A DNA stretch of 64,000 bases. Origin: Planococcus shixiaomingii (GTDB taxonomy: Bacteria; Bacillota; Bacilli; Bacillales_A; Planococcaceae). Every line of letters starts with the position of its first letter. Position 1 is the stretch's first letter. Shown in pieces: positions 1 to 64,000 of the stretch. The position numbers and the translations under genes are program-made. The notes under the pieces are model-generated. The model saw nothing but the letters and a program-made list of their open reading frames with translations. It did no database searches and was not told the origin of the DNA. The stretch lies in contig NZ_CP129236.1 in the NCBI RefSeq assembly GCF_030413615.1, positions 914,001 to 978,000 of the forward strand, in the 5' to 3' direction.

Positions 1-30
1 ATTTCTTCCTTGCCTCTTTCTATCCTTTCT

Positions 31-1251
31 TTATTCAAAAAACAAATAGTCATTTTCAAAAAGAAAGGCATAGCTGATATCGATGAACAAAAAATAGTGG
101 TCGGATAATGGATAGCTGAACGTGCGGACCATTTCGCCGGTCTCGATATCCGAATACGTGTCCGATAAGATGCCTTTATGCCAAGTTTTCATGTGCATCG
201 TGTTCTCCAGGAAATAAGGGCGGAAAGCCCAGTGAGAACCCCGTTGATCTTCCTCAACTTCCCAGAACTGCAGCCGTTTCCTGAAATTCGAGGAGATTTG
301 CTGGCCGTTGCTGTCGCAAATATAAAGCCGGAAACTTTCTTCATCAAAAGCATCTTTCGCCGCTTCGATGAAAGCATCTGCTGTTTCCACGCCGTGCCAC
401 TGATTCAGCAATTTTTTTACCTTTTCCTCGCAAGTCCGCGTAAAGGCCAGACGCCGCTCAAGGCGCGATTTTTCCCGTTGAACAAACTCCTTCACTTTGG
501 CACCGACATTCACCGGCAAAGCATCAGTCGCCAAAAAATCGAAGTCCGGTTTTGCCAAGTAGAAACCTTGGTAATAATGGCCGCCATGCTTCCAAGCGAA
601 ATACAGCTGGTGATTGTCTTCGATATTTTCATAAGAAAGCTTTGCGCCAATCCGGCGAGCCAATACGGATAAGGAAAAAATGATGTCCTGGAACACTTCC
701 TGATTGTGCTGTCGGATAATACCGGTATCAATTTTTAAAATATGAGGCTTTAGCTGACGGATGCGATCGATATTTGAACTTTTTGCCCCGATATGGTCGA
801 CCGCAATTTGAATTCCATAGGTTTTATAATAAATTAATAAATGCTCGAGCACTTCAAAGTCTTCGGCAAAATCGTGTTCAGTAATTTCCAACACGATGCG
901 ATTCATGGGAAAGCCCTTTTTCTCGAATGTTTTCAAAGTCTGTAAAAAGTCTTCACCGCTATTGATCAGCAGCTGTTTGGCGTTGCGGTTGATGAATAAC
1001 AAACATTCATTTGCTTCTTCCAGCATTTTGCTGATTGCCAGTTGCAGTAGATGCTGGTCGACTTCAATTTTATATTCATCCGGAACATCAATATCATGAA
1101 AAAAATCGCCCAAACTGATCCAGTTGCCATCATCACATTGATAACGGCCAAGCACTTCATAGCCAATAACGTTGTGCTTGACCGCACTTATGATGGGCTG
1201 GAAAGCTGGGCGGACTTTATGTAAGTTTTCTATAATGTCTAATGGATCCAT
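31..1251 (-). CDS. ykuI: YkuI-like degenerate EAL domain protein
   Basis: 406 residues, the same length and architecture as B. subtilis YkuI: an EAL domain at about residues 10-250 followed by a PAS-like C-terminal sensor domain (260-406). EAL proteins hydrolyse cyclic-di-GMP; YkuI is known to bind it without clear hydrolysis. The signature Glu is present (GYEVLGRY), as are an ITEH glutamate and LKID lysine, but the catalytic DDFG motif reads VDHIGAKSSN, so the second metal-binding Asp is His, and the usual AEGIE motif is YENIE. A sensor or effector role is therefore more likely than phosphodiesterase activity. The ATG start is preceded by AAGGGGGG. It stands alone, divergent from the next gene. 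Identity is confident from length, order of domains and N-terminal similarity; function is inferred. Confidence 0.85.
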   Translation of the reverse strand: MDPLDIIENLHKVRPAFQPIISAVKHNVIGYEVLGRYQCDDGNWISLGDFFHDIDVPDEYKIEVDQHLLQLAISKMLEEANECLLFINRNAKQLLINSGEDFLQTLKTFEKKGFPMNRIVLEITEHDFAEDFEVLEHLLIYYKTYGIQIAVDHIGAKSSNIDRIRQLKPHILKIDTGIIRQHNQEVFQDIIFSLSVLARRIGAKLSYENIEDNHQLYFAWKHGGHYYQGFYLAKPDFDFLATDALPVNVGAKVKEFVQREKSRLERRLAFTRTCEEKVKKLLNQWHGVETADAFIEAAKDAFDEESFRLYICDSNGQQISSNFRKRLQFWEVEEDQRGSHWAFRPYFLENTMHMKTWHKGILSDTYSDIETGEMVRTFSYPLSDHYFLFIDISYAFLFENDYLFFE

Positions 1252-1550
1252 TGGCTTTCCCCCCTTTACAGAAGTTTTCTAATTGGCAAAGTCCGAAAAT
1301 AGGAAGTTAAAGGTCGAAGCAAGTATATTGTTATTGATAAAAAGGGAATAGAAATAAAAAACAGAAAACGATTCGGAGAAAGCTTCTCTAGTCGTGTTTT
1401 TGTTGCAGCATATATTTCTCATTGTAGCTAAATTGACAGAATTATTCAAAGTTATTTAAATGGCAGGATTATTCTGGTAGTAACCGCGCTCAATAAGTTA
1501 TTCAAAAAGATAACATAAAAGAGAGGCGCAATAGTAAAGGGGATGGCAAG
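1252..1550 (+). promoter_or_regulatory. Intergenic region with candidate sigma-A promoter
   Basis: About 300 bases between the divergent ykuI-like gene and the lipoprotein hydrolase gene. A TTGACA box at 1433-1438 is followed, after 17 bases, by TTAAAT (1456-1461), a plausible promoter for the rightward gene. A weak imperfect hairpin lies near 1365-1401. No coding sequence was seen here. Confidence 0.35.
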
Positions 1551-2276
1551 GTGAAAAAGAAAATTGCAATAGTGGTCGCTTTTTTCCTGTTTGGTGCAGC
1601 AGGCTGCGGGCAGGAAGAACCTAACTTAACGGTTGACTATGTAGCGCTCGGCGATTCGCTTGCAGCAGGGCAAACTCCATATGCGGAAATTGGGCCTGGC
1701 TATGCGGACATGATTGCTGAAGAACTTGATGAAAAGGAGCAATTGGCGGCTTTTACGAAAGAGTTGGCGGTATCAGGCTTTACGACTGATGATGTTTTAG
1801 AAGGGCTGGAATCGGAAGAGGCAAGCGAAATAGTAGAATCAGCAGACATTATCACTATTTCAGCTGGTGCAAACGATCTTCTTCGCTTAGTTCAAGTTAA
1901 TGACACTAACGGCCATGTAAGTTTTGATGAGAATCAAGTGAACGAAGAGCTGGATGATGTACGCAAGAATATGGAAGCCATACTGACAGCATTGAAAAGT
2001 GAAGCACCTGGTGCGCAAGTATATGTAATGGGATATTACTTTCCGTTCCCTCATCTGCAGGATGGCCAAAAAGAAGAGCTTGCTGAACAACTGGACCGGC
2101 TCAATGAAATATTAAAGAGCGTAGCTGAACAACAAGGCGCATTCTTTGTGCCGGTAGATGAAGCTTTTGGAGAAGGGGCCATAGAGAAGTTGCCGAACGC
2201 TGATGATATCCATCCAAATCGTGAAGGATATGAAGCGATGGCTGAAGCTTTTTTTGATACATACAAAAATCAGTAA
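1551..2276 (+). CDS. SGNH/GDSL-family lipoprotein hydrolase
   Basis: 241-residue secreted esterase/lipase-type hydrolase. A lipoprotein signal peptide ends in GAAGC (Cys19), so the enzyme should be membrane-anchored outside the cell. SGNH blocks are visible: GDSL with nucleophile Ser36, the block with Asn in AGAND near residue 105, and the C-terminal Asp-His pair in DDIHPN (Asp218, His221). The start is GTG, preceded by AAAGGGG at suitable spacing; an ATG slightly upstream hits a stop at once. Substrate cannot be told; relatives act on acylated sugars, lipids or peptidoglycan substituents. Monocistronic by context. Confidence 0.85.
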   Translation: MKKKIAIVVAFFLFGAAGCGQEEPNLTVDYVALGDSLAAGQTPYAEIGPGYADMIAEELDEKEQLAAFTKELAVSGFTTDDVLEGLESEEASEIVESADIITISAGANDLLRLVQVNDTNGHVSFDENQVNEELDDVRKNMEAILTALKSEAPGAQVYVMGYYFPFPHLQDGQKEELAEQLDRLNEILKSVAEQQGAFFVPVDEAFGEGAIEKLPNADDIHPNREGYEAMAEAFFDTYKNQ

Positions 2277-2303
2277 TCAGCCATCATGTTGTAATGCTAT
2301 ATT

Positions 2304-2522
2304 TTACTGCTTCTCATTAAACGCTAATCCTTTTTCAACAAGCGCCTGACGGATAAGTCCAAGCGCTTTTGGGCCTACGCCGTGAAGTTTCAGAATGTCA
2401 GCCTCACTGACGCGGGTAAACTGCTCAAGCCGTTTGTAACCGGCGGCTGCAAGTGCCCGCTCAGCCGGTTTTCCTATACCCTTTGGCAGCTCCGTTTCTA
2501 AGGCGCCATCCTTTTGGTTCAT
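2304..2522 (-). CDS. Small helix-hairpin-helix protein
   Basis: 72 residues with ATG and a strong AGGAGG ribosome binding site. The sequence contains a LPKGIGKPAERAL segment and an ILKLHGVGPKAL segment, two helix-hairpin-helix style turns like the C-terminal domain of RNA polymerase alpha or short DNA-binding HhH proteins. A nonspecific nucleic acid binding role is likely; the physiological partner is unknown. It converges on the upstream hydrolase gene and is transcribed away from the stressosome-like gene. Confidence 0.7.
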   Translation of the reverse strand: MNQKDGALETELPKGIGKPAERALAAAGYKRLEQFTRVSEADILKLHGVGPKALGLIRQALVEKGLAFNEKQ

Positions 2523-2642
2523 TGTAAACTCCTCCTTGTGTAAAGGGTATATAGAAATTTCGGCATCCCTTTAAAAATTCCTTCCAGGATTCAAGCGAAA
2601 TAAAAGCAGCCGAGAGATAACCCGGCTGCGTCTAAACTAGTT

Positions 2643-3467
2643 TTAGAGGACTAAGTATTCTTTTAAAGCTTGCTGCAATGTACCAAGCGTTTTGGTTTTC
2701 TGGTCAAAAGATAAGCCCAAATGAATCATTTTACGTACCACTTCAGCACGCAAGCCTGTAATAATGGTTGTACAGCCCATCATCGCTGTTCCATCAATGA
2801 TCTTCATAATATGATGAATTTCTTCTGCTTCCATATTGGCGATTCCGGAAAAATCCATAATCAATGTCTGGATGCGGGATCTGCCAATTTCCATCAATAC
2901 TTTTTCTTCAAGAACCGACGTGCGGAACGCATCTACCGACCCAATCAATGGCAGTATAGAGACCGTTGTGTTGATGGGGATAATAGGGACTGATAAACTT
3001 TCGACCATTTCGCGGTGAGCCAAAAGCAAAGAATCCTTATATGTAGAATAATTAATAAAGAACGTATTCAAGAATGTATCAACTCGGGAGTTAATATCCT
3101 TCTCCATGCGGAAGAAGTCAAACGCTACTTTGTTTTCTTTGGCATCATTGTATTGTTGCATAAATGTCCAAAGCGTACGGCGAATAGCTTGAACCCATTC
3201 CAGTTTAAATGACAATTCCATGGAATATGTCGCCCAAGCGATACCTTCTTGTTTCGCAAACAATTGAAGCTCTTCTTCATTGCCGTCGATAATGTAAAAA
3301 ACCAATCTATGTGCATTGGCTACTAAGTCAATATTGCCTATAGCAAGAATTTCATCGATTCGATTTCTTACGTTAACTGCTTCATTCAATAGCTGTTCAT
3401 CGAATGCTTCTTGATATTTTTCAAAAAAAGCTTTTATTTCCTCAGAATTCTGCAAGACCTCTGCCAT
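2643..3467 (-). CDS. RsbR-like stressosome protein (STAS domain)
   Basis: 274 residues. The N-terminal half (about 1-140) resembles the non-haem globin fold of RsbR paralogues and the C-terminal half (155-270) is a STAS domain containing SVPIIPI, LPLIGSVDAF and DFSGIANMEAEEIHHI. RsbR proteins with RsbS form the stressosome that senses stress and releases the RsbT kinase to activate sigma-B. In RsbRA the two phosphorylated threonines lie in IDTERA and VDTMVAHH; the aligned positions here are Ala (VDAFRT and MEAEEIHH), so phosphorylation control looks lost. ATG start with AAAAGGGG upstream. No rsb genes adjoin it, so it is probably a stand-alone paralogue. Confidence 0.85.
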   Translation of the reverse strand: MAEVLQNSEEIKAFFEKYQEAFDEQLLNEAVNVRNRIDEILAIGNIDLVANAHRLVFYIIDGNEEELQLFAKQEGIAWATYSMELSFKLEWVQAIRRTLWTFMQQYNDAKENKVAFDFFRMEKDINSRVDTFLNTFFINYSTYKDSLLLAHREMVESLSVPIIPINTTVSILPLIGSVDAFRTSVLEEKVLMEIGRSRIQTLIMDFSGIANMEAEEIHHIMKIIDGTAMMGCTTIITGLRAEVVRKMIHLGLSFDQKTKTLGTLQQALKEYLVL

Positions 3468-3722
3468 ATTTGCTTCCCCTTTTATAGTTATATTTTCATA
3501 AAAATCAATACAGTACCTTTATATTAAATCATACCACTATGCAAATTCAAAATATAAATATAGCTTTTCAAATTAGAAATGCAGAACCTTGTTTTTTAAG
3601 GGACCACTAGGCAATTGAAAGGTATTTTAGTGGAAGGGAATAAGTCTGATGAAAGCTTTCACACCAGTTAGAATTACAAAAAAGTTATTTTATCCAATTG
3701 CGCGCCGGTAAAATAGTTCTCT

Positions 3723-4460
3723 TCATATAATAAGCTGCAGCAGGCTACCGATTGCAACAAGCCCAATGGCAAATGCTGCAAAACTGCTCTTTTTTTGGTC
3801 AGGCAATTCGTCGTTCATAATGTTTAAAATAACTCCGCCTGTGAGGAAAGCCGAGAGGATGGCCACCGTTAGCTCACTATTAGGTGTTAGTTCGTTTATT
3901 AGCCAGCCGGCAAAAACGGAGATGGCAAGAACCCAACGGCCAACTTTTGTGTATAAATCTTCGTGCGTCAAGTGAAGAACGCGGTTGTTGGCGATAAAAT
4001 GAAAAGAGAAAACAATAAAGTAAATGGCGTAAGCGGCAATATTATCTCCGCTCAAATAGGTAACCAAATAGCCGATTAAGCCATTATATAAAGCAAAAGC
4101 AATAATGTGAAGCGCGAAAATGCGCTTTTGAGGCCTCGTCAAGTTCTTCTCATCTTCATTTTTCTGTTGGGAATCGGTATTTAATTTATCAATTCCATAG
4201 AAAATGGCTATACCGAGCAAGGACAGCACATAAGCGAAATAATGGATGTGTTCAAATACGAAAGGCAAGTGGGCTTTTTCCACAACTTCATTGTAATGAG
4301 TCAATTCAGGGACTAAGTGAAGAAATACATAGGCAATGGAGCCGCCGGATACCAAAGACAAGAGGAAATTTTTTTGAGGGGCATTAAGGAACGCAACAAA
4401 ATGTGTGAAAAGATGAACAAGGACAAATCCAATTATGACCACCAAACTTGGCACAAACAA
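3723..4460 (-). CDS. ZIP-like multi-pass membrane protein
   Basis: 245 residues with about seven to eight hydrophobic segments and a charged cytoplasmic loop at about 97-110. HLVPE (helix 2) and the FHFIANNRVLH segment place histidines inside membrane helices as in ZIP divalent metal transporters, but the canonical HxxxExxHE pair is not clear, so metal transport is only suggested. The start is TTG with AAGGGGGG upstream at good spacing. It stands alone between the stress protein gene and a small rightward gene. Confidence 0.65.
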   Translation of the reverse strand: MFVPSLVVIIGFVLVHLFTHFVAFLNAPQKNFLLSLVSGGSIAYVFLHLVPELTHYNEVVEKAHLPFVFEHIHYFAYVLSLLGIAIFYGIDKLNTDSQQKNEDEKNLTRPQKRIFALHIIAFALYNGLIGYLVTYLSGDNIAAYAIYFIVFSFHFIANNRVLHLTHEDLYTKVGRWVLAISVFAGWLINELTPNSELTVAILSAFLTGGVILNIMNDELPDQKKSSFAAFAIGLVAIGSLLQLII

Positions 4461-4711
4461 AAGAATCCCCCCTTAACAGAAAATGATTAGCAGACTGTGA
4501 TAAACATATACCCTTTTTGGCGCTATAAAACTTATTTGACTAATTAAATTTCAAAGATATAAAAAAAAACTTAAGGAACTTAAAAACGCATAATTTTTTT
4601 GAAGACGGCAATTCGGGCATAAGGCAGGGAAAATCCAATTTCCTAGTTTTATCTGGAGGCTGCAGGGTAGTGTAACAATATGAAGAATTTTAACCAGAGG
4701 AGGAAACGATA

Positions 4712-4945
4712 ATGAACGAAGATCAATTATTGGCTACTGCGGATGTGGAGACGGTTGATGCGGCGTTAGCAGAATACGGGGAGAATGCCTCGATTTTAGT
4801 GCATCCTGATATGCTGACGCGCATGATGGAGCATTTCCCGGACATCTTTACGAAACAAGGCGAAGACATCCGCTATAGAAGCACCCATGCCATTTCTGTC
4901 CATAACGGGGAAGATGGAGCAGTCGAAGTTATGGAAGTAAGTTAA
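4712..4945 (+). CDS. Small acidic hypothetical protein
   Basis: 77 residues, not recognised. The AGGAGGAAACGATAATG start region is near ideal and an intrinsic terminator follows the stop directly, which supports a real monocistronic gene. The protein is acidic, has no membrane segment and no cysteine, and contains an ILVHPDMLTRMMEHFPDIF amphipathic stretch. Function unknown. Confidence 0.7.
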   Translation: MNEDQLLATADVETVDAALAEYGENASILVHPDMLTRMMEHFPDIFTKQGEDIRYRSTHAISVHNGEDGAVEVMEVS

Positions 4946-4984
4946 AAACCAGCCATTCTCAGTTGAGGATGGCTGGTTTTATCT
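4944..4984 (+). terminator. Intrinsic terminator after small acidic protein gene
   Basis: AAAACCAGCCAT pairs with ATGGCTGGTTTT across a short loop and is followed by TATCTTTAT; it ends the 77-residue gene. Confidence 0.8.
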
Positions 4985-5085
4985 TTATAGAATGAAACGG
5001 ATATTGTCCGCTAAATGGAAAGATGATTTGAAAGCAATAGCAGAAGATCCATTCATCGACTGATCAATCCGGCTCCGCTGCCTTT

Positions 5086-5586
5086 TCAAATGGTCTTTTC
5101 ATGCTGCATCGGCGAAGTTTGCTGCAGCCGTTTGCGGGCGGAATTGGTGCGTGGTTTTATTGGAAGCATGCCCATCGCTTTTGCCAGGCCAAATTCCGTC
5201 ATATTGCCATAAATGGATTCGAATTGGCCTGGTTTTATCACATATGTTTCGTGATAGATGCCGACTGCTTCATTATTGCCGACTTTTTTGTTGAAGTTTT
5301 TCCATGCCTTCAAATGCTCTTGCCCTCTTGCGTATGACATTAAATCTTCTTCCGATTTCCAATATTGGACCATGAGGGTCGTCCGTAAACCGAAAAAGTT
5401 TTCCATGGATAAACAGCCAAGATCTTTATTGGTATAGAGTTCTTTAATCATAGGCGGCATGGCTATAAATACCGGCCACCACTTGTGGACAGCCCACCAT
5501 TTGTTGATGCGTGTTCCAATAATGAAAACGACAAACCCTTCTTGATTCTCAACAGTATATCTGCCTGGAAAGACTTGAGCGCTCAT
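5086..5586 (-). CDS. DUF4188 family protein (monooxygenase-like)
   Basis: 166 residues with the features of DUF4188: an N-terminal VVFIIGTRINKWWAVHKW segment, a central RTTLMVQYWKSEEDLMSYA and an ETYVIKPGQFESIYGNM segment. The fold resembles dimeric alpha/beta-barrel (antibiotic monooxygenase type) proteins; no activity is established. It begins 2 bases after the stop of the PadR gene, so the two form an operon; PadR/DUF4188 pairs are common in Bacillales and suggest a substrate- or stress-induced detoxification unit controlled by its own repressor. Confidence 0.8.
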   Translation of the reverse strand: MSAQVFPGRYTVENQEGFVVFIIGTRINKWWAVHKWWPVFIAMPPMIKELYTNKDLGCLSMENFFGLRTTLMVQYWKSEEDLMSYARGQEHLKAWKNFNKKVGNNEAVGIYHETYVIKPGQFESIYGNMTEFGLAKAMGMLPIKPRTNSARKRLQQTSPMQHEKTI

Positions 5587-5588
5587 TG

Positions 5589-6143
5589 TTAACCCTCCTT
5601 TTTAAGTGAAAGTTCCTTCGTCTCTTGGCACCAGTCGATAGCTGCTTGAGTTGTCTTCAATCCATAATTCAACGTAATGATCCAAAACGGGGCATCTTCT
5701 TCGTCCTTCAACTGGGTGGAAATCATTTCTTTAATACCTGCATATGTGTTGTAACGCTCTTCAAGTTTTTTTTGGTAGTTTTCCAAATGGTATTGAACCG
5801 ATTGCGGATCTTGGTGGCGGCTGAAAAACAGTTTAAGCAAAAGTTCGTTTTTTTCCACAGTGAGTTCTGAGATGGGTTGTTCAAGCCAGTTTTTAAGTGC
5901 TTGAGTTCCGGCAGCGGTAATTTGATATTCTTTTTTATCCGGTTTGCCTTCTTGCGCAAAATCTTCGACTGTGGCGTAACCCTTATCTGCCAGCAGTTTC
6001 AACATAGGATAAATTTGCCCGTAACTGATTTTCCAAAAGTGATTCAAACTCGTATCGATCATTTGTTTTATGGAATATCCCGTATTGCATCCTATTGTTA
6101 AAAGTCCCAGAATCGCATATTGAGTATGATTTTCTTTTAAAAT
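5589..6143 (-). CDS. PadR-family transcriptional regulator, apparent ATT start
   Basis: About 185 residues: an N-terminal winged helix (TQYAILGLLTIGC to GKPDKKEYQIT) and a C-terminal Vir/PadR helical dimerisation domain. PadR proteins repress neighbouring detoxification genes, here the DUF4188 gene that follows at 2 bases. The reading frame is open to a GTG at 6152, but the ribosome binding site AAGGGG (6157-6152) overlaps that GTG. The codon at correct spacing (8 bases) is ATT at 6143, which gives the N-terminus MLKENHTQYAILG that matches the family. Tandem palindromic repeats directly upstream (6160-6189) are a likely autoregulatory operator. Confidence 0.85.
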   Translation of the reverse strand: MLKENHTQYAILGLLTIGCNTGYSIKQMIDTSLNHFWKISYGQIYPMLKLLADKGYATVEDFAQEGKPDKKEYQITAAGTQALKNWLEQPISELTVEKNELLLKLFFSRHQDPQSVQYHLENYQKKLEERYNTYAGIKEMISTQLKDEEDAPFWIITLNYGLKTTQAAIDWCQETKELSLKKEG

Positions 6144-6159
6144 AAAAATCACCCCTTAG

Positions 6160-6189
6160 TATCTTTTTGATATATATCTTTCTGATATA
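6160..6189 (-). promoter_or_regulatory. Tandem PadR operator candidate
   Basis: Two contiguous 15-base direct repeats, TATCTTTTTGATATA and TATCTTTCTGATATA, differ at one base. Each holds the inverted motif TATC-N5-GATA. They sit 17 bases before the padR coding region, where a repressor would block its own promoter; PadR proteins typically autoregulate. Confidence 0.6.
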
Positions 6190-6288
6190 TGCAATATACG
6201 CCGGTTTATGTTGAAAGTAAAGAGATTCTTGCTAAAAAATCAGAAAAAATAAATAATTATGAAGATCAGTCTAATTTGGAGAGGTTTT

Positions 6289-7336
6289 ATGAAAATGGCC
6301 TTGCGGGAAGTTAAACCGGTAATCCAAAAAGTGTTCCACCATTTACATACGCACCCCGAAGTCGGTTGGAAGGAAATTGAGACAACAAAGTATTTGAAAT
6401 TTTTTTTAGAAAAAGAAGGATTTGCTGTGGAAACCTTTAATGATTCTACAGGACTTGTAGTGACGGTCGGAAACGGAATACCGTGTGTTGGCCTGCGTAC
6501 CGATATGGAAGCTTTATGGCAGGAAGTCGATGGCACTTACCAAGCGAATCATTCTTGCGGGCATGACGCTCATATGACGATGGTTATTGGTGCGTTGCTT
6601 GTTTTGAAAAAAATAGGCATTTCAAAATCCGGGAAATTAAAAGTGTTGTTTCAGCCGGCAGAAGAAAAAGGGAACGGGGCATTGTCATTTATTGAGAAAG
6701 GCATTGTCGACGATATCGATTATTTATACGGGGTTCATCTTCGTCCCATCCAGGAGCTCGGCTACGGTTATTCAACTCCTGCCATTATGAACGGTGCTGC
6801 ACGGCTGCTGAAAGGGTCTATTAAAGGAACGGACGCTCAGAGCACGGCTACCTTAAGGCCAGAACGCGATAGAAGTTATGGGCATGCTCGTTAAAGCAAT
6901 TCGCTCAATCCACGTTGATCCCATGGTGCCGCATTCGGCGAAAATGATGATTTTCCAAGCTGGGGGAGAGTCAGCGAATATCATTCCAGGAACCGGCACA
7001 TTCAGCATTGATGTCCGGGCTCAGACGAATGAAGTCCTTGAAAAGCTTATGGCTCAAGTGAAAAAATCGGTTCAATCAGTGGCTGACTTGGCCGGAGTTG
7101 CAATTAATCTGGAGGTTATGGCGTAAATTGCGGCAGCGCAAGTGGACGACAGCGCAGTAGAGTTAATGGCTTCGGCCATAAAACAAACGGTGGGCGAGGA
7201 TTTTCATTATTACACGTTAAAACGGCCGACCGTCAAAGCGACGATGCTTGGCCTCTGCTGCGATTTGGCACCAGGGTTGCATCATCCGAATATGGTATTC
7301 AATCAAGACAGTTTGCTGACAGGCATCGAGATTTAA
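6289..7336 (+). pseudogene. Decayed M20 amidohydrolase (YxeP/HipO-like)
   Basis: Three reading pieces together make a nearly full-length M20 metallo-amidohydrolase, an enzyme that hydrolyses N-acyl amino acids. The first (ATG at 6289, after GGAGAGG) carries HTHPEVGWKE, LRTDMEAL, HSCGHDAHMTM and FQPAEEKGNGA, so the metal ligands are present. Around 6845-6880 the expected DAHGARP region is scrambled by frameshift; reading resumes in another frame at 6878 (MGMLVKAIRSIHVDP). That frame is interrupted by an in-frame TAA at 7124-7126 and then continues to 7336 with CDLAPGLHHPNM, the family's C-terminal motif. At least one indel and one nonsense change make a functional product unlikely, unless sequencing errors are involved. 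Confidence 0.8.
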
Positions 7337-7748
7337 GCACGGGTTGTAGAATAGACTTTTAAAATGTTGGTGAATGGACAGGAGAACAATGAAAAAGTCC
7401 AGTTAACAAATAATTAATGCAAATGTGAGAGGGCTCTCCTTTTTGCAAGTAGCTGTGCAGTTTGGATGAACTGAAAGTGGTAAATCTATAACAGAAAGAA
7501 TCTCCTGGTATAGGGGGAAAACAAATAGGAAAGAGTGAAATGACCACTCTTTTTTTCATTAAGGTTTGTAATTTAGCCAACTGAAAAATTAACAAGGGGA
7601 AACAGTTAAGGAAGCAGAATAATATAAGGCAGAAGGCAGAATTTTATTGGACTTGAAAAAGAAAGGCAGTGGCTGGAGAAATACATTAAAATGCCAGAAT
7701 CATTCGACTCCTGTTTTTTGGCCCATTAAGCGAAAGGGGAAGTGGCAT
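7337..7748 (+). other. Intergenic region after the amidohydrolase pseudogene
   Basis: About 410 bases without a supported gene. It holds a short hairpin with a T-run (AGAGTG/CACTCT followed by eight T, 7531-7558), which may be a weak intrinsic terminator. Nothing else was identified. Confidence 0.3.
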
Positions 7749-8672
7749 ATGGAAATGATCAAGTATTCAGAGTGGAAAGATACGAAGATTACGCTGCATT
7801 TGCTGTCTCAAATTTTGGGGAAGATTCGATTAGAGGTTGCCCATCAGGAACCGCAATGGGCCCATGTTATGCTGCCTTTGACAGCGAATGGATTTTCGAC
7901 GGGCCTTCTTTATGGGGAAAGCCATATGTTCGAGGTGGATGTAGACATTCGGCATAGTCTTTTGCATATTCAAGTAGACGGTGAGACAGAGTCGATGAAT
8001 TTAAAGGATGGAACGGCAATCAAGGCTTATTATGAATTTGTTTTTCAAACTTTGGACCGGCTCGGTGTACCTGTCAGCATTTATCCAAAACCTCAGGAAA
8101 TGGACATAAGGGAGCCGTTGGACCAAGACACGACGCATACTGTCTACAAAGTTGAAGATGCTTTGCGAGGTTTAGAACTGTTACATTTTGCTTTGCGGGA
8201 AGAATTGAAGTTTATCGCGCCGCTGCGTTGCCGTAAGGTGAAGCCAGGTCTTTTTTGGGGCACTTTTGATGTGTCTACCATCATCATCTCAAATATACAA
8301 GAACCGTTTCCACAAGACAGAGTAATTGAAAAAGCAGCTTTTGACGAACAATTTATCGAATACGGTTTTTGGCTGGGAGATGATAAAACAGATACACCAA
8401 GTTTTTTTGTGTTGCCTTATCCGTTTCTTTATAAAGATTTAAATGCTCCTGCTTTAGAGCCGAAAGAAGCTTATTATGATGAGACAGTCAGTGAGTATTT
8501 TTTAAACATGGAAGCCATATTGGCATCGACCGACTCAAGCAATTATGTTCAGCGATTTTTCCATACGACATTTGACATTTTGACTGCTGAACTGCACTGG
8601 GAAAACTGCGATTATTACAGCACTCCTTTGCTGATGAAAAGTCAGCCGACACTAGCTAAAACGGATGAATAA
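7749..8672 (+). CDS. DUF5996 family protein
   Basis: About 307 residues from ATG 7749, chosen because GAAAGGGGAAG lies just upstream and the protein then begins near the conserved EWKDTKITLHLLSQILGKIR motif; the frame stays open 34 codons further up without a ribosome binding site. DUF5996 proteins share this N-terminus, a histidine-containing QVDGE region, and a C-terminal FFVLPYPFLYKD segment. No enzymatic role is established. It is soluble, has no signal peptide, and is ended by a terminator at 8694. Confidence 0.75.
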   Translation: MEMIKYSEWKDTKITLHLLSQILGKIRLEVAHQEPQWAHVMLPLTANGFSTGLLYGESHMFEVDVDIRHSLLHIQVDGETESMNLKDGTAIKAYYEFVFQTLDRLGVPVSIYPKPQEMDIREPLDQDTTHTVYKVEDALRGLELLHFALREELKFIAPLRCRKVKPGLFWGTFDVSTIIISNIQEPFPQDRVIEKAAFDEQFIEYGFWLGDDKTDTPSFFVLPYPFLYKDLNAPALEPKEAYYDETVSEYFLNMEAILASTDSSNYVQRFFHTTFDILTAELHWENCDYYSTPLLMKSQPTLAKTDE

Positions 8673-8693
8673 AAACGGAGAAAAGCAGGAAGC

Positions 8694-8727
8694 CCGTCAG
8701 TGAAGCAAGTGCGCTGACGGTCTTTTC
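8694..8727 (+). terminator. Intrinsic terminator after DUF5996 gene
   Basis: CCGTCAG and CTGACGG arms with a 13-base loop, followed by TCTTTT. Confidence 0.65.
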
Positions 8728-8840
8728 ATGCAAAAGGGACCAAGTTCAATTCCTTGGATTCGAGATTTTTATATGTTATTTTGGTATATGGATTTCCGGA
8801 AGAAACATTGAAAATTTGTTCGAAGAAAAGAGGAATCATT

Positions 8841-9965
8841 ATTAACTCTCTATATAACCCTTTATTCCAATCACTTACATTGCCAAACGGCGTCATCTTG
8901 AAAGATCGCTTGGGTGTTGCCCCGATGACCACCTACTCAGGAAACCCTGACGGTACGGTTTCTGATGCGGAACTTACGTATTACAAGCGGCGCTCTAACA
9001 TTGGCGACCTGTATATTTCTGCTTGCATCGCCATTTCAGAAAACGGCATTGCATTTCCAAACCAATTCATCGGTTTTGATGACCGCGTTATGCCGCGCTT
9101 GAAACAGTTGGCATCCGAAATGAAAGCGAATGGCAGCAAAGCCATCATTCAAATGCAGCACGGCGGCCGCCAAGGACAGCCGGAGCTTATCTCGACGAAT
9201 GAAACCGTAGCACCGAGTGCAGTAACAAGCCCAAACAGCACCACAGTTCCGCGGGAATTGACGAACGAAGAAATCCAAGCTATTATCCGTGATTTTGGCG
9301 AAACGACCAGAAGAGTCATTGAAGCTGGATTTGACGGTGTGGAAATCCACGGCGCCAATCATTATTTGCTGCAGCAATTTGTTTCTTCTTATTTCAATCA
9401 GCGCGATGACGAATGGGGTGGAACACTTCAAAATCGCTTGAAGTTTTCAATGGCTGTTCTAAAAGAAGTACAGGACATTGCCGCCAAATATGCAGATGAT
9501 AGTTTCATCATTGGCTACCGGGTATCACCGGAAGAAATCCATGGCGAAACGGTCGGGTATACGTTAGCGGAAACAAAAGTGCTGGTTGATTTGCTGATAG
9601 AAAACGGTGTCCATTACATTCACACTTCGCTGTTTGATTTTAAAATGCCGCCAGCAGGCGTTACCGAAGAAGGAAGCATCGTCAGCATTTTATCCAAGCA
9701 CATCAATGGCCGAGTGCCTTTGGTTGTAGTTGGAAGCGTGAAAACACCGCAAGACGCTTTGGAAGCTTTGCAAGAAGGAGCGGACATTGTCGCAATGGGA
9801 CGCCAAGTACTGATCGATCCGGAATGGACTGAAAAAGTAAAAGCAGGAAACGAGAAAGATATTTTTACTACTATTCCTAAGAAACGAGTCGGCAAGTTAG
9901 ATATTCCAGAGTCTATGTGGAACCTGATTACGTCTTACAAAATGGTGCAAGTAGCAGAAGATTAA
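8841..9965 (+). CDS. NADH-dependent flavin oxidoreductase (Old Yellow Enzyme family), apparent ATT start
   Basis: TIM-barrel FMN ene-reductase of the OYE/NemA group. Visible signatures: N-terminal YNPLFQSLTLPNGV, the flavin-binding APMTTYSGN, the MQHGGRQG region, the substrate-binding IHGANHYLLQQF and C-terminal VVGSVKTPQDALEAL with GADIVAMGR. It reduces activated alkenes or nitro compounds with NAD(P)H in the cytoplasm. The frame is open to a TTG at 8754, but AAGAGGA (8828-8834) points to ATT at 8841 (7 bases from the G run), giving the normal family N-terminus and 374 residues, the usual length. Family confident; start unusual. Monocistronic, ended by a terminator. Confidence 0.85.
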   Translation: MNSLYNPLFQSLTLPNGVILKDRLGVAPMTTYSGNPDGTVSDAELTYYKRRSNIGDLYISACIAISENGIAFPNQFIGFDDRVMPRLKQLASEMKANGSKAIIQMQHGGRQGQPELISTNETVAPSAVTSPNSTTVPRELTNEEIQAIIRDFGETTRRVIEAGFDGVEIHGANHYLLQQFVSSYFNQRDDEWGGTLQNRLKFSMAVLKEVQDIAAKYADDSFIIGYRVSPEEIHGETVGYTLAETKVLVDLLIENGVHYIHTSLFDFKMPPAGVTEEGSIVSILSKHINGRVPLVVVGSVKTPQDALEALQEGADIVAMGRQVLIDPEWTEKVKAGNEKDIFTTIPKKRVGKLDIPESMWNLITSYKMVQVAED

Positions 9966-9974
9966 TAGATGATA

Positions 9975-10012
9975 GGGCCATAGAGAGCGGGCAGCTCTTT
10001 ATGGCCTTTTGT
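9975..10012 (+). terminator. Intrinsic terminator after flavin oxidoreductase gene
   Basis: GGCCATAGAGAGC pairs with GCTCTTTATGGCC and is followed by TTTTG. Confidence 0.8.
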
Positions 10013-10221
10013 CTGCGTTATTTGAGATGATTCTTCTATATATAGTTTAATGTGGTTTTGAAGTTGGGAGAAAAGGAAATACTCGTATAGGTTTTACGAA
10101 AAGTTGAAGACAATTTGAACGATAAGAGCGCGGCTTGTATCTTCTTTTAAAACGGTCTTTGCGGCAAGGCAAACAGAGACTCTGCCTTTTTCTGCTCTAT
10201 CTTTCACTTTTCGGAAAAATA

Positions 10222-10250
10222 TTGACTATTTGCTCATATAGTCGTATACT
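10222..10250 (+). promoter_or_regulatory. Sigma-A promoter of the GH65/ABC sugar operon
   Basis: TTGACT (10222-10227), a 17-base spacer and TATACT (10245-10250) make a near-consensus vegetative promoter reading toward the first GH65 gene. Confidence 0.65.
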
Positions 10251-10256
10251 TTCCCA

Positions 10257-10270
10257 TGAAAGCGCTTTAC
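10257..10270 (+). promoter_or_regulatory. Candidate cre site (CcpA)
   Basis: TGAAAGCGCTTTAC matches 12 of 14 positions of the Bacillus cre consensus, with a perfect AAAGCGCTTT core. It lies directly at the expected transcription start of the promoter at 10222-10250, the usual position for carbon catabolite repression. Confidence 0.55.
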
Positions 10271-10344
10271 TTCATCCCGCTTTTTTATGTTTTGTTGGAC
10301 GCTTTTTTAAAGACGTTTTGAACAAAGCATATATATTTTTAGTT

Positions 10345-10366
10345 TTTACAAAAACGTTTTCGTAAA
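10345..10366 (+). promoter_or_regulatory. 22-base inverted repeat, probable LacI-family operator
   Basis: TTTACAAAAACGTTTTCGTAAA is palindromic except for one base pair and has the central CG typical of LacI/GalR operators. It lies 39 bases before the first GH65 gene, and a LacI-family gene sits in the same locus at 16757. Confidence 0.65.
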
Positions 10367-10404
10367 GGTTTCGACGCTCTTGTCAGAAAGGGGACTCTCA
10401 AACG

Positions 10405-12768
10405 ATGATGGATTACAAATTAGGCACTGGAGAGTTCGAGGATTGGATAGTATCAGAAACGGCATTTTCCACAGATTACTTAGGGAAATGCGAAGCCATT
10501 CTGTCACTTGGGAATGGTTATATGGGGATGCGATCAGCAACTGAAGAACCTTACATAAAAGAACAAAGAAACTTGTTTGTTAATGGCACATTCAATAAAG
10601 CCCATCCAAACGAAGTAACTGAATTGCCGAATTTAGCGGACGTCACCCGAATCGATATCCGGGTGGATGGCGAGCGGTTTAGCCTTGAATTTGGAGAAAC
10701 TGCAAATTACGTACGGCAATTGAATTTAAAAACCGCCGAGCTATCTCGGAGTTTCGATTGGACCTCGCCGAAAGGCAAAAAACTGCGATTCCATTTCAAG
10801 CGCTTTGTCTCTCTTGCAAACTTGCATTTGATGGCCACGAAAATGCAAGTCGAAAGCTTGACCCATCCGGTCGACTTTTCCTTTGATTCTGGAATCAATG
10901 CACAAATGAATAATTCGGGTGCACAGCATTTCTTGGAAGGCGAACGAAGAGTGTTTGATAAACAGTTGATTCAATTAGTCCAAACGACAAACGAATCAAA
11001 TGTAGACGTGGTCATTAACACGACACATAACGTCAAAGTGAATGGTGAAGAAACGATGGCGGCACCGGATATGGATATGGCCCGACGGAAAGTGTGGCTA
11101 AGCTATGCGTTTACACTTCAGCCAAACGACCGGCTGGAAGTGGAAAAGGTCACAACCGTCCATACGAGCCGTGATTTAAATGCACTAGAAGCGGAATACG
11201 ATCTTCAGCAGTTGCGCGAGTCTTCTTTGGGAGATTTGAAACTGCATGCACTTCAAGGATACGATTCGCTTTTTCAAACCCATAAACAAACTTGGCAGCA
11301 AAACGTCTGGGATGTTTATAAGTTGGAAATTGACAGCGACAATGCTTTTGACCAGCTTGGTTTAAGGTTTGCGCTCTATCATTTGACGTTAATGACTCCA
11401 GCGCATGACGCTCGTATGGGAATCGGTGCAAAAGGCTTGAGCGGGGAAGGCTATAAAGGCCATTCGTTTTGGGACACGGAAGTGTTCATCTTGCCGTTTT
11501 TCATTTATTCCAACCCGGCAGTGGCGAAATCATTGCTGACATACCGCTATCTTGGTTTAGCTGGTGCGAGAGCAAAGGCCATCGAAAATGGCTACAGCGG
11601 CGCGATGTATCCGTGGGAAATGGCTTGGCCGACCGATGGGGAAGTTACGCCGAAATGGGGAGATATCGATATCGTGACCGGAGAACAATCCCGAATCTGG
11701 TCAGGTGCTATTGAACAGCATATTTCTGCTGACATCGCCTTTGCAATTTACCAATATAACGAAGTGACGAATGATCAGGAATTTTTAGACCAATACGGTT
11801 ACGAAATGGTTTTCGATACGGCGAAGTTCTGGGCAAGCCGCCTGGAATGGAACGAGGAGAAAGGGCGCTACGAAATTACCAATGTTATTGGCCCGGATGA
11901 ATACAAAGAGCACGTCAACAACAATGCCTTTACAAATTACATGGCTTACTTCAATTTAAAGCTGGCGATCCGTTATTACGATCAGCTGGCGGAAGAAAAC
12001 CCGGAACTGCTGGAAAAACTTGCAGCTCCTTTGGAACTGGCTGCCGCTTATCCGGACTGGCAGGAAAAAGCGGATCGGCTCTTCTTGCCGGAACCGCGGG
12101 CAGCAGATCGAGTCATCCCACAAGATGACACATACTTGCAGCTGGAAGAAATTGATCTCACGAAATACAAAAATCAAGAAAAAGTCCGTACCATATACCG
12201 GGATTATAACTCCGAGCAAATCAATTCTTTCCAAGTGACGAAGCAAGCGGATGGTTTGATCTTGCTGTATTTGCTGGAACAAACTTTCCTGCATGATGAT
12301 CCGCGTATTTCCAAGGATGTTAAAAGCGCGAGTTTTCATTATTATGAACCGAAAACTTTGCATGATTCATCGCTCAGTTTAGTGACCCACACCATCCTTG
12401 CAAGTGATATCGGCGAATATGACTTGGCTTACTCGCTTTTTCAAAAGTCGATTGAAATCGACTTGGGTCCTGCAATGGACACATCGGATGAAGGAATCCA
12501 CGCTGCGTCGATTGGCGGACTTTGGAAAGCGGCCGTCTTTGGGTTCGCTGGTGTGCGGCTGATAGATGGACGGCTTCGGATTGATCCGAAATTGCCAAAA
12601 ACCTGGCGCAGCATGAAGTTCACCATTCAGTGGCAAGGAAGCCCTGTTTCGATTTCCATCACGCCAACTTTGTTGGCCATTAAAATGGAAGATGGAGAAG
12701 TAATGGTATTTGAGACGAATAACGTTGTCCATGAATGCACAGGATATACCGAAATCCCGATTGCTTAA
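10405..12768 (+). CDS. GH65 disaccharide phosphorylase (kojibiose/nigerose phosphorylase-like)
   Basis: 787 residues, full length for glycoside hydrolase family 65: N-terminal beta-sandwich (1-270), linker, alpha/alpha-barrel (320-660) and C-terminal sheet. It performs phosphorolysis of an alpha-glucosyl disaccharide to beta-glucose-1-phosphate. The general acid is Glu499 in VIGPDEYKEHVNNN; LSLGNGYMGMR, GIGAKGLSGEGYKGHSFWDTE and the phosphate-binding HDSSLS follow the family. The loop that sets specificity reads TDGEVTPKWG then RIWSGAIEQHISADIA, which resembles kojibiose/nigerose-type enzymes more than maltose phosphorylase; the substrate is inferred, not shown. ATG start after AAAGGGG. It heads an operon with sugar importer genes and is preceded by cre and LacI-type sites. 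Confidence 0.88.
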   Translation: MMDYKLGTGEFEDWIVSETAFSTDYLGKCEAILSLGNGYMGMRSATEEPYIKEQRNLFVNGTFNKAHPNEVTELPNLADVTRIDIRVDGERFSLEFGETANYVRQLNLKTAELSRSFDWTSPKGKKLRFHFKRFVSLANLHLMATKMQVESLTHPVDFSFDSGINAQMNNSGAQHFLEGERRVFDKQLIQLVQTTNESNVDVVINTTHNVKVNGEETMAAPDMDMARRKVWLSYAFTLQPNDRLEVEKVTTVHTSRDLNALEAEYDLQQLRESSLGDLKLHALQGYDSLFQTHKQTWQQNVWDVYKLEIDSDNAFDQLGLRFALYHLTLMTPAHDARMGIGAKGLSGEGYKGHSFWDTEVFILPFFIYSNPAVAKSLLTYRYLGLAGARAKAIENGYSGAMYPWEMAWPTDGEVTPKWGDIDIVTGEQSRIWSGAIEQHISADIAFAIYQYNEVTNDQEFLDQYGYEMVFDTAKFWASRLEWNEEKGRYEITNVIGPDEYKEHVNNNAFTNYMAYFNLKLAIRYYDQLAEENPELLEKLAAPLELAAAYPDWQEKADRLFLPEPRAADRVIPQDDTYLQLEEIDLTKYKNQEKVRTIYRDYNSEQINSFQVTKQADGLILLYLLEQTFLHDDPRISKDVKSASFHYYEPKTLHDSSLSLVTHTILASDIGEYDLAYSLFQKSIEIDLGPAMDTSDEGIHAASIGGLWKAAVFGFAGVRLIDGRLRIDPKLPKTWRSMKFTIQWQGSPVSISITPTLLAIKMEDGEVMVFETNNVVHECTGYTEIPIA

Positions 12769-12874
12769 GAAAATCGGGAACTCGTTCCAGTTCAAAACTT
12801 TCAAGTAGGTAGTTATAAAATGATTTTTCATTTTATTCACTATAGTAATTCAAAACAGAAAAGGGGTAATACAA

Positions 12875-14116
12875 ATGAAAGTCCAAAAAAAATCGTTGTT
12901 TAGTCTAGTAATGGTTTTAGTATTGCTTCTTCTAGCTGCCTGTGGCGGACAAGAAGAGCAGTCGTCAAGTACAGAAGAAGGCGGAGCGGCGAAGAAAATT
13001 ACGATTTTCCAAAGTAAAGTCGAAATTTCCGATCAGCTGACAGCATTGGCTAAAGAGTACACGGAAGAAACGGGCGTTGAAGTTGAAGTTTTGGGGACAA
13101 CTGGCGATGACTACTTCCAGCAATTGCAAATTCGTTTGAACAGCAATCAAGGACCATCAATTTTCAGCCTTCAACACGCACTGGAAGCTGAAAAATTAAA
13201 ATCTTATGTTGCTGATCTAAGCGCAGAAGAATATGTAAAAGATATTGCACCGAACATGGAATTGAAACTAGAAGACAAAGTTGTAGGGATTCCTTACGGC
13301 GTTGAAGGATTCGGTATCATTTACAATAAAGATCTTGTAAAACCTGAAGATGTAAAAGACTTGGCTTCATTTACAAGCACGTTAGAAAAATTCAAAGGCG
13401 AAGGTATTAATGGTTTCAGCCTTGCTCAAGATGCATACTTCTTGATCGGGCATATCAGTAACTATCCATTCTCTTTACAGCCGGACCCACTGGATTTCAT
13501 CAACAAATTGAATGCTGGTGAAGTAACAATGGCTCAAACTCCTGAATTCCAGGAATTCGGCCAATTCATGGAAGCAATCAAAACGAACACACCAACTCCT
13601 TTGAGCGTAACTTACGATCAGCAGATCGGTGATTTTGCATCAGGCAAAACTGCGATGATTCACCAAGGAAACTGGGCTTCAGGTATGTTGAAAGAGTTTG
13701 ATGTGGACTTTGAATATGGCATGCTGCCATTCCCATTGATGGGCAATGACAAACTAGCAGTTGGAACAGGAAATAACTGGGCAGTAAACAGCCAAAAAGA
13801 AGAAGGCGAAATTCAAGCAGCTAAAGATTTCTTGAACTGGATGAATACTAGTGAAACAGGCAAACGCTACATTGTAGAAGAATTCGGATTTGTTCCAGCT
13901 CTTACTACAATCGAGCCAGGCGAATTGGATCCATTGTCACAAGCTGTATCTGAAGCTTCAAACAGCGGAGAAACAATTCCATGGGCACAAAACGCATTCC
14001 CAGCAAACATCGTTCCAAATGATTTAACGCCATTTGCACAAAAATTCTTCTCTGAAGACATGACAGGCGAACAGTTTGTAGAAGAGTTTGATAAGGCTTG
14101 GCAGAACGCTCAGTAA
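12875..14116 (+). CDS. Sugar ABC transporter substrate-binding lipoprotein
   Basis: 413 residues, family 1 extracellular solute-binding protein (MalE type). A lipoprotein signal ends LLLLAACGG, so the protein is tethered outside the membrane. The rest shows the two-lobed pattern: ITIFQSKVEISDQL, EVEVLGTTGDDYFQQLQIRLN, GIPYGVEGFGIIYNKDL, and GKTAMIHQGNWASG. It captures the disaccharide or short oligosaccharide that the GH65 enzymes would cleave and passes it to the two permeases downstream. ATG with AAAAGGGG. A hairpin between this gene and the permease gene probably keeps its mRNA level higher. Confidence 0.92.
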   Translation: MKVQKKSLFSLVMVLVLLLLAACGGQEEQSSSTEEGGAAKKITIFQSKVEISDQLTALAKEYTEETGVEVEVLGTTGDDYFQQLQIRLNSNQGPSIFSLQHALEAEKLKSYVADLSAEEYVKDIAPNMELKLEDKVVGIPYGVEGFGIIYNKDLVKPEDVKDLASFTSTLEKFKGEGINGFSLAQDAYFLIGHISNYPFSLQPDPLDFINKLNAGEVTMAQTPEFQEFGQFMEAIKTNTPTPLSVTYDQQIGDFASGKTAMIHQGNWASGMLKEFDVDFEYGMLPFPLMGNDKLAVGTGNNWAVNSQKEEGEIQAAKDFLNWMNTSETGKRYIVEEFGFVPALTTIEPGELDPLSQAVSEASNSGETIPWAQNAFPANIVPNDLTPFAQKFFSEDMTGEQFVEEFDKAWQNAQ

Positions 14117-14151
14117 TTAGAGCTATTACAAAAGCATACGGTTAGGGACTA

Positions 14152-14177
14152 TGGACACGCCTTTATTGGCGTGTCCA
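14152..14177 (+). promoter_or_regulatory. Intercistronic mRNA hairpin between binding-protein and permease genes
   Basis: TGGACACGCC and GGCGTGTCCA form a perfect 10-base stem with a 6-base loop. No T-run follows, so it is not a strong terminator. Such a hairpin after a binding-protein gene commonly stabilises the upstream mRNA or gives partial termination. Confidence 0.55.
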
Positions 14178-14233
14178 ATCCTTACTTTATAAAGCGGTTG
14201 ACTAATTGAACTTTTAAGAAAGAAGGGGTGGAC

Positions 14234-15109
14234 ATGGCAAACAAGAATCAGAAAAGATGGTATGCATTATTTACTGCACCACTATTGATCATTTTTACGA
14301 CAGTTGTCATTATCCCGTTTATAATCGGAATTTATTATGCGTTTTTTGAATGGGACGGCATAGCTGCCAATGAAAAAGTATTTGTTGGATTTGAAAATTT
14401 CACAAGCTTATTCCAAGATGAACGATTCCTCGAGTCAGCGTGGCTGACCATATTGTTTACGGTTTTATCAGTAATCACAATTAATGTAGTCGGACTTTCG
14501 TTCGCCTTATTGGTAACATCAAAACTCCGGACTTCAAATATTGCGCGTACTATGCTGTTTATGCCTTATCTGATCGGCGGTTTGATCTTAGGTTATATTT
14601 GGCAGTTTGTTTTCCTGGACGTTTTCGCCTTATTTGGTGAGGTAACAGGATTGGATAAAATCTTTTTCAACTGGCTAATCGATCCCCAGTTTGCCTTATA
14701 CGGCTTAGTTTTTGTTTTCACTTGGCAGATGGCGGGATACATCATGATTATCTATATCGCCGGGCTACAAGGAATTCCAAACGATGTTGTTGAAGCTTCT
14801 AAAATCGATGGTGCGACTCCTTGGCAACGGTTCAGCAGAATCACCTTGCCGCTCCTAATGCCAGCTCTTACGATTTCTTTGTTCTTGACATTATCTTCCG
14901 CATTTAAAATTTATGACGTCAACTTGTCGCTGACAGGCGGCGGACCTGCAAACTCTACCGAGATGTTTGCGATGAATATTTACAATGAAATCTTTGGCAG
15001 CGGAAACTACGGATTCGGACAAGCGAAAGCGATTGTCTTCTTCTTGATCGTTGCAGCGATTACATTGACACAAGTTTACATTACGAAGAAACGGGAGGTC
15101 GAAATGTGA
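14234..15109 (+). CDS. Sugar ABC transporter permease (MalF type)
   Basis: About 291 residues with six membrane segments and the EAA loop EASKIDGATPWQRFSRITLP, which docks on the ATPase. ATG 14234 is preferred over the in-frame GTG at 14228 because the ribosome binding site AAGGGG overlaps the GTG. It overlaps the next permease gene by a few bases, indicating translational coupling. Together they form the membrane channel for the disaccharide importer. Confidence 0.92.
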   Translation: MANKNQKRWYALFTAPLLIIFTTVVIIPFIIGIYYAFFEWDGIAANEKVFVGFENFTSLFQDERFLESAWLTILFTVLSVITINVVGLSFALLVTSKLRTSNIARTMLFMPYLIGGLILGYIWQFVFLDVFALFGEVTGLDKIFFNWLIDPQFALYGLVFVFTWQMAGYIMIIYIAGLQGIPNDVVEASKIDGATPWQRFSRITLPLLMPALTISLFLTLSSAFKIYDVNLSLTGGGPANSTEMFAMNIYNEIFGSGNYGFGQAKAIVFFLIVAAITLTQVYITKKREVEM

Positions 15110-15945
15110 TGGGGAAAATAAAGAATGTTATAAAAGACGTTTTGCTTATTTTGCTGGCGCTTGTCTTCCTATCTCCTATCTATATCATCTTCGTAAACTC
15201 CTTTAAAGACCGCCAGGAACTTTACGATAATGCCCTTTCCTTGCCATCGAATTTTAGCTTCCAATATTATTTAGAAGCAATGGAAAAGATGAATTTCTTA
15301 AGTGCCATCGGCAACTCGCTTTATGTCACCATTGTTTCTGTCATATTTATTGTTGTATTGTCTTCCATGACCGCCTGGATGCTGGTGCGGTCGAACAATA
15401 AACTAAGCACGTTTATCTTTATGACATTTATCGCCACAATGCTTATTCCGTTTCAGACATTGATGATGCCGCTTATGCAGTTGATGAGCTCCATAACTAA
15501 CAACTTAGGCATTCCGATGTACAACACGCGTGAAGGGCTGATTTTCATGAACGTCGGCTTCCATGCGAGTCTTTCCGTTTTTCTTTATCACGGCTTTATC
15601 AAATCGATTCCGATTACCCTTGAAGAAGCGGCGACAATCGATGGAGCTACTAAGTTTGGCGTTTTCTGGAGAATCATTTTCCCGATGCTAAAACCGATTA
15701 CAGCAACCGTTATGATCTTGAACGTCATCAGCATCTGGAATGACTTCCTGTTGCCTTCATTGACGCTTATTGATGTGAATTTAAGAACCATTCCTTTATC
15801 GACATTCTATTTCTTCGGAGAATTCTCAATTCAGTGGAATTTGGCGATGGCCGGTTTGACGTTGACGATTATCCCGGTAGTGATTTTCTATGCCCTAGCT
15901 CAAAAACATATCATCAAAGGAATTGGAGAAGGGGCAGTCAAATAA
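15106..15945 (+). CDS. Sugar ABC transporter permease (MalG type)
   Basis: 279 residues with six membrane helices and the EAA motif EEAATIDGATKFGVFWRIIFP. The N-terminus NSFKDRQELYDNALSLPSNFSF is typical of carbohydrate permease 2 (CUT1) subunits. The start is GTG 15106 or ATG 15109, overlapping the end of the first permease gene, with GGGAGG upstream. No ATPase gene is present in the operon; CUT1 importers often use a shared MsmX/UgpC ATPase encoded elsewhere. Confidence 0.92.
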   Translation: MMGKIKNVIKDVLLILLALVFLSPIYIIFVNSFKDRQELYDNALSLPSNFSFQYYLEAMEKMNFLSAIGNSLYVTIVSVIFIVVLSSMTAWMLVRSNNKLSTFIFMTFIATMLIPFQTLMMPLMQLMSSITNNLGIPMYNTREGLIFMNVGFHASLSVFLYHGFIKSIPITLEEAATIDGATKFGVFWRIIFPMLKPITATVMILNVISIWNDFLLPSLTLIDVNLRTIPLSTFYFFGEFSIQWNLAMAGLTLTIIPVVIFYALAQKHIIKGIGEGAVK

Positions 15946-15970
15946 GCCAATTCTTGCAGGAGGGAACAAC

Positions 15971-16675
15971 ATGCGTGACTTTTCAGGTCTAACAGAAACC
16001 TTATACACTGCCACTGAATGGATCATGCGGTTTTCTGTCATCAATGTTTTATGGTTTATCCTTAACATTCCAATTGTCTTTACGATAACAAGCATCTTCT
16101 TTGGGAATTCCGAAAGCAGTTCTTTACTATATCTGTGGCCGCTTGTGGTGCTGCTTCCTGCCTTGTTCTTTCCGAGCACAGCTGCGATGTTCTCCACAGT
16201 CCGGGAATGGATTATAAAAAAAGATCAAGCTTCTCTGACGAAAACGTATTTTTCACATTTGAAAGCAACTTACAAAAAAAGTTTCCTTTCCGGCATTGTG
16301 CTTATGGCTCTTTGGTTTATCTGGATTTTGGATTTTACATTTTTCAAAAATGAAAATGATTTGATCTGGACAATGTTTGTAGTTGTAGGGTTGATTTTAT
16401 TTGTTTTTACAATCAACTTTTTTTCTTTAAGTGCGCATTACCAAATGAGCAATAAAGCGCTTTTGAAGAACGCTTTTTTCGTCACAGTAGGCAATCCACT
16501 GTTAAGCCTGTTTATCTTGATCAGCAATTTGTCGTTATTTTATGTAAGTGCAACTGAACTTTTGTTTTTATTGCCGCTTTTTGCAGGCACAGTCAGCGCG
16601 TTTCTTTCCTTTTTGGCTTTTTACCGCTTCTCTTTAAAGGTGGAGGAAAAAGCGTTGAAAAACAAAGAAGGCTAA
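15971..16675 (+). CDS. YesL-like DUF624 membrane protein
   Basis: 235 residues from ATG 15971, selected because AGGAGGGAACAAC precedes it and it follows the permease stop by 25 bases. Five to six hydrophobic segments and the N-terminal TATEWIMRFSVINVLWFILNIP segment match DUF624/YesL. These proteins accompany sugar ABC importers in Bacillales; their role is unknown but could be an accessory membrane subunit. Confidence 0.85.
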   Translation: MRDFSGLTETLYTATEWIMRFSVINVLWFILNIPIVFTITSIFFGNSESSSLLYLWPLVVLLPALFFPSTAAMFSTVREWIIKKDQASLTKTYFSHLKATYKKSFLSGIVLMALWFIWILDFTFFKNENDLIWTMFVVVGLILFVFTINFFSLSAHYQMSNKALLKNAFFVTVGNPLLSLFILISNLSLFYVSATELLFLLPLFAGTVSAFLSFLAFYRFSLKVEEKALKNKEG

Positions 16676-16756
16676 TCAGTTTCAACGATCAGACCGGATT
16701 TTCTTTAAATATTTTTTTGATTGGTACTTATTATTTTGCAGGATGTGATGTTGAGC

Positions 16757-17779
16757 ATGGCTACGATTAAAGATGTCGCCAAAAAAGCCGGGGTATCAAT
16801 CAGTGTAGTATCAAAAACATATAATAATTATGTTGATGTGAGCGAAGAAACACGGCAACGGATTTTTGCTGTTGCAAAAGAATTGAATTACTCGCCGAAT
16901 ATAGTGGCAAAAAATTTGTCTTCAAAAAAACAAATGACGTTTGGATTGATTTCGTCAGGCGTCTTGAATGATAACGAAAAAGACAACAATGCCTTTGACA
17001 TATTCAAAGGAGTGTACCGGGAAATTTCAGAAAGCCGCTTTGAATTGTCCATTTATCTGATCGATTCTCAAAAACAGAAACAGCAAAGCTATGTCCAATA
17101 TTGCCGTGAGCGCAACATTGGCGGTGCAATTTTACAAGGAATCCGAACGGATGATCAATATTATACCGAACTGATCAACACGGATATTCCATGCGTTGTA
17201 CTCGATATCATGAACGAAACAGCCAACGGCATGATCGGCAGCGTTTCCATCGATAATGCCGAAGCCAGCAAAGAAATGGCACTTCATTTATTGGAACGCA
17301 ATCACCGCAGACTGGTCATCATGACTGGCACGAAAGAGACATATGTGAATAAAGAACGAATGAAAGGGTTAGAAGAGGCTCTGCACGTTTACGGCATGAA
17401 GTTAAGTGACGTAGATGTTTTGGATGCCGATTTTTCCGAAGAAATGGCGTACAGCTTGACCAAGGAATATTTGGAGACAAAACAGCCGACCGCTTTTCTT
17501 TGCTTTAGTGATTTAATGGCTTTTGGGGTCATGAGGGCTGTAAAGGAAGCAGGCTTCAAAATTCCTGAAGATGTTTCGGTTACCGGATTTGACGATTTGG
17601 TCTTCAGCGGATTTACACAACCGCCGCTTACAACGGTTAAGCAAGATTTTGTCGAAATTGGAAAAGTGGCCGCCCAATTGCTTCAGGACATAAAAGAAAA
17701 AAAATTGGAGCGCCAGCACATATGGGTCAAGCATCGGTTAATGGAACGTGAAAGCGTAAAAACACTGCCAAGAAATTAG
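16757..17779 (+). CDS. LacI-family transcriptional regulator
   Basis: About 340 residues. It begins MATIKDVAKKAGVSISVVSK, the LacI/GalR helix-turn-helix with hinge helix (VAKNLSSKK), followed by a periplasmic-binding-protein fold that binds sugar or sugar phosphate (TGFDDLVFSGFTQPPLTTV). ATG 16757 gives the normal family N-terminus. It presumably controls the GH65/ABC operon by binding the 22-base CG-centred palindrome at 10345-10366. Its stop overlaps the open frame of the downstream mutase gene, so the two are cotranscribed. Confidence 0.9.
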   Translation: MATIKDVAKKAGVSISVVSKTYNNYVDVSEETRQRIFAVAKELNYSPNIVAKNLSSKKQMTFGLISSGVLNDNEKDNNAFDIFKGVYREISESRFELSIYLIDSQKQKQQSYVQYCRERNIGGAILQGIRTDDQYYTELINTDIPCVVLDIMNETANGMIGSVSIDNAEASKEMALHLLERNHRRLVIMTGTKETYVNKERMKGLEEALHVYGMKLSDVDVLDADFSEEMAYSLTKEYLETKQPTAFLCFSDLMAFGVMRAVKEAGFKIPEDVSVTGFDDLVFSGFTQPPLTTVKQDFVEIGKVAAQLLQDIKEKKLERQHIWVKHRLMERESVKTLPRN

Positions 17780-17805
17780 TGCTTGAAAAGAAAGGAACCT
17801 ACTCC

Positions 17806-18492
17806 ATGACACACTATCCAAAAGTATTTATCTACGACCTTGACGGAGTCATCACTGACACCGCAGAATTCCACTTTCTGGCATGGCAAAAACTTGCCGA
17901 AGAGCTGGGCATTTCTTTCGACCGCCAGTTTAACGAACAACTTAAAGGAATCAACCGCATGGATTCACTTGACCGCATCTTGGAATTGGATCCTTCTTTG
18001 CCAGCGTTTTCTTTTGAGGAAAAAGAAAAACTGGCAACTCGTAAAAACGAATATTACTTGGAATTGATTGAATCGGTCAATCCGTCTCATATCCTTCCTG
18101 GAATCGAAACTTTGTTAAAGGCAAATAAGGATTCAAACGTAAAAATTGCGCTTGGTTCAGCCAGCAAAAACGCTCCTGCCATTTTAGATAAACTCGGCCT
18201 TACAGGCTATTTTGATTATTTAGTGGACGCGTCAAAAGTGGAAAAAGGAAAACCTGATCCTGAAACTTTTACAACGGCAGCAGATGCCTTGGAGATTGCG
18301 TATCCGGATTGCATTGGAATTGAAGATTCAGCCGCTGGTGTAGAGGCTATTAATAAAGCGAACATGTTTTCAGTCGGAGTAGGGGACGCTGCTCATTTAT
18401 CGCACGCCCACTACTTGGTAGAAGACACTTCCGCATTGGTTTTTGAAAATATTATCGAGCAGTACCAAAAAGCATCACTTAAGTTGAAGTAA
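17806..18492 (+). CDS. pgmB: Beta-phosphoglucomutase
   Basis: 228 residues of the HAD superfamily. DLDGVITDTAEFHF carries nucleophile Asp11 and acid/base Asp13; the cap domain has GINRMDSLDRIL; SASKNAP, KGKPDPETF and GIEDSAAGVEAI supply motifs II-IV. It interconverts beta-glucose-1-phosphate, the product of GH65 phosphorylases, and glucose-6-phosphate. ATG 17806 has AAAGGAA upstream. Its position between regulator and the second GH65 gene completes the phosphorolytic pathway. Confidence 0.93.
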   Translation: MTHYPKVFIYDLDGVITDTAEFHFLAWQKLAEELGISFDRQFNEQLKGINRMDSLDRILELDPSLPAFSFEEKEKLATRKNEYYLELIESVNPSHILPGIETLLKANKDSNVKIALGSASKNAPAILDKLGLTGYFDYLVDASKVEKGKPDPETFTTAADALEIAYPDCIGIEDSAAGVEAINKANMFSVGVGDAAHLSHAHYLVEDTSALVFENIIEQYQKASLKLK

Positions 18493-19017
18493 TAAATTAT
18501 ATTGATGAATTTGCGGTGGACGCTTTCCGCGGGCACGGCTTCAGCCGCTTCCTTCACTTCGTTCAGTTTAGGGTCTTCAGTTCGTGCTGTCCCGCTGGAA
18601 GCGTAGTGGCCAAAAGGAATTCGGACATTACGTTTGCGACGAAGCTAGCGCAGCGATGCAACGCTTTTTCATGTCTCGAAGCTAGCGCAGCGATGCAGAG
18701 ACAGGAGCACCGGTCTTCGGCCGCCTTCTGCTCTTTCATACTCAACAGATAGAATATAGTTGGATATTTAAGAATAAAACTCATCTTTTTACAAAAGCAT
18801 TTTCACTTCAAGATATGAAGCAAAACAGCGGAGACTCCCGCGGGGCAGCGTAGCGACGAAGTGCCGAACTAACTCGGGCGCTAAGCCCGAGTTAGTTCGG
18901 CGCAAGTCCGCAGGAAAGCGCAGCTGTTTTGCGGAATATCAGCAGCAACTTCTAATTCAGTTAAAAGAATATAAATCGTAAAAGAAAAAATCAAAAACAA
19001 GCAAGGAGTGAAAGAAA
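18493..19017 (+). repeat. Intergenic region filled with mosaic dispersed repeats
   Basis: 525 bases without a real gene, GC-rich against the surrounding DNA. Three blocks are recognisable: 18512-18617, starting with GTGGACGCTTTCCGCGGGCA; 18640-18735, with GAAGCTAGCGCAGCGATGCA twice; and 18826-18942, with a 17-base perfect hairpin. The first recurs inverted at 48868-48995, the second in part at 36085-36235 and near 48690, and the third inverted at 48548-48660. Short open frames here lack ribosome binding sites and are repeat artefacts. Confidence 0.85.
18863..18901 (+). repeat. 17-base perfect hairpin inside dispersed repeat
   Basis: GCCGAACTAACTCGGGC is followed after five bases by its exact reverse complement. 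No T-run follows. A degenerate copy lies in the related block near 48588-48626. Confidence 0.85.
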
Positions 19018-21291
19018 ATGACCTGGAAGTTGACGAAATTTGAACTGGATAACCCGAACTTATTGATAAACGAAAGTCTTTTATCTTTAGGGAATGGATA
19101 TCTGGGGGTCAGAGGGAATTTCGAAGAAGGATATCAAGAAGGCTACAAATCCATTCGAGGTGCATACATAAACGCTTTCCATGACGAAACTGAAATCACT
19201 TATGGAGAGAAGCTATACGGTTTTCCAGGAACGCAGCAAAAGATTTTAAATGTAATTGATGCGCAAACGGTCCAAATTTATTTGGACGATGAGCTTTTTT
19301 CTTTGTTTGAAGGAGAAGTGCTTTTCTGCGAACGCAATTTGCATATGGATAAAGGCTATGCAGAACGCATCGTCCACTGGATTTCCCCTCAAGGAAAAGA
19401 AGTGAAAATCCATTTTAAGCGGCTGATTTCGTTCACAACGAAAGAGTTGTTTGCGATAGACATTCAAGTAGAAGCGATTACTCTTGTTGAGCAAGTGAAA
19501 TTTGTTTCCACAGTGAATGGCGATGTTTCCAACTTTGTCGACAAGGAAGACCCACGCCTTGCTTCCGGCCATGCCAAACGCCTTCATGTAACCGAGGTGC
19601 GGCAAGAGAATCGGTTCAGTATTGTAAAAGACACCACATATGTGACTAATTTAGAAGTGGCATGTGTTTCATCTTCTGCTGTTCAAGCGGAAAACCATAC
19701 ATACGACAGCAAAGGGACAGATACAAGTATAGAAGAAATTTATCTATGCGCTGGAACCCACCCTATCCGTTTTACCAAGTTTAATGTATATACAGATACA
19801 TTGCGGCACGGTGAAAACGTGGTTGAAGAAGCCGTCGAGATTCTTCAGCAACTTCAAAGCAAAACGTTCGAGAATTTGTTGGATGAACAAAAAGCTTATT
19901 TGGACGACTACTGGAAAGTTGCTGATGTGGCAATTGACGGAGATGAGCGCGTCCAGGAAGGCATCCGCTTTAACTTGTACCAGCTATTGCAATCAGTGGG
20001 CAAAGATCCGGTCAGCAACATCGCGGCAAAAGGGCTGTCCGGTGAAGGCTATGAAGGGCATTATTTCTGGGATACGGAAATCTATATTTTCCCTGTGTTC
20101 TTGATGACCAATCCGGAAATCGCTAAAAACCTGTTGTTGCATCGCTACTCGATTTTAGACAGCGCGAGACAGCGGGCGAAAGAAATGGGACATGAAAAAG
20201 GGGCGCTGTTCCCTTGGCGCACCATTACCGGATCGGAAAGCTCGGCCTTTTTCCCAGCCGGAACTGCCCAGTATCATATCAGTGCGGATATTGCGTATAG
20301 CTATATCCAATACTACTTGACGACAAAAGACGAAGAATTTGTGAAAGACTATATGGCTGAAGTGCTGTTCGAAACGGCTCGCTTGTGGGCAGATGCAGGA
20401 CATATGCAAAACGGCCAGTTCCGGATTGATTCCGTTACGGGACCGGACGAATACACATGTGTTGTCAACAACAATTACTATACGAACGTCATGGCAAAGC
20501 ACAATTTGTTGTGGGCAGCAAAAGTGTATGAATTGCTGAAACAAGCGGATAATGATCGCCTGCAGCAGCTGGCCAGCCAATTGGAACTTACAGAAACCGA
20601 AGTGGCCAGCTGGCAAAGTGCCGGTGAAAACATGTACTTGCCTTATGATGAAACACTCCAAATCAACGCACAAGATGACAGCTTTTTGCAAAAGGGGCGG
20701 TGGGATCTGAAGAATACACCTTCTGATAAATTCCCATTGTTGCTGAATTACCATCCATTAACTTTGTACCGGTACCAAGTTTTAAAGCAAGCGGATACCG
20801 TGCTCGCCCATTTTCTATTAGAAGATGAGCAGGATTTCGAAACAATCAAGAATTCCTACGACTATTACGAACAAATTACGACACATGATTCTTCGTTGTC
20901 GTCTTGCGTCCACAGCATTATGGCTTCCAAACTTGGCTATCAAGAAAAAGCCTATGACTATTTTAATGAGACGGCTCGACTTGATCTAGAAAACACGCAT
21001 AAAAACACCAAAGACGGTTTGCACATGGCCAATATGGGCGGCACTTGGCTCGGAATCGTTTACGGGTTTGCCGGCTTGCGTTTAAAAGAAAGTGGGCTTT
21101 CTCTGGCTCCTGCTCTGCCGGTCGAATGGAATTCATTGGAGTTCCGGCTGCAATATCAAGGACGGTTGCTCAAAGTCCATAAAAATAGAGAAGTTACCAT
21201 TTATACCATTCTTGAAGGAGAAGGGCTGACCATTAGCCATAACGGCCAGGCGCTTTATTTGGAAACTGGAAAAGAAGTAGAAGTTCAGTGA
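19018..21291 (+). CDS. Second GH65 phosphorylase (nigerose/trehalose phosphorylase-like)
   Basis: 757 residues with the full GH65 layout. General acid Glu478 is in VTGPDEYTCVVNNN; LSLGNGYLGVRG, NIAAKGLSGEGYEGHYFWDTE and the phosphate-binding THDSSLS are present. The specificity loop reads FPWRTITGSESSAFFPAGTA then QYHISADIA, clearly different from the first GH65 and from maltose phosphorylase; similar loops occur in nigerose and alpha,alpha-trehalose phosphorylases, so the exact substrate stays open. ATG after AAGGAG. It is separated from pgmB by 525 bases of repeats and may be transcribed on its own. A terminator follows. Confidence 0.87.
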   Translation: MTWKLTKFELDNPNLLINESLLSLGNGYLGVRGNFEEGYQEGYKSIRGAYINAFHDETEITYGEKLYGFPGTQQKILNVIDAQTVQIYLDDELFSLFEGEVLFCERNLHMDKGYAERIVHWISPQGKEVKIHFKRLISFTTKELFAIDIQVEAITLVEQVKFVSTVNGDVSNFVDKEDPRLASGHAKRLHVTEVRQENRFSIVKDTTYVTNLEVACVSSSAVQAENHTYDSKGTDTSIEEIYLCAGTHPIRFTKFNVYTDTLRHGENVVEEAVEILQQLQSKTFENLLDEQKAYLDDYWKVADVAIDGDERVQEGIRFNLYQLLQSVGKDPVSNIAAKGLSGEGYEGHYFWDTEIYIFPVFLMTNPEIAKNLLLHRYSILDSARQRAKEMGHEKGALFPWRTITGSESSAFFPAGTAQYHISADIAYSYIQYYLTTKDEEFVKDYMAEVLFETARLWADAGHMQNGQFRIDSVTGPDEYTCVVNNNYYTNVMAKHNLLWAAKVYELLKQADNDRLQQLASQLELTETEVASWQSAGENMYLPYDETLQINAQDDSFLQKGRWDLKNTPSDKFPLLLNYHPLTLYRYQVLKQADTVLAHFLLEDEQDFETIKNSYDYYEQITTHDSSLSSCVHSIMASKLGYQEKAYDYFNETARLDLENTHKNTKDGLHMANMGGTWLGIVYGFAGLRLKESGLSLAPALPVEWNSLEFRLQYQGRLLKVHKNREVTIYTILEGEGLTISHNGQALYLETGKEVEVQ

Positions 21292-21487
21292 AAGAGGATA
21301 CCTAAAGGCTTTTCCGCCTTGCTCTTCTCTAATTGGTTCATGTATAATGAATTTACTTGGAAAACAATAGAGTTTCCAACTTGACCTATAAACGAATCTT
21401 CAGTCTGCGGTTATTTACAAAAAAGCACTTCATAAAATAAACAATTTAACAAACTGGTTAAGTGTTACAGACAATAGAGCTGCTAGC

Positions 21488-21535
21488 AAAGCCGAAAAGA
21501 ATTCCAGCAATGGGGAATCTTTTCGGCTTTTTTTG
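21488..21535 (+). terminator. Intrinsic terminator after second GH65 gene
   Basis: AAAGCCGAAAAGAATTCC pairs with GGGGAATCTTTTCGGCTTT, followed by a long T-run. Confidence 0.85.
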
Positions 21536-21605
21536 TTTTTTTGAAATAGCTTATTATAAAAACGCACTCAAAATAGAAGATTCTAGTGAAGAAGGGAGGG
21601 CTCGA

Positions 21606-22346
21606 ATGAAACAGGAAATGAAGCTTCAAAAAGAAGTTGGATCTTACATATCGTCGTTGATGCGCACTTATTTTGGGAAAGGCCCCACTTCGGTTCACGT
21701 TACGATCAACCGTCCTTTTATAACGATTCACTTTCGCGGCTTTATAACGCCTATGGAAAAATTTCTTTTGAAGCAAAATGAAGAACGCCGTGTATTGGAA
21801 ACGCGGGATATGTTGATGGATAACATGAAGGCGGAAGTTGTACAGGAAATTAAGGAAATCGGCAAACTTGAATTAAAAGAAATTTACTCGGATTGGAATC
21901 TTGATAAGAAAACAGGAGTGGTAATTGGCGTCATTGACGAAGAAGTGGATAGACAGACTTTTGAATGGCCAGACGATTTAAGTGAAAAGAACTTTCAAGA
22001 ACAATTGATTAAGGCCAATATCCTATCCGAAAAAGCTCCTGACGAACAAGAAACGTATTGGCTCGATAACCGCACCATCCTAGTCCGGCGTGCCAAGTTT
22101 TTATTGCCGATTGAAAAAGAGCTGATTAAGAACGGGCATATAGAAGAGTTAAAGCGGGCAAAATGGCAATTGGAGCAAAAAGTACTGAGTGAAATGGAAT
22201 TTGAACCTTTCCTGAAACGAACGATAGCCGAAACTTTCTTGGATTGGGATTTTGAAGAGGACTTGGGCTACATCGTCTTTATTTTAAAGCCCGGCTATGC
22301 TTATGTCGAAGATATAGAGTATCAGCAAGAAGAACAGAACAGTTGA
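21606..22346 (+). CDS. Tandem DUF2294 (MpsC-like) protein
   Basis: 246 residues from ATG 21606, chosen for GGGAGGG upstream; the longer open frame includes the preceding terminator. Two copies of the DUF2294 fold are visible: residues 1-110 (GSYISSLMRTYFGKGPTSVHVTI) and about 140-240 with a second degenerate copy ending FLDWDFEEDLGYIVFI. The domain was renamed MpsC after a Na+-translocating membrane-potential system, but this soluble protein has no partner genes nearby. Function is therefore not assigned. Confidence 0.75.
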   Translation: MKQEMKLQKEVGSYISSLMRTYFGKGPTSVHVTINRPFITIHFRGFITPMEKFLLKQNEERRVLETRDMLMDNMKAEVVQEIKEIGKLELKEIYSDWNLDKKTGVVIGVIDEEVDRQTFEWPDDLSEKNFQEQLIKANILSEKAPDEQETYWLDNRTILVRRAKFLLPIEKELIKNGHIEELKRAKWQLEQKVLSEMEFEPFLKRTIAETFLDWDFEEDLGYIVFILKPGYAYVEDIEYQQEEQNS

Positions 22347-22460
22347 CTAACTCCGCATGTAATAGAATCTGAAGCATCTACGCCTCTTTCCCCTATTGCA
22401 TAGAAAACAAGGTCTCCTTCATCTACGCTGCGTATGGCATTGTGTTGTAAACAAAAAGGC

Positions 22461-22503
22461 ATCAGCAAAGTTGAGGGATGGTTATTCTCTTTGCTGATTT
22501 TAA
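22461..22503 (+). terminator. Terminator-like hairpin before small hypothetical gene
   Basis: ATCAGCAAAG pairs with CTTTGCTGAT across an 18-base loop and is followed by TTTT; it probably ends the DUF2294 transcript. Confidence 0.6.
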
Positions 22504-22531
22504 CATGCACACTCAGGAGGAGAACTGCCCT

Positions 22532-22855
22532 ATGTCGTTCCCGTTAAAGGAAGAAGTCTACTATTTCACTCGTGTAAAAGATACGCATGAACAAAACAGT
22601 GAATTGTACATCACTTTATTTGCCAGGCTAATGGTCAAAACCGCAGTAAAAGTGAAAACCATATGGGTTGAAATTGAAGAAGTGAAATGGGAGCAAGCGA
22701 GCACAAAACTTCAGGCTATGACTAATAGAATGTACACGTATTCGATCCCTGAAAATGTCTTTCATGAACTGCTAAGGGTATCAGAGGTCTGCCATAAAGA
22801 ACTTTATTATTTGACCCCTATATATAAAACAAAAAAACAGGTGACTTTAGGGTAA
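22532..22855 (+). CDS. Small hypothetical protein
   Basis: 107 residues from ATG 22532, preceded by CAGGAGGAGAACTGCCCT. Not recognised. It is soluble, with EVYYFTRVKDTHEQNSELYI near the start and a C-terminal lysine-rich end; no cysteine pair or helix-turn-helix is visible. A strong terminator follows at 22921. Confidence 0.65.
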   Translation: MSFPLKEEVYYFTRVKDTHEQNSELYITLFARLMVKTAVKVKTIWVEIEEVKWEQASTKLQAMTNRMYTYSIPENVFHELLRVSEVCHKELYYLTPIYKTKKQVTLG

Positions 22856-22920
22856 TTATTCCAAGTGATCTCTGCAGCTGCTGCACTACAAGACTGCTCA
22901 GGATAGTTGATAGGTGAAGA

Positions 22921-22970
22921 AGGCCCCAGACATTCAGCGTGCCGCTGAATGTCTGGGGCCTTTATTTTTT
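22921..22970 (+). terminator. Strong intrinsic terminator
   Basis: A 19-base perfect stem, AGGCCCCAGACATTCAGCG with its complement, a 3-base loop and TTTATTTTTT. Confidence 0.9.
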
Positions 22971-22984
22971 ATAACAGTTATTGT

Positions 22985-23027
22985 CTATGAAATGAAATCA
23001 GAAGAAACTTCTGATTTCATTTCATAG
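22985..23027. repeat. 20-base perfect inverted repeat upstream of ohrA
   Basis: CTATGAAATGAAATCAGAAG, three A, then its exact complement. No T-run follows and it is AT-rich, unlike the terminator next to it. It lies about 75 bases before ohrA and may be a protein-binding site or an RNA structure. Confidence 0.8.
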
Positions 23028-23053
23028 AAGCAAAATAATTTACATCGCAAACG

Positions 23054-23069
23054 ATATACTATAGTATAT
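23054..23069. promoter_or_regulatory. Palindrome at the ohrA promoter, probable OhrR operator
   Basis: ATATACTATAGTATAT is a perfect 16-base palindrome, 34 bases before the ohrA start and flanked by CGATAT repeats. OhrR proteins bind AT-rich palindromes overlapping the ohr promoter, and ohrR lies directly downstream of ohrA. Confidence 0.55.
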
Positions 23070-23102
23070 AAATCGTACACGATATATAAGGGGGAAACAG
23101 AC

Positions 23103-23522
23103 ATGAAAGCATTATATGAAACTACAGTGATTAATACGGGCGGAAGACAAGGGGCGGTTTACTCAGAAGACAACATCTTCTATTTGGATGTGGCGAAACC
23201 CCAAGCATTAGGCGGCGATGCTACAACCGCTACTAATCCAGAGCAATTATTTGCGGCCGGCTACAGTGCGTGCTTTAACAGCGCGTTGGAAATGGTGTTG
23301 GAACGTGATAAAGTGGAAGTGGAGAAAAGCGAAGTCAAGGCGACCATTTCCCTAGTCGGCGACAAAGAAAAAGGCGGCGTGAAATTGGCAGCCAAACTTG
23401 AAGTCGATATCATCGGACTAGACGAAGAGAAAAAGCAAGAATATGTTGAAAAAGCTCATCAAGCCTGCCCGTACTCAAAAGCGATCAAAGATTCGATTGA
23501 TGTGGAAATCGTCGTTCTATAA
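23103..23522 (+). CDS. ohrA: Organic hydroperoxide resistance protein
   Basis: 139 residues, OsmC/Ohr family. The redox cysteines are Cys57 (GYSACFNSALE) and Cys122 (HQACPYSKAIK), with the supporting Arg15 and Glu47. Ohr reduces organic and lipid hydroperoxides in the cytoplasm using a lipoylated-protein reductant. ATG after AAGGGGG. It is followed at 23 bases by ohrR and then a glutathione-peroxidase-like gene, giving a compact peroxide defence operon. Confidence 0.95.
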   Translation: MKALYETTVINTGGRQGAVYSEDNIFYLDVAKPQALGGDATTATNPEQLFAAGYSACFNSALEMVLERDKVEVEKSEVKATISLVGDKEKGGVKLAAKLEVDIIGLDEEKKQEYVEKAHQACPYSKAIKDSIDVEIVVL

Positions 23523-23545
23523 ACTATTGTATAGGTGTGATCCAT

Positions 23546-24010
23546 ATGGCAGAACAATCAAAACTCGATCAGCAATTATGTTTTGAACTGTATAAGGCAT
23601 CGAGCAATTTCACAAAATTATACGCACGGACGCTCGATCCATTCGATTTGACGTTTCCGCAGTACTTGGTCCTGCTCGTTTTGTGGGAAGAAGACCGGTT
23701 GCTGACTAAAGATATCGGAGAACGGCTTGGACTCGGTATCGGTACATTAAACCCGATTATTAGCCGGATGATTGCTCACGGACGCCTGTCAAAGCAACAA
23801 TCGGAAGAAGATAAACGGGCTTATATTATTTCATTGACTCAAAAAGCAATAGAGGAAAAAGCGGCGATCGAACAAGCTGTATACGACAAACTAATTAGCT
23901 GCAACATTATCGGTACCAATGCCATTACACTAATGAGAAATTTAAAAGAACTTAATGCGGCGTTCGCTGAAATGGATTTGGAAAGTACGCCACCTCAAAT
24001 GAAGGAGTAG
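23546..24010 (+). CDS. ohrR: OhrR, MarR-family peroxide-sensing repressor
   Basis: About 154 residues. The N-terminal LDQQLCFELYKAS carries sensor Cys12 and PFDLTFPQYLVLLVLWEE the winged-helix start. Peroxide oxidises the Cys and releases DNA, inducing ohrA. B. subtilis OhrR has one cysteine; this protein has a second at about residue 119 (LISCNIIG), at the spacing of the resolving Cys of two-cysteine OhrR. ATG 23546 is preferred over an upstream GTG because AGGTG is correctly spaced. Confidence 0.92.
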   Translation: MAEQSKLDQQLCFELYKASSNFTKLYARTLDPFDLTFPQYLVLLVLWEEDRLLTKDIGERLGLGIGTLNPIISRMIAHGRLSKQQSEEDKRAYIISLTQKAIEEKAAIEQAVYDKLISCNIIGTNAITLMRNLKELNAAFAEMDLESTPPQMKE

Positions 24011-24016
24011 AAGAAC

Positions 24017-24502
24017 ATGAGCATTTACGAGATTTCTGTGACCAAAGCAACTGGGGAAGAATATCCGCTAAGCGAATACAAGGGCAAACCGATGCTAATC
24101 GTCAATACGGCGACAAAATGCGGTCTAAGTGACCAGTTTGATAGTTTGGAGCATCTTTACAAAGAATACAAAGACGAAGGATTGGTCGTACTTGGATTCC
24201 CTTCAGGCCAATTTCTTCAAGAGTTGAGCAGTGCGGAAGAAGCGGAAGAGGCTTGCCGCATGAGCTATGGAGTTACTTTCCCGATGCATGATCTTGTAAA
24301 TGTTAATGGGAAAAATGCGCATCCTTTATTCCGTTATTTAACGGCTAATAGCAAAGGCTTTTTGAGCAGCAGCATCAAGTGGAACTTTACGAAGTTCTTA
24401 ATCGACCAAGACGGAAATTTAGTCGGCAGATATGCTCCGAAAGACAAACCGGAATCATTTGAGAAAGACGTGAAAAACGTTTTGGCAAACGCTAAAGCAT
24501 AA
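24017..24502 (+). CDS. Glutathione peroxidase-like thiol peroxidase (BsaA/Gpo type)
   Basis: 161 residues. Peroxidatic Cys35 sits in NTATKCGLS, with Gln65 (GFPSGQF), Trp and Asn in WNFTKFLID completing the tetrad; Cys80 is at the place of the resolving Cys of thioredoxin-dependent enzymes. The usual FPCNQF motif is FPSGQF. It starts 6 bases after ohrR and ends the operon. It reduces peroxides, probably with thioredoxin rather than glutathione. Confidence 0.92.
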   Translation: MSIYEISVTKATGEEYPLSEYKGKPMLIVNTATKCGLSDQFDSLEHLYKEYKDEGLVVLGFPSGQFLQELSSAEEAEEACRMSYGVTFPMHDLVNVNGKNAHPLFRYLTANSKGFLSSSIKWNFTKFLIDQDGNLVGRYAPKDKPESFEKDVKNVLANAKA

Positions 24503-24554
24503 TTTTTTTGAAAGAGCAATTCCCTAACAGGTTTTTGAAAATACCGTTTAAACA

Positions 24555-24602
24555 GAAAACACAGCACCTCCAATTTTATTGATTGGAGGTGCTGTGTTTT
24601 CA
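24555..24602. terminator. Bidirectional terminator between gpx and the FemAB-like gene
   Basis: AAAACACAGCACCTCCAAT and its complement flank a 7-base loop, with A-run on one side and T-run on the other; it serves both converging genes. Confidence 0.9.
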
Positions 24603-24621
24603 ATTTTAATCATAAATGAAA

Positions 24622-25641
24622 TCAATCCGCACGGCCGGCGATTTTCATCTGTTCTTCAGCTTTTGCTCGATAAGCAGGAAAAAATTCTGTTTCCTGGTCT
24701 ACATGCGCTGCCTTGCACATGCGGCGGTAAATTTCTTCATTCCACACTTTCCGTGCTATAAGAAAGTTGAAGCTGGTATTTTTTCCGAATTGTTTTTTGA
24801 ACAAATACAACGGGTCATCTAAACTATTGGTTTTCCCGCCGCCTTCATGAATGAGCTCAATGCCATTTTCTTTACCCCATGTCACTAGCGCGTAACGGAG
24901 CATAAAAGCGGGCGATAGGCGATGGAATTCGGCGCGAGTTCCCGACAAATGAATATGTATCGTGCTCCCATACACAAAGTTTAAGCCCATTCCAATTGTT
25001 TTTCCTTCATGCACCACTTCTACAAGAAGCAAATTCTTTCTGAAGTACTTGAGAAGGCCCACAAAATATTCCTCATCAAAATAATAATAGTCATCGGCAT
25101 TTTTTCTCTCCATCGTACCGTAATAGATTTCTTTGAACTTCGTTAAATCTTCCGGAGCGGGTGTAACACGGAATTCGACGCCAGCAGCCAGTGCCTTCTG
25201 GATGCTTTTTTGTTTTGACTTTGAGAACTCGCTTTTAATTGGATCTTCAAAATCTTTAAGATTGGTGCCAACCGTATTCCGAATGTGCTCGACTTCGTAG
25301 CAAGAAGAAAAGTCTTCAGCGTTATTGGCCAATGGATGGAAACGAATAAACTCGCTGATTACGTTATTGTGAGTGCAATGTTTGGCAAAGGCTGTGTAAA
25401 ATGCTTCGACAAGCTCTTTTTTTCGCCCTTCATGGCAAGAGGTGATAACAGGACCTCCATAGCCGTACGGCGTAACCAAATCGTAATAAGTTTCGCCAAG
25501 CATTTGCATAGGAATTTCACGTTTAATGAAAAGATGCTTGATGTTCCCATAAGGATGGGAAAACTCAAAAATTTCACATTTTCCGTTTTCAACTTTTTCA
25601 TATAACCGGCCATAATCTTCTTCGAAATAAATATCGTTCAT
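24622..25641 (-). CDS. FemAB/GNAT-like acyltransferase
   Basis: About 339 residues. The C-terminal half has the LLLVEVVHEGKTIGMGLNF and STIHIHLSGT strands followed by LSPAFMLRYALVTWG, the layout of FemAB-type and BioF2-like (Acetyltransf_6) GNAT domains; the N-terminal half is a related degenerate domain. Such proteins transfer amino acids or acyl groups to cell-wall precursors or polysaccharides. Cofactor and substrate cannot be told. An ATG three codons upstream (25650) is possible. Confidence 0.75.
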   Translation of the reverse strand: MNDIYFEEDYGRLYEKVENGKCEIFEFSHPYGNIKHLFIKREIPMQMLGETYYDLVTPYGYGGPVITSCHEGRKKELVEAFYTAFAKHCTHNNVISEFIRFHPLANNAEDFSSCYEVEHIRNTVGTNLKDFEDPIKSEFSKSKQKSIQKALAAGVEFRVTPAPEDLTKFKEIYYGTMERKNADDYYYFDEEYFVGLLKYFRKNLLLVEVVHEGKTIGMGLNFVYGSTIHIHLSGTRAEFHRLSPAFMLRYALVTWGKENGIELIHEGGGKTNSLDDPLYLFKKQFGKNTSFNFLIARKVWNEEIYRRMCKAAHVDQETEFFPAYRAKAEEQMKIAGRAD

Positions 25642-25908
25642 TTTCCCCATCCTTTACTTGTGTAAGATGTAATAGCTTTGAATATTCAGACTAGTTTGTA
25701 TTGTTTAGACTATTATACATCTTTTGATACAAAAGAACCGAAGAAATTTATAATTTTTTTATTTATGGAAGTAACGTTTAAATCAAAAGAAATAGCTGAA
25801 TATAAAACGGGTTTTCACTTTATTGTCACTCCCTGTTAATAGTCTGTTCATATTTAACCTTTACACTGAGGGGAACTAAGAAATAATCCGCTTGGGGAGG
25901 TTAATGAA

Positions 25909-26049
25909 ATGACGACTAAAGTTAACTTGATTCCATTAACAAGGGAAGGCAATTGGAACATAACAAGAAAGAAACCGTCCTATCAAATTGTAGAAGAGTT
26001 GAAAAGCAAGGGAATCCAGGCTGAAATATGCAAAAGGCTCCAAAGGTGA
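25909..26049 (+). CDS. Small protein (46 aa) upstream of relP
   Basis: ATG at 25909 is preceded by GGGGAGG at good spacing, and the frame runs 46 codons to TGA at 26047-26049. The product starts MTTKVNLIPLTREGNW and ends KRLQR; it is basic, soluble and not recognised. The stop lies 35 bases before the GTG of the alarmone synthase gene, so the two are probably cotranscribed and may be translationally coupled. It could be a regulator, a toxin-like peptide or a leader. Confidence 0.55.
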   Translation: MTTKVNLIPLTREGNWNITRKKPSYQIVEELKSKGIQAEICKRLQR

Positions 26050-26083
26050 CTTGCTTTGGCGAAAAGAGAAAGGGCAGATATTT

Positions 26084-26824
26084 GTGGTACAGAAAACTAC
26101 GATAAATACGAGGGAACTAAAGCTTGTGAAGACAGAAGTCACGCGTTTCATGATGGCTTATAAGTTTGCGTTAGATGAAGTAAATACAAAAATAGATATA
26201 TTAAAGCAAGAATTTCAATACATACACGAATACAATCCGATTGAACGTGTGGAATCCCGTTTGAAATCGTTTGAAAGCATTTTAGATAAGGTCAACAGAA
26301 AAAATTATGAGTTTTCGTTGCCGTCCATCAAAGAAAACATCCGGGATATCGCCGGAATACGCATCAGCTGCTCATTTATTTCTGACATTTACCAAATCAG
26401 TGAAATGCTTCAAAACCAAAGAGACATTGAAATATTGGCCGTTAAAGATTATATTCAGCATCCCAAAGCAAACGGTTACCAAAGTTTGCATCTCGTTTTA
26501 CAGGTGCCGGTCTTTATGTCGGACCGGGTAGAGCAGGTCTGTATAGAAGTGCAAATCAGAACGATCGCTATGGATTTCTGGGCAAGTTTGGAGCATAAAA
26601 TATTTTATAAATACAACCGGACAGTTCCGGAGAAATTGATCCAGGAATTGAAAGAAGCAGCTGTTGCAGCAACGCAATTAGATCATAAAATGGAAAGAAT
26701 TCATAAAGAGGTAAACAAATTAAAAGAATCGGTAAATGATGAAGAAGATGCTCTTGAGTGGGTTATTGAGGACGAACGAATTTCTGTGCCTCTTGGATTT
26801 ATAGCATCGTTGTCAAAGTTATAA
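26084..26824 (+). CDS. relP: Small alarmone synthetase RelP/YwaC
   Basis: About 247 residues from GTG 26084 (after AAAGGG), which gives the same distance to YKFALD as in B. subtilis YwaC. Synthetase motifs: IERVESRLKSFESIL, RDIAGIRISCSFISDIY, KDYIQHPKANGYQSLHL and EVQIRTIAMDFWASLEHK, with a C-terminal helical tail. It makes (p)ppGpp from ATP and GDP/GTP in the cytoplasm. YwaC-type enzymes respond to cell-wall stress through sigma-M/W; no such promoter was confidently seen. A small gene precedes it. Confidence 0.92.
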   Translation: MVQKTTINTRELKLVKTEVTRFMMAYKFALDEVNTKIDILKQEFQYIHEYNPIERVESRLKSFESILDKVNRKNYEFSLPSIKENIRDIAGIRISCSFISDIYQISEMLQNQRDIEILAVKDYIQHPKANGYQSLHLVLQVPVFMSDRVEQVCIEVQIRTIAMDFWASLEHKIFYKYNRTVPEKLIQELKEAAVAATQLDHKMERIHKEVNKLKESVNDEEDALEWVIEDERISVPLGFIASLSKL

Positions 26825-26856
26825 AATAAAAAAATGAATTTTTTGCATTAAATTAA

Positions 26857-26884
26857 TTGACATCTTTTAAAAAATTATTATAAT
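26857..26884 (+). promoter_or_regulatory. Consensus sigma-A promoter of hsp20 leader
   Basis: TTGACA (26857-26862), a 16-base spacer and perfect TATAAT (26879-26884). Transcription would start near 26891, leaving a leader of about 230 bases before the Hsp20 gene. Confidence 0.75.
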
Positions 26885-27122
26885 TTTTATTGGATAAGGA
26901 TAAAGCAGAATACTCTAAAAACAGAAGAGGTACTGTAAGGCCTTATGAAAACTTTCAGAAAGGAGAAGTTTGGCAATGTGGGCCAAGAAGGTGATGGAGT
27001 GGGAAGGCTTAACCCGTAGGGGACAGCCTTTAGATTGCTTTTTTGTGTTCTCCTAATTCTCTGCTGCAGTGGGTTTTGGGATTTTGCTAAACACCAAAAA
27101 AATTTTAAAGGAGAAGGTTACC
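26885..27122 (+). promoter_or_regulatory. Long 5' leader of hsp20
   Basis: About 230 bases with two AAAGGAGAAG-like sites. A 26-codon frame (ATG 26976, after AAAGGAG) ends in TCC TAA at about 27053, and an AAGGCT/AGCCTT hairpin with a later T-run (27005-27043) resembles a weak terminator. A thermosensor, attenuator or leader peptide is possible; no known riboswitch class was recognised. Confidence 0.4.
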
Positions 27123-27557
27123 ATGAGTACTTTATTTCCAAAAAGACGGACTGAGTTATTCCCAAGCCTTTTAGGAAGTGGACTGGAAACTGACTTTTTT
27201 AACAAATTTTTTGGGGAAACTCATTTTCCGCAAGTAGACATTAAGGAAAAAGAAGGCCGCTATGAATTTATGGTGGATCTTCCTGGCTTTACAAAAGAGG
27301 ACATCGATGTTGAATACAAAGACGGCTATTTGGAAATCCGAGGCAAAAAAGAACAGCAAAAAGAATCGGAAGAGCAAGATGGACGGTTCATCCGCAAAGA
27401 ACGTTCTTACGGCTCATTCAGACGCAGCTTCTATATTGGTGAAATTGAACAAGATAAAATTGCCGGATCTTTCAAAGAAGGCGTATTGATGCTTGATGTT
27501 CCAATGCCGAAAAATGAACAGAAAGAAGAAAAAATACACCGCATCATGATCGAGTAA
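27123..27557 (+). CDS. Hsp20-family small heat-shock protein
   Basis: 144 residues from ATG 27123 (after AAAGGAG). An alpha-crystallin domain spans about residues 38-135: FPQVDIKEKEGRYEFMVDLPG, DGYLEIRGKK, RSYGSFRRSFYIG and the IxI-like tail HRIMIE. It is an ATP-independent chaperone that holds unfolding proteins. Promoter and long leader precede, and a bidirectional terminator follows. Confidence 0.92.
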   Translation: MSTLFPKRRTELFPSLLGSGLETDFFNKFFGETHFPQVDIKEKEGRYEFMVDLPGFTKEDIDVEYKDGYLEIRGKKEQQKESEEQDGRFIRKERSYGSFRRSFYIGEIEQDKIAGSFKEGVLMLDVPMPKNEQKEEKIHRIMIE

Positions 27558-27565
27558 CGGATTGA

Positions 27566-27603
27566 TGCACAAAAAAGGGCCTGAAAAGGCCCCTTTTTTG
27601 TGT
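27566..27603. terminator. Bidirectional terminator between hsp20 and CBS-GGDEF gene
   Basis: CACAAAAAAGGGCC and GGCCCCTTTTTTGTG around TGAAAA; serves both converging genes. Confidence 0.9.
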
Positions 27604-27613
27604 CTTTAAATAA

Positions 27614-28594
27614 TTACTGCACCATGTCATTTTTAAACAATCTGTTAGTTGATGGGTTTAAAGAATTAACGATATAACAGCTAGACGGCTTTTGCTTGCA
27701 CAATTTTTTAATGGTTGCCGCTTCATCTACAATGTGTTGAAAGCTAAGGAATTTCTTTTCTTCATTGGTCACTATAGCGATAGAAATACTGACAAGAGGG
27801 ATTTTCTCTACATGCCCAGCTCGATTTTCGGCAATGACGAATTGTTGTGTCCAATCAGTTTCGGAATAGAAAGATTGAATTGTCCGGTTAAAATCGTCGA
27901 TGATATTTTGAGCGATCTCTTCGTAGTTATGGTGATGGAGAATGGCGATAAAATCATCTCCACCTATGTGGCCAAAAAAGTTGGCAGCTAATGTTTTTGT
28001 CATAATATTTGCTGTAGCCAAAAGCAAATCATCCCCATTTTTAAAGCCGTACGTATCGTTATACGTTTTGAAATTGTCCAAATCTATATACAAAACGCTA
28101 AATTTCTCCACGCTCAATATTTTTGCTAATTCAAGATTAATTGAGTTGTTGCCAGGAAGGCCAGTAAGGGGATTCATCAACAAAGCGGTCTCTTTCTGGA
28201 TTTTGGCAAAAGCCAGCAGCAAACTTTGGATGCTAACCACTCCCATACATTGGTTTTCCTTTGCTACAATCACATAGTCATAAAGCTCTTCGATGGGTCT
28301 TTCCATAGCAAGCTGGCTTACTTTTATAATTGGTTGCAAGTGGTCAACTACTAACGGAGCTTTATTCATGATTAGTTCTATGGATCGGCCCATATACAAG
28401 TTGTAGCCGTATTGGTTGCCAATTACTTGATAAAAAGAAGTTTTCATAACAAGCGCAAAATGATGGATTCCGGCTTTTACAATGATGCCTTGTACATTTG
28501 GCAGGCTTTTAAAGATGCTATCGACTTCGCGGCTTTTTGTTTCCGGTCCCACACATGGCACTTCTTCTAGAATTTCTCCAATAGATGTGAACAT
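27614..28594 (-). CDS. CBS-GGDEF diguanylate cyclase
   Basis: About 326 residues from ATG 28594 (GGGGG upstream). An N-terminal pair of CBS-like repeats (1-150, with PVVDHLQPI-like and YVIVAKENQCMGVVSIQSLL segments) precedes a GGDEF domain (155-310). The active site reads GHIGGDDF and is preceded by LYIDLDNFKTYNDTYGFKNGDDLL, so the metal and GTP ligands are retained; GGDDF is a conservative change. It should make cyclic-di-GMP in response to a nucleotide-like CBS ligand. It follows the EAL gene by 21 bases. Confidence 0.85.
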   Translation of the reverse strand: MFTSIGEILEEVPCVGPETKSREVDSIFKSLPNVQGIIVKAGIHHFALVMKTSFYQVIGNQYGYNLYMGRSIELIMNKAPLVVDHLQPIIKVSQLAMERPIEELYDYVIVAKENQCMGVVSIQSLLLAFAKIQKETALLMNPLTGLPGNNSINLELAKILSVEKFSVLYIDLDNFKTYNDTYGFKNGDDLLLATANIMTKTLAANFFGHIGGDDFIAILHHHNYEEIAQNIIDDFNRTIQSFYSETDWTQQFVIAENRAGHVEKIPLVSISIAIVTNEEKKFLSFQHIVDEAATIKKLCKQKPSSCYIVNSLNPSTNRLFKNDMVQ

Positions 28595-28633
28595 TTCACA
28601 TTCCCCCAGCACTTAAATTACCACGTATAAGAT

Positions 28634-29482
28634 TTAATGCAGAACCCCTTTAACTAATTCTTTCTTAGGTTTGCCAAGTGCATAGCCCTGTCCGATGTGT
28701 ATGCCGTGCTTTTTTAAGTAAAGAAGTTCTTCAATTCTTTCAATTCCTTCAGCTATGAGATGAGTGTTTGAGTCATTCGAGAAATTAAGCAGCAGCTTAA
28801 CCAATTGCTGCTTTGTCTGGTCTTGATCGATATTTTGAATCACTGTCTTATCCAATTTCAGAAATTCAGGTTTTAAATAAACAAGGGTTTTTAAGCTATT
28901 GTATCCAGATCCTGCGTCATCCAGCGCAATTCTAAATCCCTGTGAACGATAATTATTTAGTATTTCTTCAAAATGAGCATAATTTTCAATAGCAGCTTTT
29001 TCCGATATTTCAAAGATGATCTGTTCGGGCAAAAAACCGTAACTCTCCAACAACTTCAATGTTTCTCCGGTACGGTAATGGGGGTCCATTAAAATATGCG
29101 GATGGACATTTAAAAAAATCAGCGAATTTTTCTCGCTAGGCTGCTGCTGAACACATTCGGAAAAACGATTTAATGAAATTTCCCGGAATGTATTTTCAAG
29201 GGAAAATATCAGATCGGTTTGACCGACAAAATCATAAAATTTCTCTGTAGTAGGAAATAACGTAGAAACAACTGGCCGGTTAAATACTTCATAGCCTATT
29301 GTGTCTCCGGTATCCAATGATACTAACGGTTGGAAATAAGTTTCGACTGATTGCATCTTTAAAATAGAACGCAACTCTTTCAATCGTTTGTATTCCAATA
29401 AACTTTTTCTTCTCTTTCGTAGAAGATATGAAAAAAACCAGAAAGGGTTAGTGGTGCGAGTCATCAACAAATCAAGCTGCAT
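28634..29482 (-). CDS. EAL domain cyclic-di-GMP phosphodiesterase
   Basis: 282 residues. A basic amphipathic N-terminus (RKRRKSLLEYKRL) leads into an EAL domain (45-280). Catalytic residues appear intact: GYEVF glutamate, FLNVHP asparagine, EISEKAAI, ALDDAGSGYNSL with the DD pair, LKLDKTV, AEGIERIEEL and GQGYALGKP. It would degrade cyclic-di-GMP. AAAGGAG precedes the ATG. It forms an operon with the CBS-GGDEF gene, pairing synthesis and breakdown. Confidence 0.9.
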   Translation of the reverse strand: MQLDLLMTRTTNPFWFFSYLLRKRRKSLLEYKRLKELRSILKMQSVETYFQPLVSLDTGDTIGYEVFNRPVVSTLFPTTEKFYDFVGQTDLIFSLENTFREISLNRFSECVQQQPSEKNSLIFLNVHPHILMDPHYRTGETLKLLESYGFLPEQIIFEISEKAAIENYAHFEEILNNYRSQGFRIALDDAGSGYNSLKTLVYLKPEFLKLDKTVIQNIDQDQTKQQLVKLLLNFSNDSNTHLIAEGIERIEELLYLKKHGIHIGQGYALGKPKKELVKGVLH

Positions 29483-29690
29483 GGAATAAGCTCCTTTTGT
29501 AATTCTTAATGCTTACTGTGAGGTGGTCGTATAAAACTATAGTACTAATCGGTTGTTAGGCTGGTGTAAATTCTTTATGAAGTATTTGTAAATAAAAATT
29601 TAAAAAGAGAGTTGCGGTTCTTACGTTTACACGGTAAACAGAAAAGTTAAAGAGTGGTGTTAGAAAAATAAGGCGAGGAGGAGATAGGTG

Positions 29691-30019
29691 ATGAACATAT
29701 ATGATCAACAAAAAATGGCCAGCCGGCCCAAACGCAAGAAAAGCACCCGGGGATCGAGTCGGAAATGGAGCCGAAACCGGTTCAACCCTATGAATACAAA
29801 GGAAGAGGCAAATTAAAATACCGGGTAGCCTTGATCACCGGAGGGGATAGAGGCATCGGCCGCGCAGTGGCCATCGCCTACGCAAAAGAAGGTGCACATG
29901 TCGCCGTCAATTATTTGGAAGAACATAATGACGCAGAAGAAACAAAGCGGTTGATTGAAAATGAAAAAGATGCATTAAATTCTAATGCATCTTTTTTCTG
30001 CTTAAATTTTACGCCATAG
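29691..30019 (+). pseudogene. Truncated short-chain dehydrogenase (general stress protein 39-like)
   Basis: The ribosome binding site (AGGAGGAGATAGGTG) and first codons MNIYDQQKMAS match the YdaD/YhxC-type SDR. A one-base shift near 29720-29728 changes frame; in the second frame ESEMEPKPVQPYEYKGRGKL and VALITGGDRGIGRAVAIAYA with AVNYLEEHNDAEETKRLIE are clear. The sequence then stops abruptly: after about residue 85 it runs into a terminator hairpin, so roughly two thirds of the enzyme including the YxxxK active site is deleted. Not functional. Confidence 0.8.
29964..29997. terminator. Terminator at the SDR deletion junction
   Basis: AAAAAGATGCATTA pairs with TAATGCATCTTTTT; usable in both directions between the SDR remnant and rph. 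Confidence 0.8.
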
Positions 30020-30031
30020 CCTCGAATCCAG

Positions 30032-32662
30032 TTACACCTCATTTTCTTTCAAAATCTCAACATATCCTTCCGATCCGTTAATCCGGATGCGCTGTCCGTC
30101 TTTAATTTGCTTGGTAGCATTGTCTACACCAACGACGGCTGGGAGGCCGTATTCCCTGGCAATAACGGCACCGTGTGTCATAAGGCCGCCGACTTCCGTA
30201 ATTAACCCGCCGATAGAGACAAAGAGCGGAGTCCAGCTTGGATCCGTAAAAACGGTAACCAAAATATCGCCTTTTTCCAATACTGCATCTTCCATTTTTA
30301 ACACGACCCGTGCTCTTCCTTCTGCAATTCCAGAAGATACAGCGACTCCAGCCATTGCTCCGTCCGGCAAATTTTCAACTGCATAGTGGCCAGATATGGT
30401 TTCGCCTTCTGAAGTCATTACCCGAGGCGGCGTCAATTTTTCGTAATAGGCATATTCGGCTTTCCGTTGCTCAATAACCCGTGTATTCACTCTTTCAGTC
30501 CGCACCGCTTTTCGGAATTCATCAAAATTCAAATAGAAAACATCTTCTTTTGCCTTCAGAACGCCTTTTTGTTCCAAAAGCGCGGCTTCTTTCATCAGTG
30601 CTTGTTTATAGAAGAAAAAGCGCTGAATAAAAGCGAACTTCGGATATTCCCGGTAGCCGATAAAATTGCGCAAAAGGCCGATTTGTTTTCTGGTTGTTTT
30701 TACTTTTTTCTTGCTTTGAGGTAACTTTTCCAAGCGCTGAAGCAAGTCCTGTTCTTTGGCTTTTGCTTCCTTTTGGCCTTTATCAAGTTTCGCTAGCCGT
30801 GCATTTGGCTCGAAGTTTTGGATATTGCTTAAAATCATCGGGACTAAGGCAGTCGGCTGTTCGCTCCAGCGTGGATTTGTAATGTCAATTTCTCCAGAAC
30901 AGCGTACACCGTACTTTTCAAGATAGTTTTTTATGGCTGCACTTGCCTGAATTCCGCCAATATGTGCCTCCAACTCTTCAAAAAAGTTTTCGTCTCTTGC
31001 CTGTTCCAAATACGCCACTACTCTCGGATATTGCCTTACAACGTCGGAGACATCCAATAACGCCAGTCCCATTTCTGAAGTAACGTTATTTGGAACCGCT
31101 TGAGTTAATGCATCAGCAGCATTTTTTTCCCCCAGCCATTTTTCCATTTTGTCGTTTAGCCAGTAAGAGGCATACACACCAATTAATATAGCAGCCATGC
31201 TCTTGTAGTTGTATAAAATTCTAATCAGCTCTTTTTTTAGGTCCTGTTCTATGAAGTCGAATAGCTCATCTCCTGAAACCGGTTGGATATCTTGTTTCAG
31301 CCGTTTAATGGAAGCTTCGTTTTCTGCGATCAAGTGCCGAACCACATCGGTATCGTTAGTGCGGTATAGCCGCATCAATTCACCGGGAAGAGCCCAGGAA
31401 AACCGATCCTTTCCTAACTTTAACATCCGTTTTCCTTTTGGAAGCGGTTTGTTGCGATTCAAAAAGGTGAGAAGGGCATTATGTGATAAAGGGTCATTTT
31501 TGCGCATAGAGGCCATTATGGCCCGGCGAGAGAGTGGTGAAGCCAAGTCGTGCGTTAGATCAACGAATAACCGCCCTCCGGCTTCGTTTATTTGATATTC
31601 TGATAAAAAATTAAAAAAAGAGATGCCTAGCGGACGGATAGGTTCGGTCATCATTTGCTGATGGCCCACTGATAAATACACACGCAGCTTGCCATCCATT
31701 TTATCGGGCAATGGAAACAAAGTCGTGATGGGACGGCTTTGGACAAAGTGGAAAACGCCATCAACCAAACACCATTCAATGTCCTGGGGAGAACGGAAAT
31801 GTCCTTCAATCTTTCTGCCTAAGGTTTCTAGTAGAAGAATTTGCTCATCGGTAAGAGTTTGGTTTTTTTGTTGGCTGGTAGCGATTTCCCGTTTATCGAT
31901 TCCGCCATTTTTCAGCGGATAAATCGCTATTTCTTTTTCTGCAATCGTCTTTTCAATTATTTTCCCTTCTCGGATTTTGTAATTATCAGCAGTGACAATT
32001 CCTGCTACCAATGCTTCTCCTAGACCGAAACTTGCGTCTATTGAAAGTACGCTGCGATTCGAAGTAACAGGGTCCGCTGTAAAAAGAATGCCTGAAGCTT
32101 CGGAATAGACCATCTGCTGAATGACGACCGATAAGTATACTTTTCTATGGTCAAAGCCATTTTGAATACGGTACACAATGGCGCGCTCGGTAAAAAGGGA
32201 GGCCCAGCACTTTCGGATATGGTGCAAAATAGCTCGTTCTCCGTTAACGTTTAAATACGTATCTTGCTGTCCTGCAAACGAAGCGGTCGGCAAATCCTCG
32301 GCTGTCGCACTGGAACGGACAGCATAAAAAAAGTTCTCTCCTAAGTTTAGAAAATAACGGCGAATTTCCTCAGTAACAGCGGGGGGGATGACGGTTTTTT
32401 CAATCGTCTGCCGTATAAGTTGTGAGAGTTCCCGGATTTGTACGGTATCTTCCACGGTTAAATCTCCGAGATGCTCGATTAATTCACGGATTTCCGGATA
32501 TTGCTCAATCATTTTTTTATAGGCCTCGGTCGTAACGCAAAAACCATTCGGCACCCGGATTCTGGGTATCTTCGCTAACTCTGCGAGATTAAGCCCTTTT
32601 CCGCCAACAAGCCATATATCCTCTTTGTCAATTTCTTGAAAGTCCAATACGTACATTTTCAA
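30032..32662 (-). CDS. rph: Rifamycin-inactivating phosphotransferase
   Basis: 876 residues with the three-domain order of Rph: ATP-grasp (1-315; VGGKGLNLAELAK, AVRSSATAEDLPTASFAGQQ), rifamycin-binding helical domain (about 335-765; begins VYLSVGHQQMMTEP and contains CSGEIDITNPRWSEQP) and the swivelling phosphohistidine domain (770-876; GGLMTHGAVIARE with His830). Rph moves the ATP beta-phosphate to the 21-hydroxyl of rifamycins. It was long annotated as phosphoenolpyruvate synthase, but the central domain matches Rph. The likely start is TTG 32662 after GAGGAGGGG; ATG 32656 is the alternative. Monocistronic. Confidence 0.88.
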   Translation of the reverse strand: MKMYVLDFQEIDKEDIWLVGGKGLNLAELAKIPRIRVPNGFCVTTEAYKKMIEQYPEIRELIEHLGDLTVEDTVQIRELSQLIRQTIEKTVIPPAVTEEIRRYFLNLGENFFYAVRSSATAEDLPTASFAGQQDTYLNVNGERAILHHIRKCWASLFTERAIVYRIQNGFDHRKVYLSVVIQQMVYSEASGILFTADPVTSNRSVLSIDASFGLGEALVAGIVTADNYKIREGKIIEKTIAEKEIAIYPLKNGGIDKREIATSQQKNQTLTDEQILLLETLGRKIEGHFRSPQDIEWCLVDGVFHFVQSRPITTLFPLPDKMDGKLRVYLSVGHQQMMTEPIRPLGISFFNFLSEYQINEAGGRLFVDLTHDLASPLSRRAIMASMRKNDPLSHNALLTFLNRNKPLPKGKRMLKLGKDRFSWALPGELMRLYRTNDTDVVRHLIAENEASIKRLKQDIQPVSGDELFDFIEQDLKKELIRILYNYKSMAAILIGVYASYWLNDKMEKWLGEKNAADALTQAVPNNVTSEMGLALLDVSDVVRQYPRVVAYLEQARDENFFEELEAHIGGIQASAAIKNYLEKYGVRCSGEIDITNPRWSEQPTALVPMILSNIQNFEPNARLAKLDKGQKEAKAKEQDLLQRLEKLPQSKKKVKTTRKQIGLLRNFIGYREYPKFAFIQRFFFYKQALMKEAALLEQKGVLKAKEDVFYLNFDEFRKAVRTERVNTRVIEQRKAEYAYYEKLTPPRVMTSEGETISGHYAVENLPDGAMAGVAVSSGIAEGRARVVLKMEDAVLEKGDILVTVFTDPSWTPLFVSIGGLITEVGGLMTHGAVIAREYGLPAVVGVDNATKQIKDGQRIRINGSEGYVEILKENEV

Positions 32663-32944
32663 CCTGACCCCTCCTCAACAGTTTGCCTATGCAATATTTC
32701 TTTTCGGATGACATAAAAAATATTAAGGATTTAAATCGTTATAAGTAAAAAGGCTCACTAATTAAAAGTTAAAATGAAAGAAAATGAACTTTCTTAGGCT
32801 TATTATAATACTAAATGAGGAAGATGCCAGATATATATCATCTCGGTTATAAGATGGTGTCATTTCCGTCAATTGCGATTAACAGAAACTTGGTAATGAA
32901 GAATTAATTGTGCGATTTCAGGAAGAAAAGGAGGAGTGTTCTAG

Positions 32945-33805
32945 ATGAATCTAATATTTTCTGGATGGGTTGATTCCGAAGGCGATGAATTGTATTTTGA
33001 AGTAAGGGGAGTAGGACAGGCGATTTTAATGATTCCGCCAGCCGGAGGAGATGGGGACTTGTATGCTGCCGTTGCTGACTTGCTCAGCAACAAATTCAAA
33101 GTAATAACTTATGACCGCCGTGCCAATGCACGAAGTACCATGAATCATCCGCAAAATTTCGAAATTAGCCAACAAAGCCGTGATGCGGCAGTGATTATCA
33201 GAGCTGCAGGTGAAGAGTCGGCCGTTGTATTTGGCAATAGCAGCGGAGCGGTCATTGCGCTGGACATGGCTAGAACTCACCCGCAGGCAGTCCGTGCCAT
33301 AATTGCGCATGAACCGCCTTTGCCGGCACTTCATCCGGAGCGGGAAAAATGGCAGCGTTTTTTTGCTCGTTGCTATATAACGAGCTTCCAGTACGGATCT
33401 TCCTTTGCGGCATATCGATTTATGCGAGGAATTGAAGTGCCTCTTTGGAAACTGATGAAAGCGCAAATGAAAGCAAGCTCTTATGCGAAAAAGCAAGGAA
33501 AAACATATAACGCACCACGCGTTAGTCCAAAAGCTGCCACTGATTTTTTGATGAAGAAAGAATTGTTGCCGGTGACAAATTACGAACCGGATACGGACGC
33601 AATCAGGCGGAACCGGGTAAAGGCAGTGATAGGAGCTGGGGAGTGGTCACTGGAAAAAAAGACGTGGTACGCCCAATCGGCCAAGCTGCTAGCTCAGCAA
33701 CTTGGCTGTGAACTCACCGTTTTTCCAGGGCATCACGGCTCTTTTATGGACAGACCAGCTGAGTGGGCGGCCGTCTTGGAAAAAAACTTGCTTGAACTAA
33801 AATAA
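32945..33805 (+). CDS. Alpha/beta hydrolase
   Basis: 286 residues. The nucleophile elbow is GNSSGA and the catalytic His is in GHHGSFMDRPAEWA; YDRRANARS is the typical second strand region. No signal peptide, so it is cytoplasmic. Substrate unknown; esterase, lactonase or haloperoxidase-like activities are possible. ATG after AAAAGGAGGAG. It diverges from rph and is followed by a bidirectional terminator. Confidence 0.9.
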   Translation: MNLIFSGWVDSEGDELYFEVRGVGQAILMIPPAGGDGDLYAAVADLLSNKFKVITYDRRANARSTMNHPQNFEISQQSRDAAVIIRAAGEESAVVFGNSSGAVIALDMARTHPQAVRAIIAHEPPLPALHPEREKWQRFFARCYITSFQYGSSFAAYRFMRGIEVPLWKLMKAQMKASSYAKKQGKTYNAPRVSPKAATDFLMKKELLPVTNYEPDTDAIRRNRVKAVIGAGEWSLEKKTWYAQSAKLLAQQLGCELTVFPGHHGSFMDRPAEWAAVLEKNLLELK

Positions 33806-33855
33806 AAAACCTCTGTGCCCAAAATCACTTTGATTGGCGGCATGGAGGTTTTTAT
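33806..33855. terminator. Bidirectional terminator between hydrolase and flavoprotein genes
   Basis: AAAACCTCTGTGCC and GGCATGGAGGTTTTT arms enclose a longer loop; T-runs exist on both strands. Confidence 0.8.
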
Positions 33856-33910
33856 CTTAATTATTGCATCTGCTTCTTGGAAGTTTTTACGATTTTCGTT
33901 CCTTCTCCCA

Positions 33911-35395
33911 TTAAAGAATGAGGCTTCCAGATATAGACCTGGCCGCATGAATGCCGCTTACAGCGACCCCGATCGTACCACCGCCAGGAAAGATATGGTC
34001 CCCGCTAAGATAAAGATTCGGCAAGCCGGAGTGGTGAGAAATGGAATTGAACAAAGCGTTGTCCAATGTTTGCGGAAACCCTCCAACATAACCTTTTGGC
34101 CGACCCGTATAGCGTTCCCATCCTTTTGGAGCGCCGGTTTCTAAATGGACAATGGACTCCCGGAAATGTGGAACTGTTTCATCTATTGCTTGAAGCATCC
34201 GTTCCGTCACCATTTCCCGCATAGCATCATATTTTTCTTTTGTATCCCACAGGTGGGCTTTGGAATGAGTGGAAACCGTTACCGTTTGAAAACCTTCAGG
34301 GGCACGCCGCAAGTCGCCGGGCTGGGAAGCCGACATGAAAAAGTGGCTGCCTTCTGACAGCTCTTCGGTAGAGTTGCTGGAGATCTGCCGGAAAGGCGGC
34401 AAAGGCGAAATCAGCTTGCGGAAATCCACTGCTAGATAGAGGGTCAAAGTGGTCCAGGTCGGTGTTGTCAATCCTTCACGGAGTGGTTTTTTGAGCTTCT
34501 GTATCATATCCGGCTCTAAGATCCCCGGCAATTGATGGATCGGCACATTCAAGACAATATCTGTGGCTTCATAGCGGTTGCCGCGATGGTCTGAGGCTAT
34601 CCAGATAGAGCCTGCTTGTTCTAGTTTAGTGACAGTCCGCCTTTTTTTGAGAACGCCGCCATTTTCCAGGATGCTTTCAGCCATTCGTTCAGCCATTTCG
34701 TATAACCCACCGGGAACGTAATAAGCTCCTTCGTGGTAAATATCGAGTGCGACAGCCGCGAGCAAGAAAGAAACGCTTTTGCTGTCTGTTTGCATGCTGT
34801 CGATCAATAAGCCATCCAGCATGTGGCGGAAGGGAGAAAGCTGGTCCAAGTGATGGCGCTTTAGCCGTTGTCCGAGAGTTTGATTGAAAACAGGCAAAAG
34901 TTTACTGTGCTGAAGCCGGAAAGAGCGGACCAAGTACATCCACTCTTTAAGCGTCGCGGGAGGCAGAGCAGGCAAAGGACCCATCAGTGTCCGAACAATA
35001 GAGGCAGTTTCATAAATCTCCCGATAGAAGCTGCGCAAGTTTTTTTCATGCTCCGGGAAATGCCTGACCATTTGATCGACATGTCGGGCCCGATTTTTCA
35101 TGAACACGAAAGTCATTCCAGGGTGCACCATTTCCATGACGGTTTCAAGCGGTTCGAGTGGCAAAGGTTTCTCTAGATAGCGGAACACCCGTTCATGGAT
35201 GCCATTTGGCTCAAGACCCATTCCAAGTGTTGCTCCGACCGGAAATAAGTATTTGTGTCGCTTGAACTTTCCCGCGCTGCCTCCGAATTCAGAGGATGCT
35301 TCAAGCAAAATAACTTCAACTCCATGTTTTGCGAGTAAAGAAGCTGCAGTTAATCCGCCTATCCCTGCTCCAATGACCAGAACTTTTTTGTTCAT
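33911..35395 (-). CDS. CrtN-like FAD-dependent desaturase/oxidoreductase
   Basis: About 494 residues from ATG 35395 (AAGGAGGGG upstream). The N-terminal Rossmann motif is VLVIGAGIGGLTAASLLA with a downstream Glu, and the C-terminal FAD motif is LYLSGDHIFPGGGTIGVAVSG, both typical of phytoene/diapophytoene desaturase and carotenoid isomerase-like flavoproteins. Planococci are pigmented, so a carotenoid role is plausible, but no other crt gene is adjacent. Exact reaction unknown. Confidence 0.82.
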   Translation of the reverse strand: MNKKVLVIGAGIGGLTAASLLAKHGVEVILLEASSEFGGSAGKFKRHKYLFPVGATLGMGLEPNGIHERVFRYLEKPLPLEPLETVMEMVHPGMTFVFMKNRARHVDQMVRHFPEHEKNLRSFYREIYETASIVRTLMGPLPALPPATLKEWMYLVRSFRLQHSKLLPVFNQTLGQRLKRHHLDQLSPFRHMLDGLLIDSMQTDSKSVSFLLAAVALDIYHEGAYYVPGGLYEMAERMAESILENGGVLKKRRTVTKLEQAGSIWIASDHRGNRYEATDIVLNVPIHQLPGILEPDMIQKLKKPLREGLTTPTWTTLTLYLAVDFRKLISPLPPFRQISSNSTEELSEGSHFFMSASQPGDLRRAPEGFQTVTVSTHSKAHLWDTKEKYDAMREMVTERMLQAIDETVPHFRESIVHLETGAPKGWERYTGRPKGYVGGFPQTLDNALFNSISHHSGLPNLYLSGDHIFPGGGTIGVAVSGIHAARSISGSLIL

Positions 35396-35659
35396 TTTCA
35401 CCCCTCCTTCAAACTCATTATGCAATTTTGTATAATAAATGTAAAAGTTTATTGACTGTAAAAATAAAAAAACAGCGGCTAAATAAATATTTAAAAAGCA
35501 TACAAAATAAGTTTTATAATATTAGAAAATTCTGATAAATATACAGGAATCGACAATGCCATTGTCGAATTTATTAAGCACATAGAAAAGAGAAGAGCCA
35601 CACCTATAGCTGTTGGTGTTTTCTCGTGACGTCATAGAAAAATAGAGGGGGGAAAGAAG

Positions 35660-36025
35660 ATGTTGATCAATCCAAATGAATCGTACCTATCTGCTGCAAT
35701 TCCTGCTGATATGCAAAAGCTCTATGAAGAAATGCTGGTATACTGCGAAGAGTATGGCCCGAAAAAAGAAGAGTTGGAGGAAGACGATGAGGCGTCGATT
35801 TTATTGGACGATATCAGTCTTCTAAATCCCTTGGATAGAGCAAGCTGTGTCGAAGCGATTCGACTGCTCCACTATTTTTTGTACGAATACAGCTGGCATG
35901 AAGATAGCGCAATTGAAGAAAAAATCGAAGAACTAATAAAAAAGGCAAAAGAAATATTGCCGAACGAAAAACGTCCACGCCGTACTATGCGCCGATGGAT
36001 TATGCGGTTGGATGAAAGACAATAA
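35660..36025 (+). CDS. Hypothetical acidic protein
   Basis: 121 residues, not recognised. The start has GGGGGG and a good distance to ATG. The N-terminal two thirds are acidic and helical (ELEEDDEASILLDDISLLN), and the end is strongly basic (KRPRRTMRRWIMRLDERQ), suggesting a nucleic-acid or membrane-facing tail. It is alone between a divergent flavoprotein gene and a repeat. Confidence 0.65.
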   Translation: MLINPNESYLSAAIPADMQKLYEEMLVYCEEYGPKKEELEEDDEASILLDDISLLNPLDRASCVEAIRLLHYFLYEYSWHEDSAIEEKIEELIKKAKEILPNEKRPRRTMRRWIMRLDERQ

Positions 36026-36084
36026 CAAGTATATAACAGATTGTAGACAAAGTGCAGGATCGTTGAATAAGGATGCATAACCCA

Positions 36085-36235
36085 ACCAGACCGGCCACTT
36101 GCTTTCTGTGGGCTCGGCTTCAGCCTCCTCGTCACTGAAATCCATGCTCATGTCTCTGCATCGCTTTGCTAGCTTCGTCGCAAAGACGTGGCCTCACTAC
36201 CTTCGGCCAATGTCTTTCCTGCAGGACAGCGGAAG
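36085..36235 (+). repeat. Dispersed repeat block
   Basis: GC-rich 150-base stretch containing ATGTCTCTGCATCGCTTTGC and GCTAGCTTCGTCGCAAAG, which are inverted copies of segments at 18640-18710, plus a GGCTCGGCTTCAGCC segment related to 18525-18560. No gene. Confidence 0.75.
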
Positions 36236-36320
36236 TGCCATTACAGTTCTGATAAAATGTGTCTATTTATTCCGTCAGAAAGTTAATTATTCTTTTGTCC
36301 ACAAGCTCGTATAAGTCTAA

Positions 36321-36367
36321 TATAAAAGCGGCATTGCCCTCTTACCGAGAGCAACGCCGCTTTTATA
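36321..36367. terminator. Intrinsic terminator
   Basis: AAAAGCGGCATTGC pairs imperfectly with GCAACGCCGCTTTTA around CCTCTTACCGAGA; likely bidirectional. Confidence 0.75.
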
Positions 36368-36495
36368 TTGAACTTTTTGCAGTTTGATAAAAAAGTTTAA
36401 ATTATCTGACTTTTAAGTTGTAATTTTTAATGAAAAGTAGTATAAATAAAATGAACAAAAGTTATATAAAACTTATACAAAAAGGAGAGGACAAA

Positions 36496-37293
36496 ATGAA
36501 GAAAATTTTAACTTCTATTGCAGCTGCTGTCGCCTTGATTTTTATGACTATCGGAGGGGTTTATGCAGCGGATACCGCTAAAGTTAGGGTCGTCCATGCT
36601 TCGCCAGATGCTCCTGCAGTAGATGTCTACGTCAATGGGGATTTAACGTTAGAGAATGTTGCTTTCAAAGCGAACTCGGGATATTTGGATGTGCCAGCAG
36701 GAACACATGATGTCGAAGTTTTTGCCACTGGAACTGAATATGCTGAAGGTGAAGGCGTTCTGCGAGCTGATTTAGCTGTTGAAGCTGGGAAAGCTTATAC
36801 AGTAGCAGCAGCTAATACTGTTGACGCACTGGAATTCGTAGTAGCCGAAGATTCAATGGAAGTAACAGATGGGAAAGCAAAAGTTCGCGTAGGCCATTTA
36901 TCGCCGGACGCTCCAGCAGTTGACGTCGGCTTGATCGACGGAGACGCGCTCTTTAGCGGAGCAGAATTTCCTGGCATCACGGATTATGCAGAACTAGATC
37001 CGGGTACCTATGATTTGGAAATTCGCTTGCCAGATGGCACACAAGTCCTGCCACTGGAGGGAACTGAATTGGCGGCTGACACTGTCTATAGTGTCTTTGC
37101 TGTAAACAATGCAGATGCTCTTGAAGTAATTGCCTTGGTAGATTTTGAAAAAGCTGATTCGCCGAATGGCATGCCGACTACCGGTCTTGGAACGCCGGAT
37201 TCTCCACAAACTTCTTGGTTGCTGATGATTGGAGGTTTGATCCTGGTAGTTGGAGCGAGCGGTTTTGTCTGGAAAAAGCGTGTTCAAAACTAA
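36496..37293 (+). CDS. DUF4397 surface protein with sortase signal
   Basis: 265 residues from ATG 36496 (AAAGGAGAGG upstream). A signal peptide ends GGVYAA; two DUF4397 beta-sandwich repeats follow (about 25-115 and 125-215), each starting VRVVHASPDAPAVDVYV or VRVGHLSPDAPAVDVGL. The C-terminus has MPTTGLG, a hydrophobic helix (LLMIGGLILVVGASGFVW) and a KKR tail, a cell-wall sorting signal in which the usual LPxTG is MPTTG. The gene overlaps the following class F sortase gene, its likely dedicated enzyme. Confidence 0.85.
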   Translation: MKKILTSIAAAVALIFMTIGGVYAADTAKVRVVHASPDAPAVDVYVNGDLTLENVAFKANSGYLDVPAGTHDVEVFATGTEYAEGEGVLRADLAVEAGKAYTVAAANTVDALEFVVAEDSMEVTDGKAKVRVGHLSPDAPAVDVGLIDGDALFSGAEFPGITDYAELDPGTYDLEIRLPDGTQVLPLEGTELAADTVYSVFAVNNADALEVIALVDFEKADSPNGMPTTGLGTPDSPQTSWLLMIGGLILVVGASGFVWKKRVQN

Positions 37294-37906
37294 GTGGCTG
37301 ATCTGTTTTGCGCTGGTTTTTTTACAAGGATGCCAAAGCACAAAAGATGAAGTAAGTATCCGAAGCGAAAACATCGATTTTTCTTCAAAACAGTCAACGC
37401 CAGTTGTAGTTTCACAGCTACAGGTTGGAGAAAATCCGATTAATGAGGTTAAACGGACTGGCATAAAACCTGAATCGCTGCAAATTCCGGCAATTGGCGT
37501 AGAAGCCGCAGTACAGCATCTTGGCACGACAAAGGATGGAACGATGGCTGTGCCGGATAATATTGAAGATGTCAGCTGGTTTGAACCAGGGTACCAGCCG
37601 GGACAAAATGGCCGTGCCGTTATTGCTGGACATGTAGACGGATTGGACGGACCTGCTGTTTTTTGGGATCTTTCCAAATTAAAGCAGGGAGATAAAATTA
37701 TAGTTGAAGGGGAAACGGAGCAGCTCACATTCCAGGTTCATTCAATGGAGTCTGTGCCTCTGGAAATGACGAATGTGTCCACCGTCTTTGGCTATACGGC
37801 TTCGCCTGAATTGGTTCTTATAACCTGTTCGGGAACCTATAGCCATTCCCTTGGCACACGCGAGGAACGGCTAATCGTGTATGCCAGTTATATAGATGAG
37901 AAGTAA
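37280..37906 (+). CDS. Class F sortase
   Basis: 208 residues from GTG 37280, which lies inside the end of the DUF4397 gene (14-base overlap), after GGAAAAAGC. An N-terminal hydrophobic segment ends FLQGC, so it may be a lipoprotein or simple membrane anchor. The sortase barrel holds His118 (AGHVDG), Cys183 (LITCSGTYS) and Arg197 (EERLIV). It cleaves the sorting signal and attaches surface proteins to peptidoglycan; the overlapped gene is the evident substrate. Confidence 0.85.
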   Translation: MFKTKWLICFALVFLQGCQSTKDEVSIRSENIDFSSKQSTPVVVSQLQVGENPINEVKRTGIKPESLQIPAIGVEAAVQHLGTTKDGTMAVPDNIEDVSWFEPGYQPGQNGRAVIAGHVDGLDGPAVFWDLSKLKQGDKIIVEGETEQLTFQVHSMESVPLEMTNVSTVFGYTASPELVLITCSGTYSHSLGTREERLIVYASYIDEK

Positions 37907-37955
37907 CAAGAGGGCATTATCTTACCGAAAGGAAGGTAATGCCCTCTTGTTATTG
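37907..37955 (+). terminator. Intrinsic terminator after class F sortase gene
   Basis: AACAAGAGGGCATTA pairs with TAATGCCCTCTTGTT followed by ATTGTTTTATT. Confidence 0.85.
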
Positions 37956-38120
37956 TTTTATTAATAATTTATTGGTAAAAAAAGTTAAATATAAATGTTT
38001 TTGAAAATTAAAAATTAATTTCTAATAATCTTTGTAAGTTTTGAACATTTTGGTATGATAATAAAAACTAGAAATGATTTATCAAAAATAGCGTAATTAT
38101 AGTTCTTGGAGGCAACATCT

Positions 38121-40238
38121 ATGAAAAACAAAGCTACACAAACTGAGATAACTCCTATTGGCATATTAAAAGAAACTGATGCTGCAGAGAACTTTTTTTA
38201 TCAAGAGATGTTCGAAATTGTGATTCAAAATTCACCGGTCAGCATGTACATATTGGATGGTTGGGCTTTCTCCTTTATTAATCAGCAATTTTGTACCGTC
38301 ACTGGATACTCAAAAGAGGAATTTCAAACAGGCAGAGTTACGATAGAAGATTTATTTCATCCCGACGATTTGCCTATGGTAAAGGAAAGAATAAAGAAAA
38401 GAATCGAAAACCATGAAGGTTCTTCGCGATATCGATCAAGAGTATATAAGAAAAACGGGGAATTACTCCATGTAGAAATTCATGGAACAAAGATGGAGAG
38501 AAACGGAAAAATGCTTCTTTTTGGAACCGTCTTCGATGTTACAGCGGAAGTCACTGCAAATGTCCGGCTCCAGGAAAGCAAAGAACGGTATACGTCCTTA
38601 TTTTACAATAATCCGGATGCAATCTTTACGATGGATTTAGAAGGAGTTTTTACAGATGCAAATCCGGGCTGCGAAGAGCTGACCGGATATTCTTCAGAAG
38701 AATTGCTTGAGATGTCGTTTGCTCCATTGATCGTTTCTGAAGATTTGGCAACCACTCTCAATCATTTCCACGAAGCGCTGCAAGGGATTTCGGCAAATTA
38801 TGAAATTGCCATAAACCGGAGAGACGGCAAGAGAAGAAATATAGAAGTAACCAGTTTTCCAATGAAACATGGGGGCGAAATAATCGGAGCGTATGGCATC
38901 GCGAAAGATATCACAGACAAAGTCGAACACCAGAAAATTATGGAAGAACTTATTTTTTTTGATTCGTTAACTAAGCTGCCGAACCGCAAGCTGTTTGAAG
39001 ACCGGTTAAAACAGGTTTTTAAACAAGCGGAAGCAAATGAGAATCAGGCAGCTGTACTTTTTCTGGATTTGGACCGGTTCAAGTATATTAATGATTCCCT
39101 GGGCCATCACTTGGGGGATGAGTTTTTAAAAATTGTGGCCCAACGGTTAACAGAAAATGTCCGCAAAACGGATACAGTTGGACGATTCGCGGGAGATGAG
39201 TTTGCAATTCTGTTGCCCAATTCGGAAAAACACGAAGCCATAGCATTGGCAAAACGGCTAAACAAAGTGCTGGTTGAACCTTTTGAAGTCATGGGCCACT
39301 CCTTGTCGGTTTCTGCAAGTATTGGAGTTGCATTCAGTGGTGGTGCAGAAGAAAATGTCGATAGCTTAATTAAAAAAGCCGATACCGCGATGTACTATAC
39401 GAAAAAGTATGGGAAAAATAATTTTACTGTTTATTCGGAAGAGCTGGATTTGAAAACGGCTTATAAACTGGCCCTGGAGAAAGAGCTGAAGTCCGCCGTA
39501 GCCAATCAAGAATTTACTTTGCATTATCAACCGATCATCGATTTGAAAACGGGAGCGCTCCGGGCGATGGAGGCGCTGATCCGATGGAATCACCCGGAAC
39601 TCGGGCAAGTGCCGCCAGATAATTTCATTCCGATTTCTGAGGAAAGCGGCCAGATTATGGCTATCGGAAATTGGGTTTTGCACACTGCTTGTGCTCAAAA
39701 TAAGACTTGGCAGGATCTTGGCTACCCGCCGTTTAAAATGTGCGTCAACATTTCCGCCATCCAGTTGCAGCATCCGAATTTCGTCGAGACTGTCCAAACA
39801 ATGCTTGAAGAAACCGGCCTTGAGGCCAAGTGGCTGGAGATGGAAATGACGGAAAGCGTTTTGATGGAAAATACCCAAACGCTAAAAGACAGTTTGATCA
39901 ATTTGAAAGCGTTAGGAATTTCCATATCAATTGATGATTTTGGTACCGGTTATACTTCGCTCAGTTATTTAAGGCAGTTTTCGTTTGATCGCGTTAAAAT
40001 TGACCGCAGTTTTGTAGATGATATTTCTAAAGATTTAAATGGCAAGACCATCACTTCGACAATTATTTCATTGGCCCATAAATTGGGCATGCAAGTGATA
40101 GCCGAGGGCATCGAAGATGAATTGCAATTAGCATTCTTAATAGAAGAGAAATGCGACGAAGGCCAAGGCTATTACTTCAGCCGTCCTTTGCCTGCAGACG
40201 AACATGATTTGTGCAAACTTCCTAAAAAATATTGGTGA
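38121..40238 (+). CDS. PAS-PAS-GGDEF-EAL cyclic-di-GMP protein
   Basis: 705 residues from ATG 38121 (TTGGAGG upstream). Two PAS domains (about 30-145 and 155-265) precede a GGDEF domain (275-430) and an EAL domain (445-695). The cyclase site reads GRFAGDEFAILL, an AGDEF variant that can remain active, with FLDLDRFKYINDSLGH intact. The EAL domain has MEALIRW, CVNISA, EMTES, SIDDFGTGYTSLSYL, KIDRSFV, AEGIED and EGQGYYFSRP, so phosphodiesterase residues are all present. Soluble. Net activity is likely set by PAS signals. Confidence 0.9.
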   Translation: MKNKATQTEITPIGILKETDAAENFFYQEMFEIVIQNSPVSMYILDGWAFSFINQQFCTVTGYSKEEFQTGRVTIEDLFHPDDLPMVKERIKKRIENHEGSSRYRSRVYKKNGELLHVEIHGTKMERNGKMLLFGTVFDVTAEVTANVRLQESKERYTSLFYNNPDAIFTMDLEGVFTDANPGCEELTGYSSEELLEMSFAPLIVSEDLATTLNHFHEALQGISANYEIAINRRDGKRRNIEVTSFPMKHGGEIIGAYGIAKDITDKVEHQKIMEELIFFDSLTKLPNRKLFEDRLKQVFKQAEANENQAAVLFLDLDRFKYINDSLGHHLGDEFLKIVAQRLTENVRKTDTVGRFAGDEFAILLPNSEKHEAIALAKRLNKVLVEPFEVMGHSLSVSASIGVAFSGGAEENVDSLIKKADTAMYYTKKYGKNNFTVYSEELDLKTAYKLALEKELKSAVANQEFTLHYQPIIDLKTGALRAMEALIRWNHPELGQVPPDNFIPISEESGQIMAIGNWVLHTACAQNKTWQDLGYPPFKMCVNISAIQLQHPNFVETVQTMLEETGLEAKWLEMEMTESVLMENTQTLKDSLINLKALGISISIDDFGTGYTSLSYLRQFSFDRVKIDRSFVDDISKDLNGKTITSTIISLAHKLGMQVIAEGIEDELQLAFLIEEKCDEGQGYYFSRPLPADEHDLCKLPKKYW

Positions 40239-40242
40239 TAGA

Positions 40243-40280
40243 CAAAACCGGCATCCTTATAGAGGGGATGCCGGTTTTTA
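40243..40280 (+). terminator. Intrinsic terminator after PAS-GGDEF-EAL gene
   Basis: AAAACCGGCATCC and GGATGCCGGTTTTT around a 9-base loop. Confidence 0.9.
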
Positions 40281-40416
40281 TGCTTCTTTATTAAATAATC
40301 ATTGGACTGCTTCGGCGGAGTGATGTGAGAAGGATAAAACGTGCGATTTAGAGAATAAGATGATTGAATGAGGAAGGTTTATTTTGTACTTGCATCTTAA
40401 AAGGGGAGGGAAGACT

Positions 40417-41481
40417 TTGAAAAAGGAAAAGTTAGTTAGCATCATCGTCCCTGTCTACAACTCAGAAAGCTATATAGGAAATTGCATAACCAGTATTTTA
40501 AAACAAACATATGAAAATATTGAAGTGCTTCTTATAGACGACGGCTCTACAGATGGAAGCGGGAAGGTATGTAATGCATACGCTCAGTCAGACAACCGGA
40601 TAAGAGTTGTGCATCAAGAAAATGCCGGACCTTCAGCAGCCAGAAATAAAGGAATTGAAGCGGCAAGAGGAGAGTATGTTCAGTTCGTTGACGGCGATGA
40701 CACGATTGAGCCCGGCATGACAGAAGCGATGGTAGAAGCGCTTGGCGAGCAGCATCAGCTGGTAATCTGCGGCTTTAATAATGTAATAGAAGAAGACGGC
40801 CGGTTGGTCAGCGATGAAACCTTCTGTTTTTACAAAACCGGCAGCTTTGAAAAAGAAGAAGTTTTAAAATTCTTTGGCGAGCTTTACCGGGACTATTTTA
40901 TCCACTTTAACTGGAACAAAATTTATAGGTCTGCGATTATTATGGAACATGGATTGAGCTTTGATACCAATGTTATCCGGGGAGAAGACATGCTCTTTAA
41001 TCTGGACTATTTGGAAAAATGCAGCCGCATAAAAATTATCGGCAATCCTTTCTACAATTATATGACTTCCAATAGTGGTTCAATCACCAGCAAATTCCGC
41101 CCCAATCTTTTTGAAAACCAGCAATTGCTCTTCCAGAGAACGCGTGAATTCTTGCAGCGGAACAATGCGTATACCGGTAAAAATATGGACTTGGTCGAAG
41201 AATTTTATACCACTCGGGTTATGGCTTGCTTCTCCAATCTATTCCACCCTAAAAGCACCTTGACTTCAAACCAAATAAAAAAACACATACTGAAAATTAT
41301 GTGGGACGACCAGGTAAATGAAAAACTGGGTTATTTTAAGAGAGGAGATCTTGAAAAACTGCTCGTTGGATTTATGATTGCCAACAGAAAAGTCGAGTGG
41401 CTCTACTGGTATTTTATAATCAGGAGCACGATCCGCAAAATGCTAAACTTATTTGGGGCCAAATCAAAAAAATGGATATGA
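40417..41481 (+). CDS. GT2-family glycosyltransferase
   Basis: About 354 residues from TTG 40417, chosen for AAAGGGGAGGG at proper distance. The GT-A domain shows VSIIVPVYNSESYI, LIDDGSTDGSG and FVDGDDTIEPG (DxD). It lacks membrane helices. Relatives build exopolysaccharide, teichoic acid or capsule chains. No partner genes adjoin, so acceptor and sugar are unknown. Confidence 0.88.
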   Translation: MKKEKLVSIIVPVYNSESYIGNCITSILKQTYENIEVLLIDDGSTDGSGKVCNAYAQSDNRIRVVHQENAGPSAARNKGIEAARGEYVQFVDGDDTIEPGMTEAMVEALGEQHQLVICGFNNVIEEDGRLVSDETFCFYKTGSFEKEEVLKFFGELYRDYFIHFNWNKIYRSAIIMEHGLSFDTNVIRGEDMLFNLDYLEKCSRIKIIGNPFYNYMTSNSGSITSKFRPNLFENQQLLFQRTREFLQRNNAYTGKNMDLVEEFYTTRVMACFSNLFHPKSTLTSNQIKKHILKIMWDDQVNEKLGYFKRGDLEKLLVGFMIANRKVEWLYWYFIIRSTIRKMLNLFGAKSKKWI

Positions 41482-41518
41482 ATAAAGCCATACCCATTTT
41501 ACTTAAGCACAGTTTTAG

Positions 41519-42226
41519 CTAGCGCAAACTTCTTTCGCTTTCCCTGATTGCTTTGTTAAATGCTTTCTCAGGCTTCCTTATCATTCTCCCATGGCCCACG
41601 GCAAGCAGCTCTGGAGTAAAAGTTCGCAGCTTTTTAGCGCTTTCGAGTGCAAGCCTTTTATTCCAGGTGGCGAGTGCAGGGAAAGGGAACAGCGGTTTTA
41701 ATGTGCCTGATACGGCAACACCACCGCGAGTATGAAGCGCATCACCTGCAATTAAACTGTTGGTGCGCCGGTCAAGAAGCGAAATGGATCCTGGCGTATG
41801 TCCAGGAGAAAAAATCACTTCCAACGAACCGATAAAATCGCCTTCTGCAAGAAGGATGTCCGGTTTGGATTTGATGTTTTTTGGGACCCCACCTTTTATC
41901 GGATAGCCGGCTTCTTCCGGGAGCAGGCTTTTATCTCCAGCAAGTAAGCGGGCCTCTCTGGCGGAAATCGAAATGACAGCGTTCGGCAATTTCGCCCTCA
42001 ATGCATCGAGTGCACCGATATGATCACTGTGGGCGTGTGTCAAAATAATGTTTGTAATTGGTTTGCCGATCTTCCTTGCCGCTTTCAAAATGCCATTTAA
42101 GCTAAACGGCAGTGCAGCATCAATAAGCGTCAATTCATTGTCTTCTTCGACCAAATAGCAGCTTACAGGAAAAAAACGGGGCATGAAAGTCAACTGGTAA
42201 ACGGTGCCTTCTTGAATCATCTTCAC
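41519..42226 (-). CDS. Metallo-beta-lactamase fold hydrolase
   Basis: 235 residues. Metal ligands: HAHSDHIGAL, the Asp in IAGDALH, His in SPGHTPGSI and VGHGR. The length and lack of signal peptide suit glyoxalase II-like or other cytoplasmic MBL hydrolases. The start is GTG 42226 (ATG 42220 as alternative) after AAAGGAG. Substrate unknown. Confidence 0.88.
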   Translation of the reverse strand: MKMIQEGTVYQLTFMPRFFPVSCYLVEEDNELTLIDAALPFSLNGILKAARKIGKPITNIILTHAHSDHIGALDALRAKLPNAVISISAREARLLAGDKSLLPEEAGYPIKGGVPKNIKSKPDILLAEGDFIGSLEVIFSPGHTPGSISLLDRRTNSLIAGDALHTRGGVAVSGTLKPLFPFPALATWNKRLALESAKKLRTFTPELLAVGHGRMIRKPEKAFNKAIRESERSLR

Positions 42227-42453
42227 AAATACACCACTCCTTTTTCTGATTATACAACATAAGAACCAGCGTAAAAATTATATGTCAGAAAATTTTTATT
42301 TCTTTTTCTCGGGAAAAAAGTATAATGGATTCAACTCGTACTTATCGAGTTGCAAGTACAGGTCCGTTAGTTGGATGGAATTGAAGTCTTGCTTAAAAAG
42401 GCGCGAAGTGAATGTCGCCGCTAAGAAATTATCCATTGGATGGAGGGGTTGTA

Positions 42454-43206
42454 ATGTCGGAATACTGGGATACGTACGTTGATTTAATTGATGGCAAACC
42501 GGCATCAATCGTTTTGGATATGGAGGTTTCGCAAGAATTTGATGCGAAAGAGTATAAGTATGCCTTTGCGGCACGACTGCCTCTGAAAAAACCTAGCGAG
42601 GACGGCTTGCATGCAGGAGCTGAAGCGGATCGGCTGGCTATTATCGAAGAAGCTTTTATTGAAGCTGCAGAACATAGGCACTATATCAATGTCGGTAAAG
42701 TCACGACTGATGGCAAGCGGGATATGTTTTTCTACTCACTGCATGAAGATGAAGAAGCGCTTGCGCTGCTCGCGAACAAGCTTTATTTTTTAGCGGATTA
42801 TGAGATAGAGGTTTTTAAACTTGATGAAACCCGGAGTTGGGATTTTTATTTTGAATTTCTATATCCGGATTCTTTCCAGTTTCAGCGAATGGGAAACCAT
42901 GATGTGTTGGAGACGCTGGAGATGTCAGGAGATAGTCTGGAAGCTCCGAGGAAAGTTGAGCATTTCATCTTGTTCAAAGATAAAAAAATGATGAAGCAGT
43001 TTGCCAAAACCATTCAATATGAAGGCTTCACAATTGAAGACGGTTCATTTGAAAAAGATGGTGAAGGCAATTATATTGTGTATATTTCAAGAGTCGATTT
43101 TGTAACGTATAATGCCATCGATGAATTGACGGATTTGCTGCTGGAAATTTCAGCACAGTTTCAAGGGGAGTATGATGGATGGGAAACAATGGCCGTGACA
43201 GAGTAA
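42454..43206 (+). CDS. DUF695-RraB fusion protein
   Basis: About 250 residues from ATG 42454 (GGAGGGG upstream). The N-terminal half (1-130; WDTYVDLIDGKPASIVLD) matches DUF695, and the C-terminal half (about 145-245; HFILFKDKKMMKQFAKTIQYEG then VDFVTYNAIDELTDLLLEIS) resembles RraB, known in Gammaproteobacteria as an inhibitor of RNase E. Bacillales generally lack RNase E and use RNase Y and J, so the target here is unknown. Confidence 0.78.
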   Translation: MSEYWDTYVDLIDGKPASIVLDMEVSQEFDAKEYKYAFAARLPLKKPSEDGLHAGAEADRLAIIEEAFIEAAEHRHYINVGKVTTDGKRDMFFYSLHEDEEALALLANKLYFLADYEIEVFKLDETRSWDFYFEFLYPDSFQFQRMGNHDVLETLEMSGDSLEAPRKVEHFILFKDKKMMKQFAKTIQYEGFTIEDGSFEKDGEGNYIVYISRVDFVTYNAIDELTDLLLEISAQFQGEYDGWETMAVTE

Positions 43207-43226
43207 GCGGATAAATAAGCTAAAGG

Positions 43227-43275
43227 AAACAGGCTCTCTTTTCAAGCAATTGCTGAAAAGAGAGCCTGTTTTTGA
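43227..43275. terminator. Bidirectional terminator
   Basis: AAACAGGCTCTCTTTTCA pairs with TGAAAAGAGAGCCTGTTTTT; serves two converging genes. Confidence 0.92.
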
Positions 43276-43827
43276 TTACTTTGCACGAAGAACTTGTATT
43301 GCTTTTACAAGCAAAACAGCATAAGCAAGAATTAGTGTATAGCCGATAACAACAATAAGTGCAGGCACATAGTCCGGCGCCGTTCCGGAATCCGTGGACA
43401 TCGCCGCTAAATAAACAGGCATAATCGGCAGCATCATAGCGCCAGGCCCCAGTGCAAACAGGAGCAAAACCCCAGGGACAATGACTGCCCATGGCCAAAC
43501 TGGCTTTTTCCTTGCAGATGGCAAGTCGTTTTCGATCACCTGCTCAGGAGATTTTGGTAGGACGGCCGATGCTTGTCCGGTAGTGGAAGCAGACAACCGG
43601 ATTGCCTTGTAAGCCTGTCGCATCGCCCAAATTGTTGCTGCGCATATAGCAACAGGAAGTGCGGTGAAAAGCAGGGACAAAAAGCTGGTTTCGTCCGGTT
43701 TCCAGATTGGCATTGAAATCAACAGCAAAGTAAATGGCAAAGTAGGGATTAAAAACAATCCGCCAACGATTAAAACAATCCAAGATAACAATTGATTCTG
43801 CGGTTTTTCCATTGCTGGATGTGGCAT
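43276..43827 (-). CDS. Four-helix membrane protein
   Basis: 183 residues, not recognised. Four hydrophobic segments (about 13-38, 50-70, 112-140 and 155-180) are split by a 40-residue soluble loop. AAAGGGG lies upstream of the ATG. No transporter or sensor motif is evident. Confidence 0.65.
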   Translation of the reverse strand: MPHPAMEKPQNQLLSWIVLIVGGLFLIPTLPFTLLLISMPIWKPDETSFLSLLFTALPVAICAATIWAMRQAYKAIRLSASTTGQASAVLPKSPEQVIENDLPSARKKPVWPWAVIVPGVLLLFALGPGAMMLPIMPVYLAAMSTDSGTAPDYVPALIVVIGYTLILAYAVLLVKAIQVLRAK

Positions 43828-44017
43828 TTTTTCTCGTTCCCCTTTAGCAGCTAAGTGTTTTTTATTTCATTATAAAATAAGGATTCTTAAAATATAATTC
43901 CCTTAAAAAATATTTTGAATGGAAACACTTTGGAAAAAAACAGCTGAATCCAAGTAGTTTATGAATATTTGAAACGGAAATAAGACAAGTAAACAGATTT
44001 GAAAAGGAGGAGCAGCA

Positions 44018-44689
44018 ATGAATATCCGAATTGAATGGGCTTACCGAACGCCAAAAGGAACGGAAACTTTTTTCCGCTCCGAGGAAATGCCAGCGGCACA
44101 AGCATTGTTGCTTGCAGAAGATATCGAGCGGACAGGGCGCGCTAAAAGTTTGCAGTTTGTCGATCGGTTTGACAGCACCTGGACGCTGAAAGAATTAAAA
44201 GGCTATATAAAAGGAATTGAAACGGAACCTCATAATATTGAAGTATATTTCGACGGAGGGTTCGATGTGGAGACGCATCGTTCAGGGCTTGGTTGTGCCA
44301 TTTACTATGAGCAAAACGGCAAGGCGTACCGCTTGCGCCAAAATGCGCCTTCTTCTGAATTAACTTCAAACAACGAAGCCGAATATGCAGCACTTTACTT
44401 GAGTCTCCAAGAATTGGAGCTGTTGAATGTCCATCATTTGCCAGTGCGGTTTATCGGAGATTCAAAAGTGGTGATCAACCAAATGAGTGGAGAGTGGCCT
44501 GCGCTTGAAAAAGATTTGGCCAAGTGGGCAGACCGGATTGACAATAAATTAAAAAACCTCGGCATCCAGCCAGAGTACGAGCTGGTGCCGAGGAAGATGA
44601 ATGCAGAAGCGGACCGGTTGGCGACCCAAGCACTGAATGGGATCGAAATTACCGGAACGCTGGAATTGACTGCAGATGAAAAAAGCTGA
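44018..44689 (+). CDS. RNase H-like (RnhA-related) protein
   Basis: 223 residues. A short N-terminal domain (1-70) precedes a type I RNase H fold with the four acidic residues in VYFDGGFD, NNEAEYAAL, GDSKVVINQ and NAEADRLA. Similar B. subtilis proteins (YpeP/YpdQ) are annotated as reverse-transcriptase-like or RNase HI-like. It may degrade RNA in RNA-DNA hybrids; the N-terminal extension is unlike the HBD of true RNase HI. Strong AAGGAGGAG start. Confidence 0.85.
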   Translation: MNIRIEWAYRTPKGTETFFRSEEMPAAQALLLAEDIERTGRAKSLQFVDRFDSTWTLKELKGYIKGIETEPHNIEVYFDGGFDVETHRSGLGCAIYYEQNGKAYRLRQNAPSSELTSNNEAEYAALYLSLQELELLNVHHLPVRFIGDSKVVINQMSGEWPALEKDLAKWADRIDNKLKNLGIQPEYELVPRKMNAEADRLATQALNGIEITGTLELTADEKS

Positions 44690-44697
44690 AAATCACT

Positions 44698-46239
44698 TTA
44701 TCGAACTTCTTCGCTTAACTTGATGATAAGCGTATCATTGATTATTCGAACCGAATCAGTGGCAGGCCAGCTTTCCATATCCTGGTAGACGCTGCTTGCC
44801 AAAATGCTTTGGTATTCTTCGGCTGTCACTAAATCATAGGAAAGGCCATACATGTTTTCCATCATATATTGGTAATGGCTCGGGAACTTCAAGAACGTCT
44901 CTCCTAACGCTCCTGTCATGCGCGGAATGTTCTCAGGAACGTACTCTGCTGCCATTTTAGATTCCATGGCGAGCTCTCCAAATACAGCCAATTTACTCGC
45001 TTGTTCAAAGCCGGCTGTCTGTTCAACGCGATCGACGATGCGGTTTACTGCTGCAGTCGATTTTTCGTATTTCAAATTCATGTTGAAATACGAAATGTTC
45101 GCAATGAGAGCAAAGTTGAAAACGATAAGCGCCGACACAAGGACGGTTGCCCAGGAAAAAAGAGATGTTTTCTTATTTGCAGTTATGAAATTGTCGTAAA
45201 AAAGAATTGGAAGCAAGTAAAAAGGAACGAGCGGCAGCATCATCAGCATATGATAATTAACGCCGGGTGAAACGAAATAAAGGCTATAAGCAGTAAAAGG
45301 AAGAGTCAAAACTAAGACAACCGCAATTACTAACATGGGTGTCGAGTAAGCCTGTCTGCCTCTCACAATCACTAATACAAAGCCAACTAGGATTAATAGA
45401 AAAACAGCAACATTTGCAATTTCAAACAAGTTGACTGGCATATCCGATCCAAAGCCCCTAAAGAAAAAGTAAGAAAAAGCGTTTCGGACCCGGATTATTG
45501 GTTCCCATAAACTGAAGGCGCTGCCTACTTCATTCAGCCCTTGGTAATTTCGTAATTGGCCAGCAAAGAAATTGCGGTAAAGCGTGAAGGTTATGGTATA
45601 TAGCGCCATTCCGATGGCAGTTAATGCAAAAAAGCGAAGAGCATATGTAAAAAATTTTCTTAACGCAATTTGTCTATAAAGGATTTCACTAATCAAGAAA
45701 AGGGTAGTCAATGTTAAGAGCAGTGGCAAATTGACTTGATAGATTCCCACAGCAAAGTAAAACAGCAGTCCTCCGGGCAAAAAGCCGTACTTGTATTTTT
45801 TAGTCAATAACAAAGCGGATGCTGTAAGCAAAAAACCTGCCATATAGCCATCTGCCGTAAACATATACGAAAAAATAGCGCTTATTGCGGGAAATGTGAC
45901 AATTAGGCCAGAAGTTAAAACAATGGAAAGGGTCTTTTTCATTTCCAGCAGTTCCGCAATCAGGACAGAAAACACTGCCAAGTAAAGAATGGACAAAAGC
46001 CCGTTGATCCATGGCAGATCAAAGTAAGAACTGATTCCGCTGAACGGGGATAGATAAAAGCGGCCAAGATTGAAATTGAATTGAGGCGTGTATATGTTCA
46101 CCAGGCTATCGTGGTTTGGGATGGCGTTTGTAAAAATATACATGTGAGTAAAGAAACCAATGATCATCGCGGAAAGGAAAGCCGTTTTCCAGCGAGGTTT
46201 GACATGATGAATCCATTTGGTTAGATACTGTTCTGGCAT
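44698..46239 (-). CDS. GtrII-like membrane glucosyltransferase
   Basis: 513 residues with about ten to eleven membrane helices and a C-terminal extracellular part. The N-terminal NAIPNHDSLVNIY with LGRFYLSPF matches the GtrII family, GT-C type enzymes that use polyprenyl-phosphate glucose outside the membrane. It diverges from a GtrB/CsbB-like gene, which would make that donor. No GtrA flippase gene is between them. Likely modifies a wall polymer. Confidence 0.8.
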   Translation of the reverse strand: MPEQYLTKWIHHVKPRWKTAFLSAMIIGFFTHMYIFTNAIPNHDSLVNIYTPQFNFNLGRFYLSPFSGISSYFDLPWINGLLSILYLAVFSVLIAELLEMKKTLSIVLTSGLIVTFPAISAIFSYMFTADGYMAGFLLTASALLLTKKYKYGFLPGGLLFYFAVGIYQVNLPLLLTLTTLFLISEILYRQIALRKFFTYALRFFALTAIGMALYTITFTLYRNFFAGQLRNYQGLNEVGSAFSLWEPIIRVRNAFSYFFFRGFGSDMPVNLFEIANVAVFLLILVGFVLVIVRGRQAYSTPMLVIAVVLVLTLPFTAYSLYFVSPGVNYHMLMMLPLVPFYLLPILFYDNFITANKKTSLFSWATVLVSALIVFNFALIANISYFNMNLKYEKSTAAVNRIVDRVEQTAGFEQASKLAVFGELAMESKMAAEYVPENIPRMTGALGETFLKFPSHYQYMMENMYGLSYDLVTAEEYQSILASSVYQDMESWPATDSVRIINDTLIIKLSEEVR

Positions 46240-46383
46240 AGGCTGCTCCTTTGTTTTAAATTTCCTTTTTATAAAGGGAAAAACTATCGAAAGTATAGCA
46301 TAGCCACCTTCGATTTCAAAGCAAGCCCCTACACTGCAATTCCAACTAGAATAGACATGATGACGTGAAAGGTGTGAAAGACG

Positions 46384-47394
46384 ATGAGATTAATCACAAT
46401 TCTTATCCCGGCATATAATGAAGAGGCGGTTCTTTCGGCTCTCGTTGAGCGGTTGAAAAAAGTCACTTCCCAAATTCCGGGATACCGTTTTGAATATTTG
46501 TTTGTCAATGACGGAAGCAGCGACCGCACTTTGGAGATGCTGAAAGGAATGTCGGTGTTCCATCCGGAAATTTCTTATATTAATTTGTCCAGAAATTTTG
46601 GCAAGGAAATTGCCATGTTAGCCGGCTTTGACCATGTCCGTGGAGAAGCCGTCATCATTCTGGATGCCGATTTGCAAGATCCGCCAGAATTGATCCCACA
46701 AATGATTCATTATTGGGAACAAGGTTATGACGATGTATTTGCAAGACGGAAAAGCCGGGCAGGTGAAACTTGGTTCAAAAAATGGTCGTCAGCAACTTAC
46801 TACAAGTTACTGAAAAAAGTATCGGACGTTCCCGTCCAAAGCAATACCGGAGATTTTCGGCTTCTTGACCGTAAATGCATTGAAGCGTTAAACCAAATGC
46901 GGGAAACGCATCGCTACACAAAAGCGATGTTCAGTTGGATCGGCTATAACAAAAAAGAGATTTTATTCGATCGTGAGCCGAGAGCAGCCGGCACAACAAA
47001 ATGGAACTATCCGAAGTTATTCAACTTAGCAGTCGAGGGCATTACAGCGTCTACAATTGCACCGCTGCGCATCTCCTCATTCCTCGGAATGGCCGTTTCT
47101 TTCTGTGCTTTTCTATACATGCTTTTCATATTAGTACGGACTCTTCTATTCAATGATTCTATACCGGGATACCCTTCGTTAATGGCGGTCATATTATTCC
47201 TCGGCGGCATCCAATTATTGTCGTTAGGAATTATTGGCGAATACTTAGGGAAGGTCTTTCAAGAAACAAAAGGCAGACCTGTCTATTTGGTTCAGGAATA
47301 TTATTCGCGTATGAACGCAACCCCAAAAAAGGAAAACCAATCGGTTATACAACTTAATAGAAAAAGCCTGCCTAAGAAATCGAATGATTTCTAA
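46384..47394 (+). CDS. GtrB/CsbB-like polyprenyl-phosphate glycosyltransferase
   Basis: 336 residues. GT-A domain: ITILIPAYNEEAVLSALVER, FVNDGSSDRTLEML, LDADLQDPPELI (DxD) and REPRAAGTTKWNYPKLFNLA, followed by two membrane helices at about 235-300. It makes undecaprenyl-phosphate sugar on the inner face. B. subtilis CsbB works with YfhO and GtcA in lipoteichoic-acid glycosylation; here GtrII is divergent and YfhO is 10 kb away. The last codons lie inside the terminator stem. Confidence 0.88.
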   Translation: MRLITILIPAYNEEAVLSALVERLKKVTSQIPGYRFEYLFVNDGSSDRTLEMLKGMSVFHPEISYINLSRNFGKEIAMLAGFDHVRGEAVIILDADLQDPPELIPQMIHYWEQGYDDVFARRKSRAGETWFKKWSSATYYKLLKKVSDVPVQSNTGDFRLLDRKCIEALNQMRETHRYTKAMFSWIGYNKKEILFDREPRAAGTTKWNYPKLFNLAVEGITASTIAPLRISSFLGMAVSFCAFLYMLFILVRTLLFNDSIPGYPSLMAVILFLGGIQLLSLGIIGEYLGKVFQETKGRPVYLVQEYYSRMNATPKKENQSVIQLNRKSLPKKSNDF

Positions 47395-47407
47395 GCAGGC
47401 TTTTTTG
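47361..47407 (+). terminator. Terminator overlapping the end of the GtrB-like gene
   Basis: AAAAGCCTGCCTAAGAAATC and its complement; the stop codon lies in the hairpin's 3' arm. Confidence 0.9.
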
Positions 47408-47474
47408 CTTATGCGTTGAATGGTAATAACCAATAGTTTATCGACTATTAATTCTTCTTTAAAGGGGGGATTTG

Positions 47475-47963
47475 ATGCAAGCTTTTTTTCAGTACAACTG
47501 GATGATCCGGGACCAATGGTATGCCTGGTGCGAGACCGTGCCGGAAGAAGAATTGCTCCGCCACCGGACGGGAGGGATGGGCAGCATTTTAAAAAATTTG
47601 TTTCATATTGTCGATGTGGAATGGAGTTGGATCCGCCTGCTTGAAGGAAAGACGGAATTTCAGGAAGACTTTGACCAATTCAATAGCCTGGAAAAGCTCA
47701 AGGCATTAGATGTTGAATTGCGGCCGGAAGTAAAAGCATACGTTGAAGCATGGAATTCTGAAATGGATAGCCTTCCATTAGTTCTTCCACAAGAAGATGG
47801 AGAAGTGGAAATATTGGCAGCCGGGGAAGTGATGCGCCACGTGATAGCACATCAAATTTACCACATTGGCCAATTATCAGTCTGGTCGCGGGAACTTGGG
47901 AAAAAACCTATTTCTCCAAATTTAATAGGAAACGCCTTGATAAAACCGCAACAACAGAAATAA
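47475..47963 (+). CDS. DinB-family protein (first of pair)
   Basis: About 162 residues from ATG 47475 (AAAGGGGGG upstream). Four-helix DinB/YfiT fold with metal-binding histidines in LFHIVDVEWSW and HQIYHIGQLSVW. These proteins bind a divalent metal and many act as thiol (bacillithiol)-dependent transferases. It is followed at 11 bases by a second DinB gene. Confidence 0.88.
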   Translation: MQAFFQYNWMIRDQWYAWCETVPEEELLRHRTGGMGSILKNLFHIVDVEWSWIRLLEGKTEFQEDFDQFNSLEKLKALDVELRPEVKAYVEAWNSEMDSLPLVLPQEDGEVEILAAGEVMRHVIAHQIYHIGQLSVWSRELGKKPISPNLIGNALIKPQQQK

Positions 47964-47974
47964 GGAGGGTTCTT

Positions 47975-48451
47975 ATGGAAAAGGAATTTTTTCAAAATGG
48001 CTTGCACGGCAAAGGTGCGCATGTCGATACAGCAACGGTATTTGATGGCCTAGATTGGCAAGCAGCTGGTGAAAAACCGGAAAATTGCCCGCACTCGGCA
48101 TGGGAACTTCTTGGGCATATGGTTTATTGGCAAGAATTCATGTTGGCTTATTTACAAGGAGAAATCCCGAAAAGCCCTGAACATGCTGTAGAATCATGGC
48201 CAAGTTCAACTGCTCCAGCGAGTGAAGAAGAATGGAACAATACAGTATCCCGTTTTCTGGAGGGGTTGCAAAGAGCAGAGCAAGAGGCGGCTAAAGATTT
48301 AACGGAAAAAGGGCCGAGTGGGCGGGGAAGAACGCGTGCAGAATGGTTAATGGGAATCACGCTTCATAATACGTATCATGCCGGCCAAGCGGTACTGGTC
48401 CGGCGGACGCTCGGAGCTTGGCCGCCTCCTTCTGGCGGAGAAACGTGGTGA
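47975..48451 (+). CDS. DinB-family protein (second of pair)
   Basis: 158 residues. DinB_2-like fold with ELLGHMVYWQEFM and LHNTYHAGQAVLVRR supplying the metal histidines. AAGGAGGG precedes ATG, and spacing to the first DinB gene indicates cotranscription. Sequence differs greatly from its neighbour, so substrates probably differ. A terminator at 48469 follows. Confidence 0.85.
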   Translation: MEKEFFQNGLHGKGAHVDTATVFDGLDWQAAGEKPENCPHSAWELLGHMVYWQEFMLAYLQGEIPKSPEHAVESWPSSTAPASEEEWNNTVSRFLEGLQRAEQEAAKDLTEKGPSGRGRTRAEWLMGITLHNTYHAGQAVLVRRTLGAWPPPSGGETW

Positions 48452-49047
48452 AAATAGGCAAGGCATTCAAAAGAGAAGCCGCAGCGGCTTCTCTTTTCCA
48501 GCTTGTTGAATAACCCATATAATAAATGATTTTAGAACTGCCTTCTTGGCTATTCCGCAAAACAGCTGCGCTTTCCGCGGGCTTGCGCCGAACTAACTCG
48601 GGCTAAACGCCCGAGTGGATTTCGGCACTGCGCTATCCCGCAGGAAAGCCATTAGCCGAAGCATGCGAGGCTATGGCTTTGCGACGAAGCGCGCAGCGAT
48701 GCAGGAGCACAAGTTCTTCTCCGCTGTTTTGCTCCATAGCTAAAGGTTAAGTGCATTTCCAACTTTTTTCATTTATCTTGAAGATTTTACGATTCTTTCA
48801 CGTGGTAATAAAAAGAGAGCTAGTTAAAATCCATCTACCAAACGCTTAGGCTTGGATAAACATCTGAATGAAGCGGAAGGCGGCGACTCCAGCGGGGCTT
48901 GCACGAGCCGAAGACCCTGGACGAAGCGAAGTGGAGGAAGCGGCTGAGGCCGTGCCCGCGGAAAGCGTCCGCCTAGAGCGAAATGAAAAAGCTAATAAAG
49001 GTTTCTTGACAGCCTGCAGAAGAGAAGCCGCTGCGGCTTCTCTTCTC
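48452..49047 (+). repeat. Intergenic mosaic repeat region
   Basis: About 600 bases with no supported gene. Block 48548-48660 (beginning TATTCCGCAAAACAGCTGCG) is an inverted copy of 18826-18942; 48685-48735 has GCGCAGCGATGCAGGAGCAC as at 18690; block 48868-48995 ends GCCCGCGGAAAGCGTCCGCC and is an inverted copy of 18512-18617. Two near-identical AGAGAAGCCGC hairpins bound the region. Confidence 0.85.
48469..48500 (+). terminator. Intrinsic terminator after DinB pair
   Basis: AAAAGAGAAGCCGC and GCGGCTTCTCTTTT; a nearly identical hairpin recurs at 49015-49050. Confidence 0.85.
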
Positions 49048-49050
49048 TTA
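49015..49050. terminator. Second AGAGAAGCCGC terminator hairpin
   Basis: AGAAGAGAAGCCGC pairs with GCGGCTTCTCTTCT at the end of the leftward small membrane protein gene. Confidence 0.8.
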
Positions 49051-49335
49051 GCTGTACTTATCGTCGTTTTCGTTTAATTCCCGATGAGTCAAAGGATAAC
49101 CCATGGATACCCATTCGGAGCGATACGCTGCATCCAGCTCAGATAGGCCGACTTCCGCATGATCATAAGGCGCGTTCGGGCTTTCTTTCCGGTCGACGGT
49201 TACACTATTGCGCATGTCGTGGTCGGTATAAATCCAGTACGTATCTTTCTGCTTTTTATAATTTCTAAGCAATAAATAAATGCTTGTTGCAGCAACTCCG
49301 GCATAGAAAACATTCTGGGCAGTGAATTTTTCCAT
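49048..49335 (-). CDS. Small membrane-anchored protein
   Basis: 95 residues from ATG 49335 (AATGGAGGAAAAGG upstream). One N-terminal hydrophobic helix (FYAGVAATSIYLLL) then an acidic soluble region. Not recognised; the family is probably specific to Planococcaceae. Confidence 0.65.
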   Translation of the reverse strand: MEKFTAQNVFYAGVAATSIYLLLRNYKKQKDTYWIYTDHDMRNSVTVDRKESPNAPYDHAEVGLSELDAAYRSEWVSMGYPLTHRELNENDDKYS

Positions 49336-49530
49336 TCCTTTTCCTCCATTCAAAATATAGTCTCTCTTCTGATTTTCCCCTTTAGCGGAAAATTAATCAT
49401 TTCGATCAGCTGACATATCTCTGGCAATAAGGGGAATAGAGACTACTGAAGGAGAACCTGGCATTATTTCTATAAGTATTTTGCCGGGAAGCTACCTGAA
49501 AAGCATCAATCAAAGAGAAAGGGTGTTCAG

Positions 49531-50460
49531 ATGAGATTTTCAACTTTGAAAAAAACCGATCTCCAAATCTCTGTTCTAGGTCTTGGAACAAATGCGGTAG
49601 GCGGCCACAACCTTTATGAAGATTTAAGTGAAGAAGATGGAAAAAACTTAGTGCGCGCCGCGCTGGACCATGGCGTCACGTTCATTGATACTGCAGACGT
49701 TTACGGAGAAGGCCGTTCTGAGGAATTGGTCGGTGAAGTATTAAAAGACTATAAACGTGATCAATATGTGATTGCTACAAAAGGCGGCAGTGATTGGCGG
49801 AATGGAACAAAAGACAACAGCCCCGCTTATCTCCGCAGTGCCTTGGAAGATAGTTTAAAACGGCTGGGACTTGATTATGTTGACTTGTATTATATCCATT
49901 GGCCAGATGGTAAAACACCGCTCAGTGAAGCTGTAGATGAATTGTCTCGTTTAAAACAGGAAGGGAAGATCAAGGCGATCGGTGTTTCGAATGTCTCGCT
50001 CGAACAGTTAAAAGAAGCGAACTCCAGCCTTGAAATATCGGCGGTGCAGCTGCCGTACAATATGCTGAACCGGGAAATTGAAAACGACCTCCTGCCTTAT
50101 TGCGTCCAAAGCAATATTTCAGTTGTTGCGTACGGACCGCTTGCTTATGGAATTTTAGGAGGGACCTATACAGAAGATTTTGTGCTCGAAGAAGGGGACT
50201 GGCGCAATAGTTCACCATTATTCGAAGAAGGAAACTTCGAGAAAAATCTTCACAAAGTCGAACGCCTGAAAAAAGTGGCAGAAAAAAAAGGCACAGACGT
50301 ATCGAACTTGGCGCTTGCTTGGCTGCTTGAACAGCCAGGAGTTGATGCCGTCATTCCTGGAGGCAAACGGCCGGAACAAGTCCAATCAAATATAGCAGCG
50401 GCTGAAATTCGCTTAGAAGCTGAATTGATGGATGAAATCGAAGAGATTTTGCAAGATTGA
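49531..50460 (+). CDS. Aldo/keto reductase
   Basis: 309 residues. NAD(P)H-dependent TIM barrel with the catalytic Asp, Tyr, Lys and His in DTADVYGEG, IATKGG and YIHWPDGKT, and cofactor-binding VIPGGKRPEQVQSNI. Close in form to YrpG/IolS-type reductases that act on aldehydes and ketones in the cytoplasm. AAAGGGTG before ATG. Stands alone; the next unit is the riboswitch-controlled lipoate operon. Confidence 0.9.
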   Translation: MRFSTLKKTDLQISVLGLGTNAVGGHNLYEDLSEEDGKNLVRAALDHGVTFIDTADVYGEGRSEELVGEVLKDYKRDQYVIATKGGSDWRNGTKDNSPAYLRSALEDSLKRLGLDYVDLYYIHWPDGKTPLSEAVDELSRLKQEGKIKAIGVSNVSLEQLKEANSSLEISAVQLPYNMLNREIENDLLPYCVQSNISVVAYGPLAYGILGGTYTEDFVLEEGDWRNSSPLFEEGNFEKNLHKVERLKKVAEKKGTDVSNLALAWLLEQPGVDAVIPGGKRPEQVQSNIAAAEIRLEAELMDEIEEILQD

Positions 50461-50569
50461 AGCCTGATCAAAAAATAATCCTTAATTAAAGAATAGGAAA
50501 TTTCTTACTATTCATTGAACTCTATTTTGTATTATGATAAGCTTTCTGTAATTGGAAAATAAAAGTTGA

Positions 50570-50656
50570 CTACTGGGGGAGCCGATTACCGGCTGAGACA
50601 AGCATTGCTTGGACCCTTAGAACCTGATCTGGACCATGCCAGCGGAGGGAAGTAGT
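50570..50656 (+). promoter_or_regulatory. TPP riboswitch (THI element)
   Basis: The conserved thi-box elements are present: GGGGGAGCC, GGCTGAGAC (from 50591), GGACCCTTAGAACCTGATCTG and ATGCCAGCGGAGGGAAG. CTACT (50570-50574) pairs with AGTAG (50651-50655) as helix P1. TPP binding stabilises P1. GGGAAG at 50647-50652 can alternatively pair with CTTCCC (50692-50697) in the terminator 5' arm, so binding should favour termination. A TATGAT box at 50533 may be the promoter -10. The next gene is lipM, a lipoate gene, not a thiamine gene. Confidence 0.92.
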
Positions 50657-50685
50657 ATGCGAATGCTTCTTCTTTAAGTCTGCAT

Positions 50686-50720
50686 GCGCCGCTTCCCGAC
50701 ATGGGAAGCGGCGCTTTTTA
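50686..50720 (+). terminator. Riboswitch-controlled terminator
   Basis: GCGCCGCTTCCC and GGGAAGCGGCGC around GACAT, then TTTTTATTTT; its 5' arm can pair with the riboswitch 3' end, an attenuation arrangement. Confidence 0.92.
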
Positions 50721-50745
50721 TTTTCCATTAAAGAGGAGGGAAAAG

Positions 50746-51585
50746 ATGAAGGATACTTGGTTGTTTGTGGATTCAGGCCATTGCGCTCCATCATTCAATA
50801 TGGCACTTGATGAAGCTTTGTTGAATTGGCACAGCTTAGGCAAAATTCCGCCAGTGCTGCGCTTTTATGGCTGGGAGCCGGCCGGCATCTCAGTAGGCTT
50901 TTTTCAGAAAGTGGATGGGCAAATTGATTTAGAAGGAGCCCGTAAATACGGAATTGAACTGGTGCGGAGGCAAACCGGTGGAAAAGCGGTTTTGCACGAC
51001 CAGGAATTGACTTATAGCGTCATCGTTTCGGAAGAACATCCGGCCATGCCAAAATCGATTAAAGAAGCGTATCTTGTTTTGTCCAAAGGGCTGCTTGAAG
51101 GCTATAAAGAACTGAAGATTGACGCAGAATTCGCAACGCCCGGGAGTGCAGGGATGAAAACCGGTTCGGCCGTTTGTTTTGAAGAACCTTCCTGGTATGA
51201 GTTGGTAATTGAAGGGAAGAAAGCAGCTGGAAGCGCGCAAACACGGAAAAGCGGCGTCATTCTTCAGCACGGTTCGATCCCGCTCGAAATCGATGAAATC
51301 AAACTGTTTGATCTGTTTCTTTATCCGAGTGAACGAGCAAAAGAGCGCGCAAGGAAGGCGTTCGGCAATCGTGCAGTCGCCATTAACGATGTCTTGCCAA
51401 GTGCCGTCAGTTTTGAGCAAGCGAAAGCCGCCTTTAAAAAAGGCTTTGAACAGGGCCTGGACATTGACTTGCAGCCATATGAACTGCCGCCTCTTTTGTT
51501 GGAGGAAGTTTCAATCTTGGAAAAGAAGTACAAAAGCGAGGATTGGAATAACTTGAGGGAGAGAAAGGAAGTGCATCAACCTTGA
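50746..51585 (+). CDS. lipM: Octanoyltransferase LipM
   Basis: 279 residues from ATG 50746 (AAGAGGAGGG upstream). Matches B. subtilis LipM through [49 protein letters not shown] (catalytic Cys144) and [20 protein letters not shown]. LipM moves octanoyl from acyl carrier protein to the glycine cleavage H protein, the first step of lipoate assembly. It overlaps lipA. A TPP riboswitch lies directly upstream. Confidence 0.93.
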
Positions 51586-52526
51586 CGAGAAATAAAGAGT
51601 ACGTGCGCAAACCCGAATGGCTAAAAGTAAAATTGAACACGAACGAATCTTATACCGAACTGAAAAAGCTGATGCGGGAAAAAAATCTGAATACCGTTTG
51701 CGAAGAAGCAAGATGCCCAAATATCCATGAATGCTGGAGCGTTCGGAAAACAGCGACATTCATGATTTTAGGCGACACATGCACGAGAGCATGCCGTTTT
51801 TGCGCTGTTAAAACAGGGCTTCCAAACGAACTTGACTGGGGAGAGCCGGAACGGGTCGCTGAATCTGCTGAAATCATGGGCTTGAAGCACGTCGTGGTCA
51901 CCGCCGTCGCAAGAGATGACTTGAAAGATGGCGGGGCCGCTGTTTTCGCCGAAACCGTCCGCGCCATCCGCCGCAAAGTCCCTGGATGCACCGTTGAGAT
52001 TTTGCCTTCAGATATGAAAGGCGATTATGAAAGTTTACATATGTTAATGGACAGTGAGCCGGATATTTTCAATCACAATATTGAAACCGTTCGCCGCTTG
52101 ACGAAACGCGTAAGAGCGGTTGCGACTTATGACCGGTCACTAAAGCTGCTTGAGCGTGTAAAAGAAATTGCACCACACATTCCAACTAAATCCAGCATTA
52201 TGGTGGGCCTTGGAGAAACAAAAGAGGAAATTGAGGAAACGATGGATGATCTGCTCGCGCATAACGTAGACATTATGGCAATCGGCCAATATTTGCAGCC
52301 GACGAAAAAACATTTGGATGTTGTCCGGTACTATCATCCGGATGAATTTGCAGAGCTGAAAAAAGTTGCCTTGGCAAAAGGATTTAAGCATTGTGAAGCC
52401 GGTCCAATGGTCCGTTCTTCTTATCACGCGGATGAACAAGTCAGTGAAACGTCTGCACAGCGCCGGATCAAGTACATGAAAGGCTACGAATCACAAGGCA
52501 AGCAGCTGGAAAGCGCGGAATTCTGA
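51582..52526 (+). CDS. lipA: Lipoyl synthase LipA
   Basis: 314 residues. Two [4Fe-4S] clusters: [12 protein letters not shown] (Cys40, 45, 51) and the radical-[11 protein letters not shown] (Cys67, 71, 74), plus the C-terminal RSSYHADE motif. It inserts sulfur into octanoyl groups to complete lipoate. The start is probably TTG 51582, overlapping the lipM stop (TTGA), with AAAGGAAG upstream. Both steps of endogenous lipoylation are thus cotranscribed. Confidence 0.95.
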
Positions 52527-52548
52527 GGAAAGCCTTTACGCCCTAAAG

Positions 52549-52602
52549 AGGATGGCCAAAAGTCTGCAAACAAAGAGACTTTTGGGCTGTCCTTCTTTTT
52601 CT
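52549..52602 (+). terminator. Intrinsic terminator after lipA
   Basis: AGGATGGCCAAAAGTCT pairs imperfectly with AGACTTTTGGGCTGTCCTT, followed by CTTTTT. Confidence 0.8.
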
Positions 52603-52751
52603 ATCTGCCTTTTTTCAGCTTTTACAAGCACTCTTTGAATTTCTACTGACGCTTCTCAAGTTCTCACCGACACTCTTCAAACTGCTACCCGCACTTATCC
52701 AAAAACAGCTTTGCGCTGTCCACGCTCGAATATGAAAAACTCAATTAATAA

Positions 52752-52789
52752 AAAATGAGACCCAGAATCACTTTTGGGTCTCACAGAGT
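52752..52789 (-). terminator. Terminator of the LysR gene
   Basis: On the minus strand TGAGACCCAAAAG and CTGGGTCTCA then TTTTTTATT. Confidence 0.85.
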
Positions 52790-52804
52790 TCAGGCCTATA
52801 TTCT

Positions 52805-53686
52805 CTACACTTTTGGCAAGTCATTCACTAGAGAGATGAATGACCGGGAAGTGAAAGAAACATAGCGGTTTTTTGCCATGATGATGCCAAGCACCCACGG
52901 AAATGTGGTGGTCAGTGAGATAGTTTTAAACGGACCATCTTTAACTCGATGGCAAATAAGTTCTGGCATCAACGTGACTCCTAAGTTTTTTTCAACCATG
53001 CCTACGATAAAATCCCATTGCGAGCTTTCATAAGCAATTACAGGTTCAAATCCTTGGCTGCGGCAAAATTCCCTCGTGCGGCTGTTCAAAGTAAATTCCT
53101 TGCTTAACAATAAAAACGGATCATCTTTAAATTCAATCAAATCGATGACATCCCGATCAGCAAGAGGGTGAGATTTGTGCACAAGCAATTTGATTTCTTG
53201 ATGAACGAACGGAACCACATCAAACTTTTCTTCATCGACCGGCAGCATAACAAAGCCGAGATCGACTTCTCCATCAATAACTTTCTTCTCCACTTTTTTT
53301 GCGCCGTCTTCTGCCAACATGATGGAAATATCGGGGTAGGCCTTTTGGAATTCCGCAATAATTGTTGGGAAAAACAATGTGCTTATGACTGGAGGAAGGC
53401 CAATTTTAATTTTTCCTTTCTTTAAATTCATCACATCGTAGAGTGAAGTCGATAAATCATCCATGCCATTGAGGAGTTTCTGTGCCTGTTGAAAAACCAC
53501 TTCTCCAGCATCGGTTAAAACGATTTGCCGGGAAGAGCGGTCAAAAAGCGTAACATCCAACTCTTCTTCCAAATTCTTTACCATCTTGCTCAAACTTGGT
53601 TGCGATAAATGCAATGCCAGAGCAGCTTTTGTAAAGCTTTTAAATTTAGCTACTTCAATAAAGTACGAGAGCTGTCGAATATCCAC
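52805..53686 (-). CDS. LysR-family transcriptional regulator
   Basis: 293 residues. Helix-turn-helix at the N-terminus (DIRQLSYFIEVAKFKSFTKA, LHLSQPSLSKMVKNLEEEL) and a periplasmic-binding-like effector domain. GTG start after AAAGGGTG. Divergent from the GntP permease and 3-hydroxybutyrate dehydrogenase genes, which it probably activates. A palindromic ATAA-N7-TTAT site lies between them. Confidence 0.9.
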   Translation of the reverse strand: MDIRQLSYFIEVAKFKSFTKAALALHLSQPSLSKMVKNLEEELDVTLFDRSSRQIVLTDAGEVVFQQAQKLLNGMDDLSTSLYDVMNLKKGKIKIGLPPVISTLFFPTIIAEFQKAYPDISIMLAEDGAKKVEKKVIDGEVDLGFVMLPVDEEKFDVVPFVHQEIKLLVHKSHPLADRDVIDLIEFKDDPFLLLSKEFTLNSRTREFCRSQGFEPVIAYESSQWDFIVGMVEKNLGVTLMPELICHRVKDGPFKTISLTTTFPWVLGIIMAKNRYVSFTSRSFISLVNDLPKV

Positions 53687-53700
53687 AAATTCACCCTTTC

Positions 53701-53715
53701 ATAACTAATAGTTAT
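53701..53715. promoter_or_regulatory. LysR-type operator candidate
   Basis: ATAACTAATAGTTAT is a perfect palindrome and fits the ATAA-N7-TTAT consensus described for CcpC/CitR-group LysR proteins. A half-related TTATAGTTATTAT follows at 53721. Confidence 0.6.
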
Positions 53716-53898
53716 AGGACTTATAGTTATTATTCATTTTACCTATCTTTAATTAAAGTGTACACTGAAAAAAGTAATCTAGTCACAATATTGTAACAAT
53801 TTATTCTTTTTCTGCCAGATAAAGAAAGCGGTTTCAAAAGGGTGAATTGTTCAAGGTGTTTTTAAGGGGATTTCAAAACAAGTAAGGGGGAGAAAGAA

Positions 53899-55218
53899 AT
53901 GTTAAGTATGATCGGTTTAGTTGGAGGCCTTGCATTGCTCATTTATTTGACAATGAGAGGAATGAACTTGCTTATTGCAGGTCCATTATGCGCACTTATT
54001 GTAGCATTATTCAGCGGGTTAGCGCTTTTCCCGCAAATGGTTGGAGAAGGGGAAGCAAATTTATTAACTAATTACATGACAGGATTTTCTGGATTTATTA
54101 CATCTTGGTTCCCGATGTTCTTATTAGGAGCGATTTTCGGTAAAGTTATGGAAGACAGCGGGGCGGCCGACAGCGTCTCGAAATGGCTGGTTGGAAAGTT
54201 TGGCTTAAAACATGCCGTTTTTGCAATTGTATTTGCTTGTGCCGTGTTAACATTCGGAGGCGTCAGCTTGTTCGTTGTGGCATTCTCTGTTTACCCGATG
54301 GCACTTAGCTTGTTCAAAGAAGCAGATCTTCCGCGCCGCTTTATTCCAGCAGCATTAGCTTTAGGGTCGGTTACATTCACGATGACATCAGCTGGATCGC
54401 CGGAAATTCAAAACTGGATTCCAATTCCCTTTTTAAATACGAGTCCATATGCAGGATGGGAAGCAAGTATTCTTGTAGCCGTATTTATGGCGGTGTTAGG
54501 CTACTGGTGGCTAAAACGCATGATCAATAAAGCGGTTCACAAAGGCGAGCGTTTTGTCGCACGCGACACGGATCCGATTGTGGCAAATCGTGCTTTGCCG
54601 AATCCGTTAATGGGATTGATTCCGTTATTAGTAGTATTGGTTATCTCATTTATTTTCCATGATTCACTAAAAACATCAGCATTGATCATTGCGCTATTAG
54701 GCGGAGTTATTTCTACGTATCTACTGAATAGAAAGTATTTCCAGAACATCGGAAAAGCATTAACTGAAGGAACAATCGGTGCATTAATTGCTATTGGTAA
54801 CACGGCGGCCGTTGTCGGATTCGGAGCAGTTGCTAAAGCAGCTCCTGCTTTTACAGTCGCAGTTAATGCGATGACTGATATTCCAGGAAGCCCGCTAATC
54901 GGCGGAGCGATTGCCGTCAGTGTAATTGCAGGAATGACTGGATCTTCATCTGGCGGGCAAACAATTGCATTGCCGCTGCTGGCTCCGCATTACTTGGATA
55001 TGGGCGTCAATGCAGAAGCGCTTCACCGGACAATTGCCATTTCATCCGGAGCACTTGATTCACTTCCGCATAACGGATACGTGGTAACGACAATTCAAGG
55101 AATTTGTGGAGAAACGCATAAAGCAGCATACGCTGCAGTAGGGGCATTGACAGTAATTGTGCCGGCTCTTGGTACGATACTTGCGATAATTTTGTTCTCG
55201 TTTGGCTTTGGACTATAA
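53899..55218 (+). CDS. GntP-family permease, probably for 3-hydroxybutyrate
   Basis: 439 residues with about 12 membrane helices; GntP-family features include TNYMTGFSGFITSWFPMFLLG and the AGMTGSSSGG loop. It matches YxjC of B. subtilis, which sits with ketone-body genes. Together with the 3-hydroxybutyrate dehydrogenase downstream (27 bases) it suggests uptake and oxidation of 3-hydroxybutyrate. AAGGGGG precedes ATG. Substrate is inferred from the neighbour. Confidence 0.88.
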   Translation: MLSMIGLVGGLALLIYLTMRGMNLLIAGPLCALIVALFSGLALFPQMVGEGEANLLTNYMTGFSGFITSWFPMFLLGAIFGKVMEDSGAADSVSKWLVGKFGLKHAVFAIVFACAVLTFGGVSLFVVAFSVYPMALSLFKEADLPRRFIPAALALGSVTFTMTSAGSPEIQNWIPIPFLNTSPYAGWEASILVAVFMAVLGYWWLKRMINKAVHKGERFVARDTDPIVANRALPNPLMGLIPLLVVLVISFIFHDSLKTSALIIALLGGVISTYLLNRKYFQNIGKALTEGTIGALIAIGNTAAVVGFGAVAKAAPAFTVAVNAMTDIPGSPLIGGAIAVSVIAGMTGSSSGGQTIALPLLAPHYLDMGVNAEALHRTIAISSGALDSLPHNGYVVTTIQGICGETHKAAYAAVGALTVIVPALGTILAIILFSFGFGL

Positions 55219-55244
55219 ACGAGAACCTTGGAGGGTATTAACAA

Positions 55245-56021
55245 ATGGTTGAAAATAAAGTCGTTTTGATTACAGGGGCAGCAAGTGGAATCGGTTATGA
55301 AATCAGTGTGGATTTCGCCAAAGCTGGCGCCAAAATTGTTTTAACGGATATTAACGAAGAAGCCGTAACAAAAGCGGCAAAAACCTTAACAGACCAAGGC
55401 TTTGAATGCATTGGAATGAAATGTGATGTAACAAGCGAAGAAGATTTGAAACGAGCAATCCATGAAACTGTAGAGCGCTTTGGTTCACTGGATGTCCTGA
55501 TCAACAATGCAGGCATGCAGTTCATCTCACCGATTGAGGAGTTTCCGACTGAAAAATACGAGCTTCTAATCAAAATCATGTTAATTGCACCGTTTGTCGC
55601 AACTAAGCACGCATTTCCAATTATGAAAAAGCAAGGATTTGGCCGCATCATCAATATGGCTTCCATTAATGGATTGGTCGGCTTTGCCGGAAAAGCGGCT
55701 TATAACAGCGCAAAACACGGTGTCATCGGCTTGACGAAAGTGGCAGCACTTGAAGGGGCGGAGCATGGCATTACAGTCAATGCGATGTGTCCCGGATATG
55801 TAGATACTCCGTTAGTGCGCAACCAGCTGAAGGATTTGGCTACAACCCGCAACGTTTCTTTAGAAAAAGTGCTGGAAGAAGTAATTTATCCACTGGTTCC
55901 ACAGAAACGTTTGTTGACTGTCCAGGAAATTTCAGATTACACGATGTTTTTGGCGAGCGATAAAGCTAGGGGAGTTACAGGCCAAGCTGTCGTGCTTGAT
56001 GGCGGCTATACAGCTCAATAA
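55245..56021 (+). CDS. 3-hydroxybutyrate dehydrogenase
   Basis: 258-residue SDR. TGAASGIGYE cofactor motif, NNAG, catalytic Ser in MASINGLVG and YNSAKHG (Tyr, Lys). The MCPGYVDTPLVRNQL and VPQKRLLTVQEISDYTMFLAS segments match D-3-hydroxybutyrate dehydrogenase (YxjF type). It makes acetoacetate from 3-hydroxybutyrate. scoAB CoA-transferase genes usually beside it are absent here. Confidence 0.9.
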   Translation: MVENKVVLITGAASGIGYEISVDFAKAGAKIVLTDINEEAVTKAAKTLTDQGFECIGMKCDVTSEEDLKRAIHETVERFGSLDVLINNAGMQFISPIEEFPTEKYELLIKIMLIAPFVATKHAFPIMKKQGFGRIINMASINGLVGFAGKAAYNSAKHGVIGLTKVAALEGAEHGITVNAMCPGYVDTPLVRNQLKDLATTRNVSLEKVLEEVIYPLVPQKRLLTVQEISDYTMFLASDKARGVTGQAVVLDGGYTAQ

Positions 56022-56024
56022 TGT

Positions 56025-56072
56025 AAAAACGTTACCGGCGAACTCTATTGATTTCGCCGGTAACGTTTTTAT
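56025..56072. terminator. Bidirectional terminator
   Basis: AAAAACGTTACCGGCGAA pairs with TTCGCCGGTAACGTTTTT; serves the two converging units. Confidence 0.92.
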
Positions 56073-56082
56073 CTGCAATAAA

Positions 56083-56403
56083 TTATTTGCTCAATTTAAG
56101 AGCGGTATCCGCTTTTTTCAGATCATGCTCGAGTTGTTCAGTGAGGTCATAAGCATGGTACATTTCGTTTTTGATCATGTATTGCGCAAGCTTATCGTGA
56201 AGGTCAATCGCATTGTCCAACTCACGGCGCAATATCTTCTTCACGCTCGGAGTTGCCGTTTCAGTAATAGCGACTGCAAGGTTGCGAACGCCTGCTTTCG
56301 CCGAAACAAGCAGGTCGGTCGCGATAACCATATCGTCGATCAAACCTTCAGGCACGGTTTGCATTTCATTTTGCATTTTTAATTCTTCTTCTTTTTTCGC
56401 CAT
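56083..56403 (-). CDS. CotF-like coat/spore protein
   Basis: About 106 residues from ATG 56403 (GGGGAGGAAA upstream). The helical VPEGLIDDMVIATDLLVSAKAG and YMIKNEMYHAYDLTEQL segments match the CotF (coat F) family. It starts one base after the stop of the preceding small gene, forming a two-gene unit. CotF-like proteins also occur in bacteria without proven sporulation, so role in spores is uncertain. Confidence 0.75.
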   Translation of the reverse strand: MAKKEEELKMQNEMQTVPEGLIDDMVIATDLLVSAKAGVRNLAVAITETATPSVKKILRRELDNAIDLHDKLAQYMIKNEMYHAYDLTEQLEHDLKKADTALKLSK

Positions 56404-56404
56404 A

Positions 56405-56626
56405 TTATTTTTCCTCCCCGCTTGATTGTTTACTAGCATCGGCCAGGATTTTTCGTAGGTCTTTTACAGCTTTTGTCGATAATTCAGTGTCTTCTTCAAT
56501 GATTTCCTTCAGCTTTTTGTCTTGCACCATATCAACAAATAATTTGTTTTTTGCGAGGCATGCTGTTTTGAAAATAAGCACCTCATGGACTTCGAGCGTT
56601 TCATGCAATGCGAGTTCTTTAGCCAT
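56405..56626 (-). CDS. Small protein paired with CotF-like protein
   Basis: 73 residues. LALHETLEVHEVLIFKTACLAK resembles the N-terminal helix of CotF-like proteins, so this may be a divergent paralogue. GGAGGAG precedes ATG. Translationally linked to the CotF-like gene. Confidence 0.7.
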   Translation of the reverse strand: MAKELALHETLEVHEVLIFKTACLAKNKLFVDMVQDKKLKEIIEEDTELSTKAVKDLRKILADASKQSSGEEK

Positions 56627-56687
56627 GTAATCTCCTCCTGGATTAAATTTGGGAACTGAAGTTGCTAATAACGGTTTACCCGGTCAT

Positions 56688-59444
56688 CTAAGTTTCAATC
56701 CTCTTTTCTTTTCGAAGATAAATTAAAGCGACCAAGAAAGAGACAAGAGAAAGGAACAGTGAACGATAAAAATATGGCGGACGGTAGGTGAGTTCGATTT
56801 TGTTGAATCCTTCTTCAGCGGCGACTGCCGAGAAGGCGTAATTCGCTTCTAGAACGTCCGTGCTTTTTCCGTTTACTTTCGCACTCCAGCCAATTTCGTA
56901 AGGTACAGGCATCACCAGGAAATCCCCTTTTTTGGCATTGCTGTATTCAGCAGAGAGGCGGCTGTCGTTCCATTCGACTGGATTTTCGAGTGGTGCATTT
57001 TCAACTTGCTCGTGCAGCACGTTATACGGTTCTTCGTAAATTTCCAGTTCCGTCAGTTCATATATCCCTGCGGGTACTCGAATTCGGACAGTGTCATCCG
57101 CTGGGATGCGAATCGTCAGATCATCAATATACGTTTTATAGACAGAGCCGCTCCATTTTCGTGAGGTTTTATAGTTATTGACTTTCAGCGTAAAGCCGTC
57201 ATCCGGTTCCTTGTTGATCAAGTGGAAAGACACATACAAATCGCTTTTTGACGCAGGAGACTCAGTTAAGATCAAATCCAGTCCGCCCGATTCACCGAAT
57301 ACATTAAGAACCCCCTCATTGAAGCTGGCACTCTCTCCCTTTATTTCATAGGAATGTTTTTTGGGAGCAGAGGGAAGCGGAGACGGATTTTCTGGGTTTT
57401 CCAAAACAACCCCCGTCAGCATGGCGTGTTCGCGCCGCAATATTGACTCTTGTTCCAATTCTTTTTCGCTATATACCGCGGATGCAACTCGAACGAACGG
57501 CAGCGGATACTGATTTTCGAAAACAGCGAAATTTTCAGCAGCCAGAACTTTCTCAAATCCGGCAGGCACATTTTTATTGTTCGGCCGCAAAATCGTGTAG
57601 TCCGCTTTAAGCATACTATGCAGATTTGTGCGTTTGCCGAGTGTGGTTATGCGGCTTACACTTTCCCGGGCCATATCGATTTCCAAATCCGTCAAATAAA
57701 AATGCAGCACTTCACCATTCAAAATGCTGGAATAAGCGCTTAATCCGCGGAAGTTTTGGACGAGCGGTGTGTTGTTTCGCTGGCCTTCCATCCATTCCAC
57801 CCGGTAAACAGAATCTGCGGCCTGTTCTTCAATAGCAGCTAAAAGATCCCTTATCTCAGGATCGTCATAGTCAAGCCCCGTTATTACCTCCTCCGAAACT
57901 TTATACGTGTTTCCGCCTGTGACAAGATTGACATACTGAAAACCGTTGACAAATAAAATCAGCGTCAGTACTACAAACAGGGCAAGCTCATTTGTTTTTG
58001 CGCTGTCTATTACAGCTCTGGAAAATAGCATGAAAGTGACAATGGCAACCCCTATGACACCGAGATACAAAGGCAGACGAACATCAAACTGGTCTGCTAG
58101 AATTGCCAAGATAAACTGGTAGCCGCTTCCTAAAATAACCAATAACATGATAATTAAGACCAGAAGTTGTCCTTTGGCTGATTTTTTCTGAAGCGCCTGG
58201 GTATATAAGAAGAAAATAGACAGAGCGATACCGAAAGCCAGTAACAGGAATGATAAAGCGACGTCACGAGTGGGATCAAGTGCAGCGAAACTGAAATAAG
58301 CAATCAATCCGCAAATGCCGGCAAATACGATGTGTTTTATTTTCAGCCAGGCCAAATTACTAAACCCTGCTGCAACTGCGCCTCCTGCGGCAAAAGAAAC
58401 AAAATATTCCCAGCGGTATTGCGGGGCGGAAAAACCATTGAAGGCACTTGCCATTACCGGGCTGTAATGCAGCACTATCCCGAACAAGACAAGCAAAGCA
58501 AAAAAACGGAACCGGGCGCTCTTGTATAACGGAACAGCAAACACCATTAATACAAAGGCGGAAGGCAAAACGATATAACTGCTCGTAAACAGGATGTTGT
58601 CAATCCAGTAAAACCATTCGATTTCACGGACATATGGCGGGCGGTAGTTGTTTAAAAATGAATAAGCTGCCGGGACAAATGAGACAGTGCTTATGCCAGC
58701 ACCGATCAAACCGGCGATCAGTAATTTTAATACCGCCACGCGTCTTGGCGCTTCGTTTTTAACTAGCGGAATAACAAGGCGGAAAAGGATATAAATGCTT
58801 GTCGTCAACAAATTGATGTAAGCAAAATAAAAGTTATCGAACATTGTTATCGCAACAGCGAATAAAAACCAGCCAGAGCGCTGTTCCCGGAACACTTTTT
58901 CCACACCATACAGAAGTAAGGGCAGCCATAAATAAGCATCAGCGAAAAATTCCCAGTAAGCTGTATGGCTAAAATACATGCCGGTTATAGCATAAACACA
59001 AGAACCGAGAAAAGCGGGAATCCGCTCGAATTTCATATAGCGGAAGACGAAGAATGCGATAGCCAAGACGGCTGTTAGACGGACAATGCTGATGAAGACG
59101 GCAGCCTGAGCCCAAAACAGGATATCTGGCGGCTGAATAATGCCAACGGATTCCAACAAAAAAAATACTCCAATTGTTAAAAAGAAGAAAAGGGAAGTCG
59201 CAAAATAATAGGACAGCCATCCGAGAGTGCCGCTGCCTAATCCCAGTTGTGTTGAATAGAAAAACTCACCGGAAGTGTATTGGTGATATAAATGGGATTT
59301 AAAAGGCAGCATTTGGGACAATCCATCATTGTTGCCTACCATGAAGCGGTTTTCTGACCACTCATACAAATATGTAGCGTGAGAAGCAATACTTATCGTA
59401 AAGAATAAGATTGCAAATAGAAAATAAGGTAAGAATTTTTTCAT
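56688..59444 (-). CDS. yfhO: YfhO-family membrane glycosyltransferase
   Basis: 918 residues with about 14 membrane helices, a large extracellular domain (about 520-880) and a final helix, the YfhO layout. The N-terminal NDGLSQMLPFKSHLY carries the acidic loop of GT-C enzymes. In B. subtilis YfhO adds sugars to lipoteichoic acid from polyprenyl-phosphate donors made by CsbB. AAGGTGAC precedes ATG. Confidence 0.85.
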   Translation of the reverse strand: MKKFLPYFLFAILFFTISIASHATYLYEWSENRFMVGNNDGLSQMLPFKSHLYHQYTSGEFFYSTQLGLGSGTLGWLSYYFATSLFFFLTIGVFFLLESVGIIQPPDILFWAQAAVFISIVRLTAVLAIAFFVFRYMKFERIPAFLGSCVYAITGMYFSHTAYWEFFADAYLWLPLLLYGVEKVFREQRSGWFLFAVAITMFDNFYFAYINLLTTSIYILFRLVIPLVKNEAPRRVAVLKLLIAGLIGAGISTVSFVPAAYSFLNNYRPPYVREIEWFYWIDNILFTSSYIVLPSAFVLMVFAVPLYKSARFRFFALLVLFGIVLHYSPVMASAFNGFSAPQYRWEYFVSFAAGGAVAAGFSNLAWLKIKHIVFAGICGLIAYFSFAALDPTRDVALSFLLLAFGIALSIFFLYTQALQKKSAKGQLLVLIIMLLVILGSGYQFILAILADQFDVRLPLYLGVIGVAIVTFMLFSRAVIDSAKTNELALFVVLTLILFVNGFQYVNLVTGGNTYKVSEEVITGLDYDDPEIRDLLAAIEEQAADSVYRVEWMEGQRNNTPLVQNFRGLSAYSSILNGEVLHFYLTDLEIDMARESVSRITTLGKRTNLHSMLKADYTILRPNNKNVPAGFEKVLAAENFAVFENQYPLPFVRVASAVYSEKELEQESILRREHAMLTGVVLENPENPSPLPSAPKKHSYEIKGESASFNEGVLNVFGESGGLDLILTESPASKSDLYVSFHLINKEPDDGFTLKVNNYKTSRKWSGSVYKTYIDDLTIRIPADDTVRIRVPAGIYELTELEIYEEPYNVLHEQVENAPLENPVEWNDSRLSAEYSNAKKGDFLVMPVPYEIGWSAKVNGKSTDVLEANYAFSAVAAEEGFNKIELTYRPPYFYRSLFLSLVSFLVALIYLRKEKRIET

Positions 59445-59617
59445 AAGTCACCTTCTTTCGTCTAAGCCAATAACGGCTAATTTTGTACTTTTTTGATCTG
59501 TTTTTCTGATTTTTACACATTATATCTTATGAAAGTAAAAAACATGTTAAAATATTCAATGAATTTAACTGGGAATAATAGGATTTCAAAAAAACTTAGA
59601 AAAGCGAGGCTGCAGCT

Positions 59618-60157
59618 ATGTTTTTCCTACAGATGGCGGGATTTCCGGGCTCTGGAAAATCCACGCTGGCACATTCGGTGGCGAAAAGGACAGGCGCCGT
59701 TATTGTAGATCATGACGTTGTCAAATCCGCATTATTAGAATCGTTGGAAGCGCAGGGGGTAAATCCTCAAACTGCCGGGAAAATTTCCTATGGAATCGAC
59801 TGGTCATTAATCGACTTTCATCTTTCCCTTGGCCACTCTGTCATCTTTGACAGTCCTTGCTTATATGCCGAAATGCTTGGAAAAGGCATGCGGCTGGCGG
59901 AAAAGTATAACGCCAACTACAAATACGTTGAATGCTATTTGAATGATTTCCAAATAATAAACGAGCGGCTGAAAAAACGTAAACGCAAAATCAGCCAAAT
60001 TCCAGAAGTTTTATCTGAAAAAGTATTTTCGGTTGCTGTGGACAGCAGTGAAAGGCCGCTGAATATTGAGCATGTGGTGGTGGATTCCAGTAAAGCGTTA
60101 GAAGTTTATCTGGATGAAGTGATGGAGTATGTTTTGAAAAACGAAATAGAGAAATGA
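59618..60157 (+). CDS. P-loop kinase-like ATPase
   Basis: 179 residues. Walker A is GFPGSGKST (residues 8-16), followed by DHDVVKSALLE, VIFDSPCL and the adenylate-kinase-like lid NERLKKRKRK. Probable small-molecule kinase or adenylylate-kinase-like protein; substrate unknown. It is followed at 45 bases by a Nudix gene. Confidence 0.82.
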   Translation: MFFLQMAGFPGSGKSTLAHSVAKRTGAVIVDHDVVKSALLESLEAQGVNPQTAGKISYGIDWSLIDFHLSLGHSVIFDSPCLYAEMLGKGMRLAEKYNANYKYVECYLNDFQIINERLKKRKRKISQIPEVLSEKVFSVAVDSSERPLNIEHVVVDSSKALEVYLDEVMEYVLKNEIEK

Positions 60158-60202
60158 AATCCAGACCATAGAAAGATGGACGGGGAGCGAGGCAGAAATT
60201 TT

Positions 60203-60703
60203 ATGACGACTGAAACAATTGTGAATTGGGGCGGCCAGAAAATTCGTCTTCGTTGGCATGCCGCGAAGAAAATAAGTGAAGCGGAAAAAGTTACTAGCGT
60301 CCATGGTTATTGTTTTTATGAAGGAAAAGTGGCGTTGGTTCATGTAGAAGGGCGCGGCTTTAATGTACCGGGTGGGCACGTAGAAAATGGGGAAACTGCC
60401 GAAGAAGCGCTGCACCGGGAAATGTTAGAGGAAGCATATGTAACGGGCGCAGCCCAGTACATAGGGGCCGTGGAAGTTGACCATACCGATAATCCTGATT
60501 TTTTGGAAGGCGGCCCATACCCGAAAATCGGTTATCAATTGTTCTATCGCGTCGATATTAGGGAATGCTTGCCGTTTTTAAGAGAGAACGAAACGCTGTC
60601 CCGTATTTGGGTGGAACCAGAGGAACTTCCCTATGTTATGGATGACCATGAACTCGGTTTGCTTATTTTGGAGGAATCGCTCAACACTGAACCTATAAAA
60701 TGA
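60203..60703 (+). CDS. Nudix hydrolase
   Basis: 166 residues from ATG 60203 (an upstream ATG at 60176 is possible). The Nudix box is GGHVENGETAEEALHREMLE with EEA completing it. It hydrolyses nucleoside diphosphates linked to another group. Adjacent to a P-loop kinase gene in the same direction. Confidence 0.88.
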   Translation: MTTETIVNWGGQKIRLRWHAAKKISEAEKVTSVHGYCFYEGKVALVHVEGRGFNVPGGHVENGETAEEALHREMLEEAYVTGAAQYIGAVEVDHTDNPDFLEGGPYPKIGYQLFYRVDIRECLPFLRENETLSRIWVEPEELPYVMDDHELGLLILEESLNTEPIK

Positions 60704-60769
60704 AGTGAAGAGAGCACAACAAGTGAACGATAAAAGGAAGAAGTATTTAGCCGAGACAGGAGTGGAAAA

Positions 60770-61534
60770 ATGAAACCATTAATCGGAATATGCGCAAACT
60801 ACTCATCGGGAAGTTCTGCTGGCACTGTAACAGGATTAGGTTTGCTCGGACAAGAATGGCAGTTGTTGTCGGCTGACTATGTCCATTCCATTGAACGGGC
60901 TGGAGGCATTCCCATTATTTTACCGGTGACGGAAAATGTAGAGACAGCGGAACTGATGCTTGGCAAGTTGGATGGCATCTTGTTTACAGGAGGCTCTGAC
61001 ATCGATTCGCAATTGTATGGGGAATACCCAAGCTACGATTTGGGGCCGATCGAACCAAAGCGCGATTTGCATGAAGTGTCATTAGCCAAAAAAGCGCTGT
61101 TTCAAAGCGATATACCCGTGTTAGGAATTTGCCGGGGCATGCAGCTGTTAAACGTAGCGGCGGAAGGCTCGCTTTATCAGGATTTGAAACAGCAGCAGCC
61201 GGACTGCTTCAACCATTCGGTTATTGGCGCACCGATTCATCATCCAGTCCATGACGTCACAGTAGATACCGATTCAAAGCTCCATGAAATTTACCAATCC
61301 GATACGTTGGCGGTCAATAGCTTTCATCATCAGGCGGTAAAAGATCTGGGAATCGATTTTGTGGCGACTGCATTTTCGCCGGACGGCTTGATTGAAGGCA
61401 TGGAATGGAAAGGCGACCGCTTTGTCTGTGCCGTGCAGTGGCATCCGGAAATGATGGTGGATAAAGTGCCGGAAGTCATGCCGTTGTTCACCACATTTGT
61501 CAAAGAATGCGCAAAAGCGCAAATTGCTCGATAG
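60770..61534 (+). CDS. PuuD-type gamma-glutamyl hydrolase / class I amidotransferase
   Basis: 254 residues. Nucleophile Cys121 in LGICRGMQLLN and catalytic His and Glu in QWHPEMM, the C26 peptidase layout. PuuD-type enzymes release GABA or glutamate from gamma-glutamyl compounds; the exact substrate here is unknown. AGGAGTGG precedes ATG. It is followed by the iteron region. Confidence 0.9.
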   Translation: MKPLIGICANYSSGSSAGTVTGLGLLGQEWQLLSADYVHSIERAGGIPIILPVTENVETAELMLGKLDGILFTGGSDIDSQLYGEYPSYDLGPIEPKRDLHEVSLAKKALFQSDIPVLGICRGMQLLNVAAEGSLYQDLKQQQPDCFNHSVIGAPIHHPVHDVTVDTDSKLHEIYQSDTLAVNSFHHQAVKDLGIDFVATAFSPDGLIEGMEWKGDRFVCAVQWHPEMMVDKVPEVMPLFTTFVKECAKAQIAR

Positions 61535-61566
61535 TAAACAAGTCAGCTGGCTTAACATCCAGCTCT

Positions 61567-61638
61567 TGGACAGTAAATCTTTGCTAATGGACAGTATTTC
61601 AATCATTTCGGCAAGTATGTTCACATATATGGACAGTA
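61567..61638 (+). repeat. 21-bp-phased iterons TGGACAGTA
   Basis: TGGACAGTA occurs at 61567-61575, 61588-61596 and 61630-61638, with a degenerate copy CGGCAAGTA at 61609-61617, so four copies start exactly 21 bases apart. This is two helical turns, the pattern of multiple protein-binding sites on one DNA face. They lie upstream of the promoter at 61676-61704 of the class V aminotransferase gene. Confidence 0.7.
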
Positions 61639-61675
61639 TTTTTCTAAACAGACAATAAAACCAATCAGTTGATTA

Positions 61676-61704
61676 TTGAAAAAATTCTGCCTAATAACTA
61701 TAAT
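61676..61704 (+). promoter_or_regulatory. Sigma-A promoter of the class V aminotransferase gene
   Basis: TTGAAA (61676-61681), a 17-base spacer and TATAAT (61699-61704). The iterons lie 38 to 109 bases upstream of the -35, as activator sites often do. Confidence 0.75.
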
Positions 61705-61766
61705 AACGAAGATTAATATTTATTTTCACTCCGTATTTTAATTTTAGAGACAAAGGGGCCGACTTG

Positions 61767-62999
61767 ATGAAAACAGAAGAAACGACGTTTCCAATCAGTG
61801 AAGTAAGAGAGCAGTTTCCCGCATTGAAGCGAACTTATAAAGGCAATCAGGTGGCGTATTTTGATGGCCCGGGAGGTTCGCAAGTCGTGAAGTCCGCGAT
61901 TCAGGCAATTGCACAATATATGGAGAACGGCGGAGCAAATCTGCACGGCTGCTTCCCGTCGAGTTGGGAAACAGAAGCAATCATCGAAGAAGCTAAATCA
62001 GCGGTTGCTGACTTTTTAGGTGTACAAGTAAACGAAGTGGCGTTCGGGGCCAACATGACGACATTGACGTACGCGATTTCTCGGGCGCTCGGCAAAAAAT
62101 GGGGCACGAATGATGAAATCGTGGTAACGGAAATGGATCACCGCGCTAATGTCGATCCATGGCTGCAACTTGCAGAGGACCGTGGACTTAAGGTGCGATG
62201 GATCAAAGTGGATACCGAAACACTGACGCTCGATTTGTCAGACCTGAATGAAGTCATTAACGACAAAACGCGTCTCGTGGCAATCGGCATGGCGTCAAAT
62301 GCAGTCGGCACCATTGTCGATATGGCGCCAATTGTGAAGCGCGCAAAAGAAGTCGGAGCTTTAGTTGCAGCCGATGCGGTCCACGCGGCGCCGCATATCG
62401 CGATTGACAGGGACCGGCAAGGGATTGATATTTTGCTCTGTTCCGCCTATAAATTCTTTGGCCCGCACATTGGTATTGCAGCAATCAAAGAAGAGATTCT
62501 TAAAAATTTAGAGCCGTATAAATTGGTGCCGGCGCCGAGTTACTATCCAGACAATTTGGAAACCGGCACTCAAAACCACGAAGGAATTGCAGGCATTGGG
62601 CCTGCCATCCAATTTTTCGCAAGTTTTGGAGAAGGCGAGACACGAAGAGAGCGCATCCAAACGGGAATTGAACGAATCGAAGCGTATGAAAATTATTTAG
62701 CCGCCCGGCTCCGGGACGGACTATCGGCAATCGAAAAAGTGAAGGTGTTTGCAGCGGCCCGCGATGTTCCGAAAACACCGACCATTGCGTTCCAAGTAGC
62801 AGGCGTAGCGCCGGAAGAAGTCTGCAAAATCATGGCGGAGGAGCATGGGATTTTTGTTGCTTCCGGGCATTTCTACGCTTCCACATTGGCTGATCGCCTT
62901 GATATCAACAAAAGCGGTGGCTGGATTCGTGCAGGACTAGCCCCTTACAATACCGAAGAAGAAGTGGACCGGCTCATTCGAGCGGTTGCCGCATTATAA
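61767..62999 (+). CDS. Class V aminotransferase, cysteine desulfurase-like without catalytic Cys
   Basis: About 410 residues from ATG 61767 (AAAGGGG upstream). PLP-binding Lys229 is in SAYKFFGPHIG, with EMDHRANVDPW and AADAVHAAPH. It follows the SufS-like subgroup, but the desulfurase catalytic Cys position reads VASGHFYASTLAD, without Cys, so it is probably another PLP lyase or transferase. A small membrane protein gene follows at 11 bases. Confidence 0.85.
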   Translation: MKTEETTFPISEVREQFPALKRTYKGNQVAYFDGPGGSQVVKSAIQAIAQYMENGGANLHGCFPSSWETEAIIEEAKSAVADFLGVQVNEVAFGANMTTLTYAISRALGKKWGTNDEIVVTEMDHRANVDPWLQLAEDRGLKVRWIKVDTETLTLDLSDLNEVINDKTRLVAIGMASNAVGTIVDMAPIVKRAKEVGALVAADAVHAAPHIAIDRDRQGIDILLCSAYKFFGPHIGIAAIKEEILKNLEPYKLVPAPSYYPDNLETGTQNHEGIAGIGPAIQFFASFGEGETRRERIQTGIERIEAYENYLAARLRDGLSAIEKVKVFAAARDVPKTPTIAFQVAGVAPEEVCKIMAEEHGIFVASGHFYASTLADRLDINKSGGWIRAGLAPYNTEEEVDRLIRAVAAL

Positions 63000-63010
63000 G
63001 GAAGCAGCTT

Positions 63011-63241
63011 ATGAATAAAACAAAAATACATCCGCTGATTCTTTTGAGCCTTGGAATAAGTTCCTTTGTCATGGGGTGGCGCGGATATGAGAATTTCACT
63101 CTTCATAAAGACGGATACGGGATGACGTTTAGCTTTCTCTGTATTTTTTTAGCGCTTCTTGCCGTTTACGCTTTAATGAGAAACCAACGGATTGAAAGTT
63201 TCAATAGAAGAAACAAAAAAGGGCACAAGCTGATTCGTTAG
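63011..63241 (+). CDS. Small membrane protein
   Basis: 76 residues with two hydrophobic helices (LILLSLGISSFVMGW, FLCIFLALLAVYALM) and a basic tail. AAGGAAG precedes ATG; cotranscribed with the aminotransferase gene. Function unknown. Its last codons lie in a terminator. Confidence 0.7.
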   Translation: MNKTKIHPLILLSLGISSFVMGWRGYENFTLHKDGYGMTFSFLCIFLALLAVYALMRNQRIESFNRRNKKGHKLIR

Positions 63242-63260
63242 CTTGTGTCCTTTTTTTGTA
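63217..63260 (+). terminator. Terminator overlapping the small membrane protein gene end
   Basis: AAAAAAGGGCACAAGCT pairs with AGCTTGTGTCCTTTTTTT; the stop codon is inside. Confidence 0.88.
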
Positions 63261-63266
63261 ATGGTT

Positions 63267-63905
63267 TTATTTGGCTGATTGGGTTGATACTAATTTGGCC
63301 TGTACGATATAGCGGTCCGGCGCGGAGCCGATAAAGTCAAACGGATAACAAGTGGTTAAAGTTAATGTCGATTCGTCTTTTTCAACAATCACAGACCGGT
63401 CGTCTTCATCGGTAATCCACATAGCTGCGATTTCGTAGATATACACTTTATCTTCGTATTCCACCAGCAAATTATCCCTTACTTCGAGTTCGGCAAGTTT
63501 CGTAAACACAGTATCCCGATGTCCACTTAATACTGTATGGCCATAGCCGCCAGGGACAGTAGTCAAATCACTGACATACATCCCGACGCCTTTTTTCAGC
63601 GTATCTTCATCCGTGCCCCAGTAAACCGAATACTTTTGCTCGATTTTTGGAATGAGAAGCAGAGCGGTTTTTTCGCCTAACTCGCGTTTTATATCAGAGG
63701 TGAGAAGAGGAGAAGGAGCAGCTTTCGGTAAAGTCGGCGCAACCTTCAACTCCATATCCGCTTCATTTTCTATCTTTTTAAAATCTGCAATTTCTTCACT
63801 ACTTAAGTTTTGGGCAGCAGTTTTTCCAGTATGCCATTCGAAAAAGCTGTAACCCCCGATCACTAGTCCTGTTAAAAGGAGAAGTACCCCAATCCACCGA
63901 CTCAA
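63267..63905 (-). CDS. Class D sortase
   Basis: 212 residues. An N-terminal membrane anchor (GVLLLLTGLVIGGYSF) and a sortase barrel with His129 (LSGHRDTV), Cys186 (LTTCYPF) and Arg198 (APDRYIV). Class D sortases in Bacillales attach proteins to the wall, often on the mother cell or during stress. TTG start after GAGGTG. It follows, on the minus strand, a gene whose end resembles a sortase substrate. Confidence 0.9.
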   Translation of the reverse strand: MSRWIGVLLLLTGLVIGGYSFFEWHTGKTAAQNLSSEEIADFKKIENEADMELKVAPTLPKAAPSPLLTSDIKRELGEKTALLLIPKIEQKYSVYWGTDEDTLKKGVGMYVSDLTTVPGGYGHTVLSGHRDTVFTKLAELEVRDNLLVEYEDKVYIYEIAAMWITDEDDRSVIVEKDESTLTLTTCYPFDFIGSAPDRYIVQAKLVSTQSAK

Positions 63906-63921
63906 AAAGCATCACCTCACA

Positions 63922-63953
63922 GTAAAACGGCAGGGAAACCCCCGCCGTTTGGA
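63922..63953 (-). terminator. Hairpin between surface protein and sortase genes
   Basis: On the minus strand AAACGGC and GCCGTTTT with a GGG/CCC interior; likely attenuates the surface gene transcript before the sortase. Confidence 0.6.
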
Positions 63954-63960
63954 TTAAGCT

Positions 63961-64000
63961 TTACGCATTTTGGCTTTTACGACGGAATAAAAGAAGAGAA
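63961..64000 (-). CDS. Partial: C-terminus of a probable sortase-anchored protein
   Basis: Only 12 codons and the stop are in the window. The minus-strand reading SLLLFRRKSQNA ends in a hydrophobic-then-RRK tail, the typical end of LPxTG surface proteins. It lies just upstream of the class D sortase gene, so it is the likely substrate. The rest is outside the window. Confidence 0.5.
   Translation of the reverse strand, partial: SLLLFRRKSQNA

Follow-up and report, generated by a model that had tools for sequence, protein, structure and literature searches.

The lipM-lipA operon of Planococcus shixiaomingii lies in a window of 64 kb, by which we mean the whole stretch of DNA analyzed, and comprises these two genes and no further one. 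Its upstream neighbor is an aldo/keto reductase-like gene ending at position 50460, and its downstream neighbor is a LysR-type gene on the opposite strand. The features of the operon and its leader are the following.

50515..50543, + strand: candidate promoter, read from the sequence (TTGAAC at 50515-50520, 17 nt, TAAGCT at 50538-50543, TG at 50535-50536)
50565..50667, + strand: TPP riboswitch aptamer (RF00059; 79.3 bits versus 54.3)
50647..50697, + strand: proposed antiterminator, pairing the aptamer 3' strand (GGGAAG from 50647) with the terminator 5' arm (CTTCCC to 50697)
50686..50724, + strand: intrinsic terminator, stem at 50686-50714 with 13 pairs, then TTTTTATTTT
50734..50739, + strand: lipM ribosome-binding site, AGGAGG, assigned from the sequence
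50746..51585, + strand: lipM, predicted octanoyltransferase of the LplA/LipB/LipM fold, 279 aa (PF21948, PF03099)
51582..52526, + strand: lipA, lipoyl synthase (radical SAM; TIGR00510), with its TTG start at 51582 inside the lipM stop

A covariance search matched the entire TPP model RF00059 (positions 1-105) to 50565-50667 of the plus strand with 79.3 bits (E 5.3e-14), well over the gathering score of 54.3 bits, and this is the sole Rfam match above a gathering score within the 64-kb window. The sequence-only reading, which had named a thi-box here, is borne out as to the element, and the start that it gave, 50570, is to be moved 5 nt upstream. The terminator that it described is likewise present, and its statement that no thiamine gene lies between riboswitch and lipM holds in the window, where there is no room for any gene. 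The distance from aptamer to lipM is 79 nt in the window, 91 nt in genome G185 and 73-96 nt in 25 fetched leaders, which include one from G084, a genome of a different genus. The leader of the window folds at -68.7 kcal/mol (z -5.7). Its candidate promoter is a weak match to the consensus and is absent from the output of a promoter scan, which gave no entry for the plus strand of the leader; a similar TG-n-TA layout upstream of the aptamer in relatives is at most suggestive. Between the terminator stem and the lipM ATG (50746) there are 31 nt, ribosome-binding site included, a distance too short to hold an ordinary promoter; nor does the scan list one in this stretch of the window.

The assignment of LipM as a catalytic domain protein is supported by matches to PF21948 (140.9 bits) and PF03099 (75.3 bits). 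The protein scores far below the cut-off of the ligase models, as does the gcv-locus LipM of a congener, and it falls in one tree with the gcv-locus LipM of Bacillales, the gcv-linked gene of this order being the one that we take to be lipM. Residue C144, presumably the catalytic cysteine, is invariant in eight sequences. No NCBIfam LipM model matched; the name comes from homology to gcv-linked LipM, and octanoyl transfer to GcvH is predicted. LipA matches TIGR00510 with 406.8 bits (cut-off 310.25). Both genes were the only copies found in the genome, lipM being the only full-length one: the other two LipM matches belong to a single protein of 330 residues, which is the lipoate-protein ligase LplJ (TIGR00545, 465.7 bits, cut-off 280), and lipoate scavenging should therefore be possible. 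The possibility of a second lipA or a second full-length lipM elsewhere in the genome was thereby rejected. A LipL-like protein is encoded as well (397.8 bits, just below the cut-off of 400). The genome thus resembles the Bacillus-type LipM-LipL-LipA pathway in having LipM, LipA, a LipL-like protein and LplJ; it differs in that lipM and lipA form one operon behind a TPP riboswitch, whereas in that pathway lipM resides at the gcv locus. As described in PMC10332631, LipM serves GcvH, and LipL hands the group on to E2 subunits. Farther downstream in the window, positions 52805-56021 encode a LysR-type regulator nearest CidR, a distant GntP-like permease and a 3-hydroxybutyrate dehydrogenase, likely a cluster for the use of hydroxybutyrate.

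Taken together, sequence, folding and analogy make it likely that lipM-lipA is controlled by a TPP-sensing transcription-termination OFF switch. Without TPP, the 5' arm of the terminator would pair with strands of the aptamer, forming an antiterminator, and RNA polymerase would read into lipM-lipA; the classical partner in such an antiterminator would be the GGGAAG found in the 3' strand of the aptamer. Binding of TPP would hold the aptamer and its P1 helix together, the terminator would form, and transcription would end before lipM. The established part of this model comprises anatomy, pairing potential and conservation. The core columns of the aptamer are invariant between the window's lipM aptamer and the tenA, ykoF and thiT aptamers of the same genome, the core is intact in all 17 lipM aptamers aligned, the aptamer helices are 97.5-100% paired across 16 leaders, and a terminator with a T-run is present in all 26 lipM leaders examined. 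The design is that of the tenA-type TPP riboswitch of Bacillales, with which the leader shares the aptamer, the terminator and the ligand-free pairing of arm and aptamer, and a similar leader precedes tenA in the same genome; the difference is that the lipM leader targets lipoate synthesis. By analogy with these homologous switches, TPP would be bound, transcription would terminate in the cell, and lipoate would drop.

The pairing of GGGAAG (50647-50652) with CTTCCC (50692-50697), on which the sequence-only reading had built its switch, fares less uniformly. Both strands are present, and they pair in the minimum-energy fold of the window transcript lacking the 3' arm of the terminator; in the ensemble, computed on the transcript up to the terminator loop, the pairing is partial: of the 9.0 arm bases that pair with the aptamer on expectation, 3.5 do so in this textbook antiterminator. 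The leader of L011 is partial in the same way (3.9 bases). What is common to all 26 lipM leaders (25 of the genus and that of G084) is a ligand-free ensemble in which 6.2 to 12.1 bases of the terminator 5' arm pair with the aptamer and P1 is not formed. The aptamer 3' strand is the main partner of the arm (at least 6 bases) in 14 of 19 window-like leaders, in 4 of 5 Jeotgalibacillus leaders and in both tenA controls. In the three closest relatives of the window (L006-L008) it is a minor partner, with 0.3 to 1.0 bases, and other aptamer strands dominate. In seven leaders of the G026 type it contributes 0 to 1.9 bases, the arm being taken mainly by other aptamer strands. The terminators of these seven (L021-L023, L025, L053-L055) are weaker (-11.3 to -16.5 kcal/mol), and their expression platform has diverged from the window type.

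Comparative evidence was obtained from 16 aligned window-like leaders. The OFF structure, that is, the aptamer helices and the terminator, pairs in 99.4% of cells. Five of its pairs are changed on both sides, a number reached by 3 of 500 shuffles, and the two of these that lie in the terminator are common to one clade of four sequences and may be single events; the count of pair types is not above that of shuffled alignments (460 of 500 reach the same). For the antiterminator, pairing is possible in 97.3% of cells (10 of 500 shuffles), and a single pair is changed on both sides, a number also reached by 423 of 500 shuffles. P1 and the terminator each draw on columns that the antiterminator uses, and the two states of the expression platform are thus predicted to be mutually exclusive. 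By prediction, then, the OFF logic holds and the exact antiterminator varies between lineages.

The synteny comparison that the sequence-only reading had proposed gave a clear picture within the genus. A search for LipA over 46 genomes (those among the named loci belonging to Planococcus and Planomicrobium) found the window type in 26 (86-100% identity), another type in 19 (71-74%) and none in one, G002, which has no lipA at E 1e-30, carries lipM at the gcv locus and is rated 100% complete. A TPP aptamer precedes lipM in all 26 operon-type genomes, the window's included, and in G084, and LipM identities within the operon-type set reach down to 59%. Since every operon-type genome carries it, the TPP-lipM-lipA arrangement is more than chance or an accident of one genome. 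Among the 20 non-operon genomes, none of ten lipM loci scanned has a TPP aptamer before lipM, and five lipA loci gave no TPP match; the ten lipM genes sit at the gcv locus, as judged from open reading frames or from a distance of ~7 kb from accC. A thiamine gene conserved in the interval from riboswitch to lipM, which the sequence-only reading had named as a refuting condition, was looked for and rejected: the 26 operon genomes of the genus have no such gene, and neither do the five Jeotgalibacillus genomes with the operon. In genome G022 (C1:2684333-2685273), lipA is represented by two overlapping pieces (87 and 82%) behind the TPP-lipM leader, reflecting a frameshift or an assembly error.

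The arrangement also occurs beyond the genus. From a scan of named loci, 80 were kept, of which 32 have lipA adjoining lipM; nine of these 32 have a TPP match before lipM and 23 do not, so that the operon works without the riboswitch elsewhere. No TPP match before lipM was found in the 48 named loci without adjacent lipA. The nine comprise six from Planococcus or Planomicrobium, at least four of which are already among the 26 genomes, so that the counts are not additive, and one each from Jeotgalibacillus terrae, Oceanobacillus massiliensis and Peribacillus deserti. Planococcus citreus DSM 20549 (L084) is a named strain with the cassette. Five of 12 Jeotgalibacillus genomes have the order TPP-lipM-lipA-TPP-tenA-thiM-thiD-thiE-thiW. 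The LipM proteins of these five are 90-100% identical, and all five are of this operon type; in the loci fetched from the seven genomes with LipM of 56-60% identity there was no TPP match. Oceanobacillus massiliensis is the only case with an intervening gene: its locus (L080, 4899-7782) has, in order, the TPP riboswitch, an SDR gene of family PRK08642, lipM and lipA. In Planococcus G018 (L041, 2598-3359), a gene of the same SDR family neighbors thiG and a ThiF/MoeB-family gene, and this SDR is a possible, as yet unassigned member of the thiamine regulon. In Peribacillus deserti (G523), ~125 nt separate the terminator from lipM, which makes another promoter possible there. This genome has seven TPP aptamers, with closely spaced, tandem-riboswitch-like pairs at C3:159817-160214 and C5:169026-169528. 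In a class-wide sample of 398 genomes, LipM matches occurred in 278; 29 loci were scanned, and the eight with a TPP match all belong to the window's genus or to G084. Counts outside Planococcus and Jeotgalibacillus are lower bounds, the scan having covered a minority of the upstream regions of the 150 family genomes and of the 278 class genomes with a LipM match.

How the operon came to Planococcus can be read in part from the trees of LipM (52 rows) and LipA (36 rows), in which the window type stands among operon genes of Virgibacillus, Oceanobacillus, Halobacillus, Thalassobacillus and Jeotgalibacillus and is separate from the gcv-locus LipM and the other LipA of the genus itself. At the gcv locus of the window genome, the order is gcvT, gcvPA, gcvPB, a rhodanese gene and a gene for a B12-dependent ribonucleotide reductase; between the end of the rhodanese gene at 8559 and the start of the reductase gene at 8973 (L266) there is no native lipM, the gene that a congener has there. 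Tree placement and the empty site together suggest that, in part of Planococcus, gcv-linked lipM and native lipA both gave way to an apparently foreign operon. Judging from trees and gene order, this operon would be akin to the ones in Halobacillus, Virgibacillus and Oceanobacillus and would have joined the thiamine regulon. In part of Jeotgalibacillus, an operon of the same type has predicted TPP control. The cassette occurs in at least four neighborhoods within the genus, with only lipM-lipA common across the stretches compared (12 loci), and the neighborhood in G084 is, by eye, apparently a fifth.

In a tree of leaders, a group of 17 lipM leaders (16 of the genus and that of G084) is separated with moderate support (80/98) from 21 tenA leaders of Planococcus, which suggests that the lipM riboswitch element is probably old and inherited; the leaders of J. 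terrae, P. deserti and O. massiliensis are on long branches and are not safely placed. A tree of accC (44 of the 46 genomes, without G004 and G185) is compatible with a single gain as well as with several: the best tree implies three changes, and its well-supported branches force only one. In the LipA tree, the P. deserti protein sides with the other LipA type, and lipM and lipA of this species may therefore differ in origin.

Why TPP should govern lipoate synthesis may be understood from the thiamine economy of the genus. The other three TPP riboswitches of the window genome precede tenA-thiM-thiD-thiE-thiW, ykoF together with transporter genes, and a gene for a ThiT-type transporter. ThiC was found in none of the 46 genomes (13 of 14 control genomes were positive), and TPP should hence report imported vitamin or precursor. 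A cell with no ThiC would depend on imported thiamine or its precursors, and high TPP would mark a vitamin-rich setting in which lipoate could be scavenged by LplJ; with scavenging possible, the costly synthesis (SAM, Fe-S sulfur, octanoyl-ACP) would be turned down. Lack of ThiC was also considered as an explanation of which species have the switch and was rejected: other congeners lack ThiC too and manage without the switch, which also argues against vitamin supply as the whole account. We infer that the most likely use of the switch is TPP as a proxy for vitamin supply, and we prefer this to a matching of the two cofactors. Repression of the cell's sole LipM and LipA when thiamine is plentiful would seem expensive, unless leaky expression or scavenging is enough. 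The chance appears to us about even that TPP acts as a general vitamin-supply signal, that the thiamine regulon of thiamine-importing Bacillales took in the de novo lipoate pathway, and that the riboswitch decides between making and scavenging the second cofactor of the same complexes, a link kept in at least two genera that may have arisen several times.

Cofactor matching, toward which the sequence-only reading had leaned, would employ the same OFF mechanism: low TPP would raise lipoate and thereby prime the 2-oxoacid dehydrogenases and the glycine cleavage system. TPP (on E1) and the lipoyl group (on E2) are cofactors of the same 2-oxoacid dehydrogenase complexes, and the single copies of LipM and LipA fit such a role. 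An OFF switch, however, lowers lipoate when TPP is high, which is the opposite of joint supply, and we regard this reading as doubtful. The logic would be simpler with an ON switch, in which TPP binding promotes read-through and high TPP goes with lipoate synthesis, and a point in its favor might be seen in the closest relatives of the window, whose ligand-free fold is not chiefly the textbook antiterminator. The terminator is compatible with aptamer and P1, however, the ligand-free terminator arm of the 26 leaders pairs almost exclusively with aptamer strands, and the design is that of the tenA leader in the same genome, all of which renders an ON switch highly improbable. A change of ligand, such that the aptamer now senses, for example, a lipoate-related compound, would fit the target genes and found no other support; with 79.3 bits on the TPP model and core columns shared with the genome's tenA, ykoF and thiT aptamers, it is scarcely credible.

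It is also conceivable that the arrangement is accidental, as the sequence-only reading had allowed for: the operon may have landed behind a TPP riboswitch, or a thiamine gene behind the riboswitch may have been lost, leaving an element that is now neutral or weakly active baggage. The SDR gene retained between riboswitch and lipM in O. massiliensis speaks for such a history, as does the position of its family next to thiG and a ThiF/MoeB-family gene in one Planococcus, and the TPP-tenA operon that follows immediately in Jeotgalibacillus is an obvious source of a riboswitch. Were it neutral, an element that halts transcription of such genes would be expected to decay, yet the riboswitch is kept in all 26 genomes despite the divergence of LipM (down to 59% identity), with T-run terminators throughout and an intact core in the 17 aptamers aligned. 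Retention of the cassette across several neighborhoods, the separation of lipM from tenA leaders (80/98), which points to a probably old element, and its presence in all five Jeotgalibacillus of the operon type argue in the same direction. Loss of a thiamine gene may thus describe the origin of the arrangement and hardly its retention across species, neighborhoods and genera; as an account of the present state, accident is improbable.

Set against known systems, the lipM leader belongs to an established class of riboswitch, and its target is new and conserved. Cobalamin riboswitches act on B12-independent isozymes, that is, outside the synthesis of the cofactor itself; the lipM leader is alike in placing a cofactor sensor on a functionally linked enzyme, and differs in that its target is the synthesis of a second cofactor of the same complexes. 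It falls outside the classical TPP regulon, whose targets are thiamin synthesis and transport, its own being lipM and lipA. Sun et al. 2013 (PMC3766115) describe TPP regulons of ~1800 genes in 249 genomes in two categories, thiamin biosynthesis and transporters of thiamin or its precursors, and the string 'lipo' occurs 0 times in the main text of that paper. In the accessible text of PMC12452182, lipoate is mentioned a single time, in connection with GcvH under glycine riboswitches. No report of TPP-riboswitch control of lipoate genes was found in the open-licence full-text literature.

The TPP riboswitch described here is placed on the supply of lipoate, the other cofactor of the pyruvate, 2-oxoglutarate and branched-chain dehydrogenases. 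It would constitute an unusual riboswitch-based cross-talk between two cofactors, and it leads to the specific prediction that thiamine lowers lipoylation, for which congeners with and without the switch provide a natural comparison.
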